A DNA stretch of 64,000 nt, from the NCBI GenBank assembly GCA_022567155.1, contig JADFHN010000012.1, forward strand, positions 1-64,000. The letters are read 5' to 3'. This DNA is from Bacteroidota bacterium. GTDB taxonomy: Bacteria > Bacteroidota > Bacteroidia > Cytophagales > Cyclobacteriaceae. Below are positions 1 to 64,000 of this stretch, in pieces. The notes under the pieces were generated by a model. The model saw only the letters and a program-made list of their open reading frames with translations. It searched no databases and was not told where the DNA came from. The translations under genes and the position numbers were made by a program. How positions within the stretch are numbered: the first letter of the stretch is position 1; each line of letters starts with the position of its first letter.

Positions 1-1
1 T

Positions 2-144
2 TAGAGTCTGTCTATAAAGTCATTTATGCAAAGAAAAATTGAATGATTTTTTTGATAAACCCACCCTTACACCCCTCCAGGGAGGGGAATATTGGAATTC
101 AATTTTTCTTTATTGCCAGATTGCCGGTTTATGGACAGACTCTA
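2..144. repeat. MITE-like element with nested inverted repeats
   Basis: The outer arms 2-18 and 128-144 are reverse complements over 17 bases with one mismatch. Both begin TAGAGTCTGTC read inward. Inner arms 30-44 and 97-111 are perfect 15-base complements, and a third hairpin (72-78 with 81-87, CCCCTCC/GGAGGGG) sits in the centre. If the TA at 2-3 and 143-144 is a target duplication, the element is about 139 bases (4-142) with termini GAGTCTGTC. No transposase is encoded, so it would be non-autonomous. That it is mobile is inference from the symmetry; the family is not identified. Confidence 0.6.
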
Positions 145-212
145 TTTATATAAAAATTATGGACTATTTTACCTGTTTTATATAGTACTCCCCATTCTTA
201 AGACCACCAAAT

Positions 213-246
213 ACACTTTCTTAGTTGAAATTCAGAAAGTGTTTTT
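213..246 (+). terminator. Rho-independent terminator-like hairpin
   Basis: ACACTTTCT (213-221) pairs perfectly with AGAAAGTGT (234-242) and is followed by a run of Ts. It would end transcription coming from left of the window or from the element at 2-144. No gene in the window lies upstream of it. Confidence 0.5.
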
Positions 247-252
247 ATCTTT

Positions 253-319
253 ACAAAATCAGGAGAAACGGGAAAAGGCTCTGCTGGCGAGCAACCTTTC
301 AGGGTTATCCTGATTCTGT
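253..319 (+). ncRNA. Candidate structured leader RNA, weakly S-box (SAM-I) like
   Basis: An outer stem pairs 253-263 with 309-319 (11 pairs, one mismatch). Inside are GCTC (278-281) with GAGC (289-292), AAAG (274-277) with CTTT (296-299), and a small CAGG/CCTG hairpin. The sequence order ATCAGGAG ... GGCTC ... GAGCAACC ... GAGAATGAG recalls the conserved blocks of SAM-I riboswitches (ATCAAGAG, GGCCC, GGCAACC, GAGAGATGAG), and a terminator hairpin follows at 327-358. Several invariant positions differ and the canonical P1 helix is not clear. The downstream gene is a truncated hydrolase-OsmC remnant rather than a methionine gene, so this may be a leader cut off from its gene. No covariance search was possible. 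Confidence 0.3.
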
Positions 320-326
320 GAGAATG

Positions 327-358
327 AGTCCCAATTGATGAAAGTTGGGACTTTTTTT
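327..358 (+). terminator. Rho-independent terminator
   Basis: AGTCCCAA (327-334) pairs perfectly with TTGGGACT (345-352) around a short loop and is followed by seven Ts. It lies directly in front of the truncated OsmC gene and directly after the structured leader, so it is either that leader's attenuator or the end of a transcript from the left. Confidence 0.7.
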
Positions 359-363
359 AATCA

Positions 364-936
364 TTCTTTCATCCTAAAAGTTTTGTTTCTCTTGACAGAT
401 CGGACCATTTGCTCACAAACGACAATGATGCATCTTATGCCGGCAAGGTGATCTCAAGCTGGTTGGTTCGCTACCTTAACCTGGCTGACAAACCCAGATT
501 GAACACCGATAAACAGGCTGTAGTCAGGACAGGGAGGCAAAAATACTATACGGAAATATTAACGGGCAATCATAGCCTGGTAGCCGATGAACCCCTGCAT
601 GTGCATGGTCAGGACCTGGGTCCTTCCCCTTACGACCTGCTTGTATCGGCGCTGGGTGCTTGCACCAGCATGACTTTGCGTATGTATGCCGATGCTAAAG
701 GACTGGATGTTGAAGTTATAAAGGTACATCTTCAGCACACGAAAGAACATGTGGAAGATTCGCGGGTAGCAAAGGGCGGGAAAATTGACATAATCAGGCG
801 TGAAATAGAGATTACGGGCAATATTACCCATGAGCAAAAGTTGCGGATGGTTGAAATTGCCAACCGCTGCCCGGATCATAAAACACTGCACAGTAATATT
901 TTAGTCCTAACTTCGCTGAAAGATACCGAATTATGA
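364..936 (+). pseudogene. Truncated alpha/beta hydrolase-OsmC fusion, OsmC half intact
   Basis: In Bacteroidota this protein is normally about 400 residues: an alpha/beta hydrolase followed by an OsmC/Ohr-type peroxide-reducing domain. Here the OsmC half is complete, with both redox cysteines in context (GACTSMTLRMYA and NRCPDHKTLHS). Homology begins abruptly near 364-370 with HPKSF and SDHLLTN, which belong to the last stretch of the hydrolase domain. An in-frame stop lies at 358-360 and a terminator hairpin just before it, so some 230 N-terminal residues are gone. The first usable start is TTG at 409, giving a 175-residue protein that could still work as a stand-alone OsmC. Its expression is doubtful because the native promoter is missing. 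Confidence 0.75.
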
Positions 937-948
937 TGGATGATATGA

Positions 949-1716
949 TCAGAATTTTGGTACAATAATGTGTTCGATATTTTTCAGGTTCCAGTCGATT
1001 ACAAGACCACCGGCAATTCCTCTGGCAACTTTATTGCCATAAAGCAATTCAACCAGATACAAAGCAGGATCGTAGGATTTGGCGCCCCCGACGGAGGTAA
1101 TAAGGTTATCATCGTGTACAAAACTTACCCCTTCGTGTACCGTAAGGTCAGGAAACATGGCCCGGTATTTTGGTATATCAGAGGGAAATGTAGTTGATTC
1201 ATGATCAACAGTTAGCCCGGCTTTTGCGAGTACAAATGCCCCGTCACACAACGATATCACGTAGCTGGCTTTTTCTCCTGTGCTTCTGACGAAATCAATC
1301 AATGCCATATTTTCAAGATCCGAATCCATGCTATGTTTGGCGCTGGGCACCACCAATACATCAATAGGAGGTATGTCATCGTTAAACGAATAGTCGGGCA
1401 GAATATGTAGCCCCTCAAACGTGAGTATAGTATCTTTGTCGGGTGCTATCGTAAAAACTTTCATGCCCGGATCGGTGTGAAAAACAGTATGGTGAAGAAT
1501 ATCCATCGGAGCAATCAATTCGGAGTTATATACCCCGTCTACCACAAGAAAACCGACATTCCATATTTTATCAGGTTTGGAAACCTGCGGGATATATACA
1601 TTTTCATTCTCCTGTGTTTTTACTTCGGTACTACTACACCTACCGGTTATCAGTCCTGATAGTGCCATTACCGAAACAACCACGGTCTGGTATAAGTAAC
1701 TTTTTAAATATTTCAT
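949..1716 (-). CDS. DJ-1/PfpI-family protein, exported
   Basis: A 255-residue protein. Residues 1-25 form a hydrophobic export signal ending in a Cys-Ser-Ser run; the box before that Cys (ITGRC) is a poor lipobox, so lipidation is uncertain. The rest is a class I glutamine amidotransferase-like fold: the strand WNVGFLVVDGVYNSELIAP, then IDVLVVPSAKHSMD, then the nucleophile elbow SLCDGAFVLAKAG with the expected cysteine, then ITSVGGAKSYDPALYLVE. This resembles the amidase-like domain of GlxA-type regulators, but no helix-turn-helix domain follows. Relatives are proteases, glyoxalase/deglycase-like enzymes or ligand sensors, and the sequence does not decide between them. It converges with the OsmC remnant 12 bases away. 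Confidence 0.75.
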   Translation of the reverse strand: MKYLKSYLYQTVVVSVMALSGLITGRCSSTEVKTQENENVYIPQVSKPDKIWNVGFLVVDGVYNSELIAPMDILHHTVFHTDPGMKVFTIAPDKDTILTFEGLHILPDYSFNDDIPPIDVLVVPSAKHSMDSDLENMALIDFVRSTGEKASYVISLCDGAFVLAKAGLTVDHESTTFPSDIPKYRAMFPDLTVHEGVSFVHDDNLITSVGGAKSYDPALYLVELLYGNKVARGIAGGLVIDWNLKNIEHIIVPKF

Positions 1717-1814
1717 CGCTTACATTTATTGAGTAGTATAATTGATTCAGAAAATCCGTAGTTATGTTCTCTCGGTTGAAAAAATTAGTCTCCTCCGGAG
1801 CACTAATTTATATT

Positions 1815-2525
1815 TTATTCCGGGTTTCGTGACTCCAAAACAAGAAAATTATATGTATCAGAATAAATACGGATGAATTTGAAATAAATTGTCGGATATA
1901 CGAAATGAGTACCGTATGTATTGGAATTATTTTTACAGAAGATCCCAAAAACGATAAAACCACGATAAAATGTAGTTCCGGTAATCGATGTAAAACCGTT
2001 TTTAATCAAAAGTTTTTTACAGTCTGCAAGCCTCCTGGCAGGTAGTCATGTCACTATCCGGAAAAACCAATACATGATAGCAAGTAATATCCGTTGCCAC
2101 CAGATGCCTGTATTCCGAAAATCGGAAACCAATAAAAGGCCTGAACTGGTAAGCCGGCTGGCCACTTTTCTGACTATGTGTTTCACCTCTTTTCTATGAA
2201 ACAGATCAAAAAAAAATTGTAATAACAACGTCAAATTTCCCGTTCAAGTTTGTGTTTTCAATGCGGGCATGATAAAAGGTTACCGGAAACTGTACATTTA
2301 AATTACGGGCTTTTTCAATCATTTTTAGTGACGAATCAACATTAACCACTTCCTTACAATCAGGAGGCAAATGATGTAGTATCCATCCGGTTTCGCCACC
2401 CGGTATTAAAATTCTTGCAGCCGGTTTAATCCGGTTAAAATGAACAATTTGCGACCTGAAAATGATTTTACCAGAAATGACCGTGCCAGCGGGTCGTAAA
2501 TGGGAGTAATATGATCAAATGTCAT
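1815..2525 (-). pseudogene. Class I SAM-dependent methyltransferase, decayed
   Basis: Reading leftward from ATG at 2525, the first frame gives FDHITPIYDPLAR. A one-base loss near 2473-2481 moves homology to a second frame, which carries the SAM-binding loop ILIPGGETGWILHHLP and then NVDSSLKMIEKAR. A second frameshift at the A9 run 2208-2216 returns to FFFDLFHRKEVKHIV and SGLLLVSDF. An in-frame TGA at 2046-2048 interrupts IVT-stop-LPARRLADCKKLL, after which the typical C-terminal end NGFTSITGTTFYRGFIVFG continues in the same frame towards 1815. Three independent lesions make this a true pseudogene. It lies just downstream of the UbiA-like gene; its former substrate is unknown. Confidence 0.8.
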
Positions 2526-2571
2526 ATAATTCTGAATGAAACCCGGTTCAAAGCTTATCCCCGATGATTAC

Positions 2572-3414
2572 TTATATAATAAAATACAAAACTGGTATCA
2601 GAAATATGAAATCGCCCATAATTCTATAACGCTCGTTTTTTGAAAACAAATTCTTTTTGAAAATAATTAAAAGTAGTACAAGGTCCATACATCCAACCAG
2701 GATTTGTGTTTTTAAAAAATCCGCATTTTGTGTATTTAGAAAAACACATAACACTGAAGTCAATAAAATTATGCCTGCCAGAATTTTAGTTATGATCATT
2801 ACTTTATGATAACCAATTGACATAACAATGGAATTAAATTCTTCATGCCTATCAACATCTTTTTCAAATAGTGAGAAGATAAGCAAATTAATCAGCGCCA
2901 GCCCGGCATATTCAAGAAACAATAACCATATATCCCATGACACATCCCCCTCATAAATACTTAACGGTCCCACAAAGATGCCTGCTGCATACGCTACAGC
3001 CGCTACGGTTTCTTTATGATACAGCTGTCTTTTTCCCGATAATTTTATGGATATAAAATAAAATGTCACTAATAATACCAGTAACCCACCATAAACCAGC
3101 GTCATAGCAGGTAGCCGGAACAGAAATGAAAACGCTACAATGAGAAAAAAACTCCAGACTCCCCAGATATTTGTTGAGTTTTCCCAATGCAACTTATGCC
3201 TGAATGTAACTGGTTTGCGAAATAATGTTCCTGCATCCAGCAAATGATCGAGGGTATAAATGAGCCAGACAACAATAATTAACTCGAGTAAAGTAAATAC
3301 ACTCAACGTCACACCCAGGTATGCTGCAATAAACAAGGCGCCGATTCCTCCGCCAAGCGTGATATCAAGGCTTAAGGCCTGGAGGTGCTGAAAACCTGTT
3401 TTTAGTATTTTCAT
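2572..3414 (-). CDS. UbiA-like polytopic membrane protein
   Basis: A 280-residue protein with about eight or nine hydrophobic segments. The first loop has an acidic motif, YTLDHLLDAG, near residue 55, and a second acidic patch, FEKDVDRHEE, lies in the middle. These positions recall the two Asp-rich motifs of UbiA prenyltransferases, but neither fits the canonical NDxxDxxxD, so activity cannot be assumed. The adjacent decayed methyltransferase suggests a former two-gene unit, perhaps for lipid or quinone modification; that is inference only. The ATG at 3414 lies against a strong palindromic terminator, so the gene must use its own promoter or read-through from the atp operon. Confidence 0.5.
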   Translation of the reverse strand: MKILKTGFQHLQALSLDITLGGGIGALFIAAYLGVTLSVFTLLELIIVVWLIYTLDHLLDAGTLFRKPVTFRHKLHWENSTNIWGVWSFFLIVAFSFLFRLPAMTLVYGGLLVLLVTFYFISIKLSGKRQLYHKETVAAVAYAAGIFVGPLSIYEGDVSWDIWLLFLEYAGLALINLLIFSLFEKDVDRHEEFNSIVMSIGYHKVMIITKILAGIILLTSVLCVFLNTQNADFLKTQILVGCMDLVLLLIIFKKNLFSKNERYRIMGDFIFLIPVLYFII

Positions 3415-3419
3415 AAACG

Positions 3420-3449
3420 AATAAAGCTCATGTTAACATGAGCTTTATT
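3420..3449 (-). terminator. Terminator hairpin of the atp operon
   Basis: Positions 3420-3449 form a perfect 30-base palindrome (AATAAAGCTCATGTT and its complement). It follows the atpG stop by about 30 bases. The T-tail is short, but the stem is long and symmetric, so it can act in either direction. Confidence 0.7.
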
Positions 3450-3478
3450 TACAATTTAGTAAAATTGATGAATATATA

Positions 3479-4357
3479 TTAACTAAGTGCCTCGGCCCCA
3501 GCAACAATTTCGAGGATTTCTTTGGTAATAGCAGCCTGTCGTGTCCGGTTATAAACAAGCCTGAGCTCGCCTAACAGCTCGCCGGCGTTCTCCGTTGCCT
3601 GCTCCATGGCCGTCATTCGTGCACCGTGTTCGGCGGCATTTGATTCAAGCATCGCTTTATAAAATTGAATTTTCAACGATTTCGGAATCATTTCTTCAAT
3701 GATAACTTTTTTATTTGGCTGGAAAATGTAATCAATGATACCGGGCAGCTGTTCCGTATCAGAATCAGGAGCTATCGGAAGGAATTGTTCTACCCGTACC
3801 ACTTGCCTTGCCACGTTTTTAAATTCATTATACACGATATCTACTTTGTCGTACTCACCCTGCAGGAATGCATTCATGACAAATTCAGCAGGTTCCCTTC
3901 CTTTTTTAAACGAAAGACCTCTGAAAATATCAGTGAATTTAGCAATCACATGGTACTTCCTTCTTCTGAAGAAATCAAAACCTTTTTTACCTAATGGGAG
4001 TATGTGCACGTCGCCGGCATCGAACTGGTATTTGTAGTTCTCTTCAATAAGCGCTACCGTGCGTTTGCTTACATTGTTGTTGAATGCACCACACAGGCCC
4101 CGGTCAGAAGTTATCACCATGATGAGCACTTTTTCGATTTCCCTTTCTGTTCCATAACCTTTCCCTTCATCAGCATCCAGATCCTTGGAAACATTAATCA
4201 GTATTTCATTCAGCTTTTCTGCAAAAGGCCTCATTTGTAAAATACTGTTCTTTGCCCTTCGGAGTTTCGAAACAGCAACCATCTTCATGGCTTTGGTAAT
4301 CTGTTGCGTAGAAACAACGGAACTTATTCTGGTTTTAACTTCCTTTAAGTTAGGCAT
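3479..4357 (-). CDS. atpG: ATP synthase F1 subunit gamma
   Basis: A 292-residue central-stalk subunit, normal for the family. The N-terminal coiled-coil helix is seen as MPNLKEVKTRISSVVSTQQI and TKAMKMVAVSKLRRAK, the middle Rossmann-like part contains VITSDRGLCGAFN, and the C-terminal helix contains ARMTAMEQATENAGEL and YNRTRQAAITKEILEIVAGA. It rotates inside the alpha/beta hexamer and couples the c-ring to catalysis. It is the last gene of the operon, nine bases after atpA and just before the terminator at 3420-3449. The genes for beta and epsilon do not follow, as is common in Bacteroidota, where atpD-atpC form a separate locus. Confidence 0.97.
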   Translation of the reverse strand: MPNLKEVKTRISSVVSTQQITKAMKMVAVSKLRRAKNSILQMRPFAEKLNEILINVSKDLDADEGKGYGTEREIEKVLIMVITSDRGLCGAFNNNVSKRTVALIEENYKYQFDAGDVHILPLGKKGFDFFRRRKYHVIAKFTDIFRGLSFKKGREPAEFVMNAFLQGEYDKVDIVYNEFKNVARQVVRVEQFLPIAPDSDTEQLPGIIDYIFQPNKKVIIEEMIPKSLKIQFYKAMLESNAAEHGARMTAMEQATENAGELLGELRLVYNRTRQAAITKEILEIVAGAEALS

Positions 4358-4366
4358 GTATAATTT

Positions 4367-5953
4367 TTAGCTTTGAACTTCAAAACTTTTGGCTATATCT
4401 TTTGCGGTAGATGTAAGGACCTCCGTAATGTTATCATCCAATTTCCCATCACTGAGTGTGATCAGTAAATCAGCATGATGAGAGGTAAGCAACTGGAGGT
4501 ATTCCTTTTCAAATTCTTTAACCCTGTTTACAGGTACTTTGTCTATCAGGCCTTTGGTAGATGCAAATATAATTGCCACTTGTTCGCCAACTTTGTACGG
4601 AGAATACTGTGGTTGTTTCAGTATTTCCTGATTTCTTCTTCCGCGCTCAATGGTCAATAGAGTTGAAGCATCAAGGTCCGACCCGAATTGTGCAAAAGCC
4701 TCCAGTTCACGAAACTGAGCCTGATCCAATTTCAATGTACCTGCAACTTTTTTCATGGACTTTATCTGGGCAGCGCCACCCACCCTCGAAACAGAAATAC
4801 CAACGTTAATAGCCGGCCTTATTCCCGAATTAAACAAATCCGTTTCAAGGAATATCTGCCCGTCCGTTATGGATATGACATTGGTTGGAATATAGGCCGA
4901 GACATCACCTGCCTGGGTTTCTATTATCGGAAGTGCAGTTAATGATCCACCTCCTTTTATCTTATCTTTTAAAGATTCCGGAATGTCATTCATTCCTTTT
5001 GCAATTTCATCATTATCAATGATCTTAGATGCACGTTCAAGAAGTCTGGAGTGAAGATAAAATACATCTCCCGGATATGCTTCGCGACCAGGAGGCCTCC
5101 GAAGCAACAGTGATACCTCACGATAGGCCACTGCCTGTTTTGACAGGTCGTCGTAAATTACTAGCGCCGGCCGGCCTGTATCCCTGAAATATTCTCCGAT
5201 TGCCGCTCCTGTAAACGGTGCATAAAACTGCATAGGAGCAGGATCAGCAGCCGTTGCGGATACTATTATGGTGTAATCCATGGCACCATGTTTCTCAAGC
5301 ATACTCACTATTCCGGCTACGTTCGAAGCTTTTTGGCCTATTGCAACGTATATGCAATAAACAGTTTCACCCTTTTCGTAAAACTCCTTCTGATTGATAA
5401 TGGTATCGATTACAACTGCTGTTTTGCCTGTTTGGCGGTCGCCGATAATCAGTTCACGCTGTCCCCGGCCAATAGGAATCATGGCATCAATAGACTTAAT
5501 ACCAGTCTGAAGAGGCTCGTTTACAGGCTGACGGAAAATAACACCGGGAGCTTTTCTTTCGAGCGGCATTTCAAACGATTCTCCGGCAATAGGCCCTTTA
5601 CCGTCGATGGGATTTGTAAGGGTATCCACCACCCTGCCAACAAGTCCTTCACCTGCACGGATAGAAGCAATACGCCCGGTGCGTTTTACCGTGTCACCTT
5701 CTTTTATATCCTGGGAATGGCCCAACAATACCACCCCAACATTATCTTCTTCAAGGTTCAATACCAATCCGTTCAGACCGCTTTCAAACTCAATAAGTTC
5801 GCCTGATTCAACCTGGGTTAAACCATAAATGCGGGCAACTCCGTCGCCAATTTGCAAAACGGTTCCAATTTCTTCAAGTTCAGCTTCAGTTTTAACATTT
5901 GCCAGTTGTTCTTTTAGTATGGCTGATACCTCATCTGGTCTTACGTTTGTCAT
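4367..5953 (-). CDS. atpA: ATP synthase F1 subunit alpha
   Basis: A 528-residue non-catalytic nucleotide-binding subunit of F1. The N-terminal beta-barrel region has [11 protein letters not shown]. The P-loop GDRQTGKT is at about residues 171-178, followed by the [14 protein letters not shown] region and [19 protein letters not shown]. The arginine-finger segment [20 protein letters not shown] is present, so the intersubunit catalytic contact with beta is kept. Length and motifs are ordinary. It sits between atpH (69-base gap) and atpG (9-base gap). Confidence 0.98.
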
Positions 5954-6022
5954 TTATTTTTGTATTAATGTTGATGTTGATTTCCCTTTCATTGCCCATA
6001 CAGCATAGGAAAGTTGATTATT

Positions 6023-6559
6023 TTATTTAATTAGATCATGTTCAATTTTCTTCAGCATCGATTTCAGCGAAGAATCGATCCTTCGATCATCTATATTGAG
6101 GATATAACCTCCAATAATATCTTTTGACACCTCTTGGGAAAGGTCAGGATTTTTATTTGTAAGTGCTTTAACAATTTTATTGAATTCATTCCTAAGCGTA
6201 TCGTCAAGCTTAAAAGTAGTTATTACTTTTGCCTTCTGGATTCCTTTAAATTCAAGATATTGCTTATGGAATTCACGGGTAATTTCATGAAGCACATCTG
6301 CTCTTCCTTTACTGATAGTTAATTTCAGGAATAAACGTGTAAACTTGTTAACTTTATTTCCGAAGATAGCTTCCACAATCTTGAATTTTTTGTCTTGCTT
6401 AATGATCGGGCTCCGGAGAACGAGAACGAGTTCGCGGTTTTGTTCACATGCCGAGTCAATCAATACCATGTCATTATTTACTTCTTCCACAAGGCTTTTA
6501 TCCTTGCAAAGGTCAAGCAAAGATTTGGCATATCGTGAAGCTACCTTGAATACTGACAT
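6023..6559 (-). CDS. atpH: ATP synthase F1 subunit delta
   Basis: A 178-residue peripheral-stalk subunit that links F1 to the b dimer (OSCP/delta family). The helical N-terminal domain begins SVFKVASRYAKSLLDLCKD. The C-terminal family signature is seen as SQEVSKDIIGGYILNIDDRR and DSSLKSMLKKIEHDLIK. Length is typical. It follows atpF by 18 bases and precedes atpA by 69. Confidence 0.95.
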   Translation of the reverse strand: MSVFKVASRYAKSLLDLCKDKSLVEEVNNDMVLIDSACEQNRELVLVLRSPIIKQDKKFKIVEAIFGNKVNKFTRLFLKLTISKGRADVLHEITREFHKQYLEFKGIQKAKVITTFKLDDTLRNEFNKIVKALTNKNPDLSQEVSKDIIGGYILNIDDRRIDSSLKSMLKKIEHDLIK

Positions 6560-6577
6560 TTGAATTGGGAAACTTAA

Positions 6578-7072
6578 TTAATTAAGATTTTTTTCTTTTA
6601 GATACTGGTCCACAAGCTCTTTTTGCGCAACATCTTCAGCAAGTGCCTTCTGAAGAAGTCTTTCGGCAATTTCAACTGATAATGAAACTACCAGATTTCT
6701 CACCTCTTGCAGTGCGGCATTTTTTTCAGATTCAATTTCTTTTCTTGCAACTTCGATCATCTTATCAGTGATTCCCGACGCTGCTGATTTTGCCTCATCT
6801 TTAATCTTGCTGGCTACGGTATTTGCCACCTTTAGAATTTTATCCCGCTCTTTACGTGCCTCCTGTAGCAGTTTTTCGTTTTCTGCTTTCAGTTGTGACA
6901 TTTCTTCTTTTGCCTCTTTTGCAGAATCAAGTGCCTCCTGAATAGATTCCTCCCTTATTTTCAGGGAATGCAGGATAGGTTGCCAGGCAAATGTCTTTAA
7001 TAACAACAATAATGAAACGAAGACAACAATTTGCCAGAAAAGAAGTCCGGAACCTGGTGTTAATAATTCCAT
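6578..7072 (-). CDS. atpF: ATP synthase F0 subunit b
   Basis: A 164-residue stator subunit. One membrane segment lies at the N-terminus (residues about 8-28, GSGLLFWQIVVFVSLLLLLK), followed by a long charged helix rich in Glu, Lys and Ala that forms the right-handed coiled coil of the peripheral stalk. The end, about residues 130-164 (SVEIAERLLQ, VDQYLKEKNLN), is the delta-binding part. A conspicuous hairpin lies between atpE and this gene. Confidence 0.95.
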   Translation of the reverse strand: MELLTPGSGLLFWQIVVFVSLLLLLKTFAWQPILHSLKIREESIQEALDSAKEAKEEMSQLKAENEKLLQEARKERDKILKVANTVASKIKDEAKSAASGITDKMIEVARKEIESEKNAALQEVRNLVVSLSVEIAERLLQKALAEDVAQKELVDQYLKEKNLN

Positions 7073-7110
7073 CTTTTATTTTTTTACGTAATCATCAAAT
7101 GATATCAAGA

Positions 7111-7144
7111 AGCTTGTCCCGGCCCAATGCCGGTATGACAAGCT
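7111..7144 (-). promoter_or_regulatory. Intercistronic hairpin between atpE and atpF
   Basis: AGCTTGTC (7111-7118) pairs perfectly with GACAAGCT (7137-7144), and an inner CCGGC (7119-7123) pairs with GCCGG (7129-7133) across a three-base bulge. No T-run follows in the direction of transcription, so it is unlikely to be a full terminator. It lies just 3' of the c-subunit gene, whose product is needed in about ten or more copies, so it may protect the atpE message or reduce transcription into atpF. The role is inference. Confidence 0.55.
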
Positions 7145-7167
7145 CTTAATTTTTACAAAACAAAAGA

Positions 7168-7431
<264 letters not shown>

Positions 7432-7463
7432 TTATGTTGAACATTAATATATACATTTTTGTA

Positions 7464-8501
7464 TTAGTGACCATCGCCTTCATCCAGGGCCATTCCAATA
7501 TAAAGTGATGTAAACATTGTGAAAATATACGCCTGGATAGTTGCAACCAGAAGTTCAATTAACACAATAAATAATACTAACAGCGAGCTGCCAATACCTA
7601 CCAGCCAGCTATGAAAAATGAAGGTAAGTATGATCAGGCTTAGCAGTACAATATGTCCTGCTGATATAGCCACAAAAAGTCGAATTGTCAGTGAAATAGG
7701 TTTGGTGAAAATCCCAATAATTTCAACCGGTACAATGATAAATTTTAGCGGCAACGGAATACCCGGAGTATTAAAAATATGGGTCCAGTAATTTTTAGTA
7801 CCACTGATTGATGTGAGTATAAATGTTCCGGTGGCGAGTACCAAAGTTACGGCAATATTGCCGGTAAGATTAGCTGCACCCGGTATGAGTCCCATGAGAT
7901 TTCCGAACCATACAAAAAAGAACAACGTCAGCAAATATGGCAGGTATCTTTCATATTTCGGACCAATATTAGGCTTCACAATTTCGTCACGAATGTAAAG
8001 GATGATGGGCTCAAAAAATGACTGAATACCCGACGGAGCTTTTCCTTCGTTTTTCCTGAATCCTCTGGCTACCGATATGAATACCCAACACAATAAAGCA
8101 GCAAGAATAAAAAGCGTCAGCACATTTTTGGTAATCGAAAAGTCATATATCTTTTCATCGCTCCCTTCCAGAAGGATTTGCTTATGCTCCAGCACATATC
8201 CATTATAACTTACAAGGTTATGGTGTTCATCATAAAAATGATGTGATGAAAATACTTCCAGTCCCCGCTCTTTTGAATAAACAATTACCGGCAGATAAAG
8301 CGTCCCGTATTTGCCATCAAAAAAGTGCCACGAATAATCATCTGTGATATGGTGCATGATCAGTTCACCTGGATTAAATCCCCCTCCATCATCTGATGAA
8401 GAGGCCCATGAAGGGGCTGAAAATGCAAAAAACAAACTAACAGAAAAAATGATTTTGGCGGCGATACCCGGATGCTTCATTGCGTCTAAAAATACCTTCA
8501 T
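7464..8501 (-). CDS. atpB: ATP synthase F0 subunit a
   Basis: A 345-residue membrane subunit holding the two half-channels. It starts with an export signal (about residues 15-34, ending SAPSWASS). A long periplasmic segment to about residue 120, rich in His, Tyr and Asp, follows; such an extension is usual in Bacteroidota. The essential helix is SLTIRLFVAISAGHIV with the invariant Arg at residue 274. In most bacterial a subunits the residue pair after RLF is Ala/Gly-Asn; here it is Val-Ala (277-278), so the usual Asn is absent. The C-terminal helix has ATIQAYIFTMFTSLYIGMAL, which is conserved. Confidence 0.95.
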   Translation of the reverse strand: MKVFLDAMKHPGIAAKIIFSVSLFFAFSAPSWASSSDDGGGFNPGELIMHHITDDYSWHFFDGKYGTLYLPVIVYSKERGLEVFSSHHFYDEHHNLVSYNGYVLEHKQILLEGSDEKIYDFSITKNVLTLFILAALLCWVFISVARGFRKNEGKAPSGIQSFFEPIILYIRDEIVKPNIGPKYERYLPYLLTLFFFVWFGNLMGLIPGAANLTGNIAVTLVLATGTFILTSISGTKNYWTHIFNTPGIPLPLKFIIVPVEIIGIFTKPISLTIRLFVAISAGHIVLLSLIILTFIFHSWLVGIGSSLLVLFIVLIELLVATIQAYIFTMFTSLYIGMALDEGDGH

Positions 8502-8584
8502 TTATTCCTGTAATTCAGGGGGATCAAAATAAGATTGCAAAGGTGATATTAAATCATCAAACAAAAAAATTATGGTATAAATTT

Positions 8585-8983
8585 TTACTCTTTTTGAGTA
8601 AGCATAAGATAACTGATTGATAATTCAAAAACGGTATAAAAAATATACAGAGTAAAGAATAGCACCACATTTCCTGTTGCATTGGGTTTGTCTGCGAGTA
8701 TCAACAAAAATGCAAAAACAGCATATATAAAAAGCTTTAGCGTAATGGAAATGATGGTAAGGATAATGCGTTTTTGCGGACTTCTTTGATTGGCCAGAAT
8801 CAACAGGTAATGTCCGACGGCAGTGATCACATATAGAATAATGAAAACAGCAATTGCCTTTGATGGCATTGCGATCCCGGGAAACAAATTGAAAACAGAG
8901 ATCACAATTAGACCGAGGAAAAATGTAAATACGGTTAGACTTTTCAAGAAAGAAAAGAAATGATTTCCTGTATTGCTGTACAT
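8585..8983 (-). CDS. Four-helix membrane protein of the atp operon
   Basis: A 132-residue protein with four predicted membrane helices (about residues 13-33, 40-62, 73-95 and 104-126) and short loops. It sits where many bacteria carry atpI, between atpZ and atpB, and its ATG directly abuts the atpZ TAG stop with no spacer. It is probably an AtpI-like factor for c-ring assembly or cation handling. The family is assigned from position and topology, not from a motif, so the function is unproven. An 83-base gap separates it from atpB. Confidence 0.65.
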   Translation of the reverse strand: MYSNTGNHFFSFLKSLTVFTFFLGLIVISVFNLFPGIAMPSKAIAVFIILYVITAVGHYLLILANQRSPQKRIILTIISITLKLFIYAVFAFLLILADKPNATGNVVLFFTLYIFYTVFELSISYLMLTQKE

Positions 8984-9220
8984 CTAATTGTCCTGCAAAG
9001 ACCTTATCAATCGATAAATCGAACCGGTAAGTCCTGTTAAGATAAAAACAAAGAGGAATACCGGGAAATTCAGGTTAAGCCAGATGTCAATTTTATAGCC
9101 TAAAAAGGCCATCAACCCTATTGTGATGGCCATTTGAAGTGCGAGGCCCGAATACTTCAGATACGTATCAGACGTTTTTGACTTCCGATTGTGGTTTGAG
9201 GGTTTGTGCCGGCTGGCCAT
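8984..9220 (-). CDS. atpZ: AtpZ/AtpI-family ATP synthase accessory protein
   Basis: A 78-residue protein with a basic N-terminus and two membrane helices (SGLALQMAITIGLMAFLGYK and FPVFLFVFILTGLTGSIYRL). The YLKYSGLALQM segment and the GYKIDIW turn are typical of AtpZ. The start at 9220 lies inside the bactofilin gene, giving a 53-base overlap in another frame. The next Met would remove the conserved KYSGLALQ segment, so the overlap is probably real and points to coupled translation. Relatives help ATP synthase assembly and may carry magnesium or calcium. Confidence 0.85.
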   Translation of the reverse strand: MASRHKPSNHNRKSKTSDTYLKYSGLALQMAITIGLMAFLGYKIDIWLNLNFPVFLFVFILTGLTGSIYRLIRSLQDN

Positions 9221-9602
9221 TTACGCCTATTTTAATTTCCTTTATGGTAACGCCCATTTTACAACCTCCATTAAATGTAGCGCCTGATTCCACAATCAAC
9301 TTGTTTGTTATGATATCACCGCTGATAACTGCGGTTGATTTCAATAACAGCAATTCCGTCACTTCAACCGTTCCACTGACTTCACCTGCAACTTCTGCAT
9401 TTTGCGCAAGTATATTACCTTCTACTCTTGAAGACTGTCCCAGGGCTACTTTGGATTTGGTTTTTATGTTCCCGATTACCTGTCCTTCAACCCGAATGTT
9501 GCCATAGGTTTCCAGATTGCCTTCCACCATAGTACCTTTTCCTATGATATTGCTCGAATTACTAATTTCTTCAGCCACTTTTTTCTCTTCTTTATTAAAC
9601 AT
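9168..9602 (-). CDS. Bactofilin (polymer-forming cytoskeletal protein)
   Basis: A 144-residue bactofilin (DUF583). The core at about residues 17-115 is a run of short beta-helix repeats with regular glycines and valines (GTMVEGNLETYGNIRVEGQV, GDIITNKLIVESGATFNGGC), flanked by short disordered tails. Bactofilins polymerise without nucleotide and act as scaffolds for cell-wall enzymes. It lies 12 bases after an M23 peptidase gene, the classic partner arrangement also seen for CcmA and the Csd peptidases of Helicobacter. Its 3' end overlaps atpZ, tying a shape module to the ATP synthase operon. Confidence 0.93.
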   Translation of the reverse strand: MFNKEEKKVAEEISNSSNIIGKGTMVEGNLETYGNIRVEGQVIGNIKTKSKVALGQSSRVEGNILAQNAEVAGEVSGTVEVTELLLLKSTAVISGDIITNKLIVESGATFNGGCKMGVTIKEIKIGVNGQPAQTLKPQSEVKNV

Positions 9603-9614
9603 TTCCTTTACAAG

Positions 9615-10475
9615 TTAAAATGAAATAAAATCTTCCGGGTTTACCGGGTTGCCATTATACCATAATTCAATATGCAGGTGAGGCCCGTCAGTAAGATCAC
9701 CGGTATTACCGATAATTGCAATCACTTCACCGCCGAGTACAAAATTACCAACTTTTTTCATTAATTCTGAATTATGCTTATAAACTGAAATAAGATTTTC
9801 CGAATGCTGAACGGCAAGTACATATCCGGAATCTTGCGTCCAACTGGATAAAACCACCGTTCCATTAGCTACACACATGATCGGTTCATTGTTTTTTGCC
9901 ACAATATCAACCCCGTAATGTTCCTCCTGCATATTGTATTTTTTTGATACATATCCCGAAATGGGAGTAAAGAAAAACAACTCGGTCAGTTCTGAGGTCC
10001 CGGCCGTATTGTAGGAGATCAAATTAAACTCTTCGCTTTCAAATTCAGTTCTGAACTGTGAATCTATGGGGGCAATTTCTGTAGCGTCAAAATTTGTACT
10101 AATTACTCTCGCTTCGGGTTGTTCCCACAATAAGGCGGCACTGTCGGCATTTCCGGCTAGTATATTTTTAAATGTGGCAATAAACAAATCCTTTTGTCCA
10201 ACCTCTTCTTCCAGCGAATCCAGTTTCATGGTAAGCTCAAAGAGTTTTTTCCTGTTCTCGATCTGTGCATGCCTCGGGTCAAACCATTGTGCCAGTACTG
10301 ACCTGGTAAGGAATAATGCAATTGTCATAACAACAAAAAACAGAAAAACAGAAAGTAGTACGAGTTTTGCATATGTAAAGCTAATAGAAGACTTTTCCGC
10401 AAAATTTTCTTCATTTCTGATTATCAGCAAATACCTTTCTGAAAGCCAGTTGGAAAATGTTTTTCGTATTTTCAA
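9615..10475 (-). CDS. M23-family peptidoglycan endopeptidase, membrane-anchored
   Basis: A 286-residue protein. A cytoplasmic stretch of about 35 residues is followed by one membrane helix (about 36-60, LVLLSVFLFFVVMTIALFL), then a coiled-coil linker (about 70-105), then a C-terminal LytM/M23 domain (about 165-286). Zinc ligands are present in HYGVDIV (HxxxD) and HLHIELW (HxH), so it should be active against peptide crosslinks. It is the first gene of the bactofilin-atp unit and is divergent from sprE/porW. As a bactofilin neighbour it is a likely cell-shape hydrolase. Confidence 0.9.
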   Translation of the reverse strand: MKIRKTFSNWLSERYLLIIRNEENFAEKSSISFTYAKLVLLSVFLFFVVMTIALFLTRSVLAQWFDPRHAQIENRKKLFELTMKLDSLEEEVGQKDLFIATFKNILAGNADSAALLWEQPEARVISTNFDATEIAPIDSQFRTEFESEEFNLISYNTAGTSELTELFFFTPISGYVSKKYNMQEEHYGVDIVAKNNEPIMCVANGTVVLSSWTQDSGYVLAVQHSENLISVYKHNSELMKKVGNFVLGGEVIAIIGNTGDLTDGPHLHIELWYNGNPVNPEDFISF

Positions 10476-10576
10476 CGTTAAAATTGTATTATATACGCCA
10501 CAAAAATATATAACAATACCGTTTATTGTATTATTTATAATAATTTTTGCGTTTATATCGTATATCAGGAAGCATC

Positions 10577-13168
10577 TTGAAATTTATCTGGCAGACCATA
10601 CAGCTAACTGCAGTTCTTGCACCTTTCGTGCTTCTGAATGCCTGCTCCTCAGAAAAAACGAATGCAATCAGTATATCATATCATAATACAACGGCCAGAT
10701 ATAATGCATATTATATTGCAAGGGAAAGAATCCGTGAAATTGAGAGTTCGATAATTGCGAGTCAGGACAACAATTATGACGATATCCTGAATGTTTTGCC
10801 TCCACTCGATTCATCCATTGCGAACACCTATGATGCTCAGATCGAAGACTGTCTGAAAAAAGCCTCTTTGGTAATTCAAAATCATCCCAACTCCAGGTGG
10901 GTGGATGATAGTTATAATCTTGTTGGCCTGGCCAGGCTCTACGGAAATAATTATACCCATGCCATTGAGACATTCAAGTATGTATTTACCAAAGGTGAAA
11001 ACGACGCTGCCAGGCACCTTGCGCTCATAAACCTGATGCGTACCTACATTGCCTACAATGAAATGAACAACGCGCTTGCGGCAGCGGACTACCTTAAAAA
11101 AGAAAAACTAAATAAAAAGAATCTTAAGAAACTCTACCTTACAAATGCCTGGTATTTTCAAAAAAAAGAGGATTATAATAATATGGTAAGCAATCTGGTA
11201 GAAGCAACCCCTATGTTTAAACCAAAAGATAACAAAGCAAGGATATATTTTATTATCGGCCAGGTGTATCAGAAGATGGGGTTCGAGTCGGAAGCCTTCA
11301 GCAACTTTAAGAAATGCATTTCCAGCAATCCGGAGTATGAACTGTCATTTTATGCCAGGCTATACATGGCCCGGGTTACGCAACTCGACAAGCTAAAGGA
11401 TATCAGGCACATTCGTAAAGATTTCAAAAAATTGGTTCGTGATGCTAAAAACAAAGAGTTTATTGACAGAATTTATTATGAATGGGGCGAATTTGAACTA
11501 CGGCAAAATAACTTGCAGGAAGGAATCGAAAAATTCAATCTTTCCATCAAAACAAGCCTGAGCAACCCCAGGCAAAAAGGTCGGGCATATCTTAAATTAG
11601 GCCAGCTTTATTATGATACGCTGAAAAATTATCAAACGGCAAAGGCGTATTATGACAGCACGATTCAGGTACTTCCAAAAGACTATGAAGGATACGATGA
11701 TATCAAGTCACGGCAAATGGTGCTTGATGATTTTGTAGTTCAGTTAAACACCATTGAAATTCAGGATAGCCTGTTGGCGCTTTCAAAAATGGATTCTGTT
11801 GCTTTAATGGTGTTAATTGATTCGGTAATTGTACAGCAAAAAGAATCCGAACTTGCTAAACAGAGGGCTCTAAAGAAAAAATCAGAAGAACGAAGCAAAC
11901 AACTTACCAATATATCGCCTTTTGAATCTTCTGGAATTACCTCAGGCACATCAAACTGGTATTTCAACAATCCATCTGCACTGGCATTGGGTCGCAGCGA
12001 ATTTGTGCGGATATGGGGCAATCGTAAACTTGAAGACAACTGGCGGCGTTCAGTTAAAGATTCAGGAGCGTTTATGGAAGAACAAACGATAAGCGATGAT
12101 TCAAATGTGACCGATAAAGCTTCAGGGGAGGATACAAGCCTGGTTGAATCCGACAATGGAAGTGAAAATGAAAGAAATTCATTTTACGCTTCGGTGCCAA
12201 AAACCGCGGAAGATAAAAATGCGGCATTAAAAAAAATAGAAGATGCATACTTCCAACTTGGCAATATTTACTATTTTGACCTGAAGGAAGAACTAAACGC
12301 CATTGATGCATTCGAAACATTAATAACACGCTTTCCTGAAACAATAAATAAGCCCGATGCTTTGTACCAGCTATATCTGCTGTATGGAGATCAAGATCCT
12401 TCACGGGCGGAGAAATACAAAGCCACATTAATTGCTTCATTTCCAGAAACAACTTTTGCAAAACTTTTGATAAATCCCAATTATCAAAAGGAAAGCCAGG
12501 CAGTAAACGAAATTCTCAAAAAGGAATATGAACGTGCTTACTGGTTATTTGAATCGGGCGATTATGTTTCGACTGAAAATGTACTCAACAACGCCATATC
12601 AGAATACCCGGGTGGGAATTTCATTCCAAACCTTGAATTGCTTAAGATTCTCATTGTTGGCAAAACCGAAGGGTTGTTTAAATATCAGTTTCAGCTTGGT
12701 GAGTTTATTAAAACGCATCCCGACAGCGACATCACGTCCTATGCCAAAACGTTACTGGCAGCTTCTGAAAACTACAAGGAAAGACTGATTAAGCTCAAAG
12801 CAGCCAAATATAAGATTTCGAAAGAAGATGAACATTATTTTATCGCAATTTACCAAACAGGGTTAGAGGGCTCTGAGATAATACTCACAGAAATTGAATC
12901 ATTCAATAACGAATATTTCTCCGGGCAAAATTTAAAAACAGGTACACTTAAACTTGATGGTTCCAATACCATTATTCTTGTTGACCATTTCAATGATCAG
13001 GAAAAAGCGTTGTATTATTATGATTTATTTAAAGCTGAAGAAAATATACAATCTGAGTTGCCTGGTTTAAAATTTGATAAATTTGTGATTTCAAAAGAGA
13101 ATTTTGAAGTACTGTACAAAGCAAAAGAGCTTGATACATACAGAAAGTTTCACGCACTCCATTACTGA
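10577..13168 (+). CDS. sprE: SprE/PorW-type T9SS lipoprotein with TPRs
   Basis: An outer-membrane lipoprotein of about 863 residues. I prefer the TTG at 10577, which gives MKFIWQTIQLTAVLAPF and the lipobox LLNAC; an in-frame TTG at 10547 would add ten residues and no ATG is available. The family start NTTARYNAYYIARE follows the Cys. TPR-like helical repeats run through residues 90-380 and again from about 560 to 720. A low-complexity Ser/Glu region separates them, and the C-terminal end has FDKFVISKENFEVLYKAKEL. SprE/PorW joins the PorKLMN/GldKLMN machine to other T9SS parts and is needed for secretion and gliding. The stop is six bases before the PBP1A gene. Confidence 0.88.
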   Translation: MKFIWQTIQLTAVLAPFVLLNACSSEKTNAISISYHNTTARYNAYYIARERIREIESSIIASQDNNYDDILNVLPPLDSSIANTYDAQIEDCLKKASLVIQNHPNSRWVDDSYNLVGLARLYGNNYTHAIETFKYVFTKGENDAARHLALINLMRTYIAYNEMNNALAAADYLKKEKLNKKNLKKLYLTNAWYFQKKEDYNNMVSNLVEATPMFKPKDNKARIYFIIGQVYQKMGFESEAFSNFKKCISSNPEYELSFYARLYMARVTQLDKLKDIRHIRKDFKKLVRDAKNKEFIDRIYYEWGEFELRQNNLQEGIEKFNLSIKTSLSNPRQKGRAYLKLGQLYYDTLKNYQTAKAYYDSTIQVLPKDYEGYDDIKSRQMVLDDFVVQLNTIEIQDSLLALSKMDSVALMVLIDSVIVQQKESELAKQRALKKKSEERSKQLTNISPFESSGITSGTSNWYFNNPSALALGRSEFVRIWGNRKLEDNWRRSVKDSGAFMEEQTISDDSNVTDKASGEDTSLVESDNGSENERNSFYASVPKTAEDKNAALKKIEDAYFQLGNIYYFDLKEELNAIDAFETLITRFPETINKPDALYQLYLLYGDQDPSRAEKYKATLIASFPETTFAKLLINPNYQKESQAVNEILKKEYERAYWLFESGDYVSTENVLNNAISEYPGGNFIPNLELLKILIVGKTEGLFKYQFQLGEFIKTHPDSDITSYAKTLLAASENYKERLIKLKAAKYKISKEDEHYFIAIYQTGLEGSEIILTEIESFNNEYFSGQNLKTGTLKLDGSNTIILVDHFNDQEKALYYYDLFKAEENIQSELPGLKFDKFVISKENFEVLYKAKELDTYRKFHALHY

Positions 13169-13173
13169 ACAAT

Positions 13174-15513
13174 ATGGGAGCTAACACTAACAATACTAAT
13201 AACCGTACATCACGCAAAACTATCATCGGCATATGGTTGATACTTTTTGTACTGTTTTTGTCAGGCCCATTGTATATCTATACTGTAAGTATTGATTTGT
13301 GGGGAATGTTTGGAGGGATGCCGGGAATAAAACAGCTAGAAAATCCTGAAAATGACCTCTCGTCAGAGCTATATTTTGCGGACGGGTCATTAATTAGCCG
13401 ATATTACAGGTATAACAGAAGCCCGGTATCTTTTGATAAACTCTCGCCTCATCTGGTAAACACCTTGCTCATATCGGAAGACCACCGGTTTTATAAACAT
13501 TCGGGACTTGATTTTATCGCCTATTTGCGGGTTTTTAAGGGCCTTGTTACTTTCAGCTATGCGGGTGGAGGCAGCACGCTTACTCAGCAGCTTGGCAAAA
13601 ACCTGTATAATACAATGGGTGGAGAGCTTGAAGGTCGTATATCAAAGTGGAGCCGTAATTTGGGAAAGCCCGGGTTTTATATTCGAAGGCTGATTGCCAA
13701 AACGAAGGAATGGATCATTTCGGTTAAACTTGAACAGACCTTTACAAAAGAAGAAATTATTGCGCTTTATCTGAACACGGTGGAGTTTAGCAGTAATTCA
13801 TATGGCATCCGGTCAGCAAGTGAAACGTATTTCGGCAAAGAGCCTGCCAGCCTGAATGTACAGGAGTCGGCTGTGCTGGTGGGTTTGCTGCAGGCACCTA
13901 CTACATTCAACCCTAAATTGAACTATGACAATTCATTCCGAAAAAGGAATCAGGTGCTGTATAAATTATACAAACGTGATTACTTTACCAAAGACGAATA
14001 TGATTCGTTAATCCTTCTGCCGATCGACCTCAGCAACTATAAAGTGGATAATTTGCATACACGGCCTGCGTCCTATTTCAGGTTTACCATCCTATGGGAT
14101 TTGCTAAAGTTCTGCAAAGAAAATGATCTTGATTTATATGAGGGTGGACTTCGCATATACACTACCATTGATAAAACATTGCAGGAATATGCTGAAGAGT
14201 CGGTATTATGGTGGATGGATTCGTTGCAAACCATTTTCTTAGATGAGTGGGAAGGGAAAAATCCATGGGTAGATGAGAACAACAGGGAAATCCGAGGATT
14301 TATAAAACAGGTAACAAAAAGAACCAAACAATATAAAGCGCTGGTAACAAGGTATGGGGACGGTCATGATTCGGTCGATATTGTCATGAATATTCCCAGG
14401 CCGATGACGGTATTTTCGTGGGACGGTGAAATAGATACGGTAATGAGTTCGATGGATTCAATCCGTTATTATAAAAAGTTTCTGCAAGCAGGTTTTATGG
14501 CAATGGATCCGCATAGCGGACACATTCTGGCGTGGGTAGGAGGTATCAACCACAAATACTTTGAATTTGATCATGTAAAACAAGGCAGGAATCAACCCGG
14601 ATCAACCTTTAAGCCCATTGTTTATGCCACTGCCATCGAAAATGGGTACCACCCTTGTTTCGTTCTGGAAGACGTCCGGAAAACATACCAGACCTTCAGC
14701 AATCCGCCTACCTGGACACCCCGAAATGCTGATGGAAAGTATTCCGGCGAAAAAATGACGATACGAAAGGCAATGGCACAATCCAAAAATTCGATAACCG
14801 CTCAAATTATTTATGAGGTCGGCCCCCGCAATGTGATTGCCAAAGCCAGAATGCTTGGTATCGAGAGCCCGCTTTCACCGGTACTTTCGCTAGCGTTGGG
14901 TGTAAGCGATGTATCGGTTTATGAATTGGTTGGTGCGTATTCTGCTTTTGTAAACCAGGGCACCTGGACTAAGCCACACTACATCACACGGATTGAAGAT
15001 AAATACGGTAATGTAATTAAAAATTTTGTGCCTGAAAGAAAAGAAGCATTGAGTGAAGAAGATGCGTATATCATGTTGTATATGCTGCGTGGCACGGTAG
15101 AAGAGGAGGGCGGAACCGCCCGTGGCCTTGCAAGGTGGGATTTACTGGGTGAAAATAATGAAATTGGTGCAAAAACAGGGACAACCCAAAACTATTCTGA
15201 TGGGTGGTTTATAGGTGTTACAAAAGACCTGGTAGCTGGCGTCTGGGTGGGAGGTGACGATCGCGCCATACACTTTCCTTCAATTCGCTGGGGACAGGGC
15301 GCCAGAATGGCAATGCCAATATGGGCCGACTTTATGACCAAAGTATATACGGATACAACGTTAAACTATACAAGAGGTCCGTTTCCAACCCCACGCCGAC
15401 GCTTATCTATACAATTGGACTGCTCTCAATACGGACTTGTGGATGAAATTGATTCACTTACGCTAAAAAAATTGGACTCTCTTCAGCAAATTGATGAGTC
15501 TGATATTTTTTAA
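13174..15513 (+). CDS. Class A penicillin-binding protein (PBP1A-type)
   Basis: A 779-residue bifunctional peptidoglycan synthase with an N-terminal membrane anchor (residues 17-37). The glycosyltransferase 51 domain has SEDHRFYKHSG with catalytic Glu102 and GGSTLTQQLGKNLY at 132-145. The transpeptidase domain has the SxxK active site (Ser477-Lys480 in GSTFK), SKN at 537-539 and KTGT at 667-670. All catalytic motifs are complete, and the C-terminal tail is short. It follows sprE by six bases and precedes uvrC by 13, so the three plus-strand genes are probably one transcript. Confidence 0.96.
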   Translation: MGANTNNTNNRTSRKTIIGIWLILFVLFLSGPLYIYTVSIDLWGMFGGMPGIKQLENPENDLSSELYFADGSLISRYYRYNRSPVSFDKLSPHLVNTLLISEDHRFYKHSGLDFIAYLRVFKGLVTFSYAGGGSTLTQQLGKNLYNTMGGELEGRISKWSRNLGKPGFYIRRLIAKTKEWIISVKLEQTFTKEEIIALYLNTVEFSSNSYGIRSASETYFGKEPASLNVQESAVLVGLLQAPTTFNPKLNYDNSFRKRNQVLYKLYKRDYFTKDEYDSLILLPIDLSNYKVDNLHTRPASYFRFTILWDLLKFCKENDLDLYEGGLRIYTTIDKTLQEYAEESVLWWMDSLQTIFLDEWEGKNPWVDENNREIRGFIKQVTKRTKQYKALVTRYGDGHDSVDIVMNIPRPMTVFSWDGEIDTVMSSMDSIRYYKKFLQAGFMAMDPHSGHILAWVGGINHKYFEFDHVKQGRNQPGSTFKPIVYATAIENGYHPCFVLEDVRKTYQTFSNPPTWTPRNADGKYSGEKMTIRKAMAQSKNSITAQIIYEVGPRNVIAKARMLGIESPLSPVLSLALGVSDVSVYELVGAYSAFVNQGTWTKPHYITRIEDKYGNVIKNFVPERKEALSEEDAYIMLYMLRGTVEEEGGTARGLARWDLLGENNEIGAKTGTTQNYSDGWFIGVTKDLVAGVWVGGDDRAIHFPSIRWGQGARMAMPIWADFMTKVYTDTTLNYTRGPFPTPRRRLSIQLDCSQYGLVDEIDSLTLKKLDSLQQIDESDIF

Positions 15514-15525
15514 ATCCAACATGTC

Positions 15526-17319
15526 ATGAAAGAACGTGATGCCCGCATTCAAGGCTGCGAACTTCTTCCTGAAAAGCCCGGGATTTACAAATTTATTAAT
15601 TCCGTGAATAACCTCATTTATGTTGGTAAAGCAAAAAATATAAAAAAACGTGTTCTTTCGTACTTTACAAAAAAGGCGCATTACAATCGAAAAACCAGCA
15701 GATTAGTGCAGGAAACCGCTAAAGTGGAATTTACAATAGCTGATTCTGAGTTTGATGCATTTCTTCTTGAAAATAACCTTATAAAAGAAAATCAGCCCAG
15801 GTACAACATTTTGCTTAAAGATGATAAATCCTTCCCGTTTATCTGTATCGTCAACGAAAGATTCCCACGGATATTCAGCACCAGAAGAATGATTACCTCA
15901 CAAGGAAAATATTTCGGCCCTTACACCAGCGTAGTTGCAATGAATAATGTTCTGGATCTCATCAGAAAGCTTTATAAAATCCGGACCTGTAAATACAATC
16001 TTTCCGAAAAGAATATAAAAGCCGGAAAATTCAGATTATGCCTCGAGTATCACCTGGGCAATTGCCTCGGCCCATGTGAAAATCTGCAGACAGAAGAGAA
16101 TTACAATAACGATATAAAACAAGCCGAATATATCCTTAAAGGCCACCTTGGAGTAGTTAGAAATTTTTTCAGGAAGGCAATGCAAAAACACGCTGATAGG
16201 CTTGAGTATGAGAAAGCACTTCTTTTTAAGGAAAAAATTGCATTGCTTGAAAAATTCAGAAGTAAATCGATCATTGTAAACCCGAAATTATCAGATATTC
16301 ATGTGTGCTCCATTGTATCAGATGAAAAGGAAGCTTTTCTTAACTATTTACGAATTCAGAATGGGGCCATCAACTTTACAAAAACCACACGCATAAAGAA
16401 AAAGCTGGATGAATCTTCAGGGGAACTAATTAAATACATGTTGTTCTCGGTAAATATTTCTGATTACAAACCACCCATTAAACTGCTCTGCAATATCAGA
16501 TTTGATATGTTGAAAGATATAATAGTGTCATCCGTGCCTACACGGGGCGACAAAAAAAGCCTGATGAACCTTTCGCTTAAAAATGCGCTGCAATTGAAGC
16601 ATGAATATATGGCCTCAAAAACTAAACTGAAGGGCGCAGCCAGAGAAACGCTTATTATGCTCAAACAGGATTTGAACCTAAAAGATATTCCGTTGCACAT
16701 CGAATGTTTTGACAACTCCAATCTGATGGGAACGAATGCTGTGGCATCGATGGTATGTTTTAAAAACGGTGTTCCGTCTAAAAAGAATTACAGGCATTAT
16801 AACATTCGGACTGTAGATGGGCCGGATGATTTTTCATCCATGCGTGAGATTGTTTACCGTAGGTATAAGCGTGTACTTGAAGAATCAGAGAAATTACCGG
16901 ATCTGGTTATAATTGACGGGGGAAAAGGTCAGCTGAGTTCTGCTACTTCAGCATTACGTGAATTAGATATTTACGGTAAAATCCCTGTTGTGGGCATTGC
17001 CAAAAGGCTGGAGGAAATATATTTTCCGGAAGATGCTTACCCGCTGCATATCCAGAAAAAATCACCTTCGCTACGACTCATACAACGTATTCGTGATGAA
17101 GCGCACCGGTTTGCCATTGCCTTCCACCGGAATAAGCGAAGTAAAAACACCTTTAAATCCAAATTGGAAGAGATACCGGGAGTGGGCAAAACCACGGCAG
17201 ACAAACTTCTGAGGCATTTTAAGTCACTAAGGAAAATAAAATCGGCACATTTTGAGGAGTTAAAATCCGTTACCGGTCCACGGTTGGCGCAGGCAATCAG
17301 GAATTACGAGTGGAAATAA
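15526..17319 (+). CDS. uvrC: Excinuclease ABC subunit C
   Basis: A 597-residue nucleotide-excision repair nuclease. The N-terminal GIY-YIG domain (KPGIYKFINSVNNLIYVGKA) makes the 3' cut. A cysteine set (CLEYHLGNCLGPC) lies near residues 170-182 and a UVR helix (EYEKALLFKEKIALLEKFR) near 225-245. The RNase H-like domain that makes the 5' cut has IECFDNSNLMGTNAVASMV and VIIDGGKGQLSSA. A C-terminal helix-hairpin-helix (EIPGVGKTTADKLLRHF) completes it. The partner gene uvrA is at 45045-47867; uvrB is not in the window. Confidence 0.97.
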   Translation: MKERDARIQGCELLPEKPGIYKFINSVNNLIYVGKAKNIKKRVLSYFTKKAHYNRKTSRLVQETAKVEFTIADSEFDAFLLENNLIKENQPRYNILLKDDKSFPFICIVNERFPRIFSTRRMITSQGKYFGPYTSVVAMNNVLDLIRKLYKIRTCKYNLSEKNIKAGKFRLCLEYHLGNCLGPCENLQTEENYNNDIKQAEYILKGHLGVVRNFFRKAMQKHADRLEYEKALLFKEKIALLEKFRSKSIIVNPKLSDIHVCSIVSDEKEAFLNYLRIQNGAINFTKTTRIKKKLDESSGELIKYMLFSVNISDYKPPIKLLCNIRFDMLKDIIVSSVPTRGDKKSLMNLSLKNALQLKHEYMASKTKLKGAARETLIMLKQDLNLKDIPLHIECFDNSNLMGTNAVASMVCFKNGVPSKKNYRHYNIRTVDGPDDFSSMREIVYRRYKRVLEESEKLPDLVIIDGGKGQLSSATSALRELDIYGKIPVVGIAKRLEEIYFPEDAYPLHIQKKSPSLRLIQRIRDEAHRFAIAFHRNKRSKNTFKSKLEEIPGVGKTTADKLLRHFKSLRKIKSAHFEELKSVTGPRLAQAIRNYEWK

Positions 17320-17320
17320 A

Positions 17321-17346
17321 AAAAGACTCCGTTCAGGAGCCTTTTT
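17321..17346. terminator. Bidirectional terminator between uvrC and gldN
   Basis: AAAAGACTCC (17321-17330) pairs with GGAGCCTTTT around GTTCA, ten pairs with one A-C mismatch. It has As on one side and Ts on the other, so it can end both the uvrC transcript and the gldKLMN transcript. Confidence 0.75.
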
Positions 17347-17370
17347 AATTCGTTTAAATTATCCGTAGTG

Positions 17371-18297
17371 TTAATACGACCAGAGATTATGCTCTTTTTC
17401 CATCAACTCCATTTCCAGCCATTCTGCAGCAAAGACCCATTCTTTTGGAAATTGACCATAAGTTTCCTGAATAAGCTCGTTATCCGGATTTTCAACCTTG
17501 GTCAGGTTTCCCCTGAAAAGACGCATCAAAAATGCATCCGCCAGGTTTTTATTTTCGGCGCTGTTATACTGGTTATACCAGATGCACACGTCAGGCCGTC
17601 TTCTGAAATAATCTTCAATTTCTTTGTATGAAAACACGCCCAGTGGTGTATCAATATTATCAAGCGTTTCCGAACCTGGTATAATTAATGTAATGGACTG
17701 GATATCATAATATAACCTCGATCTCCTCTTGTCAAAAATGATATCTTCTTTGATATCAATTAATGAGATCTGTCTATTTTCGTAAATTAAAGCTTCTAAC
17801 TCCTCTATTCTCCAGAATTCAGGCGAAGTATCAGGTGTGTTTCCTTCGTTGTCATCCTGCAGGCTTTCGTAATTTACATCATTGTAGCTAACAGGATCAC
17901 CCATAAAATATGGTTCGTCGTCATACCACTCATCTTCTTCAAAGCCTTCATCCTCCTCATACATGTTGCGCCTGGCAAGAAACTCCTCTTTGGTGATTTC
18001 AGTTGTAAGGGAATCATTTTCATATATATGGCTGATTTCACCCGACATCACTCCTTCAATAAGTATTTTTGAAAGCTCATTGTTAAATGCAAAATAGCCC
18101 TTATTCTGCTTCTCTTTCAAATCAATACGTCGCCATACGGTTACTTTATATAGTTGTTCATACTTAGGAATAGGAGCTACTGAATGTGGATTATACTGGG
18201 GTATATCAGCTATACTCTGCTGCGCTGAAGCTACCTGATTGCCAACCACAAAAAGGGCCAACAAACCAATGGATAATATGTTAACATACTTCTTCAT
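17371..18297 (-). CDS. gldN: Gliding motility/T9SS protein GldN
   Basis: About 308 residues; periplasmic ring component that assembles with GldK. I place the start at 18297, where MKKYVNILSIGLLALFV begins a good signal peptide ending ASAQQ. An upstream ATG at 18348 would overlap gldM and put 17 residues before the signal. Conserved GldN stretches include YKVTVWRRIDLKEKQNKGYF, TPLGVFSYKEIEDYF and DAFLMRLFRGNL. Residues about 110-155 form a very acidic insertion (EEDEGFEEDEWYDDEPYF) in the middle of the family fold, which looks like a lineage-specific surface loop. Confidence 0.93.
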   Translation of the reverse strand: MKKYVNILSIGLLALFVVGNQVASAQQSIADIPQYNPHSVAPIPKYEQLYKVTVWRRIDLKEKQNKGYFAFNNELSKILIEGVMSGEISHIYENDSLTTEITKEEFLARRNMYEEDEGFEEDEWYDDEPYFMGDPVSYNDVNYESLQDDNEGNTPDTSPEFWRIEELEALIYENRQISLIDIKEDIIFDKRRSRLYYDIQSITLIIPGSETLDNIDTPLGVFSYKEIEDYFRRRPDVCIWYNQYNSAENKNLADAFLMRLFRGNLTKVENPDNELIQETYGQFPKEWVFAAEWLEMELMEKEHNLWSY

Positions 18298-18326
18298 TCC
18301 GGATAATTTTATCATTATCAATTGAA

Positions 18327-19937
18327 TTAGTGAATTGGAATATGCCATATCAATGCTCTTGCAGCCACCGGATCACGGTCGCCACGGAAGTTCCGCCTGC
18401 TTACACGTGTGATTTTAATCGTCAGAACGTTGCCGCTACGTGGCGTTGCTTGTTGAATCTTGCGAAGGTTTACCCTACCGCTATTTTCTTTTATTTGTGA
18501 CTTTGGTGTAGTACCGACACGAAGTGTCACTTCCACGCGCTCGACTCTGTAGCGAGCATCATTCGGAACATCTTGCTTAAAGTTTGCCTCGGCTAAAACT
18601 TCAATAGTAAGCCTGCCACGAACGGCATTTGCGCTGATACCGTTCTCCATGTCGATTTCAGTGTTTCCCAGTTTGAATGAATAACTGGGCAATGGTATGT
18701 TCTTAACCCTGAATGTCTCTGTTCCGATGAGCATACCTGCATTACTTACCGTCATTTTTACACTCCGGTTGCTTGTGGGTATGATAGTTACGTTTCCTAC
18801 GCCCGGGCGCATTATTTTATCTGCATTGGTTAGAGAGATAAAGGGCTGGTAGGCAATGCCTAATGCAGGTACCTCAACTATCAACTCGTTGGCGCAGTTT
18901 TTCCACAAAGCTGACAGCGCTCCGGACGAAATCTTCATTACAGGCTGAATGGTGAAATACTCAACGGTATCCCGGTAAACGGAATCAGCCAGCGTTATTT
19001 CTGCAATAAATGTTTTCCTTTTATATGGAGTGCCGGGTACCGAAGTACCTCCACTGCTGACGGTAAACTCCACTCTTCCAAACTTGATTGAGCTATTACC
19101 AATTGCCATGGTATCCAACGGTATTTCCTTACCGTCAACAGCCATTTCAGGACTGAATGCAGAGGAAGATGCGGCAATAAACATCTCCGCAATATACTTT
19201 CCTCCCACAGCTACAATATTAGATTCAGGTCGTATTAATGGAAATACCTGGTCAAAATCAATGTCCTTGATACCCACTTGTTCGCCCAGTATCTTCAAGG
19301 CTCTCGTTTCATACTGTAAAATCTCTGACTGAAGTTGCGACATGGAACTTAGGCCTGCTCCAACCGGTGTATTTTCAAAGAACAATTGTGAGAAGTTCTT
19401 CTCCCGCTGGGTATGATCGTCCTTGAATTCATTATAGTCCGCTGCATCCTTCGCAATAGGAGGAAAGTCTTCGAGAGACGCTGTTTCCACACCAAGCATG
19501 GAAGCGTAAACATTAAGTCGTTTTTTCAATATCCTGCCATTTTTTTGGTGGATCATATAAATTGAAAATGCATCCTGGTCCGTTGCGCCAACCAATGCTC
19601 CATTCTCTGTAAGTCCCCCTGAAATCTCTATCATATCATTCTTGATGGACTCAAGTTCGCTGATCAGGGTAATCGTTTCCTGTCGCACTTTTGTAGCTTT
19701 ATCCAATACTTTCTTATCGTCAGGCCTGTTTCCTTTATCCTGAACAGATGATTCAATTCCTCCAAAAAGTTTTTGGTTGGATGCATTGATCTCAACAATC
19801 TGATGCTCCAGTGTTTTATTGATTAACGTAAATTTTTCAAGAATTGCGGTATCCACCTGCAAAGCGAGCAGCGCCGTATAAAACAGGTACATCATTCCGA
19901 TCATCTTTTGACGCGGGGTTTCTCTTACACCAGACAT
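18327..19937 (-). CDS. gldM: Gliding motility/T9SS motor protein GldM
   Basis: A 536-residue inner-membrane protein. A single N-terminal membrane helix (KMIGMMYLFYTALLALQV, residues 11-28) is followed by a long periplasmic part built of a helical domain and then beta-rich domains. GldM forms a motor with GldL, and its periplasmic shaft reaches the GldK-GldN ring. The family start SGVRETPRQKMIGMMYLFYT is highly conserved. Length matches GldM/PorM. It sits 42 bases after gldL and 29 bases before the chosen gldN start. Confidence 0.95.
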   Translation of the reverse strand: MSGVRETPRQKMIGMMYLFYTALLALQVDTAILEKFTLINKTLEHQIVEINASNQKLFGGIESSVQDKGNRPDDKKVLDKATKVRQETITLISELESIKNDMIEISGGLTENGALVGATDQDAFSIYMIHQKNGRILKKRLNVYASMLGVETASLEDFPPIAKDAADYNEFKDDHTQREKNFSQLFFENTPVGAGLSSMSQLQSEILQYETRALKILGEQVGIKDIDFDQVFPLIRPESNIVAVGGKYIAEMFIAASSSAFSPEMAVDGKEIPLDTMAIGNSSIKFGRVEFTVSSGGTSVPGTPYKRKTFIAEITLADSVYRDTVEYFTIQPVMKISSGALSALWKNCANELIVEVPALGIAYQPFISLTNADKIMRPGVGNVTIIPTSNRSVKMTVSNAGMLIGTETFRVKNIPLPSYSFKLGNTEIDMENGISANAVRGRLTIEVLAEANFKQDVPNDARYRVERVEVTLRVGTTPKSQIKENSGRVNLRKIQQATPRSGNVLTIKITRVSRRNFRGDRDPVAARALIWHIPIH

Positions 19938-19979
19938 AATTAAATAGTTTTAAGTTATTTACTCAGTGTGTTCAAATTA

Positions 19980-20852
19980 TTAACGTGCTTCGCCGGTGCT
20001 TACTGTTCCACCTGCATTGCCGCTTGTTCCTCCTCCTCCTCTCATAGCAGTAAGCATGCTGCCATAAATGTTATTGAGAGATGAAAGGTTGCCGGTTAGT
20101 TTCTTAAGTTCACCTGAGAACTGCTCAGATTCTTTTCCAGCTTTTTCCATACTAGTCATAACGGTAGACACATTGGAATAAAATCGCTGCATGGCTTTCA
20201 CATGACTGTTTGCATCTTGTAACTCCATTTCGTAAACTGCATTCAGGGCTCCCAGGTTCTTGGTTACATTCTTCACCTGATCATGATACTCTTTGGTATC
20301 TTTTGACGCCGTTGCCATTTCTGACATAGCCGACATTGCCTCGGAGTAAGACTTATTCATATTGGTGAGTGACTGAGATGCCGTTCTTACATTCTTTGAG
20401 TAATCTTCTGTAGCCGCTGCCGCGTTTGAGAGGCCGGACATGGATTTAACATTGGTTGCAATATTTTGCATACCCTTGCCGAGACTCTCAATCAGCTCCG
20501 GCCCTATTTTAGCCTTTTCAAGCATATGATCCATCTTCTGAGAAACAGAATCGCTAGGTCCTGCTGATTCGGCGCCAGTAATTCTGGGCTTTACCGCAGC
20601 GCCGGCAAAGTCTTCAGCTAATTCGGGATAAACTTTTGTCCAGTCCAATTCTTTATGTGGCGGTTCAAACGCACTTAGAAAGAATATGACTGCTTCCGTC
20701 GACAACCCGATACCAAGCATGGCCGCTGCACCCGGAAGGTGAAGGATTTTAAACATTGCCCCCATTATTACAACAGCGGCACCAATACCATATACCTTCG
20801 GCATTATGGTGGTAAATAGAAGGTCTGAAAATCCGCCTTTTTTACTGCTCAT
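19980..20852 (-). CDS. gldL: Gliding motility/T9SS motor protein GldL
   Basis: A 290-residue inner-membrane protein with two membrane helices near the N-terminus (about 20-38 and 40-62, KVYGIGAAVVIMGAMFKILH and MLGIGLSTEAVIFFLSAF). The second helix carries Glu53, a position known to matter for proton-driven rotation in GldL. The rest is a cytoplasmic domain of long helices rich in Ser, Ala and Asn, ending in a Gly-rich tail (MRGGGGTSGNAGG). It works with GldM to power secretion and gliding. Confidence 0.95.
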   Translation of the reverse strand: MSSKKGGFSDLLFTTIMPKVYGIGAAVVIMGAMFKILHLPGAAAMLGIGLSTEAVIFFLSAFEPPHKELDWTKVYPELAEDFAGAAVKPRITGAESAGPSDSVSQKMDHMLEKAKIGPELIESLGKGMQNIATNVKSMSGLSNAAAATEDYSKNVRTASQSLTNMNKSYSEAMSAMSEMATASKDTKEYHDQVKNVTKNLGALNAVYEMELQDANSHVKAMQRFYSNVSTVMTSMEKAGKESEQFSGELKKLTGNLSSLNNIYGSMLTAMRGGGGTSGNAGGTVSTGEAR

Positions 20853-20914
20853 TTTATTTTAGTTTTGGTTAGTTAATGTTTACGACGTAAAATATACGCT
20901 ATTTATTTAAATAA

Positions 20915-22066
20915 TTAAAACTCTCGTCCGGAAGATCGTCCTAAATGTGTCAAAGCACACCTGAATCCGATATAAGCCCTGGTAGAATCTTTATATTCAA
21001 ATGTTCTTGTTCCGGTTTCTAAAAAATACGCCACATCCTTCCAGCTACCTCCACGAATTACTTTTCGCGCGTTATAGTTGGGGTCAAACATATTTTTGGA
21101 ATCATATAAAGTTTCGCCCTGGTTTCTTGTGTCAGCTCTCGGATCGATATACTTTGGGTTGAGGTCCCAAACAGTTGCAACTGCAGCTTCGTTGAAATCA
21201 TCAAGCACCCATTCCGACACATTGCCTGACATGTCATAAATGCCGTAGTCATTGGCAAAATAGGCTTGTATGGGGGAGGTGTATGCAAACCCGTCGTCAT
21301 AGTAATTTCCTCTGCCAGGTTTAAAGTTGGCAAGCATACATCCTTTGGCATTTCTGATGTACGGATTACCCCATGGGTACTTGGCAAGGTCTCTTCCGCC
21401 TCTTGCGGCATACTCCCACTCGGCTTCGGTGGGTAACCTGAAATTAGGCATTGGAAAATCATTCAGAACATTCACTCTGTAGTCGTTCAGATAGGCCGTA
21501 CGCCAGGCACAAAAAAAGTTTGCTGCTTCCCAGTCAACACCTACAACCGGATAATCGTCAAAAGCCGGATGTGACCAATAAAATTCCATTAACGGATCAC
21601 CAAAGTGATGTGCGAAGTCTCTTACAAACACCATCGTATCAGGATAATACTTTTCCCTAAACTCATCGAGTGAGATGGTCTCTACAGAGGCTTCTGCAGC
21701 AAGGCTTCCAGGCAAAGAGGTGTTCCCGTCCACTGTAAAGTAATGAACAAACTGGCGGTATTCGTTGTTGGTAATTTCGGTATCATCCATAAAGAAGCTA
21801 CCCAATGTAACCTGCTTGTTGAAACTGATATTCGATGCCGGTACATCCTGATCGGCCTGACCCATATGAAAGGTTCCGGCCGGCACAGGCACCATACCAT
21901 GAGGGATAACCATTTGCCATCCTTCCCGATTCGGAACACCTACCAGGTTTCCCTCGTCACCGCCGTTGCCACCCAACCCCAACAGGCCGCATCCGCCAAC
22001 AAACATCACCGACATTATCAACAAGCCTGATAATAAACTGTTCTTGATTTCCACAGACTTCATCAT
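20915..22066 (-). CDS. gldK: Gliding motility/T9SS lipoprotein GldK
   Basis: A 383-residue outer-membrane lipoprotein. The signal ends in the lipobox FVGGC near residue 26. A formylglycine-generating-enzyme-like fold follows (HGMVPVPAGTFHMGQADQDV, FRLPTEAEWEYAARGGRD, YDMSGNVSEWVLDDF, VIRGGSWKD); GldK keeps this fold as a structural ring subunit, not as an enzyme. It is the first gene of the gldK-L-M-N set and has a candidate promoter about 115 bases upstream. Confidence 0.95.
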   Translation of the reverse strand: MMKSVEIKNSLLSGLLIMSVMFVGGCGLLGLGGNGGDEGNLVGVPNREGWQMVIPHGMVPVPAGTFHMGQADQDVPASNISFNKQVTLGSFFMDDTEITNNEYRQFVHYFTVDGNTSLPGSLAAEASVETISLDEFREKYYPDTMVFVRDFAHHFGDPLMEFYWSHPAFDDYPVVGVDWEAANFFCAWRTAYLNDYRVNVLNDFPMPNFRLPTEAEWEYAARGGRDLAKYPWGNPYIRNAKGCMLANFKPGRGNYYDDGFAYTSPIQAYFANDYGIYDMSGNVSEWVLDDFNEAAVATVWDLNPKYIDPRADTRNQGETLYDSKNMFDPNYNARKVIRGGSWKDVAYFLETGTRTFEYKDSTRAYIGFRCALTHLGRSSGREF

Positions 22067-22187
22067 ATTTATTGCTTTACTATAATCTATAGTACAAGAT
22101 TAACTAATGCTACTCGAATTTATTGTATAAAAAACTAATGAGTAAGAATTTTCTCTTCCTCAATTTCCAAGGAAAATGGAAAAAAAT

Positions 22188-22218
22188 AAAATTTAAACAA
22201 AACTTTCGCCGACCCAAA
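22188..22218 (-). promoter_or_regulatory. Candidate Bacteroidota promoter for gldKLMN
   Basis: On the minus strand TTTG (complement of 22215-22218) is followed, 19 bases later, by TAAATTTT (complement of 22188-22195), one mismatch from TAnnTTTG. The spacing fits the phylum's primary sigma factor. It would give a leader of about 115 bases before gldK. Confidence 0.5.
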
Positions 22219-22256
22219 TTGTAGAATTTATCCTAAAAAGCAAAATATTTTGGTAA

Positions 22257-23210
22257 TTAATGCCTGAATCTTGGGGTTCGGATTATTTTTCGTCCACCAA
22301 AAGGGCTTACCGGCATGATATAACTCAACATAATTTCATGCGATGTGGCCTGTTTAGCCTCCTGATTTTGAATTATATAATCAAATGAATATCCAAATTT
22401 CATAGAATTGTCCTTTAACAGGCTATATCCCAAAATTATGATAGCTGCTTCTGACTGACGAAAAGAAAGGCCTCCCCACATTTTCTCGTTATATGTAACG
22501 ATTGCTGAAATATCAAACGTATAAGTTTTGAAATCTGACTTGACCAGTACTGATGGTGACAATACCAGATTGTATGAAATTGCATAATTATACCCGCCCA
22601 ATATATAAATATTACTTTCAAGTGTATTGCGCAGATCATCAAGTCCGAAGTTGAATTGCGATTCAAGCAGGTGATTCACACTTATTCCGGCAAAGTACTT
22701 TTCTGCCCGATAGTATACGCCAACGGCGAGGTCCGGTTGAATCTGGGTCTCTTTGCCTTCAAGACGTAGCGGATCGTCGGGATTTGCCCACCGGTACTCA
22801 TCAAAATTTATTGATTGCGAAATAACACCAAATCTGACACCCATGCTTAGTTTTGAATTCTTTACATTCAAATGATACGCATAAGTAGCCTGAATATCAA
22901 GTGAATTGAGCGGTCCCAGGTTATCATTGGTAATGCTACCACCGAATCCGCTTTGAAATTTATATATAGGTGTTGAAAAATTAATGGTAGTAGTACGAGG
23001 GGCCCCTCCTTTGCTGTCAAATGAAGATTTATAACCTGCCCACTGGGTTCTGTGTAACAAGGTAAACTTTGGGGCACCTTCAACTCCGGCAAACCCGGGG
23101 TTGTAAAATAACTGATTGAACATGTATTGGGTATATTGAGGGTCCTGCTGAGCCCTTAACCCTGAAACTATGCAGCCTGTAAATAATATAGCTAATAAAG
23201 CATTTCTCAT
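22257..23210 (-). CDS. PorP/SprF-family T9SS outer-membrane protein
   Basis: A 317-residue predicted outer-membrane beta-barrel. The signal peptide ends about residue 20 (GLRAQ), followed by the family hallmark QDPQYTQYMFNQLFYNPGFA. Alternating beta strands continue to the C-terminus, with the usual SYIMPVSPFGGRKIIRTPRF end. PorP/SprF proteins are anchored next to the T9SS ring and in several species serve particular secreted adhesins. Being directly upstream of gldK fits the PorP-GldKLMN arrangement, though the 190-base gap with its own promoter suggests separate transcription. Confidence 0.93.
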   Translation of the reverse strand: MRNALLAILFTGCIVSGLRAQQDPQYTQYMFNQLFYNPGFAGVEGAPKFTLLHRTQWAGYKSSFDSKGGAPRTTTINFSTPIYKFQSGFGGSITNDNLGPLNSLDIQATYAYHLNVKNSKLSMGVRFGVISQSINFDEYRWANPDDPLRLEGKETQIQPDLAVGVYYRAEKYFAGISVNHLLESQFNFGLDDLRNTLESNIYILGGYNYAISYNLVLSPSVLVKSDFKTYTFDISAIVTYNEKMWGGLSFRQSEAAIIILGYSLLKDNSMKFGYSFDYIIQNQEAKQATSHEIMLSYIMPVSPFGGRKIIRTPRFRH

Positions 23211-23230
23211 TCCTCAATATCTACAATTTA

Positions 23231-23260
23231 TAAAGATACAGCCTAAATTATAATGTCAAC
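23231..23260 (-). promoter_or_regulatory. Candidate promoter for the PorP/SprF gene
   Basis: On the minus strand GTTG (complement of 23257-23260), an 18-base spacer and TATCTTTA (complement of 23231-23238) resemble the TTTG/TAnnTTTG pattern with one mismatch in each box. It ends 20 bases before the ATG. Confidence 0.4.
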
Positions 23261-23364
23261 GCAATTTTTAACAGATTTTTAAACATAAGTTAGATCTTCC
23301 GTAAATATTTTTTTGAGTGAATTCCGTTACTACGCTGTTGTGAACGCAGTTGTCAGGGACCTTG

Positions 23365-24072
23365 TTATTCCACTTTCAGAATTCGCACTTCTACCCGCCG
23401 GTTGAGCCGGCGTGCTTCCGGCGTAGCTTCTTTGGAAACCGGTTGGGTGCCACCAAAAGCTTTTGTCTTGATCCTTACTGCATCAATCCCCTTTACTACC
23501 AGATAGTTTTTAACTGCGTTTACCCTGTCTTGCGACAGCTTCATGTTAGCGTCTGTATTACCTTCAGGATCAGTATGCCCCTCCAGTTGGATTACCATAT
23601 TTGGATATTCGTTAAGTCTGGCAACAAGGAGGTTATCAAGCTCGCCAAATGAAGCAGAAGTTATTTCATAGCTGCCAACTTCAAAAATCAGATTATGCAA
23701 TCTAAATACATAATCCACATCTCCTGACGCAAGTGAAATATGCATGGTAATGTTTCCATCGTCACCCATAGCCTGATTCACATCCAACTCCTCAATATGA
23801 GAGAAAAAACCCTTCGAACCAACTTTTATTGAATAGTTGGAATTATCATGAAGGTATATAGTGAATTCACCATTGTTATTAGAACTAATGGTTCCAATTT
23901 CACTTCCATACGGAAGTTTTTTGTATTCAACAATCGCCTTCAGAGGCTCTTTGCTATCCTCAGATATAACCTGGCCGGATACAGTCACAATAGTATCCGG
24001 AGCCATACCGGTGTTTGACAGCACTATTACCGGCAATAATATGATAAATATAATGATCAGTATTTTTTTCAT
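23365..24072 (-). CDS. OmpA-domain protein with carboxypeptidase-regulatory-like domain
   Basis: A 235-residue exported protein: signal peptide (1-19), a CarboxypepD_reg-like beta domain (about 28-105, VSGQVISEDSKEPLKAIVEY), then an OmpA C-terminal peptidoglycan-binding domain (about 120-235) with LEGHTDPEGN and RRLNRRVEVRI. It has the same order of domains as the C-terminal third of the upstream gene at 24098 but lacks its PD40 head, so the pair looks paralogous. The gap is 25 bases and the two are probably co-transcribed. It likely anchors an envelope complex to the cell wall. Confidence 0.88.
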   Translation of the reverse strand: MKKILIIIFIILLPVIVLSNTGMAPDTIVTVSGQVISEDSKEPLKAIVEYKKLPYGSEIGTISSNNNGEFTIYLHDNSNYSIKVGSKGFFSHIEELDVNQAMGDDGNITMHISLASGDVDYVFRLHNLIFEVGSYEITSASFGELDNLLVARLNEYPNMVIQLEGHTDPEGNTDANMKLSQDRVNAVKNYLVVKGIDAVRIKTKAFGGTQPVSKEATPEARRLNRRVEVRILKVE

Positions 24073-24097
24073 AGCCCTCAGCTTTTAAAATCAGGAT

Positions 24098-26098
24098 TTA
24101 CTTTTCAACAATTTTAAATTCAACTCTCCTGTTTAGTTTTCTTCCTTCCCTGGTATCATTGGTAGCCACTGGTTTTGATTCGCCAAAATATGTAACTGTT
24201 ATCCTTTCCGTACTTATCCCTTTATCCAAATAGTACTTTCGCACCGATTGTGCACGCCGGTGCGACAACCCAAGGTTGTACTGTTCAGGACCGGTAGCAT
24301 CGGCATGGCCTGAAATTTCGATCTTAATGGTACCGTTGTCTTCAAGAAACGCTGTGATACGATCCAACTCAGGTTTGGATTCAGGTTTTAAAACAGCTTT
24401 GTCAAAATCGAAGAATATGTTGTTCATTACAATAGTAACTTCAACTATTATCGGAACCAGTTTCAGGTCCTGGGTTATGTTTTCGTAATCTTTGTCAACA
24501 TCTCTGAGGTCAATATTTTCTGATATCGCTACAAATCCATCTGATTCTGCCCGGTATCCGTAAAGATCACCTACCGGCAACACGATCTCAAACTCACCTG
24601 TTTCCGCACTTGATTTTGTAATTCCAACCTGCAGGCCGTCGTTCAGACGCTCATAAATTATTTTAGCTTCGATAGGTTCGCCTGTTTCCGAGTTTATTAT
24701 TTTTCCTTTTACTATTATAATCTGTTCAGGCATAATGGTGAGTGGAAGTGATACTCTGTAAATATCAGCGTCGTTTTCATTCACTCCTCTCGAATAATAG
24801 GCATAGTTACCTATTGCCGGAATATAAAAAAACAAGTCTTCCTGATCCGTATTGATTTCCGGACCCATATTTTGCGGGTCAGACCAGTGCAGCCATGTAT
24901 CATCCAGCCTGGTGGTTACATATATGTCGTAACCGCCATACCCTGAGTATCCATTGGATGAGAAGTACAGTGTTTTATCATCAGCCGCCAGAAACGGTGC
25001 GCTTTCATCAGCAGCGGTATTTACATTTACCCCGATATTCATCGGTTCTGTCCATCTGCTGTCGTCCATCAGAAAACTTATATAAATATCCCTGTCTCCC
25101 TTTGTGTCATCTCTTTCTACAACAAGAAAAAGTACCTGACGATTATTGGAAAGGAAATAATTGGCCTTTTCCGAATAATTATAGTCATTGATTATTTCAA
25201 GGTTCTGTGGGGCGCCCCATTTATCACCATCTTTGGTAGCAATCGACACACCCGCCTCAAGCTTGCCATTATCTTTATATCTGTTGCCCAGCAGCATGAC
25301 CACAGTTAATCCGTCAGGTGTAAGTGCACTGATGAAGTTAGGCCCGGGGGTATTTAGTTGTTCGGCATTTACCGCTTCTTTCCACTCGCCGTTATCGTCC
25401 AGTTCAGAATACCAGATGTCCTCCGGGTCGTCCACTCCGCCAACATTACCCGGGTGATTCTGCCTACTGAAAAAAAGTGTTTTACCGTCGGGAGCAAGCA
25501 GAGGCTTATACTCTTTATAGGGACTGTTTATCTTTTCACTAAGCCGTTCGGTAGATAGTTCGGCGTTCAGGTTTTCAGGCAGGTTTACATCCACTTCAAA
25601 AGGAATCGGAGAATCTGAAATCCCTATGGCATCGATGCTGTAGAATTCCGGAACGGCAGATCCGTCGAGCTCAACCTTTACGGCAGAAACGCGGTAGGAT
25701 GTCTGATTAAAGATAATGTTCAGAAGTCTTCCATTTACAGGTATCTGGCCCGGCTGAAATGTATGTATCAGGTGTTCCTGATCCTGCGAGTCATAGGCAT
25801 ATACTGCGGTTATTGTACTGGGGCTGTAGGACTCCGCAACTATAATCTGCATAATGCGCATGGGATTTTCAAATCCTACTTTTAAAAACTCGGCTTTGTT
25901 GGATCGGTCCGGGGTCCAGGCATTCGGACTTTCGCCTCCTATCGGCAACACATTGGGTTTACCCAATGCCTGGTCAGCAGCATACTGAATGTCAGTTAAT
26001 TCGGAAGAAAACTCAATAACCCGGCTTGCCCATTGAACATTTTGTGCTCTTGCAAATCCGGAGAATAATAAACAAGCCAGTAAAAATCTAAACGCCAT
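24098..26098 (-). CDS. OmpA-family protein with PD40 repeats (PorE-like)
   Basis: About 666 residues. The start at 26098 gives MAFRFLLACLLFSGFARAQ, a clean signal peptide; an in-frame ATG at 26131 would put 11 residues before it. After the signal comes a discoidin-like beta domain (about 20-160), then PD40/beta-propeller-like strands (YKPLLAPDGKTLFFSRQ, LAADDKTLYFSSNGYSGYGG) to about 430. A CarboxypepD_reg-like domain (VKGKIINSETGEPIEAK) and an OmpA domain (ISGHADATGPEQYN, RKLNRRVEFKI) follow. PorE of Porphyromonas has a similar PD40-regulatory-OmpA layout and binds the T9SS to peptidoglycan, but no TPR head is seen here. Confidence 0.85.
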   Translation of the reverse strand: MAFRFLLACLLFSGFARAQNVQWASRVIEFSSELTDIQYAADQALGKPNVLPIGGESPNAWTPDRSNKAEFLKVGFENPMRIMQIIVAESYSPSTITAVYAYDSQDQEHLIHTFQPGQIPVNGRLLNIIFNQTSYRVSAVKVELDGSAVPEFYSIDAIGISDSPIPFEVDVNLPENLNAELSTERLSEKINSPYKEYKPLLAPDGKTLFFSRQNHPGNVGGVDDPEDIWYSELDDNGEWKEAVNAEQLNTPGPNFISALTPDGLTVVMLLGNRYKDNGKLEAGVSIATKDGDKWGAPQNLEIINDYNYSEKANYFLSNNRQVLFLVVERDDTKGDRDIYISFLMDDSRWTEPMNIGVNVNTAADESAPFLAADDKTLYFSSNGYSGYGGYDIYVTTRLDDTWLHWSDPQNMGPEINTDQEDLFFYIPAIGNYAYYSRGVNENDADIYRVSLPLTIMPEQIIIVKGKIINSETGEPIEAKIIYERLNDGLQVGITKSSAETGEFEIVLPVGDLYGYRAESDGFVAISENIDLRDVDKDYENITQDLKLVPIIVEVTIVMNNIFFDFDKAVLKPESKPELDRITAFLEDNGTIKIEISGHADATGPEQYNLGLSHRRAQSVRKYYLDKGISTERITVTYFGESKPVATNDTREGRKLNRRVEFKIVEK

Positions 26099-26223
26099 AA
26101 AATAAGAAAATATGTTAAAAATATCAGACACTGGTATTAAACCAACGTAAACATAAGTAAAAAAACATTTTTTTTATATAAAAAGTGTATACTTAAACAG
26201 GAAAACTACCCAAAATAATAAAA

Positions 26224-27522
26224 CTATTGTTCTTTTCTGGTCAGCAGCAGTTCCGCTTCCATATAAGATATGGTGTCCAGGGCAGCGAGTAGTATGTCAC
26301 GGTGTGTATTGAAATCTATGATTTTTTCCTTTTTTATTGGCTCGGAAGGAGGGAGATGCACTTTCATTGCATCTATCTGAACGCCGTTTTTCCAGAACCG
26401 GAAACATACATGGTTACCATTAGCCAATCCGGTATTACCGACATACCCTATCACTTGCCCCTGTTTCACTTTTGTACCCGGGCGTATGACGCTTGCAATT
26501 TTCAACATATGGAGATATCCGGTAATGTAATTTCCGTTATGTTTTACTTTCACATAATTGCCGTTGAATTGATGGTATCGTGCTTCCAGGATAATTCCGT
26601 CACCCACGCTCCGTATGGGGGTACCTATCGGGGCAACAAAATCTGTTCCACGGTGTGCTTTCCATCGTTTCAGCACCGGGTGAAACCGTCTGCCGGAATA
26701 CCTTGAACTTATTCTGGAAAATTTAACGGGGTATCTCAACAACGCTTTCCTCAGGCTGTTTCCTTCTTCATCAAAAAAATCAAATCCACTTCCCTGATCA
26801 TAATAAATGGCATAGTAGTCATTTCCTGCATGCTGAAAGTATGCACCTTTAATAGCGGCATTACCGACAATATGACCATCTACCGTTTCTTCTTCAAAGA
26901 ATACCTTGAATTTATCGTCGGGATATAAATGAAAAAAATCAATCTGCCATGCAAATATATCTGCAAAATCATTGGTGAGCTGAGGAGATAAGTTCAGGTT
27001 GTCCATTGTGACTGCCAGCGATGAATGAATAATACCTGCTGCAAATCGTTGAATCCGCTTCGTTTCCTTAACCTTTTTTTCTACATGTAGTGTGTCTTCC
27101 AGATTGAAAATAACATATTCTACATCAGAAGGCTCATAAACCATTGCCCGGAGCGTCTGAATCGAATCCGGATTTAAAATAAATGTTATCTTTCTGTTCG
27201 TTACCATTTTACGTACGTCAAAAATGCCCTTCGAAGCTTCTGATAATCCATAGATGGTTTCGTAATCTACATTGTATTTTGCCAATATGGTTGACAGGGT
27301 TTGATTTCGCCTTACTTTTTCCTCAATTACAATGAGGCCGTCAATTTCAAAACCGTAAAGCATTTCAGGTTCTGCCAGAGGAGCGCTTAAGGTATCGGCT
27401 GGTGTTTCATTATTAGAACTGAAGGCTGGTTCAACCTCTAAAGGAAGCAGATACGGAGCAGTACAAATGAGTGCTGTGATGATCAATATGGCTGTACCAA
27501 TAACAATATGCTTTTTTTTCAT
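26224..27522 (-). CDS. M23-family peptidase, MepM-like, with unusual HxC motif
   Basis: A 432-residue protein with an N-terminal membrane anchor or signal (6-28), a LysM/OapA-like segment (about 65-135, VRRNQTLSTILAKYNVDYET), a middle domain and a C-terminal M23 domain (about 275-385). The first zinc motif HRGTDFV (HxxxD) is intact. The second, normally HxH, reads NHVCFRFWKNG, so the usual zinc-binding His is replaced by Cys. Cys could still bind zinc, or the enzyme may be a non-catalytic regulator. Length and layout match MepM-type DD-endopeptidases. Confidence 0.85.
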   Translation of the reverse strand: MKKKHIVIGTAILIITALICTAPYLLPLEVEPAFSSNNETPADTLSAPLAEPEMLYGFEIDGLIVIEEKVRRNQTLSTILAKYNVDYETIYGLSEASKGIFDVRKMVTNRKITFILNPDSIQTLRAMVYEPSDVEYVIFNLEDTLHVEKKVKETKRIQRFAAGIIHSSLAVTMDNLNLSPQLTNDFADIFAWQIDFFHLYPDDKFKVFFEEETVDGHIVGNAAIKGAYFQHAGNDYYAIYYDQGSGFDFFDEEGNSLRKALLRYPVKFSRISSRYSGRRFHPVLKRWKAHRGTDFVAPIGTPIRSVGDGIILEARYHQFNGNYVKVKHNGNYITGYLHMLKIASVIRPGTKVKQGQVIGYVGNTGLANGNHVCFRFWKNGVQIDAMKVHLPPSEPIKKEKIIDFNTHRDILLAALDTISYMEAELLLTRKEQ

Positions 27523-27570
27523 GCTTTTTTTGAACGCAAAATTCGATGCAATATTACAGAATTATGTGGA

Positions 27571-27624
27571 ATTACACGTGTAATAGATATTGAGCCATAC
27601 ATGGTTGGAGGTATAAACACCTCC
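27571..27624. promoter_or_regulatory. Palindromes between the copA stop and the M23 start
   Basis: The 132-base gap holds a perfect 14-base palindrome ATTACACGTGTAAT (27571-27584) and a GGAGGT/ACCTCC hairpin (27607-27624). A third palindrome, ATCCGTACGGAT (27644-27655), overlaps the end of copA. The hairpin may serve as a copA terminator although it lacks a T-run. The first palindrome, about 50 bases upstream of the M23 start, has operator-like symmetry. No regulator is recognised. Confidence 0.35.
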
Positions 27625-27654
27625 CTGACTTGCATCCTTCTGTATCCGTACGGA

Positions 27655-29868
27655 TTAGATTTTTTTCCTTGCAAGCCTCAGGCTATTGAGAACCACTGAG
27701 AGCGAACTAAAGACCATAGCTCCTCCCGCAATCATGGGGCTGAGCAGAAATCCGTTAATGGGATATAAAATGCCTGCAGCAACCGGAATAGCCACTACAT
27801 TATAAAAGAATGCCCAGAACAGGTTTTGACGAATGGTCTTGTTGGTGGCTTTCGATAATTGAATCATTTTCAGGATTTTGGTAAGGTCTCCTTTCAGAAT
27901 TGTAATAGGGGCGGTTTCCATGGCTACATCTGTTCCGTCGCCCATGGCAATTCCCACATTGGCCTTTGCAAGGGCCGGGGCATCATTGATGCCATCACCT
28001 GCCATCCCGACTATATAGTTTTTGTTCTGATAGTCAGTAATGATTTCCAGTTTTTTTTCCGGATAAATTTCTGCATAACAGACATCGATATTTACTTTGT
28101 CAGCGACATAGCTGGCCACCTGTTCACTATCCCCTGTCAGCATTACGATACTAATATTTTCAGAATGAATGCCTTCTACTGCTCTTGCAGCATTTTCTTT
28201 GATTTTATCACCAATACCAAATGCAGCTACTGCTGTTCCATCCCGCACAACCACCACAATGGTTATAAGGTCATTTGCCCACTCATTAAGAGTGTCTTTA
28301 AATTCAGCAGTGAGGACCACACCGTTATCCTGAATGTATTTAAGGCTTGTGATCATAAAGGTTTCGTTTTTTACTTTGCCTCTGATTCCGGTGCCTGTGA
28401 GATTTTCAAAATTTATAATTTCCATAGACGCTTCAAATCCCTGTGCTTCCAGGTAAGTAACGATGGCATTTGCGAGCGGATGGGTAGAATGTCTTTCAAG
28501 GTTTAAAACCACTTCCTTTAGATAGTCTTCATCTGCCTGATTCCCGTTTTCCGACAGTTGCCACTTGATCACCTGTGGCTTTCCTTCGGTGATAGTGCCG
28601 GTTTTGTCAATGCATAGTACATTCATTTCACGGGATTTGCTTAGCGCAGAAGCGTCTTTTACGAGAATACCCATACTTGCAGCTTTACCAATGCCAATGG
28701 TAACCGCCGTCGGAGTAGCAAGTCCGAGGGCACAGGGGCAGGCAATGATAAGCACCGATACCAGGATAACAAACGCGTGTGTAAACGTTGGTTCGGGACC
28801 GAAAACCATCCAGATTACAAAACTGAAAATGGCTATGAGAATTACCACAGGAACAAAAACAGCAGTAACCTTGTCTGCAAGCTTTTGTTCTTCAGCTTTG
28901 GATCCCTGCGCCTGTCTGACCATTTCAATGATTCTTGAAAGCAATGTCTGGCTACCCACACCGGTAGCTTCCATCTGAAATGATCCGTTTTCATTTATTG
29001 TACCAGCAAGCACTTTGTCGCCGGCTCTTTTTTCGATACCCAATGATTCGCCCGTAACCATACTTTCATTCACAGTGGACGCTCCTTTTATTACAATCCC
29101 ATCTACAGGCACTTTGTCGCCGGGCCGTATGACCAGCATATCACCTGTCCGGATGTCTTCGATGTACACATCAATTTCTTTATCATCCATCACTGCCCGG
29201 GCTTTCTTAGGCTGAAGTCCGATCAGTTTCTGAATAGCACCGGTTGATCTCTTTTTTGCCCTTGTTTCCAGTAAATTACCGATCAGGATCAGGGTTATAA
29301 TAACCGTTGCGGATTCATAATAGACATGTGGTTCCAGACCCCATTGTAACAAATATGCAGGGAAGAAAGTATTAAAAAGACTGAACAGAAAGGCCGCTCC
29401 TGTACCAAGAGATATCAACGTATCCATGTTGGTCTTTCGGTGTTTCAGTTTTTTCCAGGCGCTCACGTAAAAATGCCAGCCTGAATAAAATATTACCGGT
29501 AGAGTAAGTACGAGCAGTAATATATTTTTAAACGGAAAGTCACCCACAAACATGGAAAGGATGAATACAGGCATGGTAAAAATCAATGAAACAACAAGAC
29601 CTGTTTTTTGTTTCAAGTATTCCTTCACCTCTTCCTGCTTCAACGATTCAGGGCTGGCCCCTACCACAAGATCATATCCGATACTGTCGATCTGCTTGCC
29701 AAGTTCTTCTAGGGACACGGTTTCCGGATCATATTCAATCAGCACATTATTTGCCACATAGTTTACCTGTACCTTTTCTACACCTTGCTGTGCCTTCAGG
29801 ATTGTTTCTATGCTGTTTGCGCAGGCTGCACAACTCATGCCTTTGACCGGATAAACTTCCTTTACCAT
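27655..29868 (-). CDS. copA: Copper-exporting P1B-type ATPase
   Basis: About 737 residues when started at ATG 29868 (MVKEVYPVKGMSCAACANS); an upstream in-frame start at 29907 would add 13 residues without homology value. One heavy-metal-associated domain carries CxxC (Cys13, Cys16). Eight membrane helices are expected, with the ion-binding ACPCALGLATPTA. The phosphorylation motif DKTGTITEGKP, the HP motif STHPLANAI and the hinge GDGINDAPALAKANVGIAMG are all intact. The CPC motif and the single CxxC domain indicate Cu(I) export. No copper chaperone or sensor gene is adjacent. Confidence 0.94.
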   Translation of the reverse strand: MVKEVYPVKGMSCAACANSIETILKAQQGVEKVQVNYVANNVLIEYDPETVSLEELGKQIDSIGYDLVVGASPESLKQEEVKEYLKQKTGLVVSLIFTMPVFILSMFVGDFPFKNILLLVLTLPVIFYSGWHFYVSAWKKLKHRKTNMDTLISLGTGAAFLFSLFNTFFPAYLLQWGLEPHVYYESATVIITLILIGNLLETRAKKRSTGAIQKLIGLQPKKARAVMDDKEIDVYIEDIRTGDMLVIRPGDKVPVDGIVIKGASTVNESMVTGESLGIEKRAGDKVLAGTINENGSFQMEATGVGSQTLLSRIIEMVRQAQGSKAEEQKLADKVTAVFVPVVILIAIFSFVIWMVFGPEPTFTHAFVILVSVLIIACPCALGLATPTAVTIGIGKAASMGILVKDASALSKSREMNVLCIDKTGTITEGKPQVIKWQLSENGNQADEDYLKEVVLNLERHSTHPLANAIVTYLEAQGFEASMEIINFENLTGTGIRGKVKNETFMITSLKYIQDNGVVLTAEFKDTLNEWANDLITIVVVVRDGTAVAAFGIGDKIKENAARAVEGIHSENISIVMLTGDSEQVASYVADKVNIDVCYAEIYPEKKLEIITDYQNKNYIVGMAGDGINDAPALAKANVGIAMGDGTDVAMETAPITILKGDLTKILKMIQLSKATNKTIRQNLFWAFFYNVVAIPVAAGILYPINGFLLSPMIAGGAMVFSSLSVVLNSLRLARKKI

Positions 29869-29938
29869 AATTCTGACAGAATTTACAAAGGTAAACAGTT
29901 TGTGCAAGAGATGATACTTTTCAACAGAAGGTAACCAT

Positions 29939-30736
29939 TCAGATTAGAATGGTTTTCCATCTTCCCTGCTGGGAAAAAATTACATAAACCACCGATAAAA
30001 AAACTTCAGTTACTGCGATTGCCAGAAATACGCCCGAAGGGCCCATTGCAAAATTTGCTGAGAGTACATAGGCCAATGGTAACTGCAAAGTCCAGTATAT
30101 GAAAAAGTTGATGATTGTCGGAGTTCGGGTGTCGCCGGCACCATCGAAAGCCTTGCTGATTACCATGCCGTAGGCAAAAATATATAGCTTGAGCAAATGT
30201 AACGTAGGGCGATAATACTATTATGAATTACCTTTTCATCGCCATTGAACAGTAAGATTATTTTCTCGGAAATAACAAAATATATAACCGAAATAATACC
30301 TAAAAAATATAAATTCAGCTTCGCACACTTCCAGACTGATTTTTCGGCCCTGGCCGGATTTGCCGCACCGAGGTTCTGCCCTACAAGCGTAGCCGCTGCA
30401 TTCGACACACCCCATGACGGCAGGATGGAGAACATAATAACCCTGACCGCAAAGGTGTAACCTGCCAGCGCTTCGCTTCCGAATGCAGAAACGATCCTTA
30501 CGCGGCATGCCACCATCGCCGTAGTAGCCATCGCCAGCCTAATAGTAATAGCATATACAAGAAATTATGACCGACTCCGTAATCCCGATGGTTGCAATGG
30601 CATTAATGCTTACTCTGGATACGAAAAACGCATCTACCATGGTAAAAAACGATTCCATGACCATTGCAAGGATCATTGGCACACTGAGCATCAAAATAGC
30701 CCGGTTAATGCTCCCAGTTGTGAAATTCTTCTCCAT
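29939..30736 (-). pseudogene. MATE-family efflux transporter with internal deletion
   Basis: The remains total about 265 residues; MATE transporters have about 450. The N-terminal end (MEKNFTTGSINRAILMLSVP, TMVDAFFVSRVSINAIATIG) runs to a one-base loss near 30545-30550. Homology then resumes as AMATTAMVACRV, which belongs to the N-half, fused directly to RIVSAFGSEALAGYTFAVRV, which belongs to the C-half (IMFSILPSWGVSNAAATLVG follows). About 180 residues between the two halves are deleted. A second frameshift in the T5 run near 30180 separates RYICSSYIF from AYGMVISKAFDGAGDT. The C-terminus (QQGRWKTILI) is present. Not functional. Confidence 0.88.
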
Positions 30737-31062
30737 ATCCTGCTAAAGAAGCTTTTAGCTGGATAAAAAATACTTAATATGATATGTGTGTGATTGATCA
30801 TTCATGACAAATACTGATTATATTGGAAAGAAACAATTAAACCGAATGCTAGACTGCAGGATCCGGCCTCACCGGAACCTACGCGTTGAAAATGACGATT
30901 ACAGGAATGAACTTCATGAATGATCTGTTTGAATTGGAAGGTAAAGTAGTGTAATTAATTGTCTTTTTCAAATCTGATACCTTGATTTGCATTATGAATG
31001 ATTGCCGCTGCTGATCAGGTGACCGGGATCTTATGCGGTGTTTTCCTGTAAATATCAAGTGT
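30737..31062. other. Gene-free region between MATE pseudogene and PHP gene
   Basis: About 326 bases with no complete gene. It holds a short TCCGG/CCGGA hairpin near 30860 and, at 30916-30954, a remnant that reads like the first codons of a short-chain dehydrogenase. No promoter of the TTTG/TAnnTTTG type was convincing. Confidence 0.5.
30916..30954 (+). pseudogene. Possible N-terminal remnant of a short-chain dehydrogenase
   Basis: ATG at 30916 opens a 12-codon frame reading MNDLFELEGKVV before TAA. Many SDR enzymes begin M-x-D-L-F-x-L-x-G-K-V just before the nucleotide-binding TGxxxGIG, which is absent here. The match is short and may be chance. Confidence 0.25.
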
Positions 31063-32292
31063 ATGAAATTTTTTAACATAAGATTTGCAACTATCTATCT
31101 TAATTTCATGATGCTCTTATTGTGCATGTCCATATTTTTTGCATGCAATAAAACAAGTGAAAAAGCTGACAGGTGGTATAGAGGTAACTTGCATGCACAT
31201 TCATACTGGAGCGACGGGGATGAATTTCCTGAGATGATCATGGACTGGTACAAATCCAACGGATATCATTTTGTTGTACTTTCTGATCATAATATTCTGG
31301 CGCAGGATGAAAAATGGAAATTAATTCCAAAAGGATTTATTTACAAAAAGGCATTTGATAAATACCTTGAAAAATACGGGCACGATTGGGTGGAATACCG
31401 GGAAGACACTGGACGAATAAGTGTAAAACTCAAAACCTTTAGTGAATACAAGCCGCTTTTTGAAGAAAAGAACCAGTTTCTGATCATTCAATCAGAGGAG
31501 ATAACCGATTCTTTTGATGGCAAACCCCTTCATTTGAATGCCACAAACGTACGTGAATTTATTGAACCACAAGGTGGGGGCAGTGTGGTAGAGGTGCTCC
31601 AGAATAATATTGATGCCGTCATTAAACAAAAAGAAGAAACGGGCAATCCTATGATCGTGCACATCAATCACCCAAACTTTTATTATGCCGTATCACTCCA
31701 GGATATGATTGAATTAGAGAGGGAGCGGTTTTTCGAAGTTTTTAACGGGCATCCGAAAGTGAATAATTACGGTGACTCCATACATATCGGTACGGAAGAA
31801 ATGTGGGACCTGATAAATATCGCATACGTAAAAAGCGGTAAACCACTTATCTACGGCATTGCTACCGATGACAGTCACAACTACCATTTATTCGGTATCG
31901 AGTACAGCAATGCCGGGAGGGGCTGGATAATGGTGCAGGCTGATTCCTTGACATCAGGTTCGCTCATTAATGCGATGGAAAAAGGCCGGTTTTATGCAAC
32001 CACAGGAGTAACGCTAACACAAATTAATTTCAAAACCAATGTACTGGAGATACATGTTGACACCGAACCTGGAGTGGAATACGAAATACAATTTATAGGC
32101 GTGGAAAACGGCAAACAGGATTCTGATATCCTAATAACGGAGACAGGGGCTGTTGCAACCTATACATTAAGTGAAGATCTGCTTTTTGTACGGGCAAAGA
32201 TCATTTCGAGTAAATTGAAGGAAAATCCATATCAGGAAGATGATTTTGAAGTTGCCTGGACCCAGCCTGTGATTTATTCAGAGAAGGAATAG
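31063..32292 (+). CDS. PHP-domain (CehA/McbA-like) lipoprotein
   Basis: About 409 residues from ATG 31063 (MKFFNIRFATIYLNF); an in-frame ATG at 31033 adds ten residues. The signal ends in a lipobox-like SIFFAC near residue 28. The PHP metal-binding motifs are clear: GNLHAHSYWSDGDEFPEM, VVLSDHN, HINHPNF and ATDDSHNYH. These bind metals in phosphoesterases of this superfamily. A C-terminal beta-rich part of about 80 residues follows. Probable metal-dependent phosphoesterase or hydrolase on the periplasmic side; the substrate is unknown. It stands alone on the plus strand and converges with dsbD. Confidence 0.85.
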   Translation: MKFFNIRFATIYLNFMMLLLCMSIFFACNKTSEKADRWYRGNLHAHSYWSDGDEFPEMIMDWYKSNGYHFVVLSDHNILAQDEKWKLIPKGFIYKKAFDKYLEKYGHDWVEYREDTGRISVKLKTFSEYKPLFEEKNQFLIIQSEEITDSFDGKPLHLNATNVREFIEPQGGGSVVEVLQNNIDAVIKQKEETGNPMIVHINHPNFYYAVSLQDMIELERERFFEVFNGHPKVNNYGDSIHIGTEEMWDLINIAYVKSGKPLIYGIATDDSHNYHLFGIEYSNAGRGWIMVQADSLTSGSLINAMEKGRFYATTGVTLTQINFKTNVLEIHVDTEPGVEYEIQFIGVENGKQDSDILITETGAVATYTLSEDLLFVRAKIISSKLKENPYQEDDFEVAWTQPVIYSEKE

Positions 32293-32313
32293 GTTATCTG
32301 TGTTACACCTATT
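32288..32313. terminator. Hairpin over the convergent stops of PHP gene and dsbD
   Basis: AATAGGT (32288-32294) pairs perfectly with ACCTATT (32307-32313). The stem includes the TAG stop of the plus-strand gene and the TAG stop of dsbD on the other strand. Only a short T-run flanks it, so termination strength is uncertain. Confidence 0.45.
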
Positions 32314-34858
32314 TCCTGGCCAGGCTTACGCGTTTGTAAAACTCCTCTTTGGCGGCGTCCAGAAAGGCTGTAAAATCTTCAATATTAAGGTTATAGGCAA
32401 TAGGAGTAACAAGCAACTGCTCATTCTGATCAAGAATTATATAGAAAGGTTGCGCATTGTTCTGATACCTGGTGATCTGAAAATCTGCATTTTGTCTTCC
32501 GATCGTCTTTTTCACTTTACCATCATACGATGAAGTGTGCCATTGCGATTCGGGCAGTTTTGTTTTATCATCGACATACAAGGCTACCATTACGAAATCA
32601 TTTTTCAGCCTTCGCAATACTTTTGGGTCAGACCATACGCGGGCTTCCATTTCACGGCAGTTTACACAGCCATGGCCTGTAAAGTCAATAAACAGTGGCT
32701 TATTCTGTTCCCTGGCACAGGCGATGGCCTGGTCAAAATCAAAATAACCCTGTATGCCATGTGGAAATTCAAGAAAACCGGCATATTTCGGTTCTTCACA
32801 CAGACCATCATTTTCAGCAAACCCATAACCGGATTTTCCCTGATTATCCATTAACTGCACGAGGTTAAAATCATGAGTGCTCATTGGAGGCATATAACCG
32901 GCAAGCGCTTTAAGCGGGGCGCCCCACAGGCCTGGTATCAGATAAATAACAAATGCAAAAGTACCTATGGACAAAAACAACCTTGAAACACTGACTGACT
33001 CTGTTTTACTGTCGTTAGGCAATCTGATTTTTCCCAGCAGGTAAAAGCCCATGAGTGCAAATATCACAATCCACAGGGCAAGATATACTTCCCTGTCGAG
33101 CAGATTCCAGTGATAGGCCTGATCTGCTATACTAAGGAATTTCAAACCCAACGCAAGTTCAAGAAATCCGAGTACAACTTTCACAGAATTTATCCAGCCA
33201 CCCGATTTGGGTATATTTTTTAACCATTCCGGAAATATCGCAAACAGTGTAAAAGGTATAGCAAATGCCAGCGAAAAAGCAAACATGCCCAACACCGGTT
33301 TGATAAACTGCCCCTGCGCGGAAAGCACGAGAACAGTCCCTACAATCGGGAAGGTGCAGGAAAAAGACACCAATGCCAGGGTTGCCGCCATGAAAAATAC
33401 TCCTCCTAACCCTCCCTTGTCTGCTTTCCGGTCCAGCTTATTTACCCAGGAACTGGGCAAAGAGAGCTCATACATACCCAGAAAAGAGAGGGCAAAAAAA
33501 ACAAAGATGATAAATATGAAAACATTGGGCAGCCAGTGCGTAGCCATCTGGTTGAGCGATTCGGCCCCGAACAGGAAGGCAACCAGCAGTCCCAGAATAG
33601 TAAATATCAGAATAATTGAAATCCCGAAAATGACACCCTTTCTTACACCCTGCCCTTTGGCTGCTTCGTCTTCTTTAAGAAAGAAGGTAACCGTCATAGG
33701 GATCATCGGAAATACGCAGGGAGTCAGCAGCGCCACAAATCCTGTAATAAATGCAAAGATCATGAAGCCCAGCACCGATTTGTTTTCAGGCATGTTTTCA
33801 TCAACCAGACTTGCGGCAATTACACGATCTTCGGTTTCTGATCTGACCGTTTTGTCAGCTCCAGGGCTGCCAGTTATAAAATCTTCATCAAAAGGGATGC
33901 ATTTGCCATCAATATCTGTGCAAACCTGGTAGGCATACGAGCCGGTGACCGTAAGTGGAACCTTAAGTACTTTTATCTTTTGCCGGAATTCACCATGTTT
34001 CCGGAAGTACGTGTATTCTCCTTCGAATATTTCGTCGTACTTCTTTTTTGGGTTAATGGCTTCAATACCTCCGAGAAGTTCATACGACTCGTTGGATTCG
34101 AAATCAAACTCCGTAACCATTGGCCCAACTTCCGGATCGAAATCGGATGAATACAAATACCAATTGTCGTCAATCGCAACGTTAAATACTACTTCAATTT
34201 CATCCCCGGGCTTATAATCCTCAGGCGACAGTGATACTTTCCATTGTGCCGGGTGCAGTATTCCCTGATTCGGATCTGTGGATACTGAAGAAACAATATT
34301 AAAAGGATAGGAATTTGCAGATATGCGTACTTCTTTTGTTTCTTTCTCTGCAATTGCAAGACGATGATTCCCTGACGGAATAACTTTAATGCTGAAATCG
34401 GCATCAGAAAAGTCAGCGTCAAACGGTATGCACTTTCCATCGATATCTGTACATACCTGGTAGGCATAATTACCTGAAAACCGAAGGTTTTCTTTCAGCA
34501 CCCTTATGGTTTGCCGGAACTCACCTTTATCTCTGAAATACGTATAGTCACCTTCAAATATCTTATCGTATTTCTTTTTTGGATTGATGGCGCGGATACC
34601 ATCCACCAGTTCATAACTATCATCCGGTTCGAAATTAAATTCAGTGACCATGGGTCCCAGATCCGGATCAAAGTCAGAGGAGTACAGGTACCAGTCTTTA
34701 TCAATTGTAGCAGTGAATATCAGCTCTACTTCGTCGCCTGCCTGTACTTGTGTAGCTGACTGGCTGTAAGTCCAGCTTGCCGGCTTCAGCACCTGCGCAA
34801 ACGAAACGGATGTAATCAGTGCACTTATAAATAATATACCTAAAATATTTATTCTCAT
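32309..34858 (-). CDS. dsbD: Thiol:disulfide interchange protein DsbD, doubled N-domain
   Basis: An 849-residue protein that moves electrons from cytoplasmic thioredoxin across the inner membrane. After a signal peptide (1-21) come two tandem DsbD-alpha-like domains (about 22-155 and 195-335) that share long stretches such as DWYLYSSDFDP/NWYLYSSDFDP, GPMVTEF, AINPKKKYD and YAYQVCTDIDGKCIPFD. Each keeps its own cysteine pair (VCTDIDGKC). The membrane domain follows with redox cysteines in LTPCVFPMIPMT and VSFSCTFPIVG, then a thioredoxin-like domain with GCVNC near the C-terminus. The usual DsbD has one N-domain and about 570-700 residues, so this is an internal duplication. Confidence 0.93.
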   Translation of the reverse strand: MRINILGILFISALITSVSFAQVLKPASWTYSQSATQVQAGDEVELIFTATIDKDWYLYSSDFDPDLGPMVTEFNFEPDDSYELVDGIRAINPKKKYDKIFEGDYTYFRDKGEFRQTIRVLKENLRFSGNYAYQVCTDIDGKCIPFDADFSDADFSIKVIPSGNHRLAIAEKETKEVRISANSYPFNIVSSVSTDPNQGILHPAQWKVSLSPEDYKPGDEIEVVFNVAIDDNWYLYSSDFDPEVGPMVTEFDFESNESYELLGGIEAINPKKKYDEIFEGEYTYFRKHGEFRQKIKVLKVPLTVTGSYAYQVCTDIDGKCIPFDEDFITGSPGADKTVRSETEDRVIAASLVDENMPENKSVLGFMIFAFITGFVALLTPCVFPMIPMTVTFFLKEDEAAKGQGVRKGVIFGISIILIFTILGLLVAFLFGAESLNQMATHWLPNVFIFIIFVFFALSFLGMYELSLPSSWVNKLDRKADKGGLGGVFFMAATLALVSFSCTFPIVGTVLVLSAQGQFIKPVLGMFAFSLAFAIPFTLFAIFPEWLKNIPKSGGWINSVKVVLGFLELALGLKFLSIADQAYHWNLLDREVYLALWIVIFALMGFYLLGKIRLPNDSKTESVSVSRLFLSIGTFAFVIYLIPGLWGAPLKALAGYMPPMSTHDFNLVQLMDNQGKSGYGFAENDGLCEEPKYAGFLEFPHGIQGYFDFDQAIACAREQNKPLFIDFTGHGCVNCREMEARVWSDPKVLRRLKNDFVMVALYVDDKTKLPESQWHTSSYDGKVKKTIGRQNADFQITRYQNNAQPFYIILDQNEQLLVTPIAYNLNIEDFTAFLDAAKEEFYKRVSLARK

Positions 34859-34929
34859 GCTTTTCAGTCTTGTTCAAAGGTTATAAACGTACCACCAAAA
34901 TGCTTAGTTCAATTTTTTTACATCTAAAT

Positions 34930-36312
34930 TTAAACGCTGTTATGAAGTTCGGAAAAATATTTATGAAACAGCGGGATGGTTTCAATGCCCTTATAAAAGT
35001 TAAATAAACCATAATGTTCGTTCGGACTATGGATAGCATCTGAATCCAGGCCAAATCCCATCAACACCGTATCAGCACCGAGCGCATCTTTGAAAAGCGC
35101 TACAATCGGGATACTGCCACCGTCCCTTGTTGGAATGGGTTTTTTACCCCAGGATTCTTCAAATGCCATGCTGGCTGCAAGGTACGCAATGGAATCAGTC
35201 GGGGTGAGTGCCGGCTGACCGCCATGGTGCGGTGTCACTTTCACTTCTACACTGTCAGGTGCGATGGATTTAAAATATTTTGTAAACATTTCGGTGATCT
35301 CTTTATTATTCTGGTTGGGTACCAGCCGCATCGAAATTTTTGCATATGCTTTTGAAGGCAACACCGTTTTTGCGCCAGCCCCGGTATAGCCACCCCAAAT
35401 GCCGTTTATGTCCAATGATGGCCTGATGCCCACTCTCTCAAGTGTGGTATATCCCTTTTCGCCTGCTACAGACCGGATACCCAGATCTTTTTTGTATTCA
35501 TCAAGGTCAAAAGGGGCTTCGTTCAGAGCTTTTCTGTCTTCCTCAGAAAGTTCAATTACACGGTCATAAAATCCGGGAATGGTGATACGGTTGTTTTTGT
35601 CCTTCAATGCGTCAATCATTTTGCACAATACGTTTACCGGATTGTCAACGGCTCCTCCATAAACGCCCGAGTGAAGATCACGGCTAGGACCTGTCACTTC
35701 CACTTCCACATAGCTCAGCCCCCGTAGCCCAACTGTCAGTGAAGGGGTATCATTATCGATGAGCGTAGTATCCGATATCAGGATGACATCGGTTTTTAAC
35801 TTTTCCTTATTTTCATTAATAAATATTTCCAGATTGTTTGAGCCTACTTCCTCCTCTCCTTCAATGATAAACTTAATATTGCAGGGCATATCGCCCAGGT
35901 GGTTCATCACTTCCATGGCCTTAATATGCATATACATCTGTCCTTTATCGTCACATGAACCTCGAGCATAGATTTTTCCGTTGCGTATTACCGGCTCGAA
36001 TGGCGGGGTTTCCCACAGGTCATAGGGATCGGCAGGTTGCACATCATAGTGGCCGTAAACAAGCACAGTGGGTTTGGACGGGTCTGTAATTTTTTCTCCG
36101 AATACAATCGGGTGCCCGGCTGTTTCACATATTTCAGCATGATCTGCGCCGGCCTCCTTCAGCTTTTCAACAATGTAATTTGCCGCCCTGATTATATCCT
36201 CTTTGAATTTTTCATCGGCACTTACGGAAGATAACCGGATCAATCCGAAAAGTTCATCAAGAAAACGATCTTTGTTTGATTCCAGGTAGGTTTTTATCTG
36301 TAGTTTATCCAC
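34930..36312 (-). CDS. M20-family dipeptidase
   Basis: A 460-residue zinc metallopeptidase. The metal-binding motifs are VYGHYDVQPAD (His and Asp), GSCDDKGQMYMHI (bridging Asp) and IEGEEEVGSNN (catalytic Glu pair). The dimerisation/lid domain lies about 195-365 (GPSRDLHSGVYGGAV), and the C-terminal metal His is in SDAIHSPNEHYG. No signal peptide is seen, so it is probably cytoplasmic and cleaves dipeptides, as in the carnosinase/CNDP-like branch. It is upstream of dsbD with a 71-base gap. Confidence 0.92.
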   Translation of the reverse strand: MDKLQIKTYLESNKDRFLDELFGLIRLSSVSADEKFKEDIIRAANYIVEKLKEAGADHAEICETAGHPIVFGEKITDPSKPTVLVYGHYDVQPADPYDLWETPPFEPVIRNGKIYARGSCDDKGQMYMHIKAMEVMNHLGDMPCNIKFIIEGEEEVGSNNLEIFINENKEKLKTDVILISDTTLIDNDTPSLTVGLRGLSYVEVEVTGPSRDLHSGVYGGAVDNPVNVLCKMIDALKDKNNRITIPGFYDRVIELSEEDRKALNEAPFDLDEYKKDLGIRSVAGEKGYTTLERVGIRPSLDINGIWGGYTGAGAKTVLPSKAYAKISMRLVPNQNNKEITEMFTKYFKSIAPDSVEVKVTPHHGGQPALTPTDSIAYLAASMAFEESWGKKPIPTRDGGSIPIVALFKDALGADTVLMGFGLDSDAIHSPNEHYGLFNFYKGIETIPLFHKYFSELHNSV

Positions 36313-36405
36313 AATATCAATGAATATGTATAAAAAAGTGCTGATTCCAGAAATGAGAGTGCAAATATAGAATATTTGTGAAGGTTATGGAAGCGTTCAC
36401 AGTGA

Positions 36406-39400
36406 TCAGAATCCTTCATCATCATCATCCGAAACATCCTTCTTTTTTTCCTCATCGGCCTGTATATCTGCGCCCAGGTCATAAGGTTCCTTAATCCCGT
36501 AATAAATCCGGCGGAATTCATTAACAAAGCTCTGGGTTTCACCACGATCGCCAGGGGCAAACACAAACTCATTGATTTTTGTTTTTCCCTGATTGGTTTT
36601 TTGTTTGACCAGGTCATTCAGCTCCTTTACTGAAGAATAAATAAGCAGTTTGTTATCCTCATAACTGAAATAGTACCAATATTCAGGCGCTGCTTTGATA
36701 AACAGGTCGATCCGGTCGCCGTCAACCCCTTTTCGAATCTCAAAAAAGCTTTCAAAAGATGCATTAATATCGTTACGAAGAACATTTGAAATACCCAGAA
36801 CCCCCTTATCGTTATAAAATGCTTTCTGATCGTCCGACCACTTCAAACTAAGCTCGCTGAACGTAAATGGTTTTACCAGTTTTGGCGACATGGAGGCAAG
36901 CGGAATATAGGCTTCCGATGATCGTTTTTCGTATTCTTTCGCGGCTTTGTCGCCAATCATATCTGCAAGTTTAAATAACAGCGTAGTGCGGTCTTCAATA
37001 GCTTCCGGAGGTCCCAGCAGGTCGATCGCCTGAAGAAAACCGTCGCTCATAATTTCGTAAATTCCTGTGGGCACCTGGAAGTCCATGGTAAGAAATACAT
37101 CAAAACTAAATTCATTGGTTTCCAGGTTGCCGTCGCCGATTACGGTCGCATAGATGTTCCGGTCCTTATTGTTTTCGATAAAGCTTACGGGACCTTCAAT
37201 ATGTAGGTGGGAGGTTTCTTCCTTGTAAACCATCATTTTACCTGCATATGATAGCCCGAGATCCTTATCCTGTTCAACAATGACATATTCACTGCTGTCC
37301 GGCCTGAAACTCAGCAACCCATTGGGGATAAAAAAATCTTCATCGCCAACTTCGCGTTTGTCATTTATGAACGTACTGTACAGGCTGTAATCCCTGTAGT
37401 CGAAATGCAGGCCTGCGGTCAGCTTCTGGTCGAATTCCGTCAGACTGTAATCGAAATCAAGAATAACTTCCTGTTGCTCGGCATCACTCTCATATTGAAT
37501 CCAGGTATTATAATCGCTGATCTTTTTCAAATCAAGTTTTATAAATCCATCAAGCTTAAGCGCAGGCTTTTGGGCTTCCATGATAATATTTCCGCGGTAG
37601 AGCATTCCTGGCGATATAAGCAGCGCTTCTTTTTCCGAAACCAATCCATTCGCTACAGTTTGTAGTTCGTTTGTGCTTCTTCTCTTTTTGTCGGTTATTG
37701 GTTCAAGCCTGAAATTTTCAAGTTTGATGGCGAACGTATCCTGAACGGCATTTATAAAGCGATAGGTAGCAGACCCCGAAAATTCGTTTCTTGAAATAAT
37801 GTCAATGTTTCCATCATATAGCTGGTGGTATGCATAAAGTGTATCAATTATCAGTGTGGTGTTGGAAAGACTGCCGATCCGGGAATTTTCAAGAATCAGT
37901 ACTTCGCCGTTTTCCGGCGTTATTTTAGCATCAGCTACAGTGATATAGGGTATGCCGCTTACTGTTAATTCCAGCGTGTTGATGTCATATACCGCCTGGG
38001 TGGCATTGAAGCTTAGCGAATCCAGGTCTTCCCTGGTGGTATAAAAATAAGAATACTGAATATCTACATTCTCAGGTTTACTCATGGTAACCTTTGATTC
38101 GGCCAAATCCCATACCGCTGTAGGAATAGATGTTTTGAATTGTGCATATGGAAATTCCAGGGCTGCCTCCCCTTCAATTTCAGGGCTGATGGTGACGGTG
38201 TTTCTTAGCAGGTCAAAATTGAGACGGATATCATTACCTGCCAGCGCCGGTTTTTCCGGATCAGACGACTTAATTTCAAAATCAGCGTGCCTGGCTCTAA
38301 TGCGATCGTATTGAAAGTTATATGCTTTTGAAACTGTTTCAGAACCAAGGCTGATCAGTTTGCCTTTTCCGAACACGCCCTTATGGGTTAAGGTAGTTAG
38401 CCCGTCCAGTGATGCCAGGCCGTCGTATAATTTTATGTGCGAATCGTTGTTCCGGATATGCATACTGTCAACCGAGGGCAACCATTTCATATCAAAATTT
38501 TCGACATATATTTTTGGGTAGATCAGGCCATTAAACTCTTCTTCCTTCATATCAAACGTCAGCCCTTTTGTTGTAATCGAATCAGGATAGTAAATAAAGT
38601 CTTCTGACTGGATAGTTGTCGTGAGATATTCCATTTTCCCTTCACTTCTCAGCCCGCGCTTATCAAGAATGATCCGGTTAAAAATGCGGGCATCTCCATT
38701 AAAAAGCGGGTACCCCTCTTGGGTAACGCTATGGTCAAACCCAAGTGAATTGTCCGCCATAATATGCAATTTCTCTTTAAATTCGGGCATCATGCCACGC
38801 GAGTGAAATGTGCCAGCAAAGTTGATGGCAGCTGGATCGCTGTCACTCAGACTATCCAGATCAAATGGGGGAAGAACAAAATAGAGTGATTTGCCATATA
38901 CACCGTCCATATATTCTTTGCCGGAAAAATATACGATTGACCCCATGCCTCCTCCACTAAACCTGGGATATTCTGGATACACTTTTCGACCGGCTTTGTT
39001 ATCGGGTTTGTTTACATAAAGCGTACCCGAAGTGCCCTGAAATTCACCTAAACCTGCGATGTCTAAGGAGTCTTCTTCTGTGATCCCGGCTATCACGTTA
39101 TCAATCTTCGTTTTTTTGGAGGAACGGCTGTTCTCATCCTGAATATAAAACCGGATTTTCTCAATGTTGTTCAGATCGATAAGAAAACTATCATACCTGA
39201 AATTAAAATCCTTACCCACATACTCGAAATTGCCTGCAAACAGCCTGCCATTAAATTTAAAGCTACGGTTTTCGCCCATTGTAATCCGATTACTGTCGGG
39301 TATGATATACACATCCAGCTCTTGGGATATATAAAATTTTTCAATTCCGTTTATATATATTTCGTCTGCTTCCAAGTCGAATATGACGTTAGGCCCGGAT

Positions 39401-41208
39401 GATACGTTAGAAAGAATCAGTAAGTTATCGTAATCCACTTTTCCTCTTTTTGCCATAAAGTAGTGCCTGGCTTTTTTCTTCAGGGTAAAGGTGTAAGTAT
39501 TGCGGTCATAATTTATATAACCCCACTGAGCCAGTTCTTTCATTGCATTTTCTACCGTATTCGGATTGAGGTCATACTGTTTTGCAATCACATCGGGGAG
39601 AACTTCCTGGCCTTTGTTTTTCCTTACAAAATCTACGGCAAGCATCAACGGATTAAAACCATAATTTTTCGACAAAGCATGCAATATTTGTGCATTGTAA
39701 TATTCTTCGGACTGAAATATGACAGGCAATTCAGATCGTCCGCTGATAATGGATATTTCGAGGCTGTCGGAATTCAGGTTCCATTTAATAATATCAGCCG
39801 TTATGTCCATATTGATAAAACTGGAGTAGAAGGGGGTATATATGTAATTGCCATCGGCACTACGTACAATAAGATCCCGGGTATATGGATTATATCTTAT
39901 GATTGCAGATGGATGAAAAATGGAATCCATTTTATGATAAATGGTAACTGAACTGCTGGATGATTCGATAAGCGAATCCTGAATTGTAAAAAATCGTGCA
40001 ATCGCCTTGAACCTGATAACTCCCTGATCTTCAACACTCAATACCGAAATTCCAAGCATTTGCGACACTGTGATGATCTGATCGCCTGCCAATGTAAATC
40101 CTCCTGATAATGAGGTGCCTGAACCTTCCTTAATCCGGATTCGTATATCATCTTTATAGGACACAAACCTGATCCCTGATTTACCTTTTTTACCATCATA
40201 GCTGAATTCTCCTTCGATGGGTGCTTCGATTTTATCCGGATATTCCAGCTTAACTGCCTTTGCACCGAAATCCGGACGACGTACATCAAAATTATATTCC
40301 GCCAGTGTTACCACAGCACGCTCTCCAAGCCCCCCGGAGGTCCAATTGACGGTGCCTTTACTTCCGGAAAACAGTCCTTTCAAAATGATAAATGAGCCTG
40401 ACGTATTTTTTATTTCCGCTTCCTTCTTAGCCGAAATTATTTTAAGATCGGTCTTATGAAAGGTAATAACGGGTCCCTCAAGGGGAGGAGGTGGATCCGG
40501 AAAATATTCCTCTTCCAATTCCTCCCCTGCATAATTATCTTCACTGTAATCATCTTCGTACGTGTCGTATCCGTAATCATCCTCATATTCATCTTCATCT
40601 TCATCTTCATAATATTCGTCTTCGTCCTCCGCATATTCATCTTCATAAAATGCATCCTGGTTTTCCTCAGCATCCATGTTGTCCACCAAAAAATCATTTA
40701 CTACGGAAGATTCATGGTATTCGAAAGTGTAACTGTGATTTGTAACGATCAGGCGGTTCGAAGAAGAAAAATACAGTGAATGGTTTTCGAAAAAATGTAT
40801 GAGCGCATTAAAATACGTAATCAGTTCCGTCGCGGAATGCAGCCTGATCACTTTTTCATTTACGTTCAACAATGCAATAAACTGCTGATCATTTAATTGC
40901 TCACTATTAATTGCAAGATCAATTATCTTAAAATATTTTAGATAGTAGGGTTTGATTTTATAGTTATGTTCAACCATGGCTTTCGCATGATTGATAATTT
41001 TAATCCGCTGGTCAGGTCCGAAACTCACCCAAAGTTTTTCAAAACTTTCTCCTATATCCATTGCTTCAGCAGATGAAGCTTTTGCAAGGTTTTCTTTTAC
41101 CCAGATTCCGAATTCATCTACGTTATCCGGAAGATCAAATTGCTGGGCCTTGACCATTGTAGCGGTCATGATAAGCATTACGGATAGTATAACTTGTATT
41201 TTCTTCAC
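36406..41208 (-). CDS. Giant exported protein of unknown function
   Basis: About 1,600 residues. The GTG at 41208 gives MKKIQVILSVMLIMTATMV with cleavage near KAQQ, a clear signal peptide; an in-frame TTG at 41259 would add 17 residues before it. Residues about 25-170 are helical. Residues about 176-240 are an extreme Asp/Glu/Tyr tract followed by FPDPPPPLEGP. From about 245 on the chain is mainly beta strands with repeated filament-like units (for example FNATQAVYDINTLELTVSGI), which loosely recall OstA/LptA-type jelly-rolls. Near residues 535-570 a helical insertion (AKQYDLNPNTVENAMKELAQ, WGYINYD) resembles a winged helix. It ends in DVSDDDDEGF. No family is recognised; a structural envelope role is inference. 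Confidence 0.8.
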   Translation of the reverse strand: MKKIQVILSVMLIMTATMVKAQQFDLPDNVDEFGIWVKENLAKASSAEAMDIGESFEKLWVSFGPDQRIKIINHAKAMVEHNYKIKPYYLKYFKIIDLAINSEQLNDQQFIALLNVNEKVIRLHSATELITYFNALIHFFENHSLYFSSSNRLIVTNHSYTFEYHESSVVNDFLVDNMDAEENQDAFYEDEYAEDEDEYYEDEDEDEYEDDYGYDTYEDDYSEDNYAGEELEEEYFPDPPPPLEGPVITFHKTDLKIISAKKEAEIKNTSGSFIILKGLFSGSKGTVNWTSGGLGERAVVTLAEYNFDVRRPDFGAKAVKLEYPDKIEAPIEGEFSYDGKKGKSGIRFVSYKDDIRIRIKEGSGTSLSGGFTLAGDQIITVSQMLGISVLSVEDQGVIRFKAIARFFTIQDSLIESSSSSVTIYHKMDSIFHPSAIIRYNPYTRDLIVRSADGNYIYTPFYSSFINMDITADIIKWNLNSDSLEISIISGRSELPVIFQSEEYYNAQILHALSKNYGFNPLMLAVDFVRKNKGQEVLPDVIAKQYDLNPNTVENAMKELAQWGYINYDRNTYTFTLKKKARHYFMAKRGKVDYDNLLILSNVSSGPNVIFDLEADEIYINGIEKFYISQELDVYIIPDSNRITMGENRSFKFNGRLFAGNFEYVGKDFNFRYDSFLIDLNNIEKIRFYIQDENSRSSKKTKIDNVIAGITEEDSLDIAGLGEFQGTSGTLYVNKPDNKAGRKVYPEYPRFSGGGMGSIVYFSGKEYMDGVYGKSLYFVLPPFDLDSLSDSDPAAINFAGTFHSRGMMPEFKEKLHIMADNSLGFDHSVTQEGYPLFNGDARIFNRIILDKRGLRSEGKMEYLTTTIQSEDFIYYPDSITTKGLTFDMKEEEFNGLIYPKIYVENFDMKWLPSVDSMHIRNNDSHIKLYDGLASLDGLTTLTHKGVFGKGKLISLGSETVSKAYNFQYDRIRARHADFEIKSSDPEKPALAGNDIRLNFDLLRNTVTISPEIEGEAALEFPYAQFKTSIPTAVWDLAESKVTMSKPENVDIQYSYFYTTREDLDSLSFNATQAVYDINTLELTVSGIPYITVADAKITPENGEVLILENSRIGSLSNTTLIIDTLYAYHQLYDGNIDIISRNEFSGSATYRFINAVQDTFAIKLENFRLEPITDKKRRSTNELQTVANGLVSEKEALLISPGMLYRGNIIMEAQKPALKLDGFIKLDLKKISDYNTWIQYESDAEQQEVILDFDYSLTEFDQKLTAGLHFDYRDYSLYSTFINDKREVGDEDFFIPNGLLSFRPDSSEYVIVEQDKDLGLSYAGKMMVYKEETSHLHIEGPVSFIENNKDRNIYATVIGDGNLETNEFSFDVFLTMDFQVPTGIYEIMSDGFLQAIDLLGPPEAIEDRTTLLFKLADMIGDKAAKEYEKRSSEAYIPLASMSPKLVKPFTFSELSLKWSDDQKAFYNDKGVLGISNVLRNDINASFESFFEIRKGVDGDRIDLFIKAAPEYWYYFSYEDNKLLIYSSVKELNDLVKQKTNQGKTKINEFVFAPGDRGETQSFVNEFRRIYYGIKEPYDLGADIQADEEKKKDVSDDDDEGF

Positions 41209-41316
41209 TAAAACAAGCCGGTTAAAACCTGAAATTCCGAAATAATTACTAATTAACAAATTACGGAGGCAACACTTTATACATTATTAAACGGGTAATT
41301 TTTGCAAACTATATAG

Positions 41317-42179
41317 CTAATCCATTAAAAATTCGCCGGATATCCACCTGTTTCGTTCGGAAAATGAAAGGTATTTCAATTGATTCAATCTTGATTTTTC
41401 CTTCATTTCATCAAGATCCGGACGATAAAATCTGCTTAAAATCAGTTTTCTGCCTGAAACCAGTAAACGTGCATAATAAGGCGTATCATACAAAAGTACA
41501 TTTTTATTGATATTGGCAAGCACGAGATCGTACCGGTTATTGCCGGCCATGTCTTCTGCCATACACTGCAAAAACCTGATTTTCCTGATATCGTTTAAAG
41601 CAGCATTTTCCTTTGTATTTTCAATCGCCCAGTCATCAATATCTATTCATGTCACATTTTTTGACCCAGGCATTTTAGCAAATATGGTCAAAATTCCTGT
41701 GCCACAACCGCAATCCAGGACGTCCATGCCACTGTGATCGGTTTGTAGCTGCGCTTCTATCATCAGCGAAGTGGTTTCGTGATTTACGGTGCCAAACGAC
41801 ATTTTCAGGTCAATTACGATTTCAATATCATACGAAGCATCTGGTTCATGAAATGATTCCCTGATCCTGCATTTGCTGCCTATTTCAACTGGGCAGAAAT
41901 TTTCTTCCCACTGTTTATTCCAGTTTTGGCGTTTGATCTTTACAACCTCCAATGAAAGGCTGGCAACTTGCCTGTACCTGCTTTTCAGTTCATCCAGTAT
42001 TTTGCCTTAAAAACACTTGCAGGTACATTGGCATTAAATCCAACACTTGTTTCGATCATACTATCAAAACCTGCATCAGCAATATCAGCAAGCAGAATCT
42101 CTCTGTAGTTTTCCTTACACGAAACTTTCAGTTCAATAAAATATATGGTTAGCACACTTACACTTAAGTAAGGTGGCAC
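41317..42179 (-). pseudogene. prmA: Ribosomal protein L11 methyltransferase, inactivated
   Basis: PrmA methylates ribosomal protein L11 and is normally about 275 residues. The N-terminal part is seen as IYFIELKVSCKENYREILLA and GFDSMIETSVGFNANVP. A one-base loss at the T4 run 42000-42003 shifts the frame; homology continues as LDELKSRYRQVASLSLEVVK, then the SAM-binding site MDVLDCGCGTGILTIFA. An in-frame TGA at 41647-41649 then replaces the codon between NVT and IDIDDWAIENTKEN, and the same frame continues through YDLVLANINKNVLL to 41317. The position directly after tpiA is the usual one in Bacteroidota and supports the identification. Two lesions argue against base-calling error alone. Confidence 0.85.
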
Positions 42180-42185
42180 GTCTGA

Positions 42186-42947
42186 TCAAAATGACCGGAT
42201 AATATCCACAAAGTCTGCCGGATTCAGCGAGGCGCCGCCTATCAGGCCGCCGTCAACATCATCAAGTGCAAAGAGTTCCTTCGCATTCGACGGTTTACAG
42301 CTTCCCCCGTATAAAATACGGCAGTTTTTAGCCGCCTTCTGACCATATTTTGATGCAAGATGGTTTCGGATAGCCTTATGCATCTCCTGAGCCTGGGCTG
42401 CAGAGGCAGTAACACCGGTACCGATAGCCCAGATGGGTTCATATGCGATTACTACCTTGCCAAACGACTCTTCGCTAAGGTGGAAGAGGCCGTTGGTCAG
42501 TTGTGTGAATACAAAATCTTCCTGACCGTTCGATTCCCTGACCGAAAGCGGTTCTCCACAACAAAAAATAGGCGTAAGCCCGTTACTCAGTGCTTGATTT
42601 ACCTTGGTTGCAAGCAATTCGTCCGATTCATTGAAATACGCGCGGCGTTCGCTATGGCCTATGATCACATAGTCCACGCCGGAAGACTTGAGCATGGCAG
42701 TCGAAACTTCACCTGTATAAGCTCCTGAATCATGCTCATTGCAATTCTGGGCTCCCAGGCAAATCTGGTCATAGTCCTGAAGAAGTTTATCCAAAACGGT
42801 TAGATGTATAAACGGCGGGACGATGATTATTTCTACCTCATTTACCGGATCTTCCTTTATCATGGTTGCTATTTCAGATACCAGCTTTAAGCCATCGTCG
42901 AGGCTATTGTTCATCTTCCAATTTCCTGCTATTATATTTTTTTTCAT
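42186..42947 (-). CDS. tpiA: Triose-phosphate isomerase
   Basis: A 253-residue glycolytic enzyme interconverting dihydroxyacetone phosphate and glyceraldehyde 3-phosphate. The catalytic Lys is in AGNWKMN, the catalytic His in IIGHSERRAYF and the catalytic Glu in VIAYEPIWAIGTGVTAS, followed by the phosphate loop YGGSCKPSNA and GLIGGASL. All are intact and the length is typical. It lies between a DUF4136 lipoprotein (21-base gap) and the prmA remnant (6-base gap). Confidence 0.97.
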   Translation of the reverse strand: MKKNIIAGNWKMNNSLDDGLKLVSEIATMIKEDPVNEVEIIIVPPFIHLTVLDKLLQDYDQICLGAQNCNEHDSGAYTGEVSTAMLKSSGVDYVIIGHSERRAYFNESDELLATKVNQALSNGLTPIFCCGEPLSVRESNGQEDFVFTQLTNGLFHLSEESFGKVVIAYEPIWAIGTGVTASAAQAQEMHKAIRNHLASKYGQKAAKNCRILYGGSCKPSNAKELFALDDVDGGLIGGASLNPADFVDIIRSF

Positions 42948-42968
42948 AAATTAAAATTTTTTATGCAT

Positions 42969-43508
42969 CTAAAATAGGCTATTGTTTTGCGAAGTAGGGG
43001 TATTTTTAAAAATTTTCTCAACGATCTGCTCGATTCTATTTTTCAGATTTTTCGGGTACTGTTCAAGCACACTATCCGCTCTTCCCTGCCATACAATCTC
43101 TCCTTTTTTTCTTTCAATAATATTAATAAAAATGGAGCCAACTTTATAATTGTAAAAATCAGTTTGAAATCCCTGCCAGTATCGATAATCTGTGGTTCGC
43201 TGTGCAACGGTATCGATTTTATTCTTAATAACAATCACAAGCTCCACCAGCAGATCCGGATATGTTTCCTGCATCTCGTAATTGCGGGATTCCATTTCAG
43301 AAATTAACGCGTCCCTGATCAGCCGTCTGATTTCTTCGTTATCATAACGCGGCATTCTGTGGTCTATTCCTTCCTGGCAGTCAGCGCAGTAAAATGTTTC
43401 ATACCTGGCAAAATCGGCTAAAGGGCTGACCGATGCAGTGTATTTCGGATTACTGCATCCTGCCAGTGTAAATAATGAAGATATAAGCAGGATCAAGAGC
43501 CTCCTCAT
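42969..43508 (-). CDS. DUF4136-type lipoprotein
   Basis: About 179 residues from ATG 43508 (MRRLLILLISSLFTLAGC), a textbook lipoprotein signal with lipobox LAGC; an in-frame ATG four codons upstream adds nothing. The mature part has DFARYETFYCADC, IRRLIRDALISEMESRNYEM and SIFINIIERKKGEIVWQGRA, the usual landmarks of DUF4136. The function of the family is unknown. The gene is a compact neighbour of tpiA and gdhA, but no functional link is evident. Confidence 0.8.
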   Translation of the reverse strand: MRRLLILLISSLFTLAGCSNPKYTASVSPLADFARYETFYCADCQEGIDHRMPRYDNEEIRRLIRDALISEMESRNYEMQETYPDLLVELVIVIKNKIDTVAQRTTDYRYWQGFQTDFYNYKVGSIFINIIERKKGEIVWQGRADSVLEQYPKNLKNRIEQIVEKIFKNTPTSQNNSLF

Positions 43509-43563
43509 AATAATCTCCAATTTACTAAATTCCGGTTTTTAATTCAACTTTATTCTACCAAAA

Positions 43564-44937
<1,374 letters not shown>

Positions 44938-45044
44938 CTAATTAAAGTACAATTGATGGTATCACAAACAATTAAATCGAATTTTAATCATTTCCCCTGA
45001 AAGTTGTGACTAAACCTCCAGGCCAGAAATACATTTTTTTATTA

Positions 45045-47867
45045 CTACACCAGAAGCTTCGGCCTGAGATATTTAGCCGTTATGTTCTCTTTTTCGCCCA
45101 TCATGCCTTCCGGAATTCCCGCATACATGATGTTTCCACCATTTTCTCCTCCGTCAGGACCAAGGTCTATGATCCAGTCTGCACATTTGATTACTTCCAC
45201 ATTGTGTTCAATGATAACCACGGTGTTTCCGTGATCCACCAATGCGTTGATGGCTTTCAAGAGAATGTTTATATCGTGAAAATGAAGCCCTGTGGTTGGC
45301 TCATCAAAGATAAATAGTATATGTTCTGATTTATTGCCTTCATTTTTGCCAATAAAAGAGGCCAGTTTTACCCTCTGTGCTTCCCCTCCACTCAGCGAAC
45401 TCGAAGATTGGCCAAGCCTGATATACCCAAGCCCTACATTATACAAGGGTTTGAGCCTGGAGAGCACCGGGATGTTTTCACTGAAAAACTCCAGACTGTC
45501 TTCCAATGTCATTTCTAACACCTCCGCAATGTTTTTTTCGTTGTAGGTTACGTCCAGTATCTCCTGTTTAAATCGTTTACCCTTGCAACTCTCACAGGTG
45601 AGATAGATATCAGCCATAAATTGCATTTCTATTTTTACTGTTCCTTCACCCTGGCATGTTTCGCACCGGCCTCCGTCCACATTGAATGAAAAATGGGCCG
45701 GTTTATAGCCCCGCTGCTTAGAAAGCGTTTGCGATGCAAATAATTGCCTGATATGGTCATAGGCTTTCACATAAGTAACCGGGTTGGAACGAGATGATTT
45801 GCCAATCGGATTCTGATTGACAAATTCAATACGGTCTATTTTCTGATAAGCTCCTTCCATCCGGTTAAATTTGCCGGTTGCCTCCGCTATCATGCCCAGG
45901 GTTTTACCAAGCGCAGGATACAGGATATTACGCAACAACGTAGATTTTCCCGATCCACTTACACCCGTGATCACGGTCATCACTCCCAGGGGAATTTTTA
46001 CATCGATATTCTTCAGGTTGTTTTCACGTATTCCCAGCAGGTTAATACTCTCACTCCATTTTCTTCGCTTTTCAGGTACGGGTATGGCTTCTTCCCCGTT
46101 CAGATATTTTGCCGTATGGGTCTTTATGCTGGCATCGATTTCGCTTAGACTACCCTGAAAAACCAGTTCTCCGCCATGCGAACCTGCATCTGGTCCGATA
46201 TCGATTATCTGGTCAGCGGCGCGCATCACCTCCTCTTCATGCTCAACGATCACCACAGTATTTCCCATATCACGCAGGGACTTGAGTACATTCACCAACC
46301 TATTGGTATCTCTGGGATGTAACCCGATGGTTGGCTCATCCAGTATATACATGGAGCCAACCAGTGCACTGCCCAGCGAGGTGGCCAGCTTAATACGCTG
46401 AAACTCTCCCCCTGACAATGTGGATGTCATTCTGTTCAAAGTCAGATAGCCCAGACCAACTTTGTTAAGATATTCCAGCCGGTAGATTATCTCCGTCAAA
46501 ATGCGGCCAGCTACTTGCTGATCGTGTTTGCCTGGTTTGAAATGCAGAAAAAATTCCTCCAGCCTGGTTATGGGTATTAATACCAGGTCAGTTATTGACT
46601 TACCTCCAATTCTCACATAATCCGCGTCTTTTCGAATCCTCGTTCCGCGGCAATCCGGGCATTTTTTTCTTCCCCTGTAGCGTGATAATAGCACCCGGTA
46701 CTGGATCTTGTGGGATTTGGATTCCAAAAACCTGAAAAAATCATTGATCCCCTTAAAATGTTCATTCCCTTTCCATAACAAATCCATTTGTTCTTCCGAA
46801 AGCGCAATAACCGGTTTGTGAATCGGGAAATCAAAGTGAACGGTTGCTTTGATGAAAGCCTCCAGCCATTTTTTCATGGTCTCGCTGCGCCACGGGGCGA
46901 TGGCTTCCTCATAAACCGAGAGACTTTTATCGGGAATTACCAGATCCGAGTCAATGCCCAGTATTTTTCCGAACCCTTCACACCTGCGGCAGGCGCCATA
47001 GGGGTTGTTGAAACTGAACATATTCACCCCGGGTTTTTCAAAAGTGATACCATCCAGTTCAAACCGGTCTGTGAATTTTCTTTTCTTTTTACCGGGAATA
47101 TCGATAATACAATCGCCATGTCCTTCAAAAAATGCCGTCTGAATCGAATCAGCCAGCCGGAACCTGCTGTCTTCATCAGCCGCCACGATGCTTCTGTCAA
47201 CCAGGATGAACACGTCATTTTTATTTTGCAACCGGCTTGTGTCCTCAAGAAAATTCTCAATAAATTCAATGGTACTTCCGGTTACCAAACGCGTGTATCC
47301 TTTGCTCAGCAGAATATTCAGTTCCTGCTCCAGAGTCCGCTCGGCTGGAACATGCATGGGATACAGTACCATGTACCGGGCACCCTCTTTCTGCCGTAGC
47401 ATATAATCTACTACATCACTCACTGAGTCACTTTTTACAACGGCGCCACTCACCGGCGAATATGTAATTCCAATTCTTGCATACAGTAATTTTAAATAAT
47501 CATATATCTCAGTGGTGGTGCCTACCGTTGACCTCGGATTACGTGTATTTACCTTCTGTTCGATGGCAATGGCGGGAGAAACCCCTTTTATATAGTCCAC
47601 TTCGGGTTTTTCCATACGGCCTAGAAACTGCCTGGCATATGCACTGAGGCTTTCCACATACATACGCTGGCCTTCGGCAAACAGCGTGTCAAATGCAAGC
47701 GAAGACTTACCTGAGCCGGAAAGGCCGGTGATTACTACCATCTTGTTACGCGGAATGGCCACACTCAGGTTTTTCAGATTGTTTACCCGGGCGCCTTTTA
47801 TTATGATATACTCCTTGGGGTCAAGTTTGTCAATATCAACCCTATTATTATTTGATGATAAATGCAT
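45045..47867 (-). CDS. uvrA: Excinuclease ABC subunit A
   Basis: A 940-residue damage-recognition ATPase of nucleotide-excision repair. Two ABC modules are complete: Walker A motifs ITGLSGSGKSSLAFDTL and ITGVSGSGKSTLLRN, signature motifs LSGGEFQRIKLATS and LSGGEAQRVKLASF, and Walker B segments YILDEPTIGLHPRD and FIFDEPTTGLHFHD. Zinc-binding cysteines are present (CRRCEGFG, CPDCRGTR, CETCQGEG, CESCKGKRF). Length is typical. A possible -7 box overlaps the region just before the ATG. Confidence 0.98.
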   Translation of the reverse strand: MHLSSNNNRVDIDKLDPKEYIIIKGARVNNLKNLSVAIPRNKMVVITGLSGSGKSSLAFDTLFAEGQRMYVESLSAYARQFLGRMEKPEVDYIKGVSPAIAIEQKVNTRNPRSTVGTTTEIYDYLKLLYARIGITYSPVSGAVVKSDSVSDVVDYMLRQKEGARYMVLYPMHVPAERTLEQELNILLSKGYTRLVTGSTIEFIENFLEDTSRLQNKNDVFILVDRSIVAADEDSRFRLADSIQTAFFEGHGDCIIDIPGKKKRKFTDRFELDGITFEKPGVNMFSFNNPYGACRRCEGFGKILGIDSDLVIPDKSLSVYEEAIAPWRSETMKKWLEAFIKATVHFDFPIHKPVIALSEEQMDLLWKGNEHFKGINDFFRFLESKSHKIQYRVLLSRYRGRKKCPDCRGTRIRKDADYVRIGGKSITDLVLIPITRLEEFFLHFKPGKHDQQVAGRILTEIIYRLEYLNKVGLGYLTLNRMTSTLSGGEFQRIKLATSLGSALVGSMYILDEPTIGLHPRDTNRLVNVLKSLRDMGNTVVIVEHEEEVMRAADQIIDIGPDAGSHGGELVFQGSLSEIDASIKTHTAKYLNGEEAIPVPEKRRKWSESINLLGIRENNLKNIDVKIPLGVMTVITGVSGSGKSTLLRNILYPALGKTLGMIAEATGKFNRMEGAYQKIDRIEFVNQNPIGKSSRSNPVTYVKAYDHIRQLFASQTLSKQRGYKPAHFSFNVDGGRCETCQGEGTVKIEMQFMADIYLTCESCKGKRFKQEILDVTYNEKNIAEVLEMTLEDSLEFFSENIPVLSRLKPLYNVGLGYIRLGQSSSSLSGGEAQRVKLASFIGKNEGNKSEHILFIFDEPTTGLHFHDINILLKAINALVDHGNTVVIIEHNVEVIKCADWIIDLGPDGGENGGNIMYAGIPEGMMGEKENITAKYLRPKLLV

Positions 47868-47874
47868 GTGGAGG

Positions 47875-47882
47875 CAAAGTTA
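47875..47882 (-). promoter_or_regulatory. Possible -7 box upstream of uvrA
   Basis: TAACTTTG on the minus strand fits TAnnTTTG exactly but ends only seven bases before the uvrA ATG, and no good TTTG box lies about 20 bases upstream. If used, the transcript would be nearly leaderless. Weak call. Confidence 0.25.
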
Positions 47883-48038
47883 ATGTAACGCCTTCTTGTT
47901 GAGAGAAATGACATTGGAATTTTTTTTAAATATAGTTGATCAGAATACAATATCCGGATATCCTTATACGTTATATGGGGTTATGCTGCTTAAAAAGCTG
48001 TTTTTTTAATTAATTATACAAAAAATAATTAAAAATAA

Positions 48039-48071
48039 TTTGCATTTATTCCATCTGTTTCCTTACATTTG
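48039..48071 (+). promoter_or_regulatory. Candidate Bacteroidota promoter for the ECF sigma operon
   Basis: TTTG at 48039-48042 and TACATTTG at 48064-48071 (exact TAnnTTTG) are separated by 21 bases. The start codon at 48157 would follow a leader of about 80 bases. The surrounding 47883-48156 is AT-rich and otherwise empty. Confidence 0.6.
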
Positions 48072-48156
48072 ATTTTACCAAAAAGGAAAATTCGTTAATA
48101 ATCTTAAAAAAAGGCAATATGATATAGACCACTACGTTTACTAAACGAAGTATCTA

Positions 48157-48753
48157 ATGAGAAGGAATAATTTGAGCGACAGTGAGTTGGTTGCACTATA
48201 TCAAAACGGTAACGAAGAGGCCTTTGAGGAATTGGTTAACAGGTACAAGGCCAGAATATTCACATCCATATATCTTATCGTCAAAGATAATTATCTGGCG
48301 GAAGACATTTTGCAGGAAACTTTTATCAAAGCCATTAATACAATTAAGCGTGGCAAATATAACGAAGAAGGTAAATTTCTTCCCTGGATTATGAGAATTG
48401 CCCATAACCTTGCCGTAGATCATTTCAGAAAAAGCAAACGGTTTCCTGTAGTCGTCATGGAAGACGGCAGTCCCGTTTTCAATACCGTTAATTTTTCTGA
48501 GGCACCCTTTGAAACGGTTCAAATTCAAAAAGAAATACAGGATAAAGTACGATACCTGATACAGGATCTTCCTGATACACAAAAGCAGGTACTGATCATG
48601 AGACATTATATGGATCTTAGTTTTCAGGAAATTGCCGATACCACTGGCGTAAGTATAAATACGGCATTGGGAAGGATGCGGTATGCCCTGATCAATTTAC
48701 GTAAGAGAATGAAAAAATATAAAATTGCCTATGACCAAAATTTTTACCCATGA
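48157..48753 (+). CDS. ECF-type RNA polymerase sigma factor
   Basis: A 198-residue sigma-70 family protein. Region 2 is seen in ELVALYQNGNEEAFEELVNR and YLAEDILQETFIKAINTI plus WIMRIAHNLAVDHFRKSKR, and region 4 in LPDTQKQVLIMRHYMDLSFQ and EIADTTGVSINTALGRMRYA. Regions 1 and 3 are absent, which places it among extracytoplasmic-function sigmas. It overlaps the start of a 90-residue protein by 23 bases, and nth follows. A conventional membrane anti-sigma factor is not present. Confidence 0.93.
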   Translation: MRRNNLSDSELVALYQNGNEEAFEELVNRYKARIFTSIYLIVKDNYLAEDILQETFIKAINTIKRGKYNEEGKFLPWIMRIAHNLAVDHFRKSKRFPVVVMEDGSPVFNTVNFSEAPFETVQIQKEIQDKVRYLIQDLPDTQKQVLIMRHYMDLSFQEIADTTGVSINTALGRMRYALINLRKRMKKYKIAYDQNFYP

Positions 48754-49000
48754 TGATGTAGTCAGGTATCTTTATAATGAAATACCATCAGATCAAAAAT
48801 CAGAGTTTGAAAATGCATTGATATGCGACAATGAGCTGCTGGATTTATTCCATGAGTTAAGAGCAGTGAAGAAGAAATTAGGAAAAGCAGTAAAAAATCC
48901 GTCCAATCAGGTCATCAAAAGTATTCTTGATTACTCCAAATCCTTTAATTTGCATGCTATAAAAAACAAATACAGACATGCAAAGAAAAGAGCGGTTTAA
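48731..49000 (+). CDS. Small soluble protein coupled to the ECF sigma gene
   Basis: An 89-residue protein from ATG 48731; a TTG two codons earlier is also possible. The N-terminal half (THDDVVRYLYNEIPSDQKSE, FENALICDNELLDLFHELR) resembles the helical N-terminal domain of ECF anti-sigma factors, though without a membrane helix or an HxxxCxxC zinc site. The C-terminal part is basic (KNKYRHAKKRA). Overlaps with both neighbours (23 bases each) indicate translational coupling. It may modulate the sigma factor; that is inference from position and the weak likeness. Confidence 0.7.
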   Translation: MTKIFTHDDVVRYLYNEIPSDQKSEFENALICDNELLDLFHELRAVKKKLGKAVKNPSNQVIKSILDYSKSFNLHAIKNKYRHAKKRAV

Positions 49001-49622
49001 AGAGTTAATTGACTATTTTACACACCACAACCCTGACGCAGAAACCGAGCTTGAATACGGTAGTCCCTATGAGCTTCTGGTTGCAACAATACTTAGTGCC
49101 CGGTGCACTGATAAGCGGGTGAACATCGTTACGCCGGCTTTGTTCGAAAAATTCCCGACGGCCGAACATATGGCCTCAGGTAGCGCCGAGGAAGTTTTTC
49201 CCTATATTAAATCAGTTACATTCCCCAACAACAAATCGAAGCACCTCTACGGTATGGCACGTATGCTTGTGGATGATTTTGGCTCGGAAGTGCCGTCAGA
49301 CGCGAAAGACCTTCAAAAACTACCGGGTGTGGGCAGAAAAACCGCCAACGTAATATCATCTGTTATTTATAACCAGCCTGCGATGGCGGTTGACACTCAC
49401 GTTTTTCGAGTTTCCAGACGGCTGGGGTTGGTAAGCCAGAATGTCAAAACTCCGCTGGAGGTAGAAAAGCAACTGGTGAAAAACATACCTGAAAAACACA
49501 TTTCTGTGGCGCATCACTGGCTAATACTGCATGGCAGATATGTGTGCCTTGCACGCACACCCAAGTGCGAATCATGCAAGATCAGCTATTTCTGCCTGTA
49601 TTTTGAAAAGCATTTTGGGTGA
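48978..49622 (+). CDS. nth: Endonuclease III
   Basis: A 214-residue base-excision repair glycosylase/AP lyase. The helix-hairpin-helix LPGVGRKTANVI holds the catalytic Lys, and the catalytic Asp is in MAVDTHVFRVSRRLGL. A C-terminal iron-sulfur site C-x6-C-x2-C-x5-C is seen in CLARTPKCESCKISYFC. All features of active Nth are present. The start overlaps the preceding small gene by 23 bases, so it is probably expressed with the sigma factor. Confidence 0.96.
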   Translation: MQRKERFKELIDYFTHHNPDAETELEYGSPYELLVATILSARCTDKRVNIVTPALFEKFPTAEHMASGSAEEVFPYIKSVTFPNNKSKHLYGMARMLVDDFGSEVPSDAKDLQKLPGVGRKTANVISSVIYNQPAMAVDTHVFRVSRRLGLVSQNVKTPLEVEKQLVKNIPEKHISVAHHWLILHGRYVCLARTPKCESCKISYFCLYFEKHFG

Positions 49623-49839
49623 TACACATCGATTATTATGGAATGACAACCTCCGGCAGTACCCGGCGGAAACTAAGTAGCGTAATTTTTCATGCTGATT
49701 AAGCAGCAATTAATTCTTTGTGGTAAACGAAAAGCAAAAAGTGCAAGGGATATAAGTGGTTGAAAAATTCGACGCGAATTGATGATCATCATATCCGCAC
49801 GATTAACACTAAATTTCCGGTACATTTATAAATTAAATT

Positions 49840-51699
49840 ATGTGCGGCATTCACTTTATTCTGGATAAAAATAAGCGTCTGACGGAAGAACCGGTTCAGA
49901 AAATGATCAATGCCACAGTGTACAGAGGCCCGGATGACTTTGGCTTTCAGGTATTTGAAACCCCTTCGTGCATTTACTTCCTTGGTGCCAACAGGCTCCG
50001 GATAACAGATGTTACAAAGTATGCCCATCAGCCATTTACATCCGGAGATGGTTTCAGTTCACTTGTTTATAATGGGGAGATATATGATTATTCCATTCTT
50101 AAAAGTCAACAGCTTAAAGATGGCAAAATCTTCCGCTCCGGATCGGACACCGAAGTGCTTTTTAATTTACTTGCTGAGAGTCAGGAAAAAGAGCTGGAGC
50201 AACTGAACGGAATGTATTCGTTTGTATATCTGAACAAGAATACTGACGATGTGCTGCTTGCCCGCGATCCCTGGGGGATGAAACCGCTCTTTTACTACGA
50301 AGACTCCGATTTCTTTATTGCCTCCTCAGAGATAAAGGCCATCCTTGCTTCAGGTCTTGTAAAAAAGGTGCTGAATGAAAAAGCTGTGCACGATTACCTG
50401 CAATACCGATACGTGTGCCGTCCGGATACATTTTTTGAAAATATTTTAGAACTCGAAACCGGCGGGTTTATCCAGGTCAGAAACGGGAAAGTCACGAAGA
50501 ACGAAACTATCCCCCAATCAGCAAACGAACCGGACAGCGAAATGTATCAGCCGGGCCGGCGTGACGGCGAAATCGTACAACAGGCAGAAACACTTCTCGT
50601 AAATTCCCTCCTGCACCATCTGCCGGCACAGGGTTCGGCCGGCTTGTTTCTGAGTGGCGGCGTTGACTCTACACTTATTCTGGCATTGTTAAGAGAAAAC
50701 GGCTACAGCAACTTTCCAGCCTATTCGTTTGTAACCTCCGTAAAAGACAGGCCTTTTGGCACACGGGACTATAAATACGCGGCCCTCGCTGCAAAAACGT
50801 ACCATGCCGAACATCATCAGATAGAAACTGACGCTTCGATGCTTGAGAATATTGACGACTATATTTCCAGGATCGATCAGCCAGTCGGCGACAGCGGTGC
50901 ACTAATGACCTACCTGTTGTCACAAAAGGTGGCAAAAAACCATAAAATCGTGCTGAGTGGGGCCGGAGCCGACGAATTGTTTGGGGGCTACAACAGGCAC
51001 GCTGCATTTCGGATGTATCTTAAGAATTATAAGTTTTTAAGTCTGATGAAGGGGCCCGGAATGTTCGGGGCAAACATATTTGCCACCGTTTCCAATGAAA
51101 GCGGGAGGTTAATACAGAAGTTCTTCGTCAATCTGGACAAGGACCCATCTGTTACTTACAATAAATTTCTTTCCTTCGGCCAACTGTCATCCCGGGCGGA
51201 CACTTCACTATGGCCCTCAGATGGACCTGAAAATATAAATTACCACCTTGGCAAGGCGCTCGAACACGACAGAATGAACTACCTGGTTTCTGACGTATTG
51301 ACAATCAGCGATCGTATGACGATGCTTGCGGGCATCGAAATGCGCCTGCCCTACCTTGACCGGGAACTGAGCCGGTATGCTTGTTCACTGCCACCGGAGC
51401 GTCTTTTAGCAAATGGTAAAAAATGGATTCTTAAAGAAATGCTACAGAAGAGAAATGGCAAAATATTCTGCCGGAGAAGCAAGGAAGGATTCGGATTACC
51501 TTTTGGCGGTTGGATGGATATAAATCATACAGGTGCCTGGTCGTTTCTTGAAAGTGAAAATTCACTGGTCTTTAAATTTATAGAAAAGAATCGTATTCTT
51601 GAGTTGAAAAGTATTCATCAAAAATCGAAAGCAAATTATGCTCTTGAATTATGGGCGGTGATGGTACTTGCAAAATGGCTTGATTTTACCTTCGGTTAA
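49840..51699 (+). CDS. asnB: Asparagine synthase (glutamine-hydrolysing)
   Basis: A 619-residue two-domain enzyme. The class II glutaminase domain starts with the nucleophile Cys2 (MCGIHFIL), with YRGPDDFGF and LVYNGEIYDY in the active site. The synthetase domain has the ATP pyrophosphatase loop FLSGGVDSTLIL and VLSGAGADELFGGYNRH. It converts aspartate and glutamine to asparagine, or amidates another acid: AsnB paralogues next to glycosyltransferases often act in surface polysaccharide loci. The stop and the next gene's ATG overlap by one base (TAATG). Confidence 0.92.
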   Translation: MCGIHFILDKNKRLTEEPVQKMINATVYRGPDDFGFQVFETPSCIYFLGANRLRITDVTKYAHQPFTSGDGFSSLVYNGEIYDYSILKSQQLKDGKIFRSGSDTEVLFNLLAESQEKELEQLNGMYSFVYLNKNTDDVLLARDPWGMKPLFYYEDSDFFIASSEIKAILASGLVKKVLNEKAVHDYLQYRYVCRPDTFFENILELETGGFIQVRNGKVTKNETIPQSANEPDSEMYQPGRRDGEIVQQAETLLVNSLLHHLPAQGSAGLFLSGGVDSTLILALLRENGYSNFPAYSFVTSVKDRPFGTRDYKYAALAAKTYHAEHHQIETDASMLENIDDYISRIDQPVGDSGALMTYLLSQKVAKNHKIVLSGAGADELFGGYNRHAAFRMYLKNYKFLSLMKGPGMFGANIFATVSNESGRLIQKFFVNLDKDPSVTYNKFLSFGQLSSRADTSLWPSDGPENINYHLGKALEHDRMNYLVSDVLTISDRMTMLAGIEMRLPYLDRELSRYACSLPPERLLANGKKWILKEMLQKRNGKIFCRRSKEGFGLPFGGWMDINHTGAWSFLESENSLVFKFIEKNRILELKSIHQKSKANYALELWAVMVLAKWLDFTFG

Positions 51700-52886
51700 T
51701 GAAAATTATTTATCTGCACCAATATTTTAAGACACCGGAAGAGGGTGGGCCTATACGGTCGTATTATCTTGCAAAAGGGCTTGTGGACTACGGTATAGAG
51801 GTTGAAATGATTACTGCCCATAATAAGCCTTCTAAAGTCATTAAAGAGGTTGATGGCATCTGCGTGCATTATCTCCCGGTTCACTACGACAATTCATTTA
51901 GCTTTCAGCAGCGAGTCATTTCATTTCTTAAGTTTATGTACATGGCAATAGATGAGGCTGCTGCAATAATAGGGGCCGACCTTTGCTTTGCCACCAGCAC
52001 ACCACTAACCATAGGACTGGCGGCCATTAAAATAAAGGAAAAGTTTTCTATTCCTTATCACTTTGAAGTCCGCGATCTCTGGCCGGAAGCGCCGATTCAA
52101 ATGGGCGCCATCAGTAACCCCTGGTTGCTGCGCTACACCCGCGATATGGAACAACGCATTTATGATCAGGCGGAGAAGATCATTGCCCTTTCTCCCGGAA
52201 TTCATGACAATATTGTGAAGAAAGTTTCCAATAAAAAAGTTGCATTAATACCCAATATGTCGGATGTCAACTTTTTTGAACCTCAGAAAAAGAATCCATA
52301 TTTGGAGGATGTTTTCAGGACAAATAATAAATTTGTGGTCAGCTACTTTGGGGCTATTGGCAAGGCAAACCATCTCGAATATCTCCTCGAAGCCGCCCGG
52401 GTAAGCCTCGACAGGCAACTTCCCGTTAAATTCCTTGTTGTGGGCGATGGAGCCGAAAAAAACCGGCTCGAAAAACTGGGGCATCACCGAAAGCTTGTGA
52501 ACGTGGAATTTCTTCCATTTATGAATAAAAAAGAGCTCCGTGAGCTATTGAATGTGACCGATGCTGCCTATATCTCGTTTGCCAACAAGCCTATCCTCGA
52601 AACCAACAGCCCGAATAAATTTTTCGATGCGCTGGCATCAGGCAAACTCGTGGTTACGAATACCAAAGGATGGATACGCGAGCTGGCAGAAGTTAATCAG
52701 TGTGGTTTTTATACCGACCCGGAAAAGCCCCCTGATTTTGTAGAAAAAATCAGCCCGTTTATAAAAGATAAAACAAGGTTGAACCGTTTTCAGCAAAATG
52801 CCCGCAAACTGGGTGAAGAGCAATTTTCAAGACAGCAGCAGGTCAGTGAGTTGATAAATGTGCTTACGGAAATTCCGAATATCTGA
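51699..52886 (+). CDS. Glycosyltransferase family 4 protein (WbuB-like)
   Basis: A 395-residue GT-B fold enzyme. The N-terminal acceptor domain begins MKIIYLHQYFKTPEEGGPIR. The donor domain carries VSYFGAIGKANHLEYLLEAA, KFLVVGDGAEKNRLEKL and the EX7E-like segment near ETNSPNKFFDALASGKLVV. It resembles WbuB-type N-acetylamino-sugar transferases of O-antigen and capsule pathways. One-base overlap with asnB indicates an operon. No other polysaccharide genes are nearby, so the product is unknown. Confidence 0.9.
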   Translation: MKIIYLHQYFKTPEEGGPIRSYYLAKGLVDYGIEVEMITAHNKPSKVIKEVDGICVHYLPVHYDNSFSFQQRVISFLKFMYMAIDEAAAIIGADLCFATSTPLTIGLAAIKIKEKFSIPYHFEVRDLWPEAPIQMGAISNPWLLRYTRDMEQRIYDQAEKIIALSPGIHDNIVKKVSNKKVALIPNMSDVNFFEPQKKNPYLEDVFRTNNKFVVSYFGAIGKANHLEYLLEAARVSLDRQLPVKFLVVGDGAEKNRLEKLGHHRKLVNVEFLPFMNKKELRELLNVTDAAYISFANKPILETNSPNKFFDALASGKLVVTNTKGWIRELAEVNQCGFYTDPEKPPDFVEKISPFIKDKTRLNRFQQNARKLGEEQFSRQQQVSELINVLTEIPNI

Positions 52887-53075
52887 CTTAAAAAAGGAAA
52901 TAATGTGGTTTCCGTATCAGAAGCCTGATGTATATGCGTTATTGGATCAGAATATGTCACCATGTAGCTAAAACAGCTATTGTTGACGGCGAAGGAAGCA
53001 TAGGTGAAGACAAGGAAAAGTCTGTCAACCGACATTATCTGTTAGGTCTGTGAATATCAATTCCAATTTATTCTT

Positions 53076-53653
53076 TTAATGAATTAGCCTTAAAGCTTCT
53101 TTTCTGCTTAATTTTTTAAGTTCGGTTTTGTTTACAAAATCAACCACCCAACCTGGATTTACTCTGCTGTAATTTCTTAGAATCCAACCTATAGCTTTAT
53201 TGATGAAAAATTCTTTTGAACCAAGAAGTGAATTTATTACAAATGTTAAAAATTCGGTATCTAAATTGTCTTTGTAATTTAGTTGGAATAGGACAGATGA
53301 CCTTTGTAACCAGGTATTTTTAGAAGCAATCCATTTTTCTACATATTTCGCTCTTTGATCAGGGTAAATTTTAAAATATTCACCAATTAATTTGGATGAA
53401 ATAAAATCAACTGTATCCCACCAGGATTTATTGGTTACCATAAATTCAAAAAGTTCAATGTCTTTTTTCTCAAATTATTTTTCGGAGGTAAATATGCTCT
53501 AATCAAAAATGGTTTCTGAATTTCTCGTCTTAATGGTGTTTTAATTCCGTAAAATTCAAATTGATTTTTCATGTACGCTTTTTGTCCGAGTGCAATTTCG
53601 GTATTTGCGTTTTTTTCAAATTCAGTTTCTAACATGTTTATGAAATCTATCAT
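53076..53653 (-). pseudogene. AlkD-like DNA alkylation repair gene, deleted in the middle
   Basis: AlkD-family HEAT-repeat DNA glycosylases have about 230 residues. The first part (EIALGQKAYMKNQFEFYGIK, PLRREIQKPFL, YLPPKNNLRKK) breaks off near 53470. After an out-of-frame join, homology resumes as KDIELFEFMVTNKSWWDTVD and continues to NKAIGWILRNYSRVNPGWVV and LKKLSRKEALRLIH. Roughly 35 residues between PPKN and KDIELFEF are missing and the frame is shifted at an A-rich junction (53462-53472). The base composition is more AT-rich than the neighbours, which may reflect transfer or decay. Confidence 0.82.
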
Positions 53654-53833
53654 TTTTTCAATTTTCCCTGCTCACAAACAACTAGTTATATATACTATAA
53701 ATATATAAACATGTCCACGTATTTTCCGGGGGTACAGGGTATTTTCTCCACACCTTTTCCGGCTATCTGTCATAGATTGCAATGCTTTGTATGTTGTAAA
53801 TAGAAGTGATATTCCATGATCAGCATTAGGTTA

Positions 53834-54856
53834 TCAGAACAACCCCGGCGCCTTCCCCTTATAATTCGATGCCTTAAAAATATTCATCGCATCCTTTTTA
53901 CCCATAAGGCCAGCCAGCGAAACTTCAGGATGGTCCTCCATGTACTTCCTGACTATTTCCCATCCGACCCAGGCGCCGATACGGCCCGGGCACACTGCTG
54001 ATATCTCATAGGTATTGGGCCTTTCGCCCAAAAATTTCTCTTTGATGATATGACTGGTTTCAAACAGCAATTCATTTTGAATAAAATTTCCCCAGATAAT
54101 ATGCTGGTTGTCAGATACATCCGTCAGTTCTTTTTCCGTGTACCAGATGATCAGACTGTCAGGTGCGCATGGCAGCATTTTCTGTGTGAAATAGTACTTT
54201 TTGCCATAAAACACCATATCGGCAAGCATAGTATTATCCGAATAATCGGTTGCGATGTAATTGTCTGACAGAAGCAGCATTATTGCCGGCACAATGTATT
54301 GCTTCTGGTAACGTCTGAGAATATAATCCGGATAACTGTTGGGTCTGTAGGTGGCATCCGGGCCAATGTAATAATCGAGCCCGATAATTATCAGCGTGTC
54401 GGAAACGTACATTTCGCTGGTGTAAAAGCCGGTAACGAGTGTTTGTATTTTCGGGGTTTTGGCACCCGGAAAAAATTTCCGCATATAAGCAAAAGCTTCT
54501 TCAAAATCCGCTTTCAGATCGCGCATGTCACCAAAAACACGCCGTGTTTCTTCCAGCAAAACGGCGATATCCGGGTCTGTAATCATGCTGAACAGTCTTT
54601 CAGCCAACACGGTGTCGTTGGGATACTGATCGCTGCCGAGAAATTCATTTTTCAGTATCTTGTGATGGGTAAGAAACGCAAGCACTTCTTCCACAGATTC
54701 TGACCTATATAATGTATCCTCGAGGCGCTCAATTTTAACCTCTTCCATTAATGATTTTATCTCGCCGGGAGGTTTGCAATTAGTGTCGCACCCGCCTAGA
54801 AGAAATGCCAGGGATACAAGTGAAAGGAATTTGATTATGGTTTTAAAAAATATCAT
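53834..54856 (-). CDS. gldB: Gliding motility lipoprotein GldB
   Basis: A 340-residue lipoprotein with signal MIFFKTIIKFLSLVSLAFLL and lipobox LLGGC. The family landmarks are the IERLEDTLYR start, FFPGAKTPKIQTLVTGFYTS, DTLIIIGLDYYIGPD and the C-terminal GRIGAWVGWEIVRKYMED with LMGKKDAMNIFKASNYKGKA. GldB is required for gliding in Flavobacterium and is widespread in the phylum, including non-gliders; its exact role is not known. It stands apart from gldKLMN. Confidence 0.9.
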   Translation of the reverse strand: MIFFKTIIKFLSLVSLAFLLGGCDTNCKPPGEIKSLMEEVKIERLEDTLYRSESVEEVLAFLTHHKILKNEFLGSDQYPNDTVLAERLFSMITDPDIAVLLEETRRVFGDMRDLKADFEEAFAYMRKFFPGAKTPKIQTLVTGFYTSEMYVSDTLIIIGLDYYIGPDATYRPNSYPDYILRRYQKQYIVPAIMLLLSDNYIATDYSDNTMLADMVFYGKKYYFTQKMLPCAPDSLIIWYTEKELTDVSDNQHIIWGNFIQNELLFETSHIIKEKFLGERPNTYEISAVCPGRIGAWVGWEIVRKYMEDHPEVSLAGLMGKKDAMNIFKASNYKGKAPGLF

Positions 54857-55182
54857 CTCCGCAAATAAACATAATTCTGTAATTTTTAGTATAAAGCTTT
54901 ACAGTTAACATTATCATAAACAGTAAATTGAGGCGTAGATTTATGCTATAAATAGGAAAATTTATACGAAAATAAACTCCAAACAATCTTATTGTTGGTA
55001 ACCAAATGGATTTGTTTATCAACCTAATAAATTGATTATCAATTGATTATTGTATAAAATCCTGTTTTAGTCAATTTTTCAACATGGAAAAGGGATTGAG
55101 AAATAAAACAATTATTCATATGATTTTGTACCTTTCTTTTAGTATCATGGTAGGATTAAACAGATAATTAAAAATAATTAAC
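54857..55182. other. AT-rich intergenic region between gldB and the GPP34 gene
   Basis: About 326 AT-rich bases between divergent genes. It probably holds both promoters, but no pair of boxes fits TTTG/TAnnTTTG well. No RNA gene or repeat was seen. Confidence 0.5.
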
Positions 55183-55860
55183 ATGAAACTGAATCTGATT
55201 GAGCAATTTCTCCTGATAGCCCTCGACGATGATGAGGGACGGTTTGTCACGGATACCACGTATTTATACAACGGCTTTGCAGGTGCCATTTTAATGGAGT
55301 TGGCCATTCTTGATAAAATTGAATTGCAGAAAAAAAAGGTAGTGGTTACAGGCAAGCCGGATACGGAGGAGCCTGTTCTGGATCAGTCCATTAAGGCCAT
55401 TCAGAATCTGAAAGAAGGAAAAACCGTTGGTTTCTGGATCGGCACCTTCAACGCCAATGCAAAAGATATCAAAGAGATCGTGCTTCAGGAGTTAATTGAT
55501 AAAGGTATTTTGAGAAGGGAAAAAGGTAAAATATTTTGGGTTATTCCGTACGTTAAATACCCCACTGATAATCCTGTACCCGAAAATAAAGTACGTGCGC
55601 AAATACAGGACATCATCATGGATCAAACCGAACCTGAACCGAGGGACCTCATGCTATTGAGTCTGATCGATGTTTGTGAACTGACAAGAGAAGCCTTCCG
55701 TTCAAAAGAAGTTTTCAGGAAGGCAGGTAAGCGAATTGTAGCATTGACGCAACCAAATGCCCTCAGCAATGTATTGGATCCGGATATTCAAAAAATTCAT
55801 GTTGCGGTTATGGCTGCCACAAGATCAGCAGTTACTGCTTCTACCACACCTATGGTCTGA
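55183..55860 (+). CDS. GPP34 (GOLPH3-like) family protein
   Basis: A 225-residue helical protein. The N-terminal signature MKLNLIEQFLLIALDDDEG and LYNGFAGAILMELAILDKIE matches the GPP34 fold known from the Golgi phosphoprotein GOLPH3/Vps74, which binds phosphatidylinositol 4-phosphate. Bacterial members occur mainly in Actinomycetota and scattered other phyla and are uncharacterised. LVELI-like helices continue to LMLLSLIDVCELTREAF and a short hydrophobic end. No signal peptide is visible; it may be a peripheral membrane protein. It is a single gene with no obvious partner. Confidence 0.85.
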   Translation: MKLNLIEQFLLIALDDDEGRFVTDTTYLYNGFAGAILMELAILDKIELQKKKVVVTGKPDTEEPVLDQSIKAIQNLKEGKTVGFWIGTFNANAKDIKEIVLQELIDKGILRREKGKIFWVIPYVKYPTDNPVPENKVRAQIQDIIMDQTEPEPRDLMLLSLIDVCELTREAFRSKEVFRKAGKRIVALTQPNALSNVLDPDIQKIHVAVMAATRSAVTASTTPMV

Positions 55861-55896
55861 CCGGTGATACGTCTTACATTTCAATTAACACGTAAC

Positions 55897-56130
55897 TCAA
55901 TAGCCTCGTAGCGTGTGCCTGACTTTCTGCTTTTTCATCCGTTTTTGAGTGGAAATATACGAGCGGGTTGAATAGCCGCCTTTGGTTGCGCGTTTGTAAT
56001 TTTTGAATTTTCCACTGCCTTCCTTAGGTTCAGATTTATAAAAACCATACGACGGACATGTTGCTACGGAATAATATCCGCAACCGGCTAACATAAACAC
56101 GCATATTAGGATAATAAATACCCGTATCAT
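55897..56130 (-). CDS. Small lipoprotein of unknown function
   Basis: A 77-residue protein: signal MIRVFIILICVFMLAGC with lipobox LAGC, then a mature part of about 60 residues that is very basic and rich in Tyr, Ser and Lys (CPSYGFYKSEP, STQKRMKKQKVRHTLRGY). Similar short basic lipoproteins are frequent in Bacteroidota and have no assigned function. It converges with the GPP34 gene 36 bases away. Confidence 0.65.
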   Translation of the reverse strand: MIRVFIILICVFMLAGCGYYSVATCPSYGFYKSEPKEGSGKFKNYKRATKGGYSTRSYISTQKRMKKQKVRHTLRGY

Positions 56131-56220
56131 TTAACCTGCGAATATAATATCAATATGGGATTTATCCGTAACAACAGGATGAATCTGGACGGGCATAAGA
56201 AACGGGGTTTCAGGATGATA

Positions 56221-56364
56221 TCAGCCTGGATATAGCCTGCCATTTTTGATCGGTAATGCGCCATAGTAAAAAAAAGAAACACCTCCGGCTCCGCCGTCAA
56301 TAACTGCATGATACGCTTTTTCAAGTTGCGCTGCACTAAGTTCGGGAACATACAATCCCGAAAA
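56221..56364 (-). pseudogene. Possible C-terminal remnant of a TIM-barrel-like enzyme
   Basis: On the minus strand a stop-free stretch reads LYVPELSAAQLEKAYHAVID, GGAGGVSFFYYGAL and ends LYPG-stop at 56221. The pattern of a helix followed by GxxGVSxF resembles the last helix-strand unit of glycoside-hydrolase-like barrels. It has no start and an in-frame stop just upstream. The rest of 56131-56544 shows no gene. Weak call. Confidence 0.25.
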
Positions 56365-56544
56365 AGGGGCGCATTATTTATTTTTCAGAGTCACTAAAGC
56401 GACAAGTGATTGTTTTAGTGGGAGTAATAGCAGCAAAACAATGAATTTACGGAAACACAGCAAACTACATACCTCCAAATGAGTGATAGGAAATAGCCGT
56501 TAATTTATTTGAGAAGAATGGCAGCTTGTTGTATTTTCATGCGG

Positions 56545-57177
56545 ATGAAAACATTTGCCTGCATAGTATTGGCATTTCTGCTCGGGTTACATGTGCCGGC
56601 TTTTTCCCAGTCAGTAAGGTTGGGTATAAAATTCAGTCCTACCGTTATATTCAACAGGTTTGTTTCAAATTCAGACTCTATCGCCATCGATAACACACGG
56701 GACGACAAACGGTTTACATTCGGTCTGACAGCCGATTTCGGTCTGACGGACAATTACTTTTTCAGCACCGGCGTATTGTACAGCCTGCGTAAGGTGACCT
56801 TTGCTGCTGTAAACCTGAATTCCGGTGAATTGGATGCGGAGCAGTACAGCCTGGAATACATCGAATTACCATTGACGCTGAAACTATACACAAATGACAT
56901 CGGAGTAGATTCGAAGATATATTTTCAGCCGGGCTTCACTATGGACTTTCTGGTAAACTGGAAGGGAATTAATAAAAATGACAACCGGGTTAAAGATTTT
57001 AACTTTTTTGATTCCTCTTTTTACATCGGGGCTGGCTGGGATAAACAGCTTGGCGTAACTACCTCTTTTTTTGCTGGGTTGTTTTATCAACGGGGCCTGG
57101 TTGACATTGCCAACAAAAATGATGACATCACGTTAAAGAACGATCTGTTGGGCCTGGACCTGGGGCTACGGTTTTAG
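56545..57177 (+). CDS. PorT-like outer-membrane beta-barrel protein
   Basis: About 210 residues from ATG 56545, where MKTFACIVLAFLLGLHVPAF gives a signal ending FSQS; an upstream in-frame start at 56509 adds 12 residues. The mature part alternates short amphipathic strands (RLGIKFSPTVIFNR, FTFGLTADFGL, NYFFSTGVLYSLR) and ends in the C-terminal pattern LGLDLGLRF with a terminal Phe, as in eight-stranded barrels of the PorT/outer-membrane beta-barrel group. No partner gene is evident, so the role is unknown. Confidence 0.8.
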   Translation: MKTFACIVLAFLLGLHVPAFSQSVRLGIKFSPTVIFNRFVSNSDSIAIDNTRDDKRFTFGLTADFGLTDNYFFSTGVLYSLRKVTFAAVNLNSGELDAEQYSLEYIELPLTLKLYTNDIGVDSKIYFQPGFTMDFLVNWKGINKNDNRVKDFNFFDSSFYIGAGWDKQLGVTTSFFAGLFYQRGLVDIANKNDDITLKNDLLGLDLGLRF

Positions 57178-57232
57178 TTCAGTTAATAATCTGAATTCTA
57201 CAAAAATCTTTTCTTGCCAACAACTGACTGAC

Positions 57233-57658
57233 TCACTCTCCCCATGCCGACAGCACCAACTTCCTGGACCCTCCGTGATTGCGATGCTCACACAGGTAAA
57301 TGCCCTGCCAGGTCCCCAGGTTTAACCGGCCGTTTGTAACAGGCAACTGTACACTAACGCCAAGCAGCGATGACTTGATATGCGCCGGCATGTCATCCGC
57401 ACCTTCAAACGTGTGCCTGTAATAGGGCGCATTTTCCGGAACGATCTTGTTGAAGTGGCTTTCAAAGTCATCTCTCACTGTAGGATCGGCATTTTCATTG
57501 ATGGTAAGGCTGGCAGAAGTATGCTTTATAAATACCTGAAGCATGCCGTGCCGTATTTCCCTGATTTCGGGCAGACCATTTACAATTTCATGAGTGATCA
57601 GATGAAACCCCCTGGAATGTGGCTGGAGTTGTATTTCATTTTGAAAAAACATAGTCAA
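57233..57658 (-). CDS. YjbQ/UPF0047-family protein
   Basis: A 141-residue protein with the complete family signature: FIKHTSASLTINENADPTVR, YRHTFEGADDMPAHIKSSLL, GTWQGIYLCEHRNHGGSRK. The conserved histidines suggest a metal or anion site. YjbQ proteins form trimers, and some show weak thiamine-phosphate-synthase activity; the physiological role is not settled. Single gene between two unrelated genes. Confidence 0.93.
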   Translation of the reverse strand: MTMFFQNEIQLQPHSRGFHLITHEIVNGLPEIREIRHGMLQVFIKHTSASLTINENADPTVRDDFESHFNKIVPENAPYYRHTFEGADDMPAHIKSSLLGVSVQLPVTNGRLNLGTWQGIYLCEHRNHGGSRKLVLSAWGE

Positions 57659-57734
57659 AGTTAATCAGTACGATAAACTTCTTTGTAATCTTTTTTGTAA
57701 ACTCTGGGTTAGATAACCGTTCTTAATCATGGCG

Positions 57735-59126
57735 CTATTGATCTGGATGCCATTCATACGCGCCAAGGTCCGGAAGACTGTCTCTTTTTACTCCGTCCAG
57801 GTCAGTGTCAACTTTTGACAAAATACCGGCGTTTATTGCCGGCGATAATGAATCAATATGATAATCATATCCGAAAGGATTAATAAAAAGCGGGTCTGTA
57901 TTCAGCAGGTTTTGGTTTACATCAAAATCCGGAAATGTTGTTTTAAGTATGCTATACCGGATAGAAGCCTGAAAATCAGCCCCGCCGTCATTGTTCAATA
58001 TGATTTCATCATTGAAGTCACCCCAGATGATGCAATTAAGCACATCCAGCTTCACATCTTCTATCAATACATTACCATCGGCCAGCACAAGGTTATCACT
58101 GACTACAAACAACGGGTTTTCACGAAAAAACGTAAACGAAAAATTAGCAAAAGTGCAGTTTAAATACCTGTAATTGCCTCCCGCGAAATTTCCGACTACA
58201 AATTCCGCACAATTATCAAACAGGCAATTCACCGCTTCCAGGTCTGAAGTGAAGGCAATAAGTCCTGTCCTCGAAATATTTTCAATCTTCACACTTTCGA
58301 GCACCAGGTCAGGAATGGTATCATTGTCAGGCGTACCCAGCCAGATACCGTATTCGGAATTCCTGATATCTGCATATGATATCCGGTTATCTCTGCTTCC
58401 TTCCAGGAAAAAAATACCGCCCCACTGCCCGGGTGCATTTTCAAACTTTTCATCCAATCTGTCATTTAAAAAAGTGATTCGCTGATCGGATGTGCCCACG
58501 GCGTTTATGGTGCCTTTTACAAATATGGAAGACCCCTTGTGTGAAAATATTTTTGTTCCCGGATTGATAGTTAACGTGCAGAGGCTGTCCACAAGTATGG
58601 AATTGAAGATAACATACGGTCTGCTGCCGGTCCAGACAGAGTTGCAGGCCAGGATGGAGTCACTGAAATAAAAAGCGTCCTGCCCCCAGGCTACCAGTTG
58701 AACATGCTGCAGGTTGCTGTTGGTTTCAAACAGTACTGCGTCTTCCACAATAAAAGGGAGGTCTTCATCTTTCGTGTCAATAAATGCATCTACCAGTACA
58801 AGCATGCTGTCTCCTCCAAGCAGCCTGAAGTTCTCAAACGACCGGTTCTTCAGTCCGTTTACGGTAATGGTGAAGGGTGAAACATCGCCACCTTTGAGAT
58901 TGACGGAAGAAATATTTACCGCCCTGGGGTCGTCGTTATACACAATAAACCTTTTAGTCACCGTTTGTGCATCGGTAAATACGGTGTCAAAAAGTACGGT
59001 ATCAGCTGAGAACCTGAGTTTTGCTGCAGGGTCAAATGTAAACATCTGCTCTTCAGGCTGGCACGACAGATTGAGGGTTGCCGAAAGCAGTAGCGAATAA
59101 AGACCAGTTAGCTGTAATTTCTTCAT
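57735..59126 (-). CDS. Lipoprotein with right-handed beta-helix domain
   Basis: A 463-residue protein. The signal ends in LNLSC near residue 22, a plausible lipobox. An Ig-like beta domain (about 30-150, DTVFDTVF-type strands with RFIVYNDDPRAVNISSV) precedes a right-handed parallel beta-helix (about 180-400) with regular Asn ladders (ISYADIRNSEYGIWLG, EAVNCLFDNCAEFV). The C-terminal motif PDLGAYEW is common in surface beta-helix proteins. No T9SS sorting domain is visible. Probable outer-surface or periplasmic binding or scaffold protein; ligand unknown. Confidence 0.75.
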   Translation of the reverse strand: MKKLQLTGLYSLLLSATLNLSCQPEEQMFTFDPAAKLRFSADTVLFDTVFTDAQTVTKRFIVYNDDPRAVNISSVNLKGGDVSPFTITVNGLKNRSFENFRLLGGDSMLVLVDAFIDTKDEDLPFIVEDAVLFETNSNLQHVQLVAWGQDAFYFSDSILACNSVWTGSRPYVIFNSILVDSLCTLTINPGTKIFSHKGSSIFVKGTINAVGTSDQRITFLNDRLDEKFENAPGQWGGIFFLEGSRDNRISYADIRNSEYGIWLGTPDNDTIPDLVLESVKIENISRTGLIAFTSDLEAVNCLFDNCAEFVVGNFAGGNYRYLNCTFANFSFTFFRENPLFVVSDNLVLADGNVLIEDVKLDVLNCIIWGDFNDEIILNNDGGADFQASIRYSILKTTFPDFDVNQNLLNTDPLFINPFGYDYHIDSLSPAINAGILSKVDTDLDGVKRDSLPDLGAYEWHPDQ

Positions 59127-59226
59127 GAATGCTTCCGGTAAAAAACGAATAACCGACCTGATTATTTTAATAACATGGCTCTACCGTTATTTTAGTGGAA
59201 ATGATCAAATATGTAAATACATAAAT

Positions 59227-59266
59227 GCGTAAATGATTGAATGCGCAAATGATTGAATGCATAAAT
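59227..59266. repeat. Short tandem repeat, 16-base unit
   Basis: Two copies of a 16-base unit (GCG-Y-AAATGATTGAAT at 227-242 and 243-258 of this kilobase) and half a third copy stand in the 220-base gap upstream of 57735-59126. Similar AAATGATTGAATG repeats are seen in intergenic DNA of this phylum; no function is inferred. Confidence 0.6.
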
Positions 59267-59346
59267 ATTTTTCATTGTTAATTTTGAATATTTCTTTCCC
59301 GGTCATCCTTCCCTATAAAAATTTATTTTAGCATTTTAGCATGCGG

Positions 59347-60423
59347 TTATTGATCCATGCTGCCTTTACTCATCCTCGCTGCATGATCGGCAAGACGAAG
59401 TTTTTCAATGAACAGACCGATTTCACCATCCATAACTGTTGGCAGGTTATGCTGTGAATATCCGATCCGGTGATCAGTAACCCTGCCCTGCGGATAATTA
59501 TAGGTGCGGATCTTATCCGACCGGTCGCCACTCCCCACCATCGATTTACGTTGGGCTCCCACCTCTTCGTTGTGTTTTTTAAGCTCCATCTCATACAAAC
59601 GCGAACGCAATACATTGAGGGCTTTGTCAAAGTTCTTCAACTGTGATTTCTGGTCCTGGCAGGTTACTACGATACCTGTAGGGATGTGGGTAAGCCGTAT
59701 TGCAGAATAGGTCGTATTCACCGATTGCCCGCCCGGACCCGAAGAACAATAGGTGTCTTTTCTCACATCATTCATGTCTATTTCCACTTCCACTTCATCC
59801 ATTTCGGGCAATACGGCTACAGAAGCAGCCGAAGTATGAACCCTGCCCTGTGTTTCGGTTGCCGGTACGCGCTGTACACGGTGAACACCCGATTCATATT
59901 TCATCTGGCCATACACATCCTCGCCTGATATCGAGCTTACAATTTCTTTATATCCTCCGGAAGTGCCCTCCTGAAGATCCATAATAGACATTTTCCATCC
60001 CATTTTTTCGGCAAACCGCTGATACATCCTGAAAAGATCGCCGGCAAAAATAGCAGCCTCATCGCCTCCGGTGCCTGCCCTGATCTCCAGGATCACATCT
60101 TTGGAATCATGCGGGTCTTTCGGAATCAGCGCCTGTTTCAGATCTTCTTCAATCTGTTCTTTTTTTGCAGTCAGTTCTTCCATTTCCGCCTTCGCCATTA
60201 CCCTGAACTCCGGATCTTTTTCAGTATTCAGTATCTCTTTAGCTGATTCTATATTGCTGAGAATATTTTTGTATTCTTCGTATTTTATGACCACTTTTTC
60301 CAGACCCTTGTATTCTTTGTTGAGCTGCGAATACTTCTTCATGTCCGTGATGGTATCGGGCTGTACCAGGAGTTGTCCTACTTCCTCAAATCTGTTTTTG
60401 ATTTCTTCAAGCTTGTCAATCAT
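59347..60423 (-). CDS. prfA: Peptide chain release factor 1
   Basis: A 358-residue class I release factor. The stop-codon reading tripeptide is PAT in VQRVPATETQGRVHTS, which marks RF1 (UAA/UAG). The catalytic GGQ loop is in SSGPGGQSVNTTYSAIRLTH at about residue 230. Coiled N-terminal helices (about 1-100) and the C-terminal end ADHAARMSKGSMD are typical. A -7 box lies about 30 bases upstream. Confidence 0.97.
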   Translation of the reverse strand: MIDKLEEIKNRFEEVGQLLVQPDTITDMKKYSQLNKEYKGLEKVVIKYEEYKNILSNIESAKEILNTEKDPEFRVMAKAEMEELTAKKEQIEEDLKQALIPKDPHDSKDVILEIRAGTGGDEAAIFAGDLFRMYQRFAEKMGWKMSIMDLQEGTSGGYKEIVSSISGEDVYGQMKYESGVHRVQRVPATETQGRVHTSAASVAVLPEMDEVEVEIDMNDVRKDTYCSSGPGGQSVNTTYSAIRLTHIPTGIVVTCQDQKSQLKNFDKALNVLRSRLYEMELKKHNEEVGAQRKSMVGSGDRSDKIRTYNYPQGRVTDHRIGYSQHNLPTVMDGEIGLFIEKLRLADHAARMSKGSMDQ

Positions 60424-60452
60424 GAATCGAATAAGTTGATCGTTACAAGGGG

Positions 60453-60460
60453 CAAAAGTA
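60453..60460 (-). promoter_or_regulatory. Candidate -7 box for prfA
   Basis: TACTTTTG on the minus strand matches TAnnTTTG exactly, 29 bases before the prfA ATG. A matching TTTG box about 20 bases further upstream is not present, so this is only half a promoter. Confidence 0.35.
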
Positions 60461-60597
60461 ACAAAACATGTGATTCCATATTTCCTTTATTATTATTAGT
60501 AGGTAATTCTTTGGTTTCTTATTTTTATGAAATGAAATAACCTGGTTGATTTTAATACACGTGGCAAGAGAAAATAATCAATTACAGACATCAATAA

Positions 60598-60672
60598 CCA
60601 CGGGCTTCAGCCCGTGGCAAAAACAAGCCACAGCGGGTTTTGGCGAAATTTTTGCCCGAAGGAGCAAAAATT
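60598..60672. repeat. Palindromic repeat pair (CCACGGGCT type)
   Basis: CCACGGGCT (60598-60606) and AGCCCGTGG (60609-60617) form a perfect hairpin, followed by AATTTTTGC (60647-60655) with GCAAAAATT (60664-60672). The first motif is of the kind found dispersed in many Bacteroidota genomes. It sits 50 bases before the haem-motif lipoprotein gene and may affect its leader. Confidence 0.6.
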
Positions 60673-60722
60673 GTGACAAAACCATTATCAGTTAATACGA
60701 ATAGTTGGATAATTTTAAACAG

Positions 60723-61400
60723 ATGAAAATTAAATATACGATAATTTGCCGGCTTGCGGCGTTTATAGTAGCGCTGATTGTGGTGGGATGCAGGGGAGAA
60801 ATAAGCAGCGAAGACCGCAAAGCAGCCAGCCAGGGCATGAAAAGCCAGGAAGTAAAAAAAGTAAACCAGGCTGATATTTTCGCCGCGGGTCTCCTGCGTG
60901 GAAGACAAATTGCAGAAGCTGCGCAACTATCACTAGGCAAAAAGCTGAAAGAAACCATGTTAAACGAAGGTGTGCAAGAAGCGATCAGGTATTGTAATAT
61001 ACAGGCCTACCCGCTTGTGGATTCTCTTTCAAAGGCATACCGGGCAAGTATCAAAAGGGTAAGCCTGAAGCTTCGCAATCCTGATGATGCCCCCGACAGC
61101 CTGGAAAATGTCTTATTAAATGCCTATCAGTATAGTGTGGATAATGACATGGCTCTGCAGGATAATATTGTTTCGTTAAATGATAAATTCCTGTTATACA
61201 CGAAGCCGATACTTATTGGCGATCCGGTTTGCCTCATATGCCACGGTAAAAAGGGTAGCGAAGTTTCGGATGAGACTTTTTCACTGATTAAATCACTGTA
61301 CCCTTACGATAGCGCCACCGGCTATAAGATGACTGACCTCCGTGGAATGTGGAGCATCCGGCTATCTCTTAAAGAAATCGTGAACACCATAAATGACTAA
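60723..61400 (+). CDS. DUF3365 (Tll0287-like) haem-binding lipoprotein
   Basis: About 225 residues from ATG 60723 (MKIKYTIICRLAAFIVALIV) with a lipobox-like VVGC. The mature protein has a Tll0287-like helical fold: EAIRYCNIQAYPLVDSLSKA, SIKRVSLKLRNPDDAPD and a single c-type haem motif CLICHG in PVCLICHGKKGSEVS. The C-terminal DLRGMWSIRLSLKEI is conserved in the family. Such domains act as haem sensors or redox lipoproteins; no signalling output domain is attached here, so it is likely a periplasmic redox or haem protein. Confidence 0.85.
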   Translation: MKIKYTIICRLAAFIVALIVVGCRGEISSEDRKAASQGMKSQEVKKVNQADIFAAGLLRGRQIAEAAQLSLGKKLKETMLNEGVQEAIRYCNIQAYPLVDSLSKAYRASIKRVSLKLRNPDDAPDSLENVLLNAYQYSVDNDMALQDNIVSLNDKFLLYTKPILIGDPVCLICHGKKGSEVSDETFSLIKSLYPYDSATGYKMTDLRGMWSIRLSLKEIVNTIND

Positions 61401-61494
61401 ACGGCTATGCCTGCTTTGTACAGGTTCTTTTCTTTTAACAAAAAATCGATTCCCTCAAATATCTTTTTGTAATTTGTTATGATAATATGAGCTT

Positions 61495-63579
61495 ATGAAA
61501 AAAATCACCATTCTTACCCTGGCGCTTATCCTGGTAACACTTTGTTACGGGCAGAATGAAAAATTTTCCATTGAAGATGTGCTGAGCGCATCATTTCCGG
61601 CATCGCTCACACCGGCGCCAACATCAGCCAGAATAGCCTGGTTGCAAAATGTGGAAGGGGTTCGTAATATCTGGCTGGCTGAAGCTCCGGATTATAAAGG
61701 TCGCATGGTAACAGATTATGATCAGGACGACGGCCAGGTGATAAGCAACATTCAGTTTACGCCTGATGAAAAAAGTATCATTTACGTGCGTGGAGGTGCG
61801 CCGAACAACAGTGGTGAGATACCCAACCCGACATTAGATCCGGGGGGCAACGAGAGAGCTATATGGATAATCGACATCGCTTCATCGGAAAAAAGAAAGC
61901 TTGCGGAAGGGTCCGGTCCTGAGGTTTCTCCATCAGGCGATGTATTGGCTTTTCTGAAAGACGGACAGGTCTGGAACATTGATTTGAATGACGAAGAAGC
62001 GAAACCCGAAAAACTGTTTACCATCAGGGGAAGGGCGGGTTCCCTGACCTGGTCACCTGATGGGTCGGCACTTGCATTTGTCTCCAATCGCAAAGACCAT
62101 GGGTATGTGGGAATCTACAAGAATGATGAAAAGCGGCTCACTTATTTAGACCCGAGTGTAGATCATGACTCGGAGCCTGCCTGGTCGCCGGATGGCAGGC
62201 AAGTGGCATTTATCCGGCGCCCCAATGAAGACGACATCCTGCCTTTCACTCCACGAAGAACGGCTTTACCATGGTCAATCCATATTGCGGATGTAAACAC
62301 GGGCAAATCCAGACAGATCTGGAAAGCCCGTGAGGGGACAGGCAGCGCTTTCAGAGGAATATCAGCAAGCAACCAGCTTTTATGGGGCGCTGATAACCAG
62401 ATCGTTTTTCCGTATGAGGGCGATGGGTGGACACATTTATATACATTGAATAGCTTATCGGGCGATGTCAGGTTGCTGACTCCCGGGGCATTTGAAGTGC
62501 AATTTGTGTCGCTGTCGCCTGATGGTAGATTTGTTATTTATGATTCGAATGAAAATGATATCGACCGCAAGCATATCTGGAAAGCCAGCGTATCAGGGGG
62601 GAAGGCGGTACAGATTACATCCGGAGTGAATATGGAATGGGCGCCGGTAGTAATTCCGGGTGATCAGACCGTTGCTTACATAACCTCCGGCCCTGCTTCT
62701 CCTGCTCACGCCGTTGTATTGAAAACCGGTGCGAAGCAGGCAATTCCGCTTGATCCGGACGCTATTCGCAGGCGGTTCCCTTCCAGGCATCTGGTTACAC
62801 CACAGCAAGTGATTTTTTCGGCAACCGACGGTATGAAAATTAACGGTCAGCTTTTTCTTCCGAAAGACGCCAAACCGGGGCAAAAACATCCGGCTGTTTT
62901 GTTTTTACATGGTGGATCCCGGCGGCAAATGCTGCTGGGATTCCACCATCGGGGCTATTACCACAATGCCTATTCATTCAATCAGTACCTGGCTTCGAAA
63001 GGGTATGTGGTTTTATCGGTAAATTACCGGAGTGGGATCGGTTATGGCATGGAGTTTCGTGAAGCGCTCAATTACGGTGCTCGCGGCGCCAGTGAGTTTA
63101 ATGATGTGATGGGGGCAGGGCTCTATCTCAGGAGCAGGCCGGATGTGGACCCGGATAAAATCGGGTTATGGGGCGGCTCATATGGTGGCTTCCTTACCGC
63201 AATGGGGCTGGCCAAAGCCAGCGATCTGTTTGCCGCAGGGGTTGACCTCCATGGTGTGCACGACTGGAATATTGTGATCCGTAATTTTGTGCCCACCTAC
63301 GATGCCGGTAAAAATGCCGAAGCAGCCGAGCTGGCATTTGAATCTTCACCTTTAGCCTATGTGGATACATGGAAATCGCCCGTATTGCTGATACATGGCG
63401 ATGATGACCGGAATGTCCCGTTCAGCGAATCTGTTAATCTTGCTGAAGCGCTCAGAAGGCAGGGTGTGGAGTTTGAACAGTTAATATTTCCGGACGAAGT
63501 ACACGGCTTTCTTTTGCATGCATCCTGGATCAGAGCATATAAAGCTGCCGCAGATTTTTTTGACAGGAAATTGAAATAA
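61495..63579 (+). CDS. S9-family prolyl oligopeptidase (DPP-IV/acylaminoacyl type)
   Basis: A 694-residue exported serine peptidase. The signal is MKKITILTLALILVTLCYGQ. A beta-propeller domain follows (WSPDGSALAFVSNRKDHGY, WSPDGRQVAFIRRPNEDD), then an alpha/beta-hydrolase domain. The nucleophile is Ser562 in GGSYGGF, the acid lies in HGDDDRNVPFSE and the catalytic His is His670 in DEVHGF. All triad motifs are present. It probably trims peptides in the periplasm; it has no operon partner. Confidence 0.93.
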   Translation: MKKITILTLALILVTLCYGQNEKFSIEDVLSASFPASLTPAPTSARIAWLQNVEGVRNIWLAEAPDYKGRMVTDYDQDDGQVISNIQFTPDEKSIIYVRGGAPNNSGEIPNPTLDPGGNERAIWIIDIASSEKRKLAEGSGPEVSPSGDVLAFLKDGQVWNIDLNDEEAKPEKLFTIRGRAGSLTWSPDGSALAFVSNRKDHGYVGIYKNDEKRLTYLDPSVDHDSEPAWSPDGRQVAFIRRPNEDDILPFTPRRTALPWSIHIADVNTGKSRQIWKAREGTGSAFRGISASNQLLWGADNQIVFPYEGDGWTHLYTLNSLSGDVRLLTPGAFEVQFVSLSPDGRFVIYDSNENDIDRKHIWKASVSGGKAVQITSGVNMEWAPVVIPGDQTVAYITSGPASPAHAVVLKTGAKQAIPLDPDAIRRRFPSRHLVTPQQVIFSATDGMKINGQLFLPKDAKPGQKHPAVLFLHGGSRRQMLLGFHHRGYYHNAYSFNQYLASKGYVVLSVNYRSGIGYGMEFREALNYGARGASEFNDVMGAGLYLRSRPDVDPDKIGLWGGSYGGFLTAMGLAKASDLFAAGVDLHGVHDWNIVIRNFVPTYDAGKNAEAAELAFESSPLAYVDTWKSPVLLIHGDDDRNVPFSESVNLAEALRRQGVEFEQLIFPDEVHGFLLHASWIRAYKAAADFFDRKLK

Positions 63580-64000
63580 ACAGAATGTGTTTTTTAAGCA
63601 ACAGAAAGCCAGTCAACCGGTAAAAGATGTATAATGAGCGCTTTATACTGCAATAATTGTTGAGTAAAATACAAATTTTGTTTTTGGAATGATGAACCAA
63701 AACAGCCCTGCGGAAAACCCGAAGGTAGCATTAACCACTTATATAAATACTTAAATACAGTTATACCGGATAAGAACGACCGGGTTTGGAAGTAAAGCGG
63801 CTTCAGTTACCCCTCAGGCGTGTTATCCGTGTACTTGAAGTATTGAAATTTCGCAAAATACTATAAAACAAATAGATAGAATTCCTTATATTGGGGTGTT
63901 GTATGCCATGTGAAAAAGAAATCCAACACGCATTTGGCACATTTGCAAAGCCACACAAAGCCATCTCACAGCCCAATCTTTGCAAAAGAGCCAAATTCCC
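63580..64000. other. Gene-free right end of the window
   Basis: About 420 bases with no convincing gene. A minus-strand open frame of 63 codons (63803-63994) shows no family resemblance and lies over the inverted repeat 63932-63996. No terminator or promoter of good form was seen. Confidence 0.6.
63932..63996. repeat. Imperfect inverted repeat at the window edge
   Basis: Arms 63932-63950 and 63978-63996 are complementary over 19 bases with two mismatches (ATTTGGCACATTTGCAAAG against ATTTGGCTCTTTTGCAAAG). The sequence in between is CCACACAAAGCCATCTCACA plus a few bases. It looks like part of a larger dispersed or mobile repeat that continues beyond the window. Confidence 0.5.

Follow-up and report, generated by a model that had tools for sequence, protein, structure and literature searches.

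The window analysed here, a stretch of 64,000 nucleotides of Bacteroidota DNA, contains a gene for a giant exported protein to which the first-pass annotation, made from the sequence, could give no family name. What is this protein, and what might it do in the cell envelope? An open frame was indeed found at 36406-41208, and it encodes 1,600 amino acids, as the annotation had roughly estimated; the strand, which had been left unstated, is minus. The plus strand across the same interval contains many stops. The start codon is GTG, with an in-frame TTG upstream at 41259. Rfam and tRNA scans of the 64-kb window gave no matches. Pfam and NCBIfam assigned no family to the window protein; among 23 full-length homologues, no Pfam or NCBIfam family recurred in a second member at E 0.1, and the OstA/Lpt families were absent in all 23 at that threshold. 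The protein therefore remains without a nameable family, as claimed, and a match to a characterised family, which the annotation had named as the result that would count against it, did not appear in either collection. Among the papers listed, none was recognisable as describing this protein, which carries little weight for a protein without a name.

Several sets of homologues were used. The named loci are the best 80 of 253 related stretches; they are mostly of Cytophagales type (e.g. Fulvivirga, Chryseolinea and Cesiribacter), and many are metagenome bins. The 80-row alignment comprises the window protein and 79 of the 80 named loci, the fragment L035 being dropped; the 79-row alignment also drops L059, which is cut by its contig. 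Forty of the 80 rows made up the profile alignment of the winged helix. The 23-sequence alignment consists of the window protein and 22 of the 29 other loci from a search of 59 genomes, and 17 distant loci were chosen by hand among the matches of the 59-genome search and the phylum sample.

The giant protein was matched in 50 of the 59 genomes (own genome included, where it is the single match). In the order, at least 242 of 291 sampled genomes carried it, including at least 211 of the 252 of high quality, and in the phylum sample at least 14 of 395 genomes did, three of them outside the order and within the same class; the order and phylum counts are lower bounds, as at most two candidates were scored per genome. 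Given its presence in 50/59 genomes and in at least 242/291 of the order, the frame is not due to chance, and the protein is a real, conserved, unnamed family. All 13 genomes without a match stayed negative on a profile retest in which all candidates were scored, and the prmA regions of 10 of them held no frame of ≥70 aa resembling the giant protein (best E 0.23). Twelve of the 13 belong to the same family as the window genome; since the gene is missing there, the protein is dispensable in these genomes. Some small genomes of the order were also recorded. G057 (1.1 Mb) matched neither the giant protein nor SprA_N, PrmA or PlsY and may be a reduced symbiont. G043 and G049 (1.6 Mb each) retain the giant protein, and in G043 (93% complete) it is present with no TamB match; lineages like G043 would thus be useful for testing the role of the protein.

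We examined how the protein is likely to be localised. The clear signal peptide claimed from the sequence held up: KK is followed by a hydrophobic core and then by VKA-Q. At the position inferred to be +1, Gln was present in 74 of the 80 aligned sequences, window included, and Cys in none of the 80 (both from the best 80 of 253 stretches). The +1 Gln agrees with the Q-rule of Bacteroidetes (PMC5837995 and PMC10653852). In the mature chain, the maximal 19-residue mean Kyte-Doolittle value was 1.21 for the window protein and 1.76 over the 80 sequences (best 80 of 253), a few homologues lying at a marginal 1.6-1.76. Since there is no strongly hydrophobic mature stretch, a soluble periplasmic protein is expected. 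Judged from these sequence features, the giant protein should be Sec-exported, non-lipidated, apparently unanchored and periplasmic.

The domain anatomy was determined from two AlphaFold2 models, one of residues 20-1200 (80 aligned sequences; mean pLDDT 85.5, pTM 0.62) and one of residues 850-1600 (79 aligned sequences; mean pLDDT 91.0, pTM 0.70), together with the alignments and structural comparisons (Table 1).

Table 1. Position of the giant-protein gene, its predicted parts and the adjacent gene remnant in the window.
Feature	Residues	Coordinates	Strand	Basis
Whole gene, exported protein without named family	1,600 aa	36406..41208	minus	ORF and homologue searches
Signal peptide, signal peptidase I type, Gln at +1	1-21	41146..41208	minus	alignment of 80
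Helical head	30-142	40783..41121	minus	AlphaFold2
Asp/Glu/Tyr tract, predicted disordered, variable among homologues	172-236	40501..40695	minus	AlphaFold2, alignment
Predicted LptA-like stretch 1, first part	362-502	39703..40125	minus	VIA; weak internal repeat
Predicted winged-helix insert	504-593	39430..39699	minus	VIA, profile match, homologue alignment
Predicted LptA-like stretch 1, resumed past insert	597-667	39208..39420	minus	VIA, repeat
Predicted LptA/LptD-N-like stretch 2 (one LptC row to 1112)	829-1079	37972..38724	minus	VIA, Foldseek, sub-repeat
Further predicted beta-rich body	1080-1380	37069..37971	minus	AlphaFold2
Helical segment	1381-1432	36913..37068	minus	AlphaFold2
Predicted C-terminal alpha/beta part, well conserved	1448-1570	36499..36867	minus	AlphaFold2, alignment
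Disordered acidic tail with terminal Gly-Phe	1585-1600	36409..36456	minus	AlphaFold2, alignment
Decayed prmA (ribosomal protein L11 methyltransferase) remnant		41341..42143	minus	two partial matches

The helical head, the acidic tract of about 65 residues and the long beta-rich body of the first-pass annotation were all recovered: the models place helices in the head and start the body at residue 245, and the tract between them contains 35 Asp/Glu and 11 Tyr among its 65 residues, with pLDDT below 50 across residues 169-231. The tract was rejected as an essential feature. In two distant homologues it contains just 6 acidic residues, and in L171 a single residue separates head from body. Rows L171-L173 of the distant alignment are unreliable at the N-terminus, as they show the head missing when it is found at the loci.

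We next compared the models with solved structures. In Foldseek, the top eight matches of residues 850-1600 were all LptD entries (best E 1.5e-5), and LptA 2r19 was matched at prob 0.99 and TM 0.62 by target. With residues 20-1200 the top eight were again LptD (best E 6.3e-6), and LptA 2r19 was matched at prob 0.92. One of these eight, 4q35, is LptD under a title that says only 'a membrane protein'. The long LptD alignments had a TM of 0.08-0.17 and a large rmsd, and long beta chains (an EMC subunit and ApoB, E 3e-3 to 5e-3) came behind; therefore, only the local Foldseek matches count. In VIA, the Lpt rows below 4 A (LptD, LptA, LptC and LptH) had Z 7.7-11.6 over 118-157 residues at 2.5-3.8 A and 4-14% identity, and they occupied two separate stretches, about 362-502 with 597-667, and 829-1079. 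On residues 362-502, LptA 2r1a gave Z 9.5 (121 aligned, 2.9 A) and LptC 4b54 gave Z 9.0 (118 aligned, 2.8 A). According to the warning given with VIA, Z 7-8 is reached even by models that match nothing clearly; the LptD rows appear clear of this background and the LptA/LptC rows less so, lying 1-2 units above it. An unrelated beta domain, CPAP TCP10, reached Z 8.4-8.8, but at an rmsd of 6.7-8.0 A. As for an LptD-type C-terminal barrel, structural matches were confined to the jellyroll part, VIA coverage of the 850-1600 model being stated as model residues 1-306 only. AsmA-type chains were absent among the VIA matches listed, which is evidence neither way.

Comparing the profile of the protein with itself revealed internal repeats. 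Residues 355-483 resembled 916-1040 (probability up to 38%), residues 598-647 resembled 1062-1108 (up to 80%), and a shorter repeat paired 833-919 with 925-1008 (82-89%). The repeat offset falls by about 100 residues across the winged-helix insert, which is the size of the insert; this fits two Lpt-like copies, one of them with the winged helix inserted. In addition, several VIA ranges (9fz5, 8h1r, 2r19, 6mit and 4q35) span the insert, which indicates that the winged helix sits within an Lpt-like unit. Strand amphipathicity, measured on 64 hand-picked strands of at least 5 residues, was 2.57 against 1.66 in shuffles (sd 0.14); amphipathic strands are expected for a groove and also for any beta sandwich.

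At the level of sequence, no kinship was detectable. When the beta body was searched by sequence against solved structures, no match fell below E 0.1, and hhalign, run against OstA_2 and TamB alignments built from relatives, gave a probability of 0.8% for OstA_2 and under 1% for TamB, whose rows are partial, being cut at about 1,000 aa (longest open frame of each locus). The annotation had proposed profile comparison with Lpt and TamB families as a check, and no relation emerged by that route. Its loose likening of the units to OstA/LptA jelly-rolls fared better, LptD heading both Foldseek lists and LptD, LptA and LptC both VIA lists; the repeated beta architecture that it had set beforehand as a test was also seen, in the self-comparison and in the AlphaFold2 beta units. 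We conclude that the models support an LptA/LptC/LptD-N beta-jellyroll fold for two stretches of the body. By predicted structure the protein would be a variant of Lpt-fold carriers; by sequence it stands outside all their families.

The reading that we favour, while holding the case for and against it to be about evenly balanced, is that of a giant unanchored Lpt-fold bridge or large shuttle for lipids in the periplasm. Like LptA, LptC and LptD-N, the protein has the predicted jellyroll fold and is directed to the periplasm. In contrast to the Lpt units, which are about 150-200 aa in size, it is a single chain of 1,600 aa, and it adds a helical head, an acidic tether, a winged-helix insert, a helical C-terminal part and a Gly-Phe tail. 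LptC is membrane-anchored, whereas no anchor was found here by hydropathy. Given that LptD, LptA and LptC are the nearest folds, the cargo could be LPS instead of phospholipid, with the protein as a large fused LptA/LptC-like component of the LPS route. We consider this improbable. The own genome has a separate OstA_2 protein (G000:C156, 567 aa) coexisting with the giant protein, which lacks a sequence-family match to Lpt/OstA; OstA_2 proteins occurred in 22 of 23 genomes searched, among them G003, which has no giant protein; the sequence profiles of the two proteins are unconnected; and no lpt gene was recognised alongside among the minority of neighbours identified.

An embedded winged helix had been placed at about 535-570. 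The fold is present in the model, but its extent is larger, about 504-593. Helices and a hairpin were predicted at residues 506-587, with pLDDT 85-92 in 10-residue blocks. VIA matched residues 504-593 to the winged helix of Rio2 (Z 9.1, 84 residues, 2.7 A) and to many MarR-type proteins at Z 7-8, the winged-helix range being Z 6-9. The 40-row profile matched SarA at E 6e-4, and all profile matches below E 0.05 were winged-helix proteins. PHROGs returned four weak matches (best 0.0066), every one on this segment. Pfam assigned no family to the winged helix of the window protein, and on those of 40 homologues it matched nine families, mostly of HTH type, each in one or two members. Taken together, residues 504-593 are a predicted winged helix, similar in fold to those of MarR, SarA and Rio2. 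The copy here differs from these in being inserted in an exported beta protein and in having a largely variable DNA-facing helix.

The domain was complete in all 17 hand-picked distant homologues aligned. Among the sequences from the best 80 of 253 stretches, core positions were kept (Ala555 in 78/80, Leu559 in 79/80), whereas positions 546-554 had no residue common to more than 32 of 80. The N-terminal half of the recognition helix was the most variable of seven stretches compared, with a mean entropy of 2.78 versus 2.08 for the whole domain. These results bear on whether the winged helix binds nucleic acid, the protein being a regulator or DNA-uptake factor. The MarR/SarA-type fold, with its weak sequence match, would agree with such a function, as would Arg or Lys at position 553 of the recognition helix in 56 of 80 sequences (best 80 of 253). 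The signal peptide with Gln at +1 speaks against it, as do the variability of the recognition helix and the net charge of its region, which ranges from -2 to +4 across homologues, and we give nucleic-acid binding scarcely any credence. Given that the domain is kept in 17/17 distant homologues, is most variable on the recognition helix and belongs to an exported protein, it is probably a protein-docking module.

The C-terminal tail is a second candidate docking element. The terminal Gly-Phe is invariant among close homologues: it occurred in all 79 complete sequences, window included, the 80th being cut by its contig (from the best 80 of 253). The 17 hand-picked distant homologues are less uniform: 7 terminate in Gly-Phe and 2 in Gly-Tyr or Gly-Trp, whereas the other 8 have none of these endings. 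The position of the motif, free at the chain end behind a flexible linker, is suggestive of a docking peptide. A tail code common to many proteins was rejected: the own genome has two (Asp/Glu)2-Gly-Phe-stop sites (TAA or TGA), one being the giant-protein gene and the other only a candidate gene end. With TAA or TAG as the stop, none was found in that genome.

The gene neighbourhood was compared in the window and the best 80 of 253 loci (81 loci), neighbour clusters being named by Pfam from one member each. A prmA-cluster gene lay nearby on the same strand in 65/81 loci and directly upstream of the giant-protein gene in 61/81; tpiA lay upstream of prmA in most of the 54 of these loci showing tpiA, and several contigs end early. 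In the hand-picked distant loci, prmA adjoined the giant-protein gene in 9/17. In the own genome, the only prmA matches come from a single broken gene in two pieces, the longer piece holding one TGA and one TAA. A close relative, L031, has a gap of less than 200 bp between tpiA and the giant-protein gene, with a short prmA-like remnant seen by eye. Two further genomes belong to the genus: the one that is 58% complete had no prmA match, and the other had only a weak partial match. The genus as a whole may thus have lost PrmA. In 14/81 loci (window and best 80 of 253), a small protein whose start resembles a signal sequence (e.g. L034:5265-5600) lay near or between tpiA and prmA; the single member tested was DUF6150.

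The other recurrent neighbour was plsY, whose cluster member matched PF02660, the glycerol-3-phosphate acyltransferase of phospholipid synthesis. It was the next gene downstream in 15/81 loci (window and best 80 of 253), in 5/17 hand-picked distant loci, and, on the same strand, in 11 of the 18 plsY-bearing genomes, covering 9 families (G013, G014, G027, G038, G040, G042, G045, G048, G051, G052 and G053; adjacency in G014, G038, G052 and G053 was judged from distance alone). Of the 50 genomes encoding the giant protein, 18 had plsY, against 0 of the 9 that lack it (one-sided Fisher p 0.028, kinship ignored). PF02660 was found in only 18 of the 59 genomes and was absent in 32 of the 50 giant-protein genomes, the own genome included. 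We know of no link of prmA to lipids; as prmA is an equally old neighbour, the gene order may be merely inherited. The plsY adjacency is thus a hint toward phospholipid, not proof.

Distribution also bears on whether the giant protein is a secreted or surface protein, such as an adhesin or a gliding-related protein, with a coincidentally Lpt-like body. It is large and exported and has an acidic tract, and the T9SS gene sprA occurs in 57 of the 59 genomes. However, sprA is kept in 8 of the 9 genomes without the giant protein, so presence does not track T9SS, and a T9SS link was rejected. No sorting domain was matched in Pfam or NCBIfam, and the protein is conserved with synteny across the order. 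We regard a surface role as very unlikely.

Known bridge-like transporters provide a further comparison. TamB, YhdP and YdbH are described in excerpts of PMC12045153 and PMC12977461 as AsmA-like, bridge-like phospholipid transporters, and the giant protein resembles them in its size and in a long beta body that possibly spans the periplasm. Unlike them, it has no inner-membrane anchor (by hydropathy only) and no Pfam match to a TamB (PF04357) or AsmA domain, and the own genome encodes TamB as a separate gene (G000:C117). As far as sequence features go, it thus appears to lack the defining AsmA features examined, namely the inner-membrane anchor and the TamB/AsmA domain. Since TamB and OstA_2 are separately present, the giant protein would supplement those routes.

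The favoured lipid bridge or shuttle would work as follows. The long body with its two Lpt-jellyroll stretches would offer a hydrophobic groove to a lipid, for which glycerophospholipid is our first guess. The protein would act as a trans-periplasmic bridge or a large shuttle, added to the TamB and OstA-type routes of the cell. Partners could dock at the helical head, which hangs on a flexible acidic tether, at the winged helix, and at the C-terminal part and its Gly-Phe tail. The annotation had called a bridging or lipid-transport role speculative, and what now suggests the lipid role is fold and gene context. Export, solubility, fold and conservation are drawn from sequence and prediction, whereas one continuous groove, a lipid cargo, a transport direction and partners are what we infer beyond them. 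The lack of the gene in all 13 retested genomes, and the fact that TamB and OstA_2 are in place already, weigh against this reading.

The same modules could serve a different cargo. Lpt-type jellyrolls have open edge strands. Were the protein a scaffold or factor that assembles outer-membrane proteins in the periplasm, these Lpt-like edges would capture strands and the helical modules would bind partners; the helical head, winged helix and Gly-Phe tail do resemble binding modules. Depletion of TamL in Flavobacterium johnsoniae drastically perturbed the outer-membrane proteome and the lipidome little, according to the excerpts of PMC12045153, which would suit such a factor. On the other hand, the closest structural neighbours are lipid carriers, plsY is a neighbour in part of the order, and the minority of neighbours identified included no recognisable gene for Omp85 or an outer-membrane protein. 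We judge the scaffold unlikely, though worth keeping in view beside the lipid bridge or shuttle.

We tentatively propose, with more doubt than confidence, that Bacteroidota have, across this order, a further and as yet unnamed class of lipid bridge spanning the envelope, which would be the third after the Lpt chain and the AsmA-like proteins. It would consist of one giant, soluble chain of Lpt fold that is free of the inner membrane and has short modules to dock its ends, and in part of the order its gene would lie next to plsY. Its winged helix would have been recruited to bind proteins in the extracytoplasmic space; a winged helix would then be employed outside the cytoplasm. Encoded by at least 242 of the 291 genomes sampled from the order, lacking any family model and predicted to resemble Lpt proteins in part of its fold, the giant protein is a concrete, deletable candidate for a phospholipid route to the outer membrane outside Proteobacteria.
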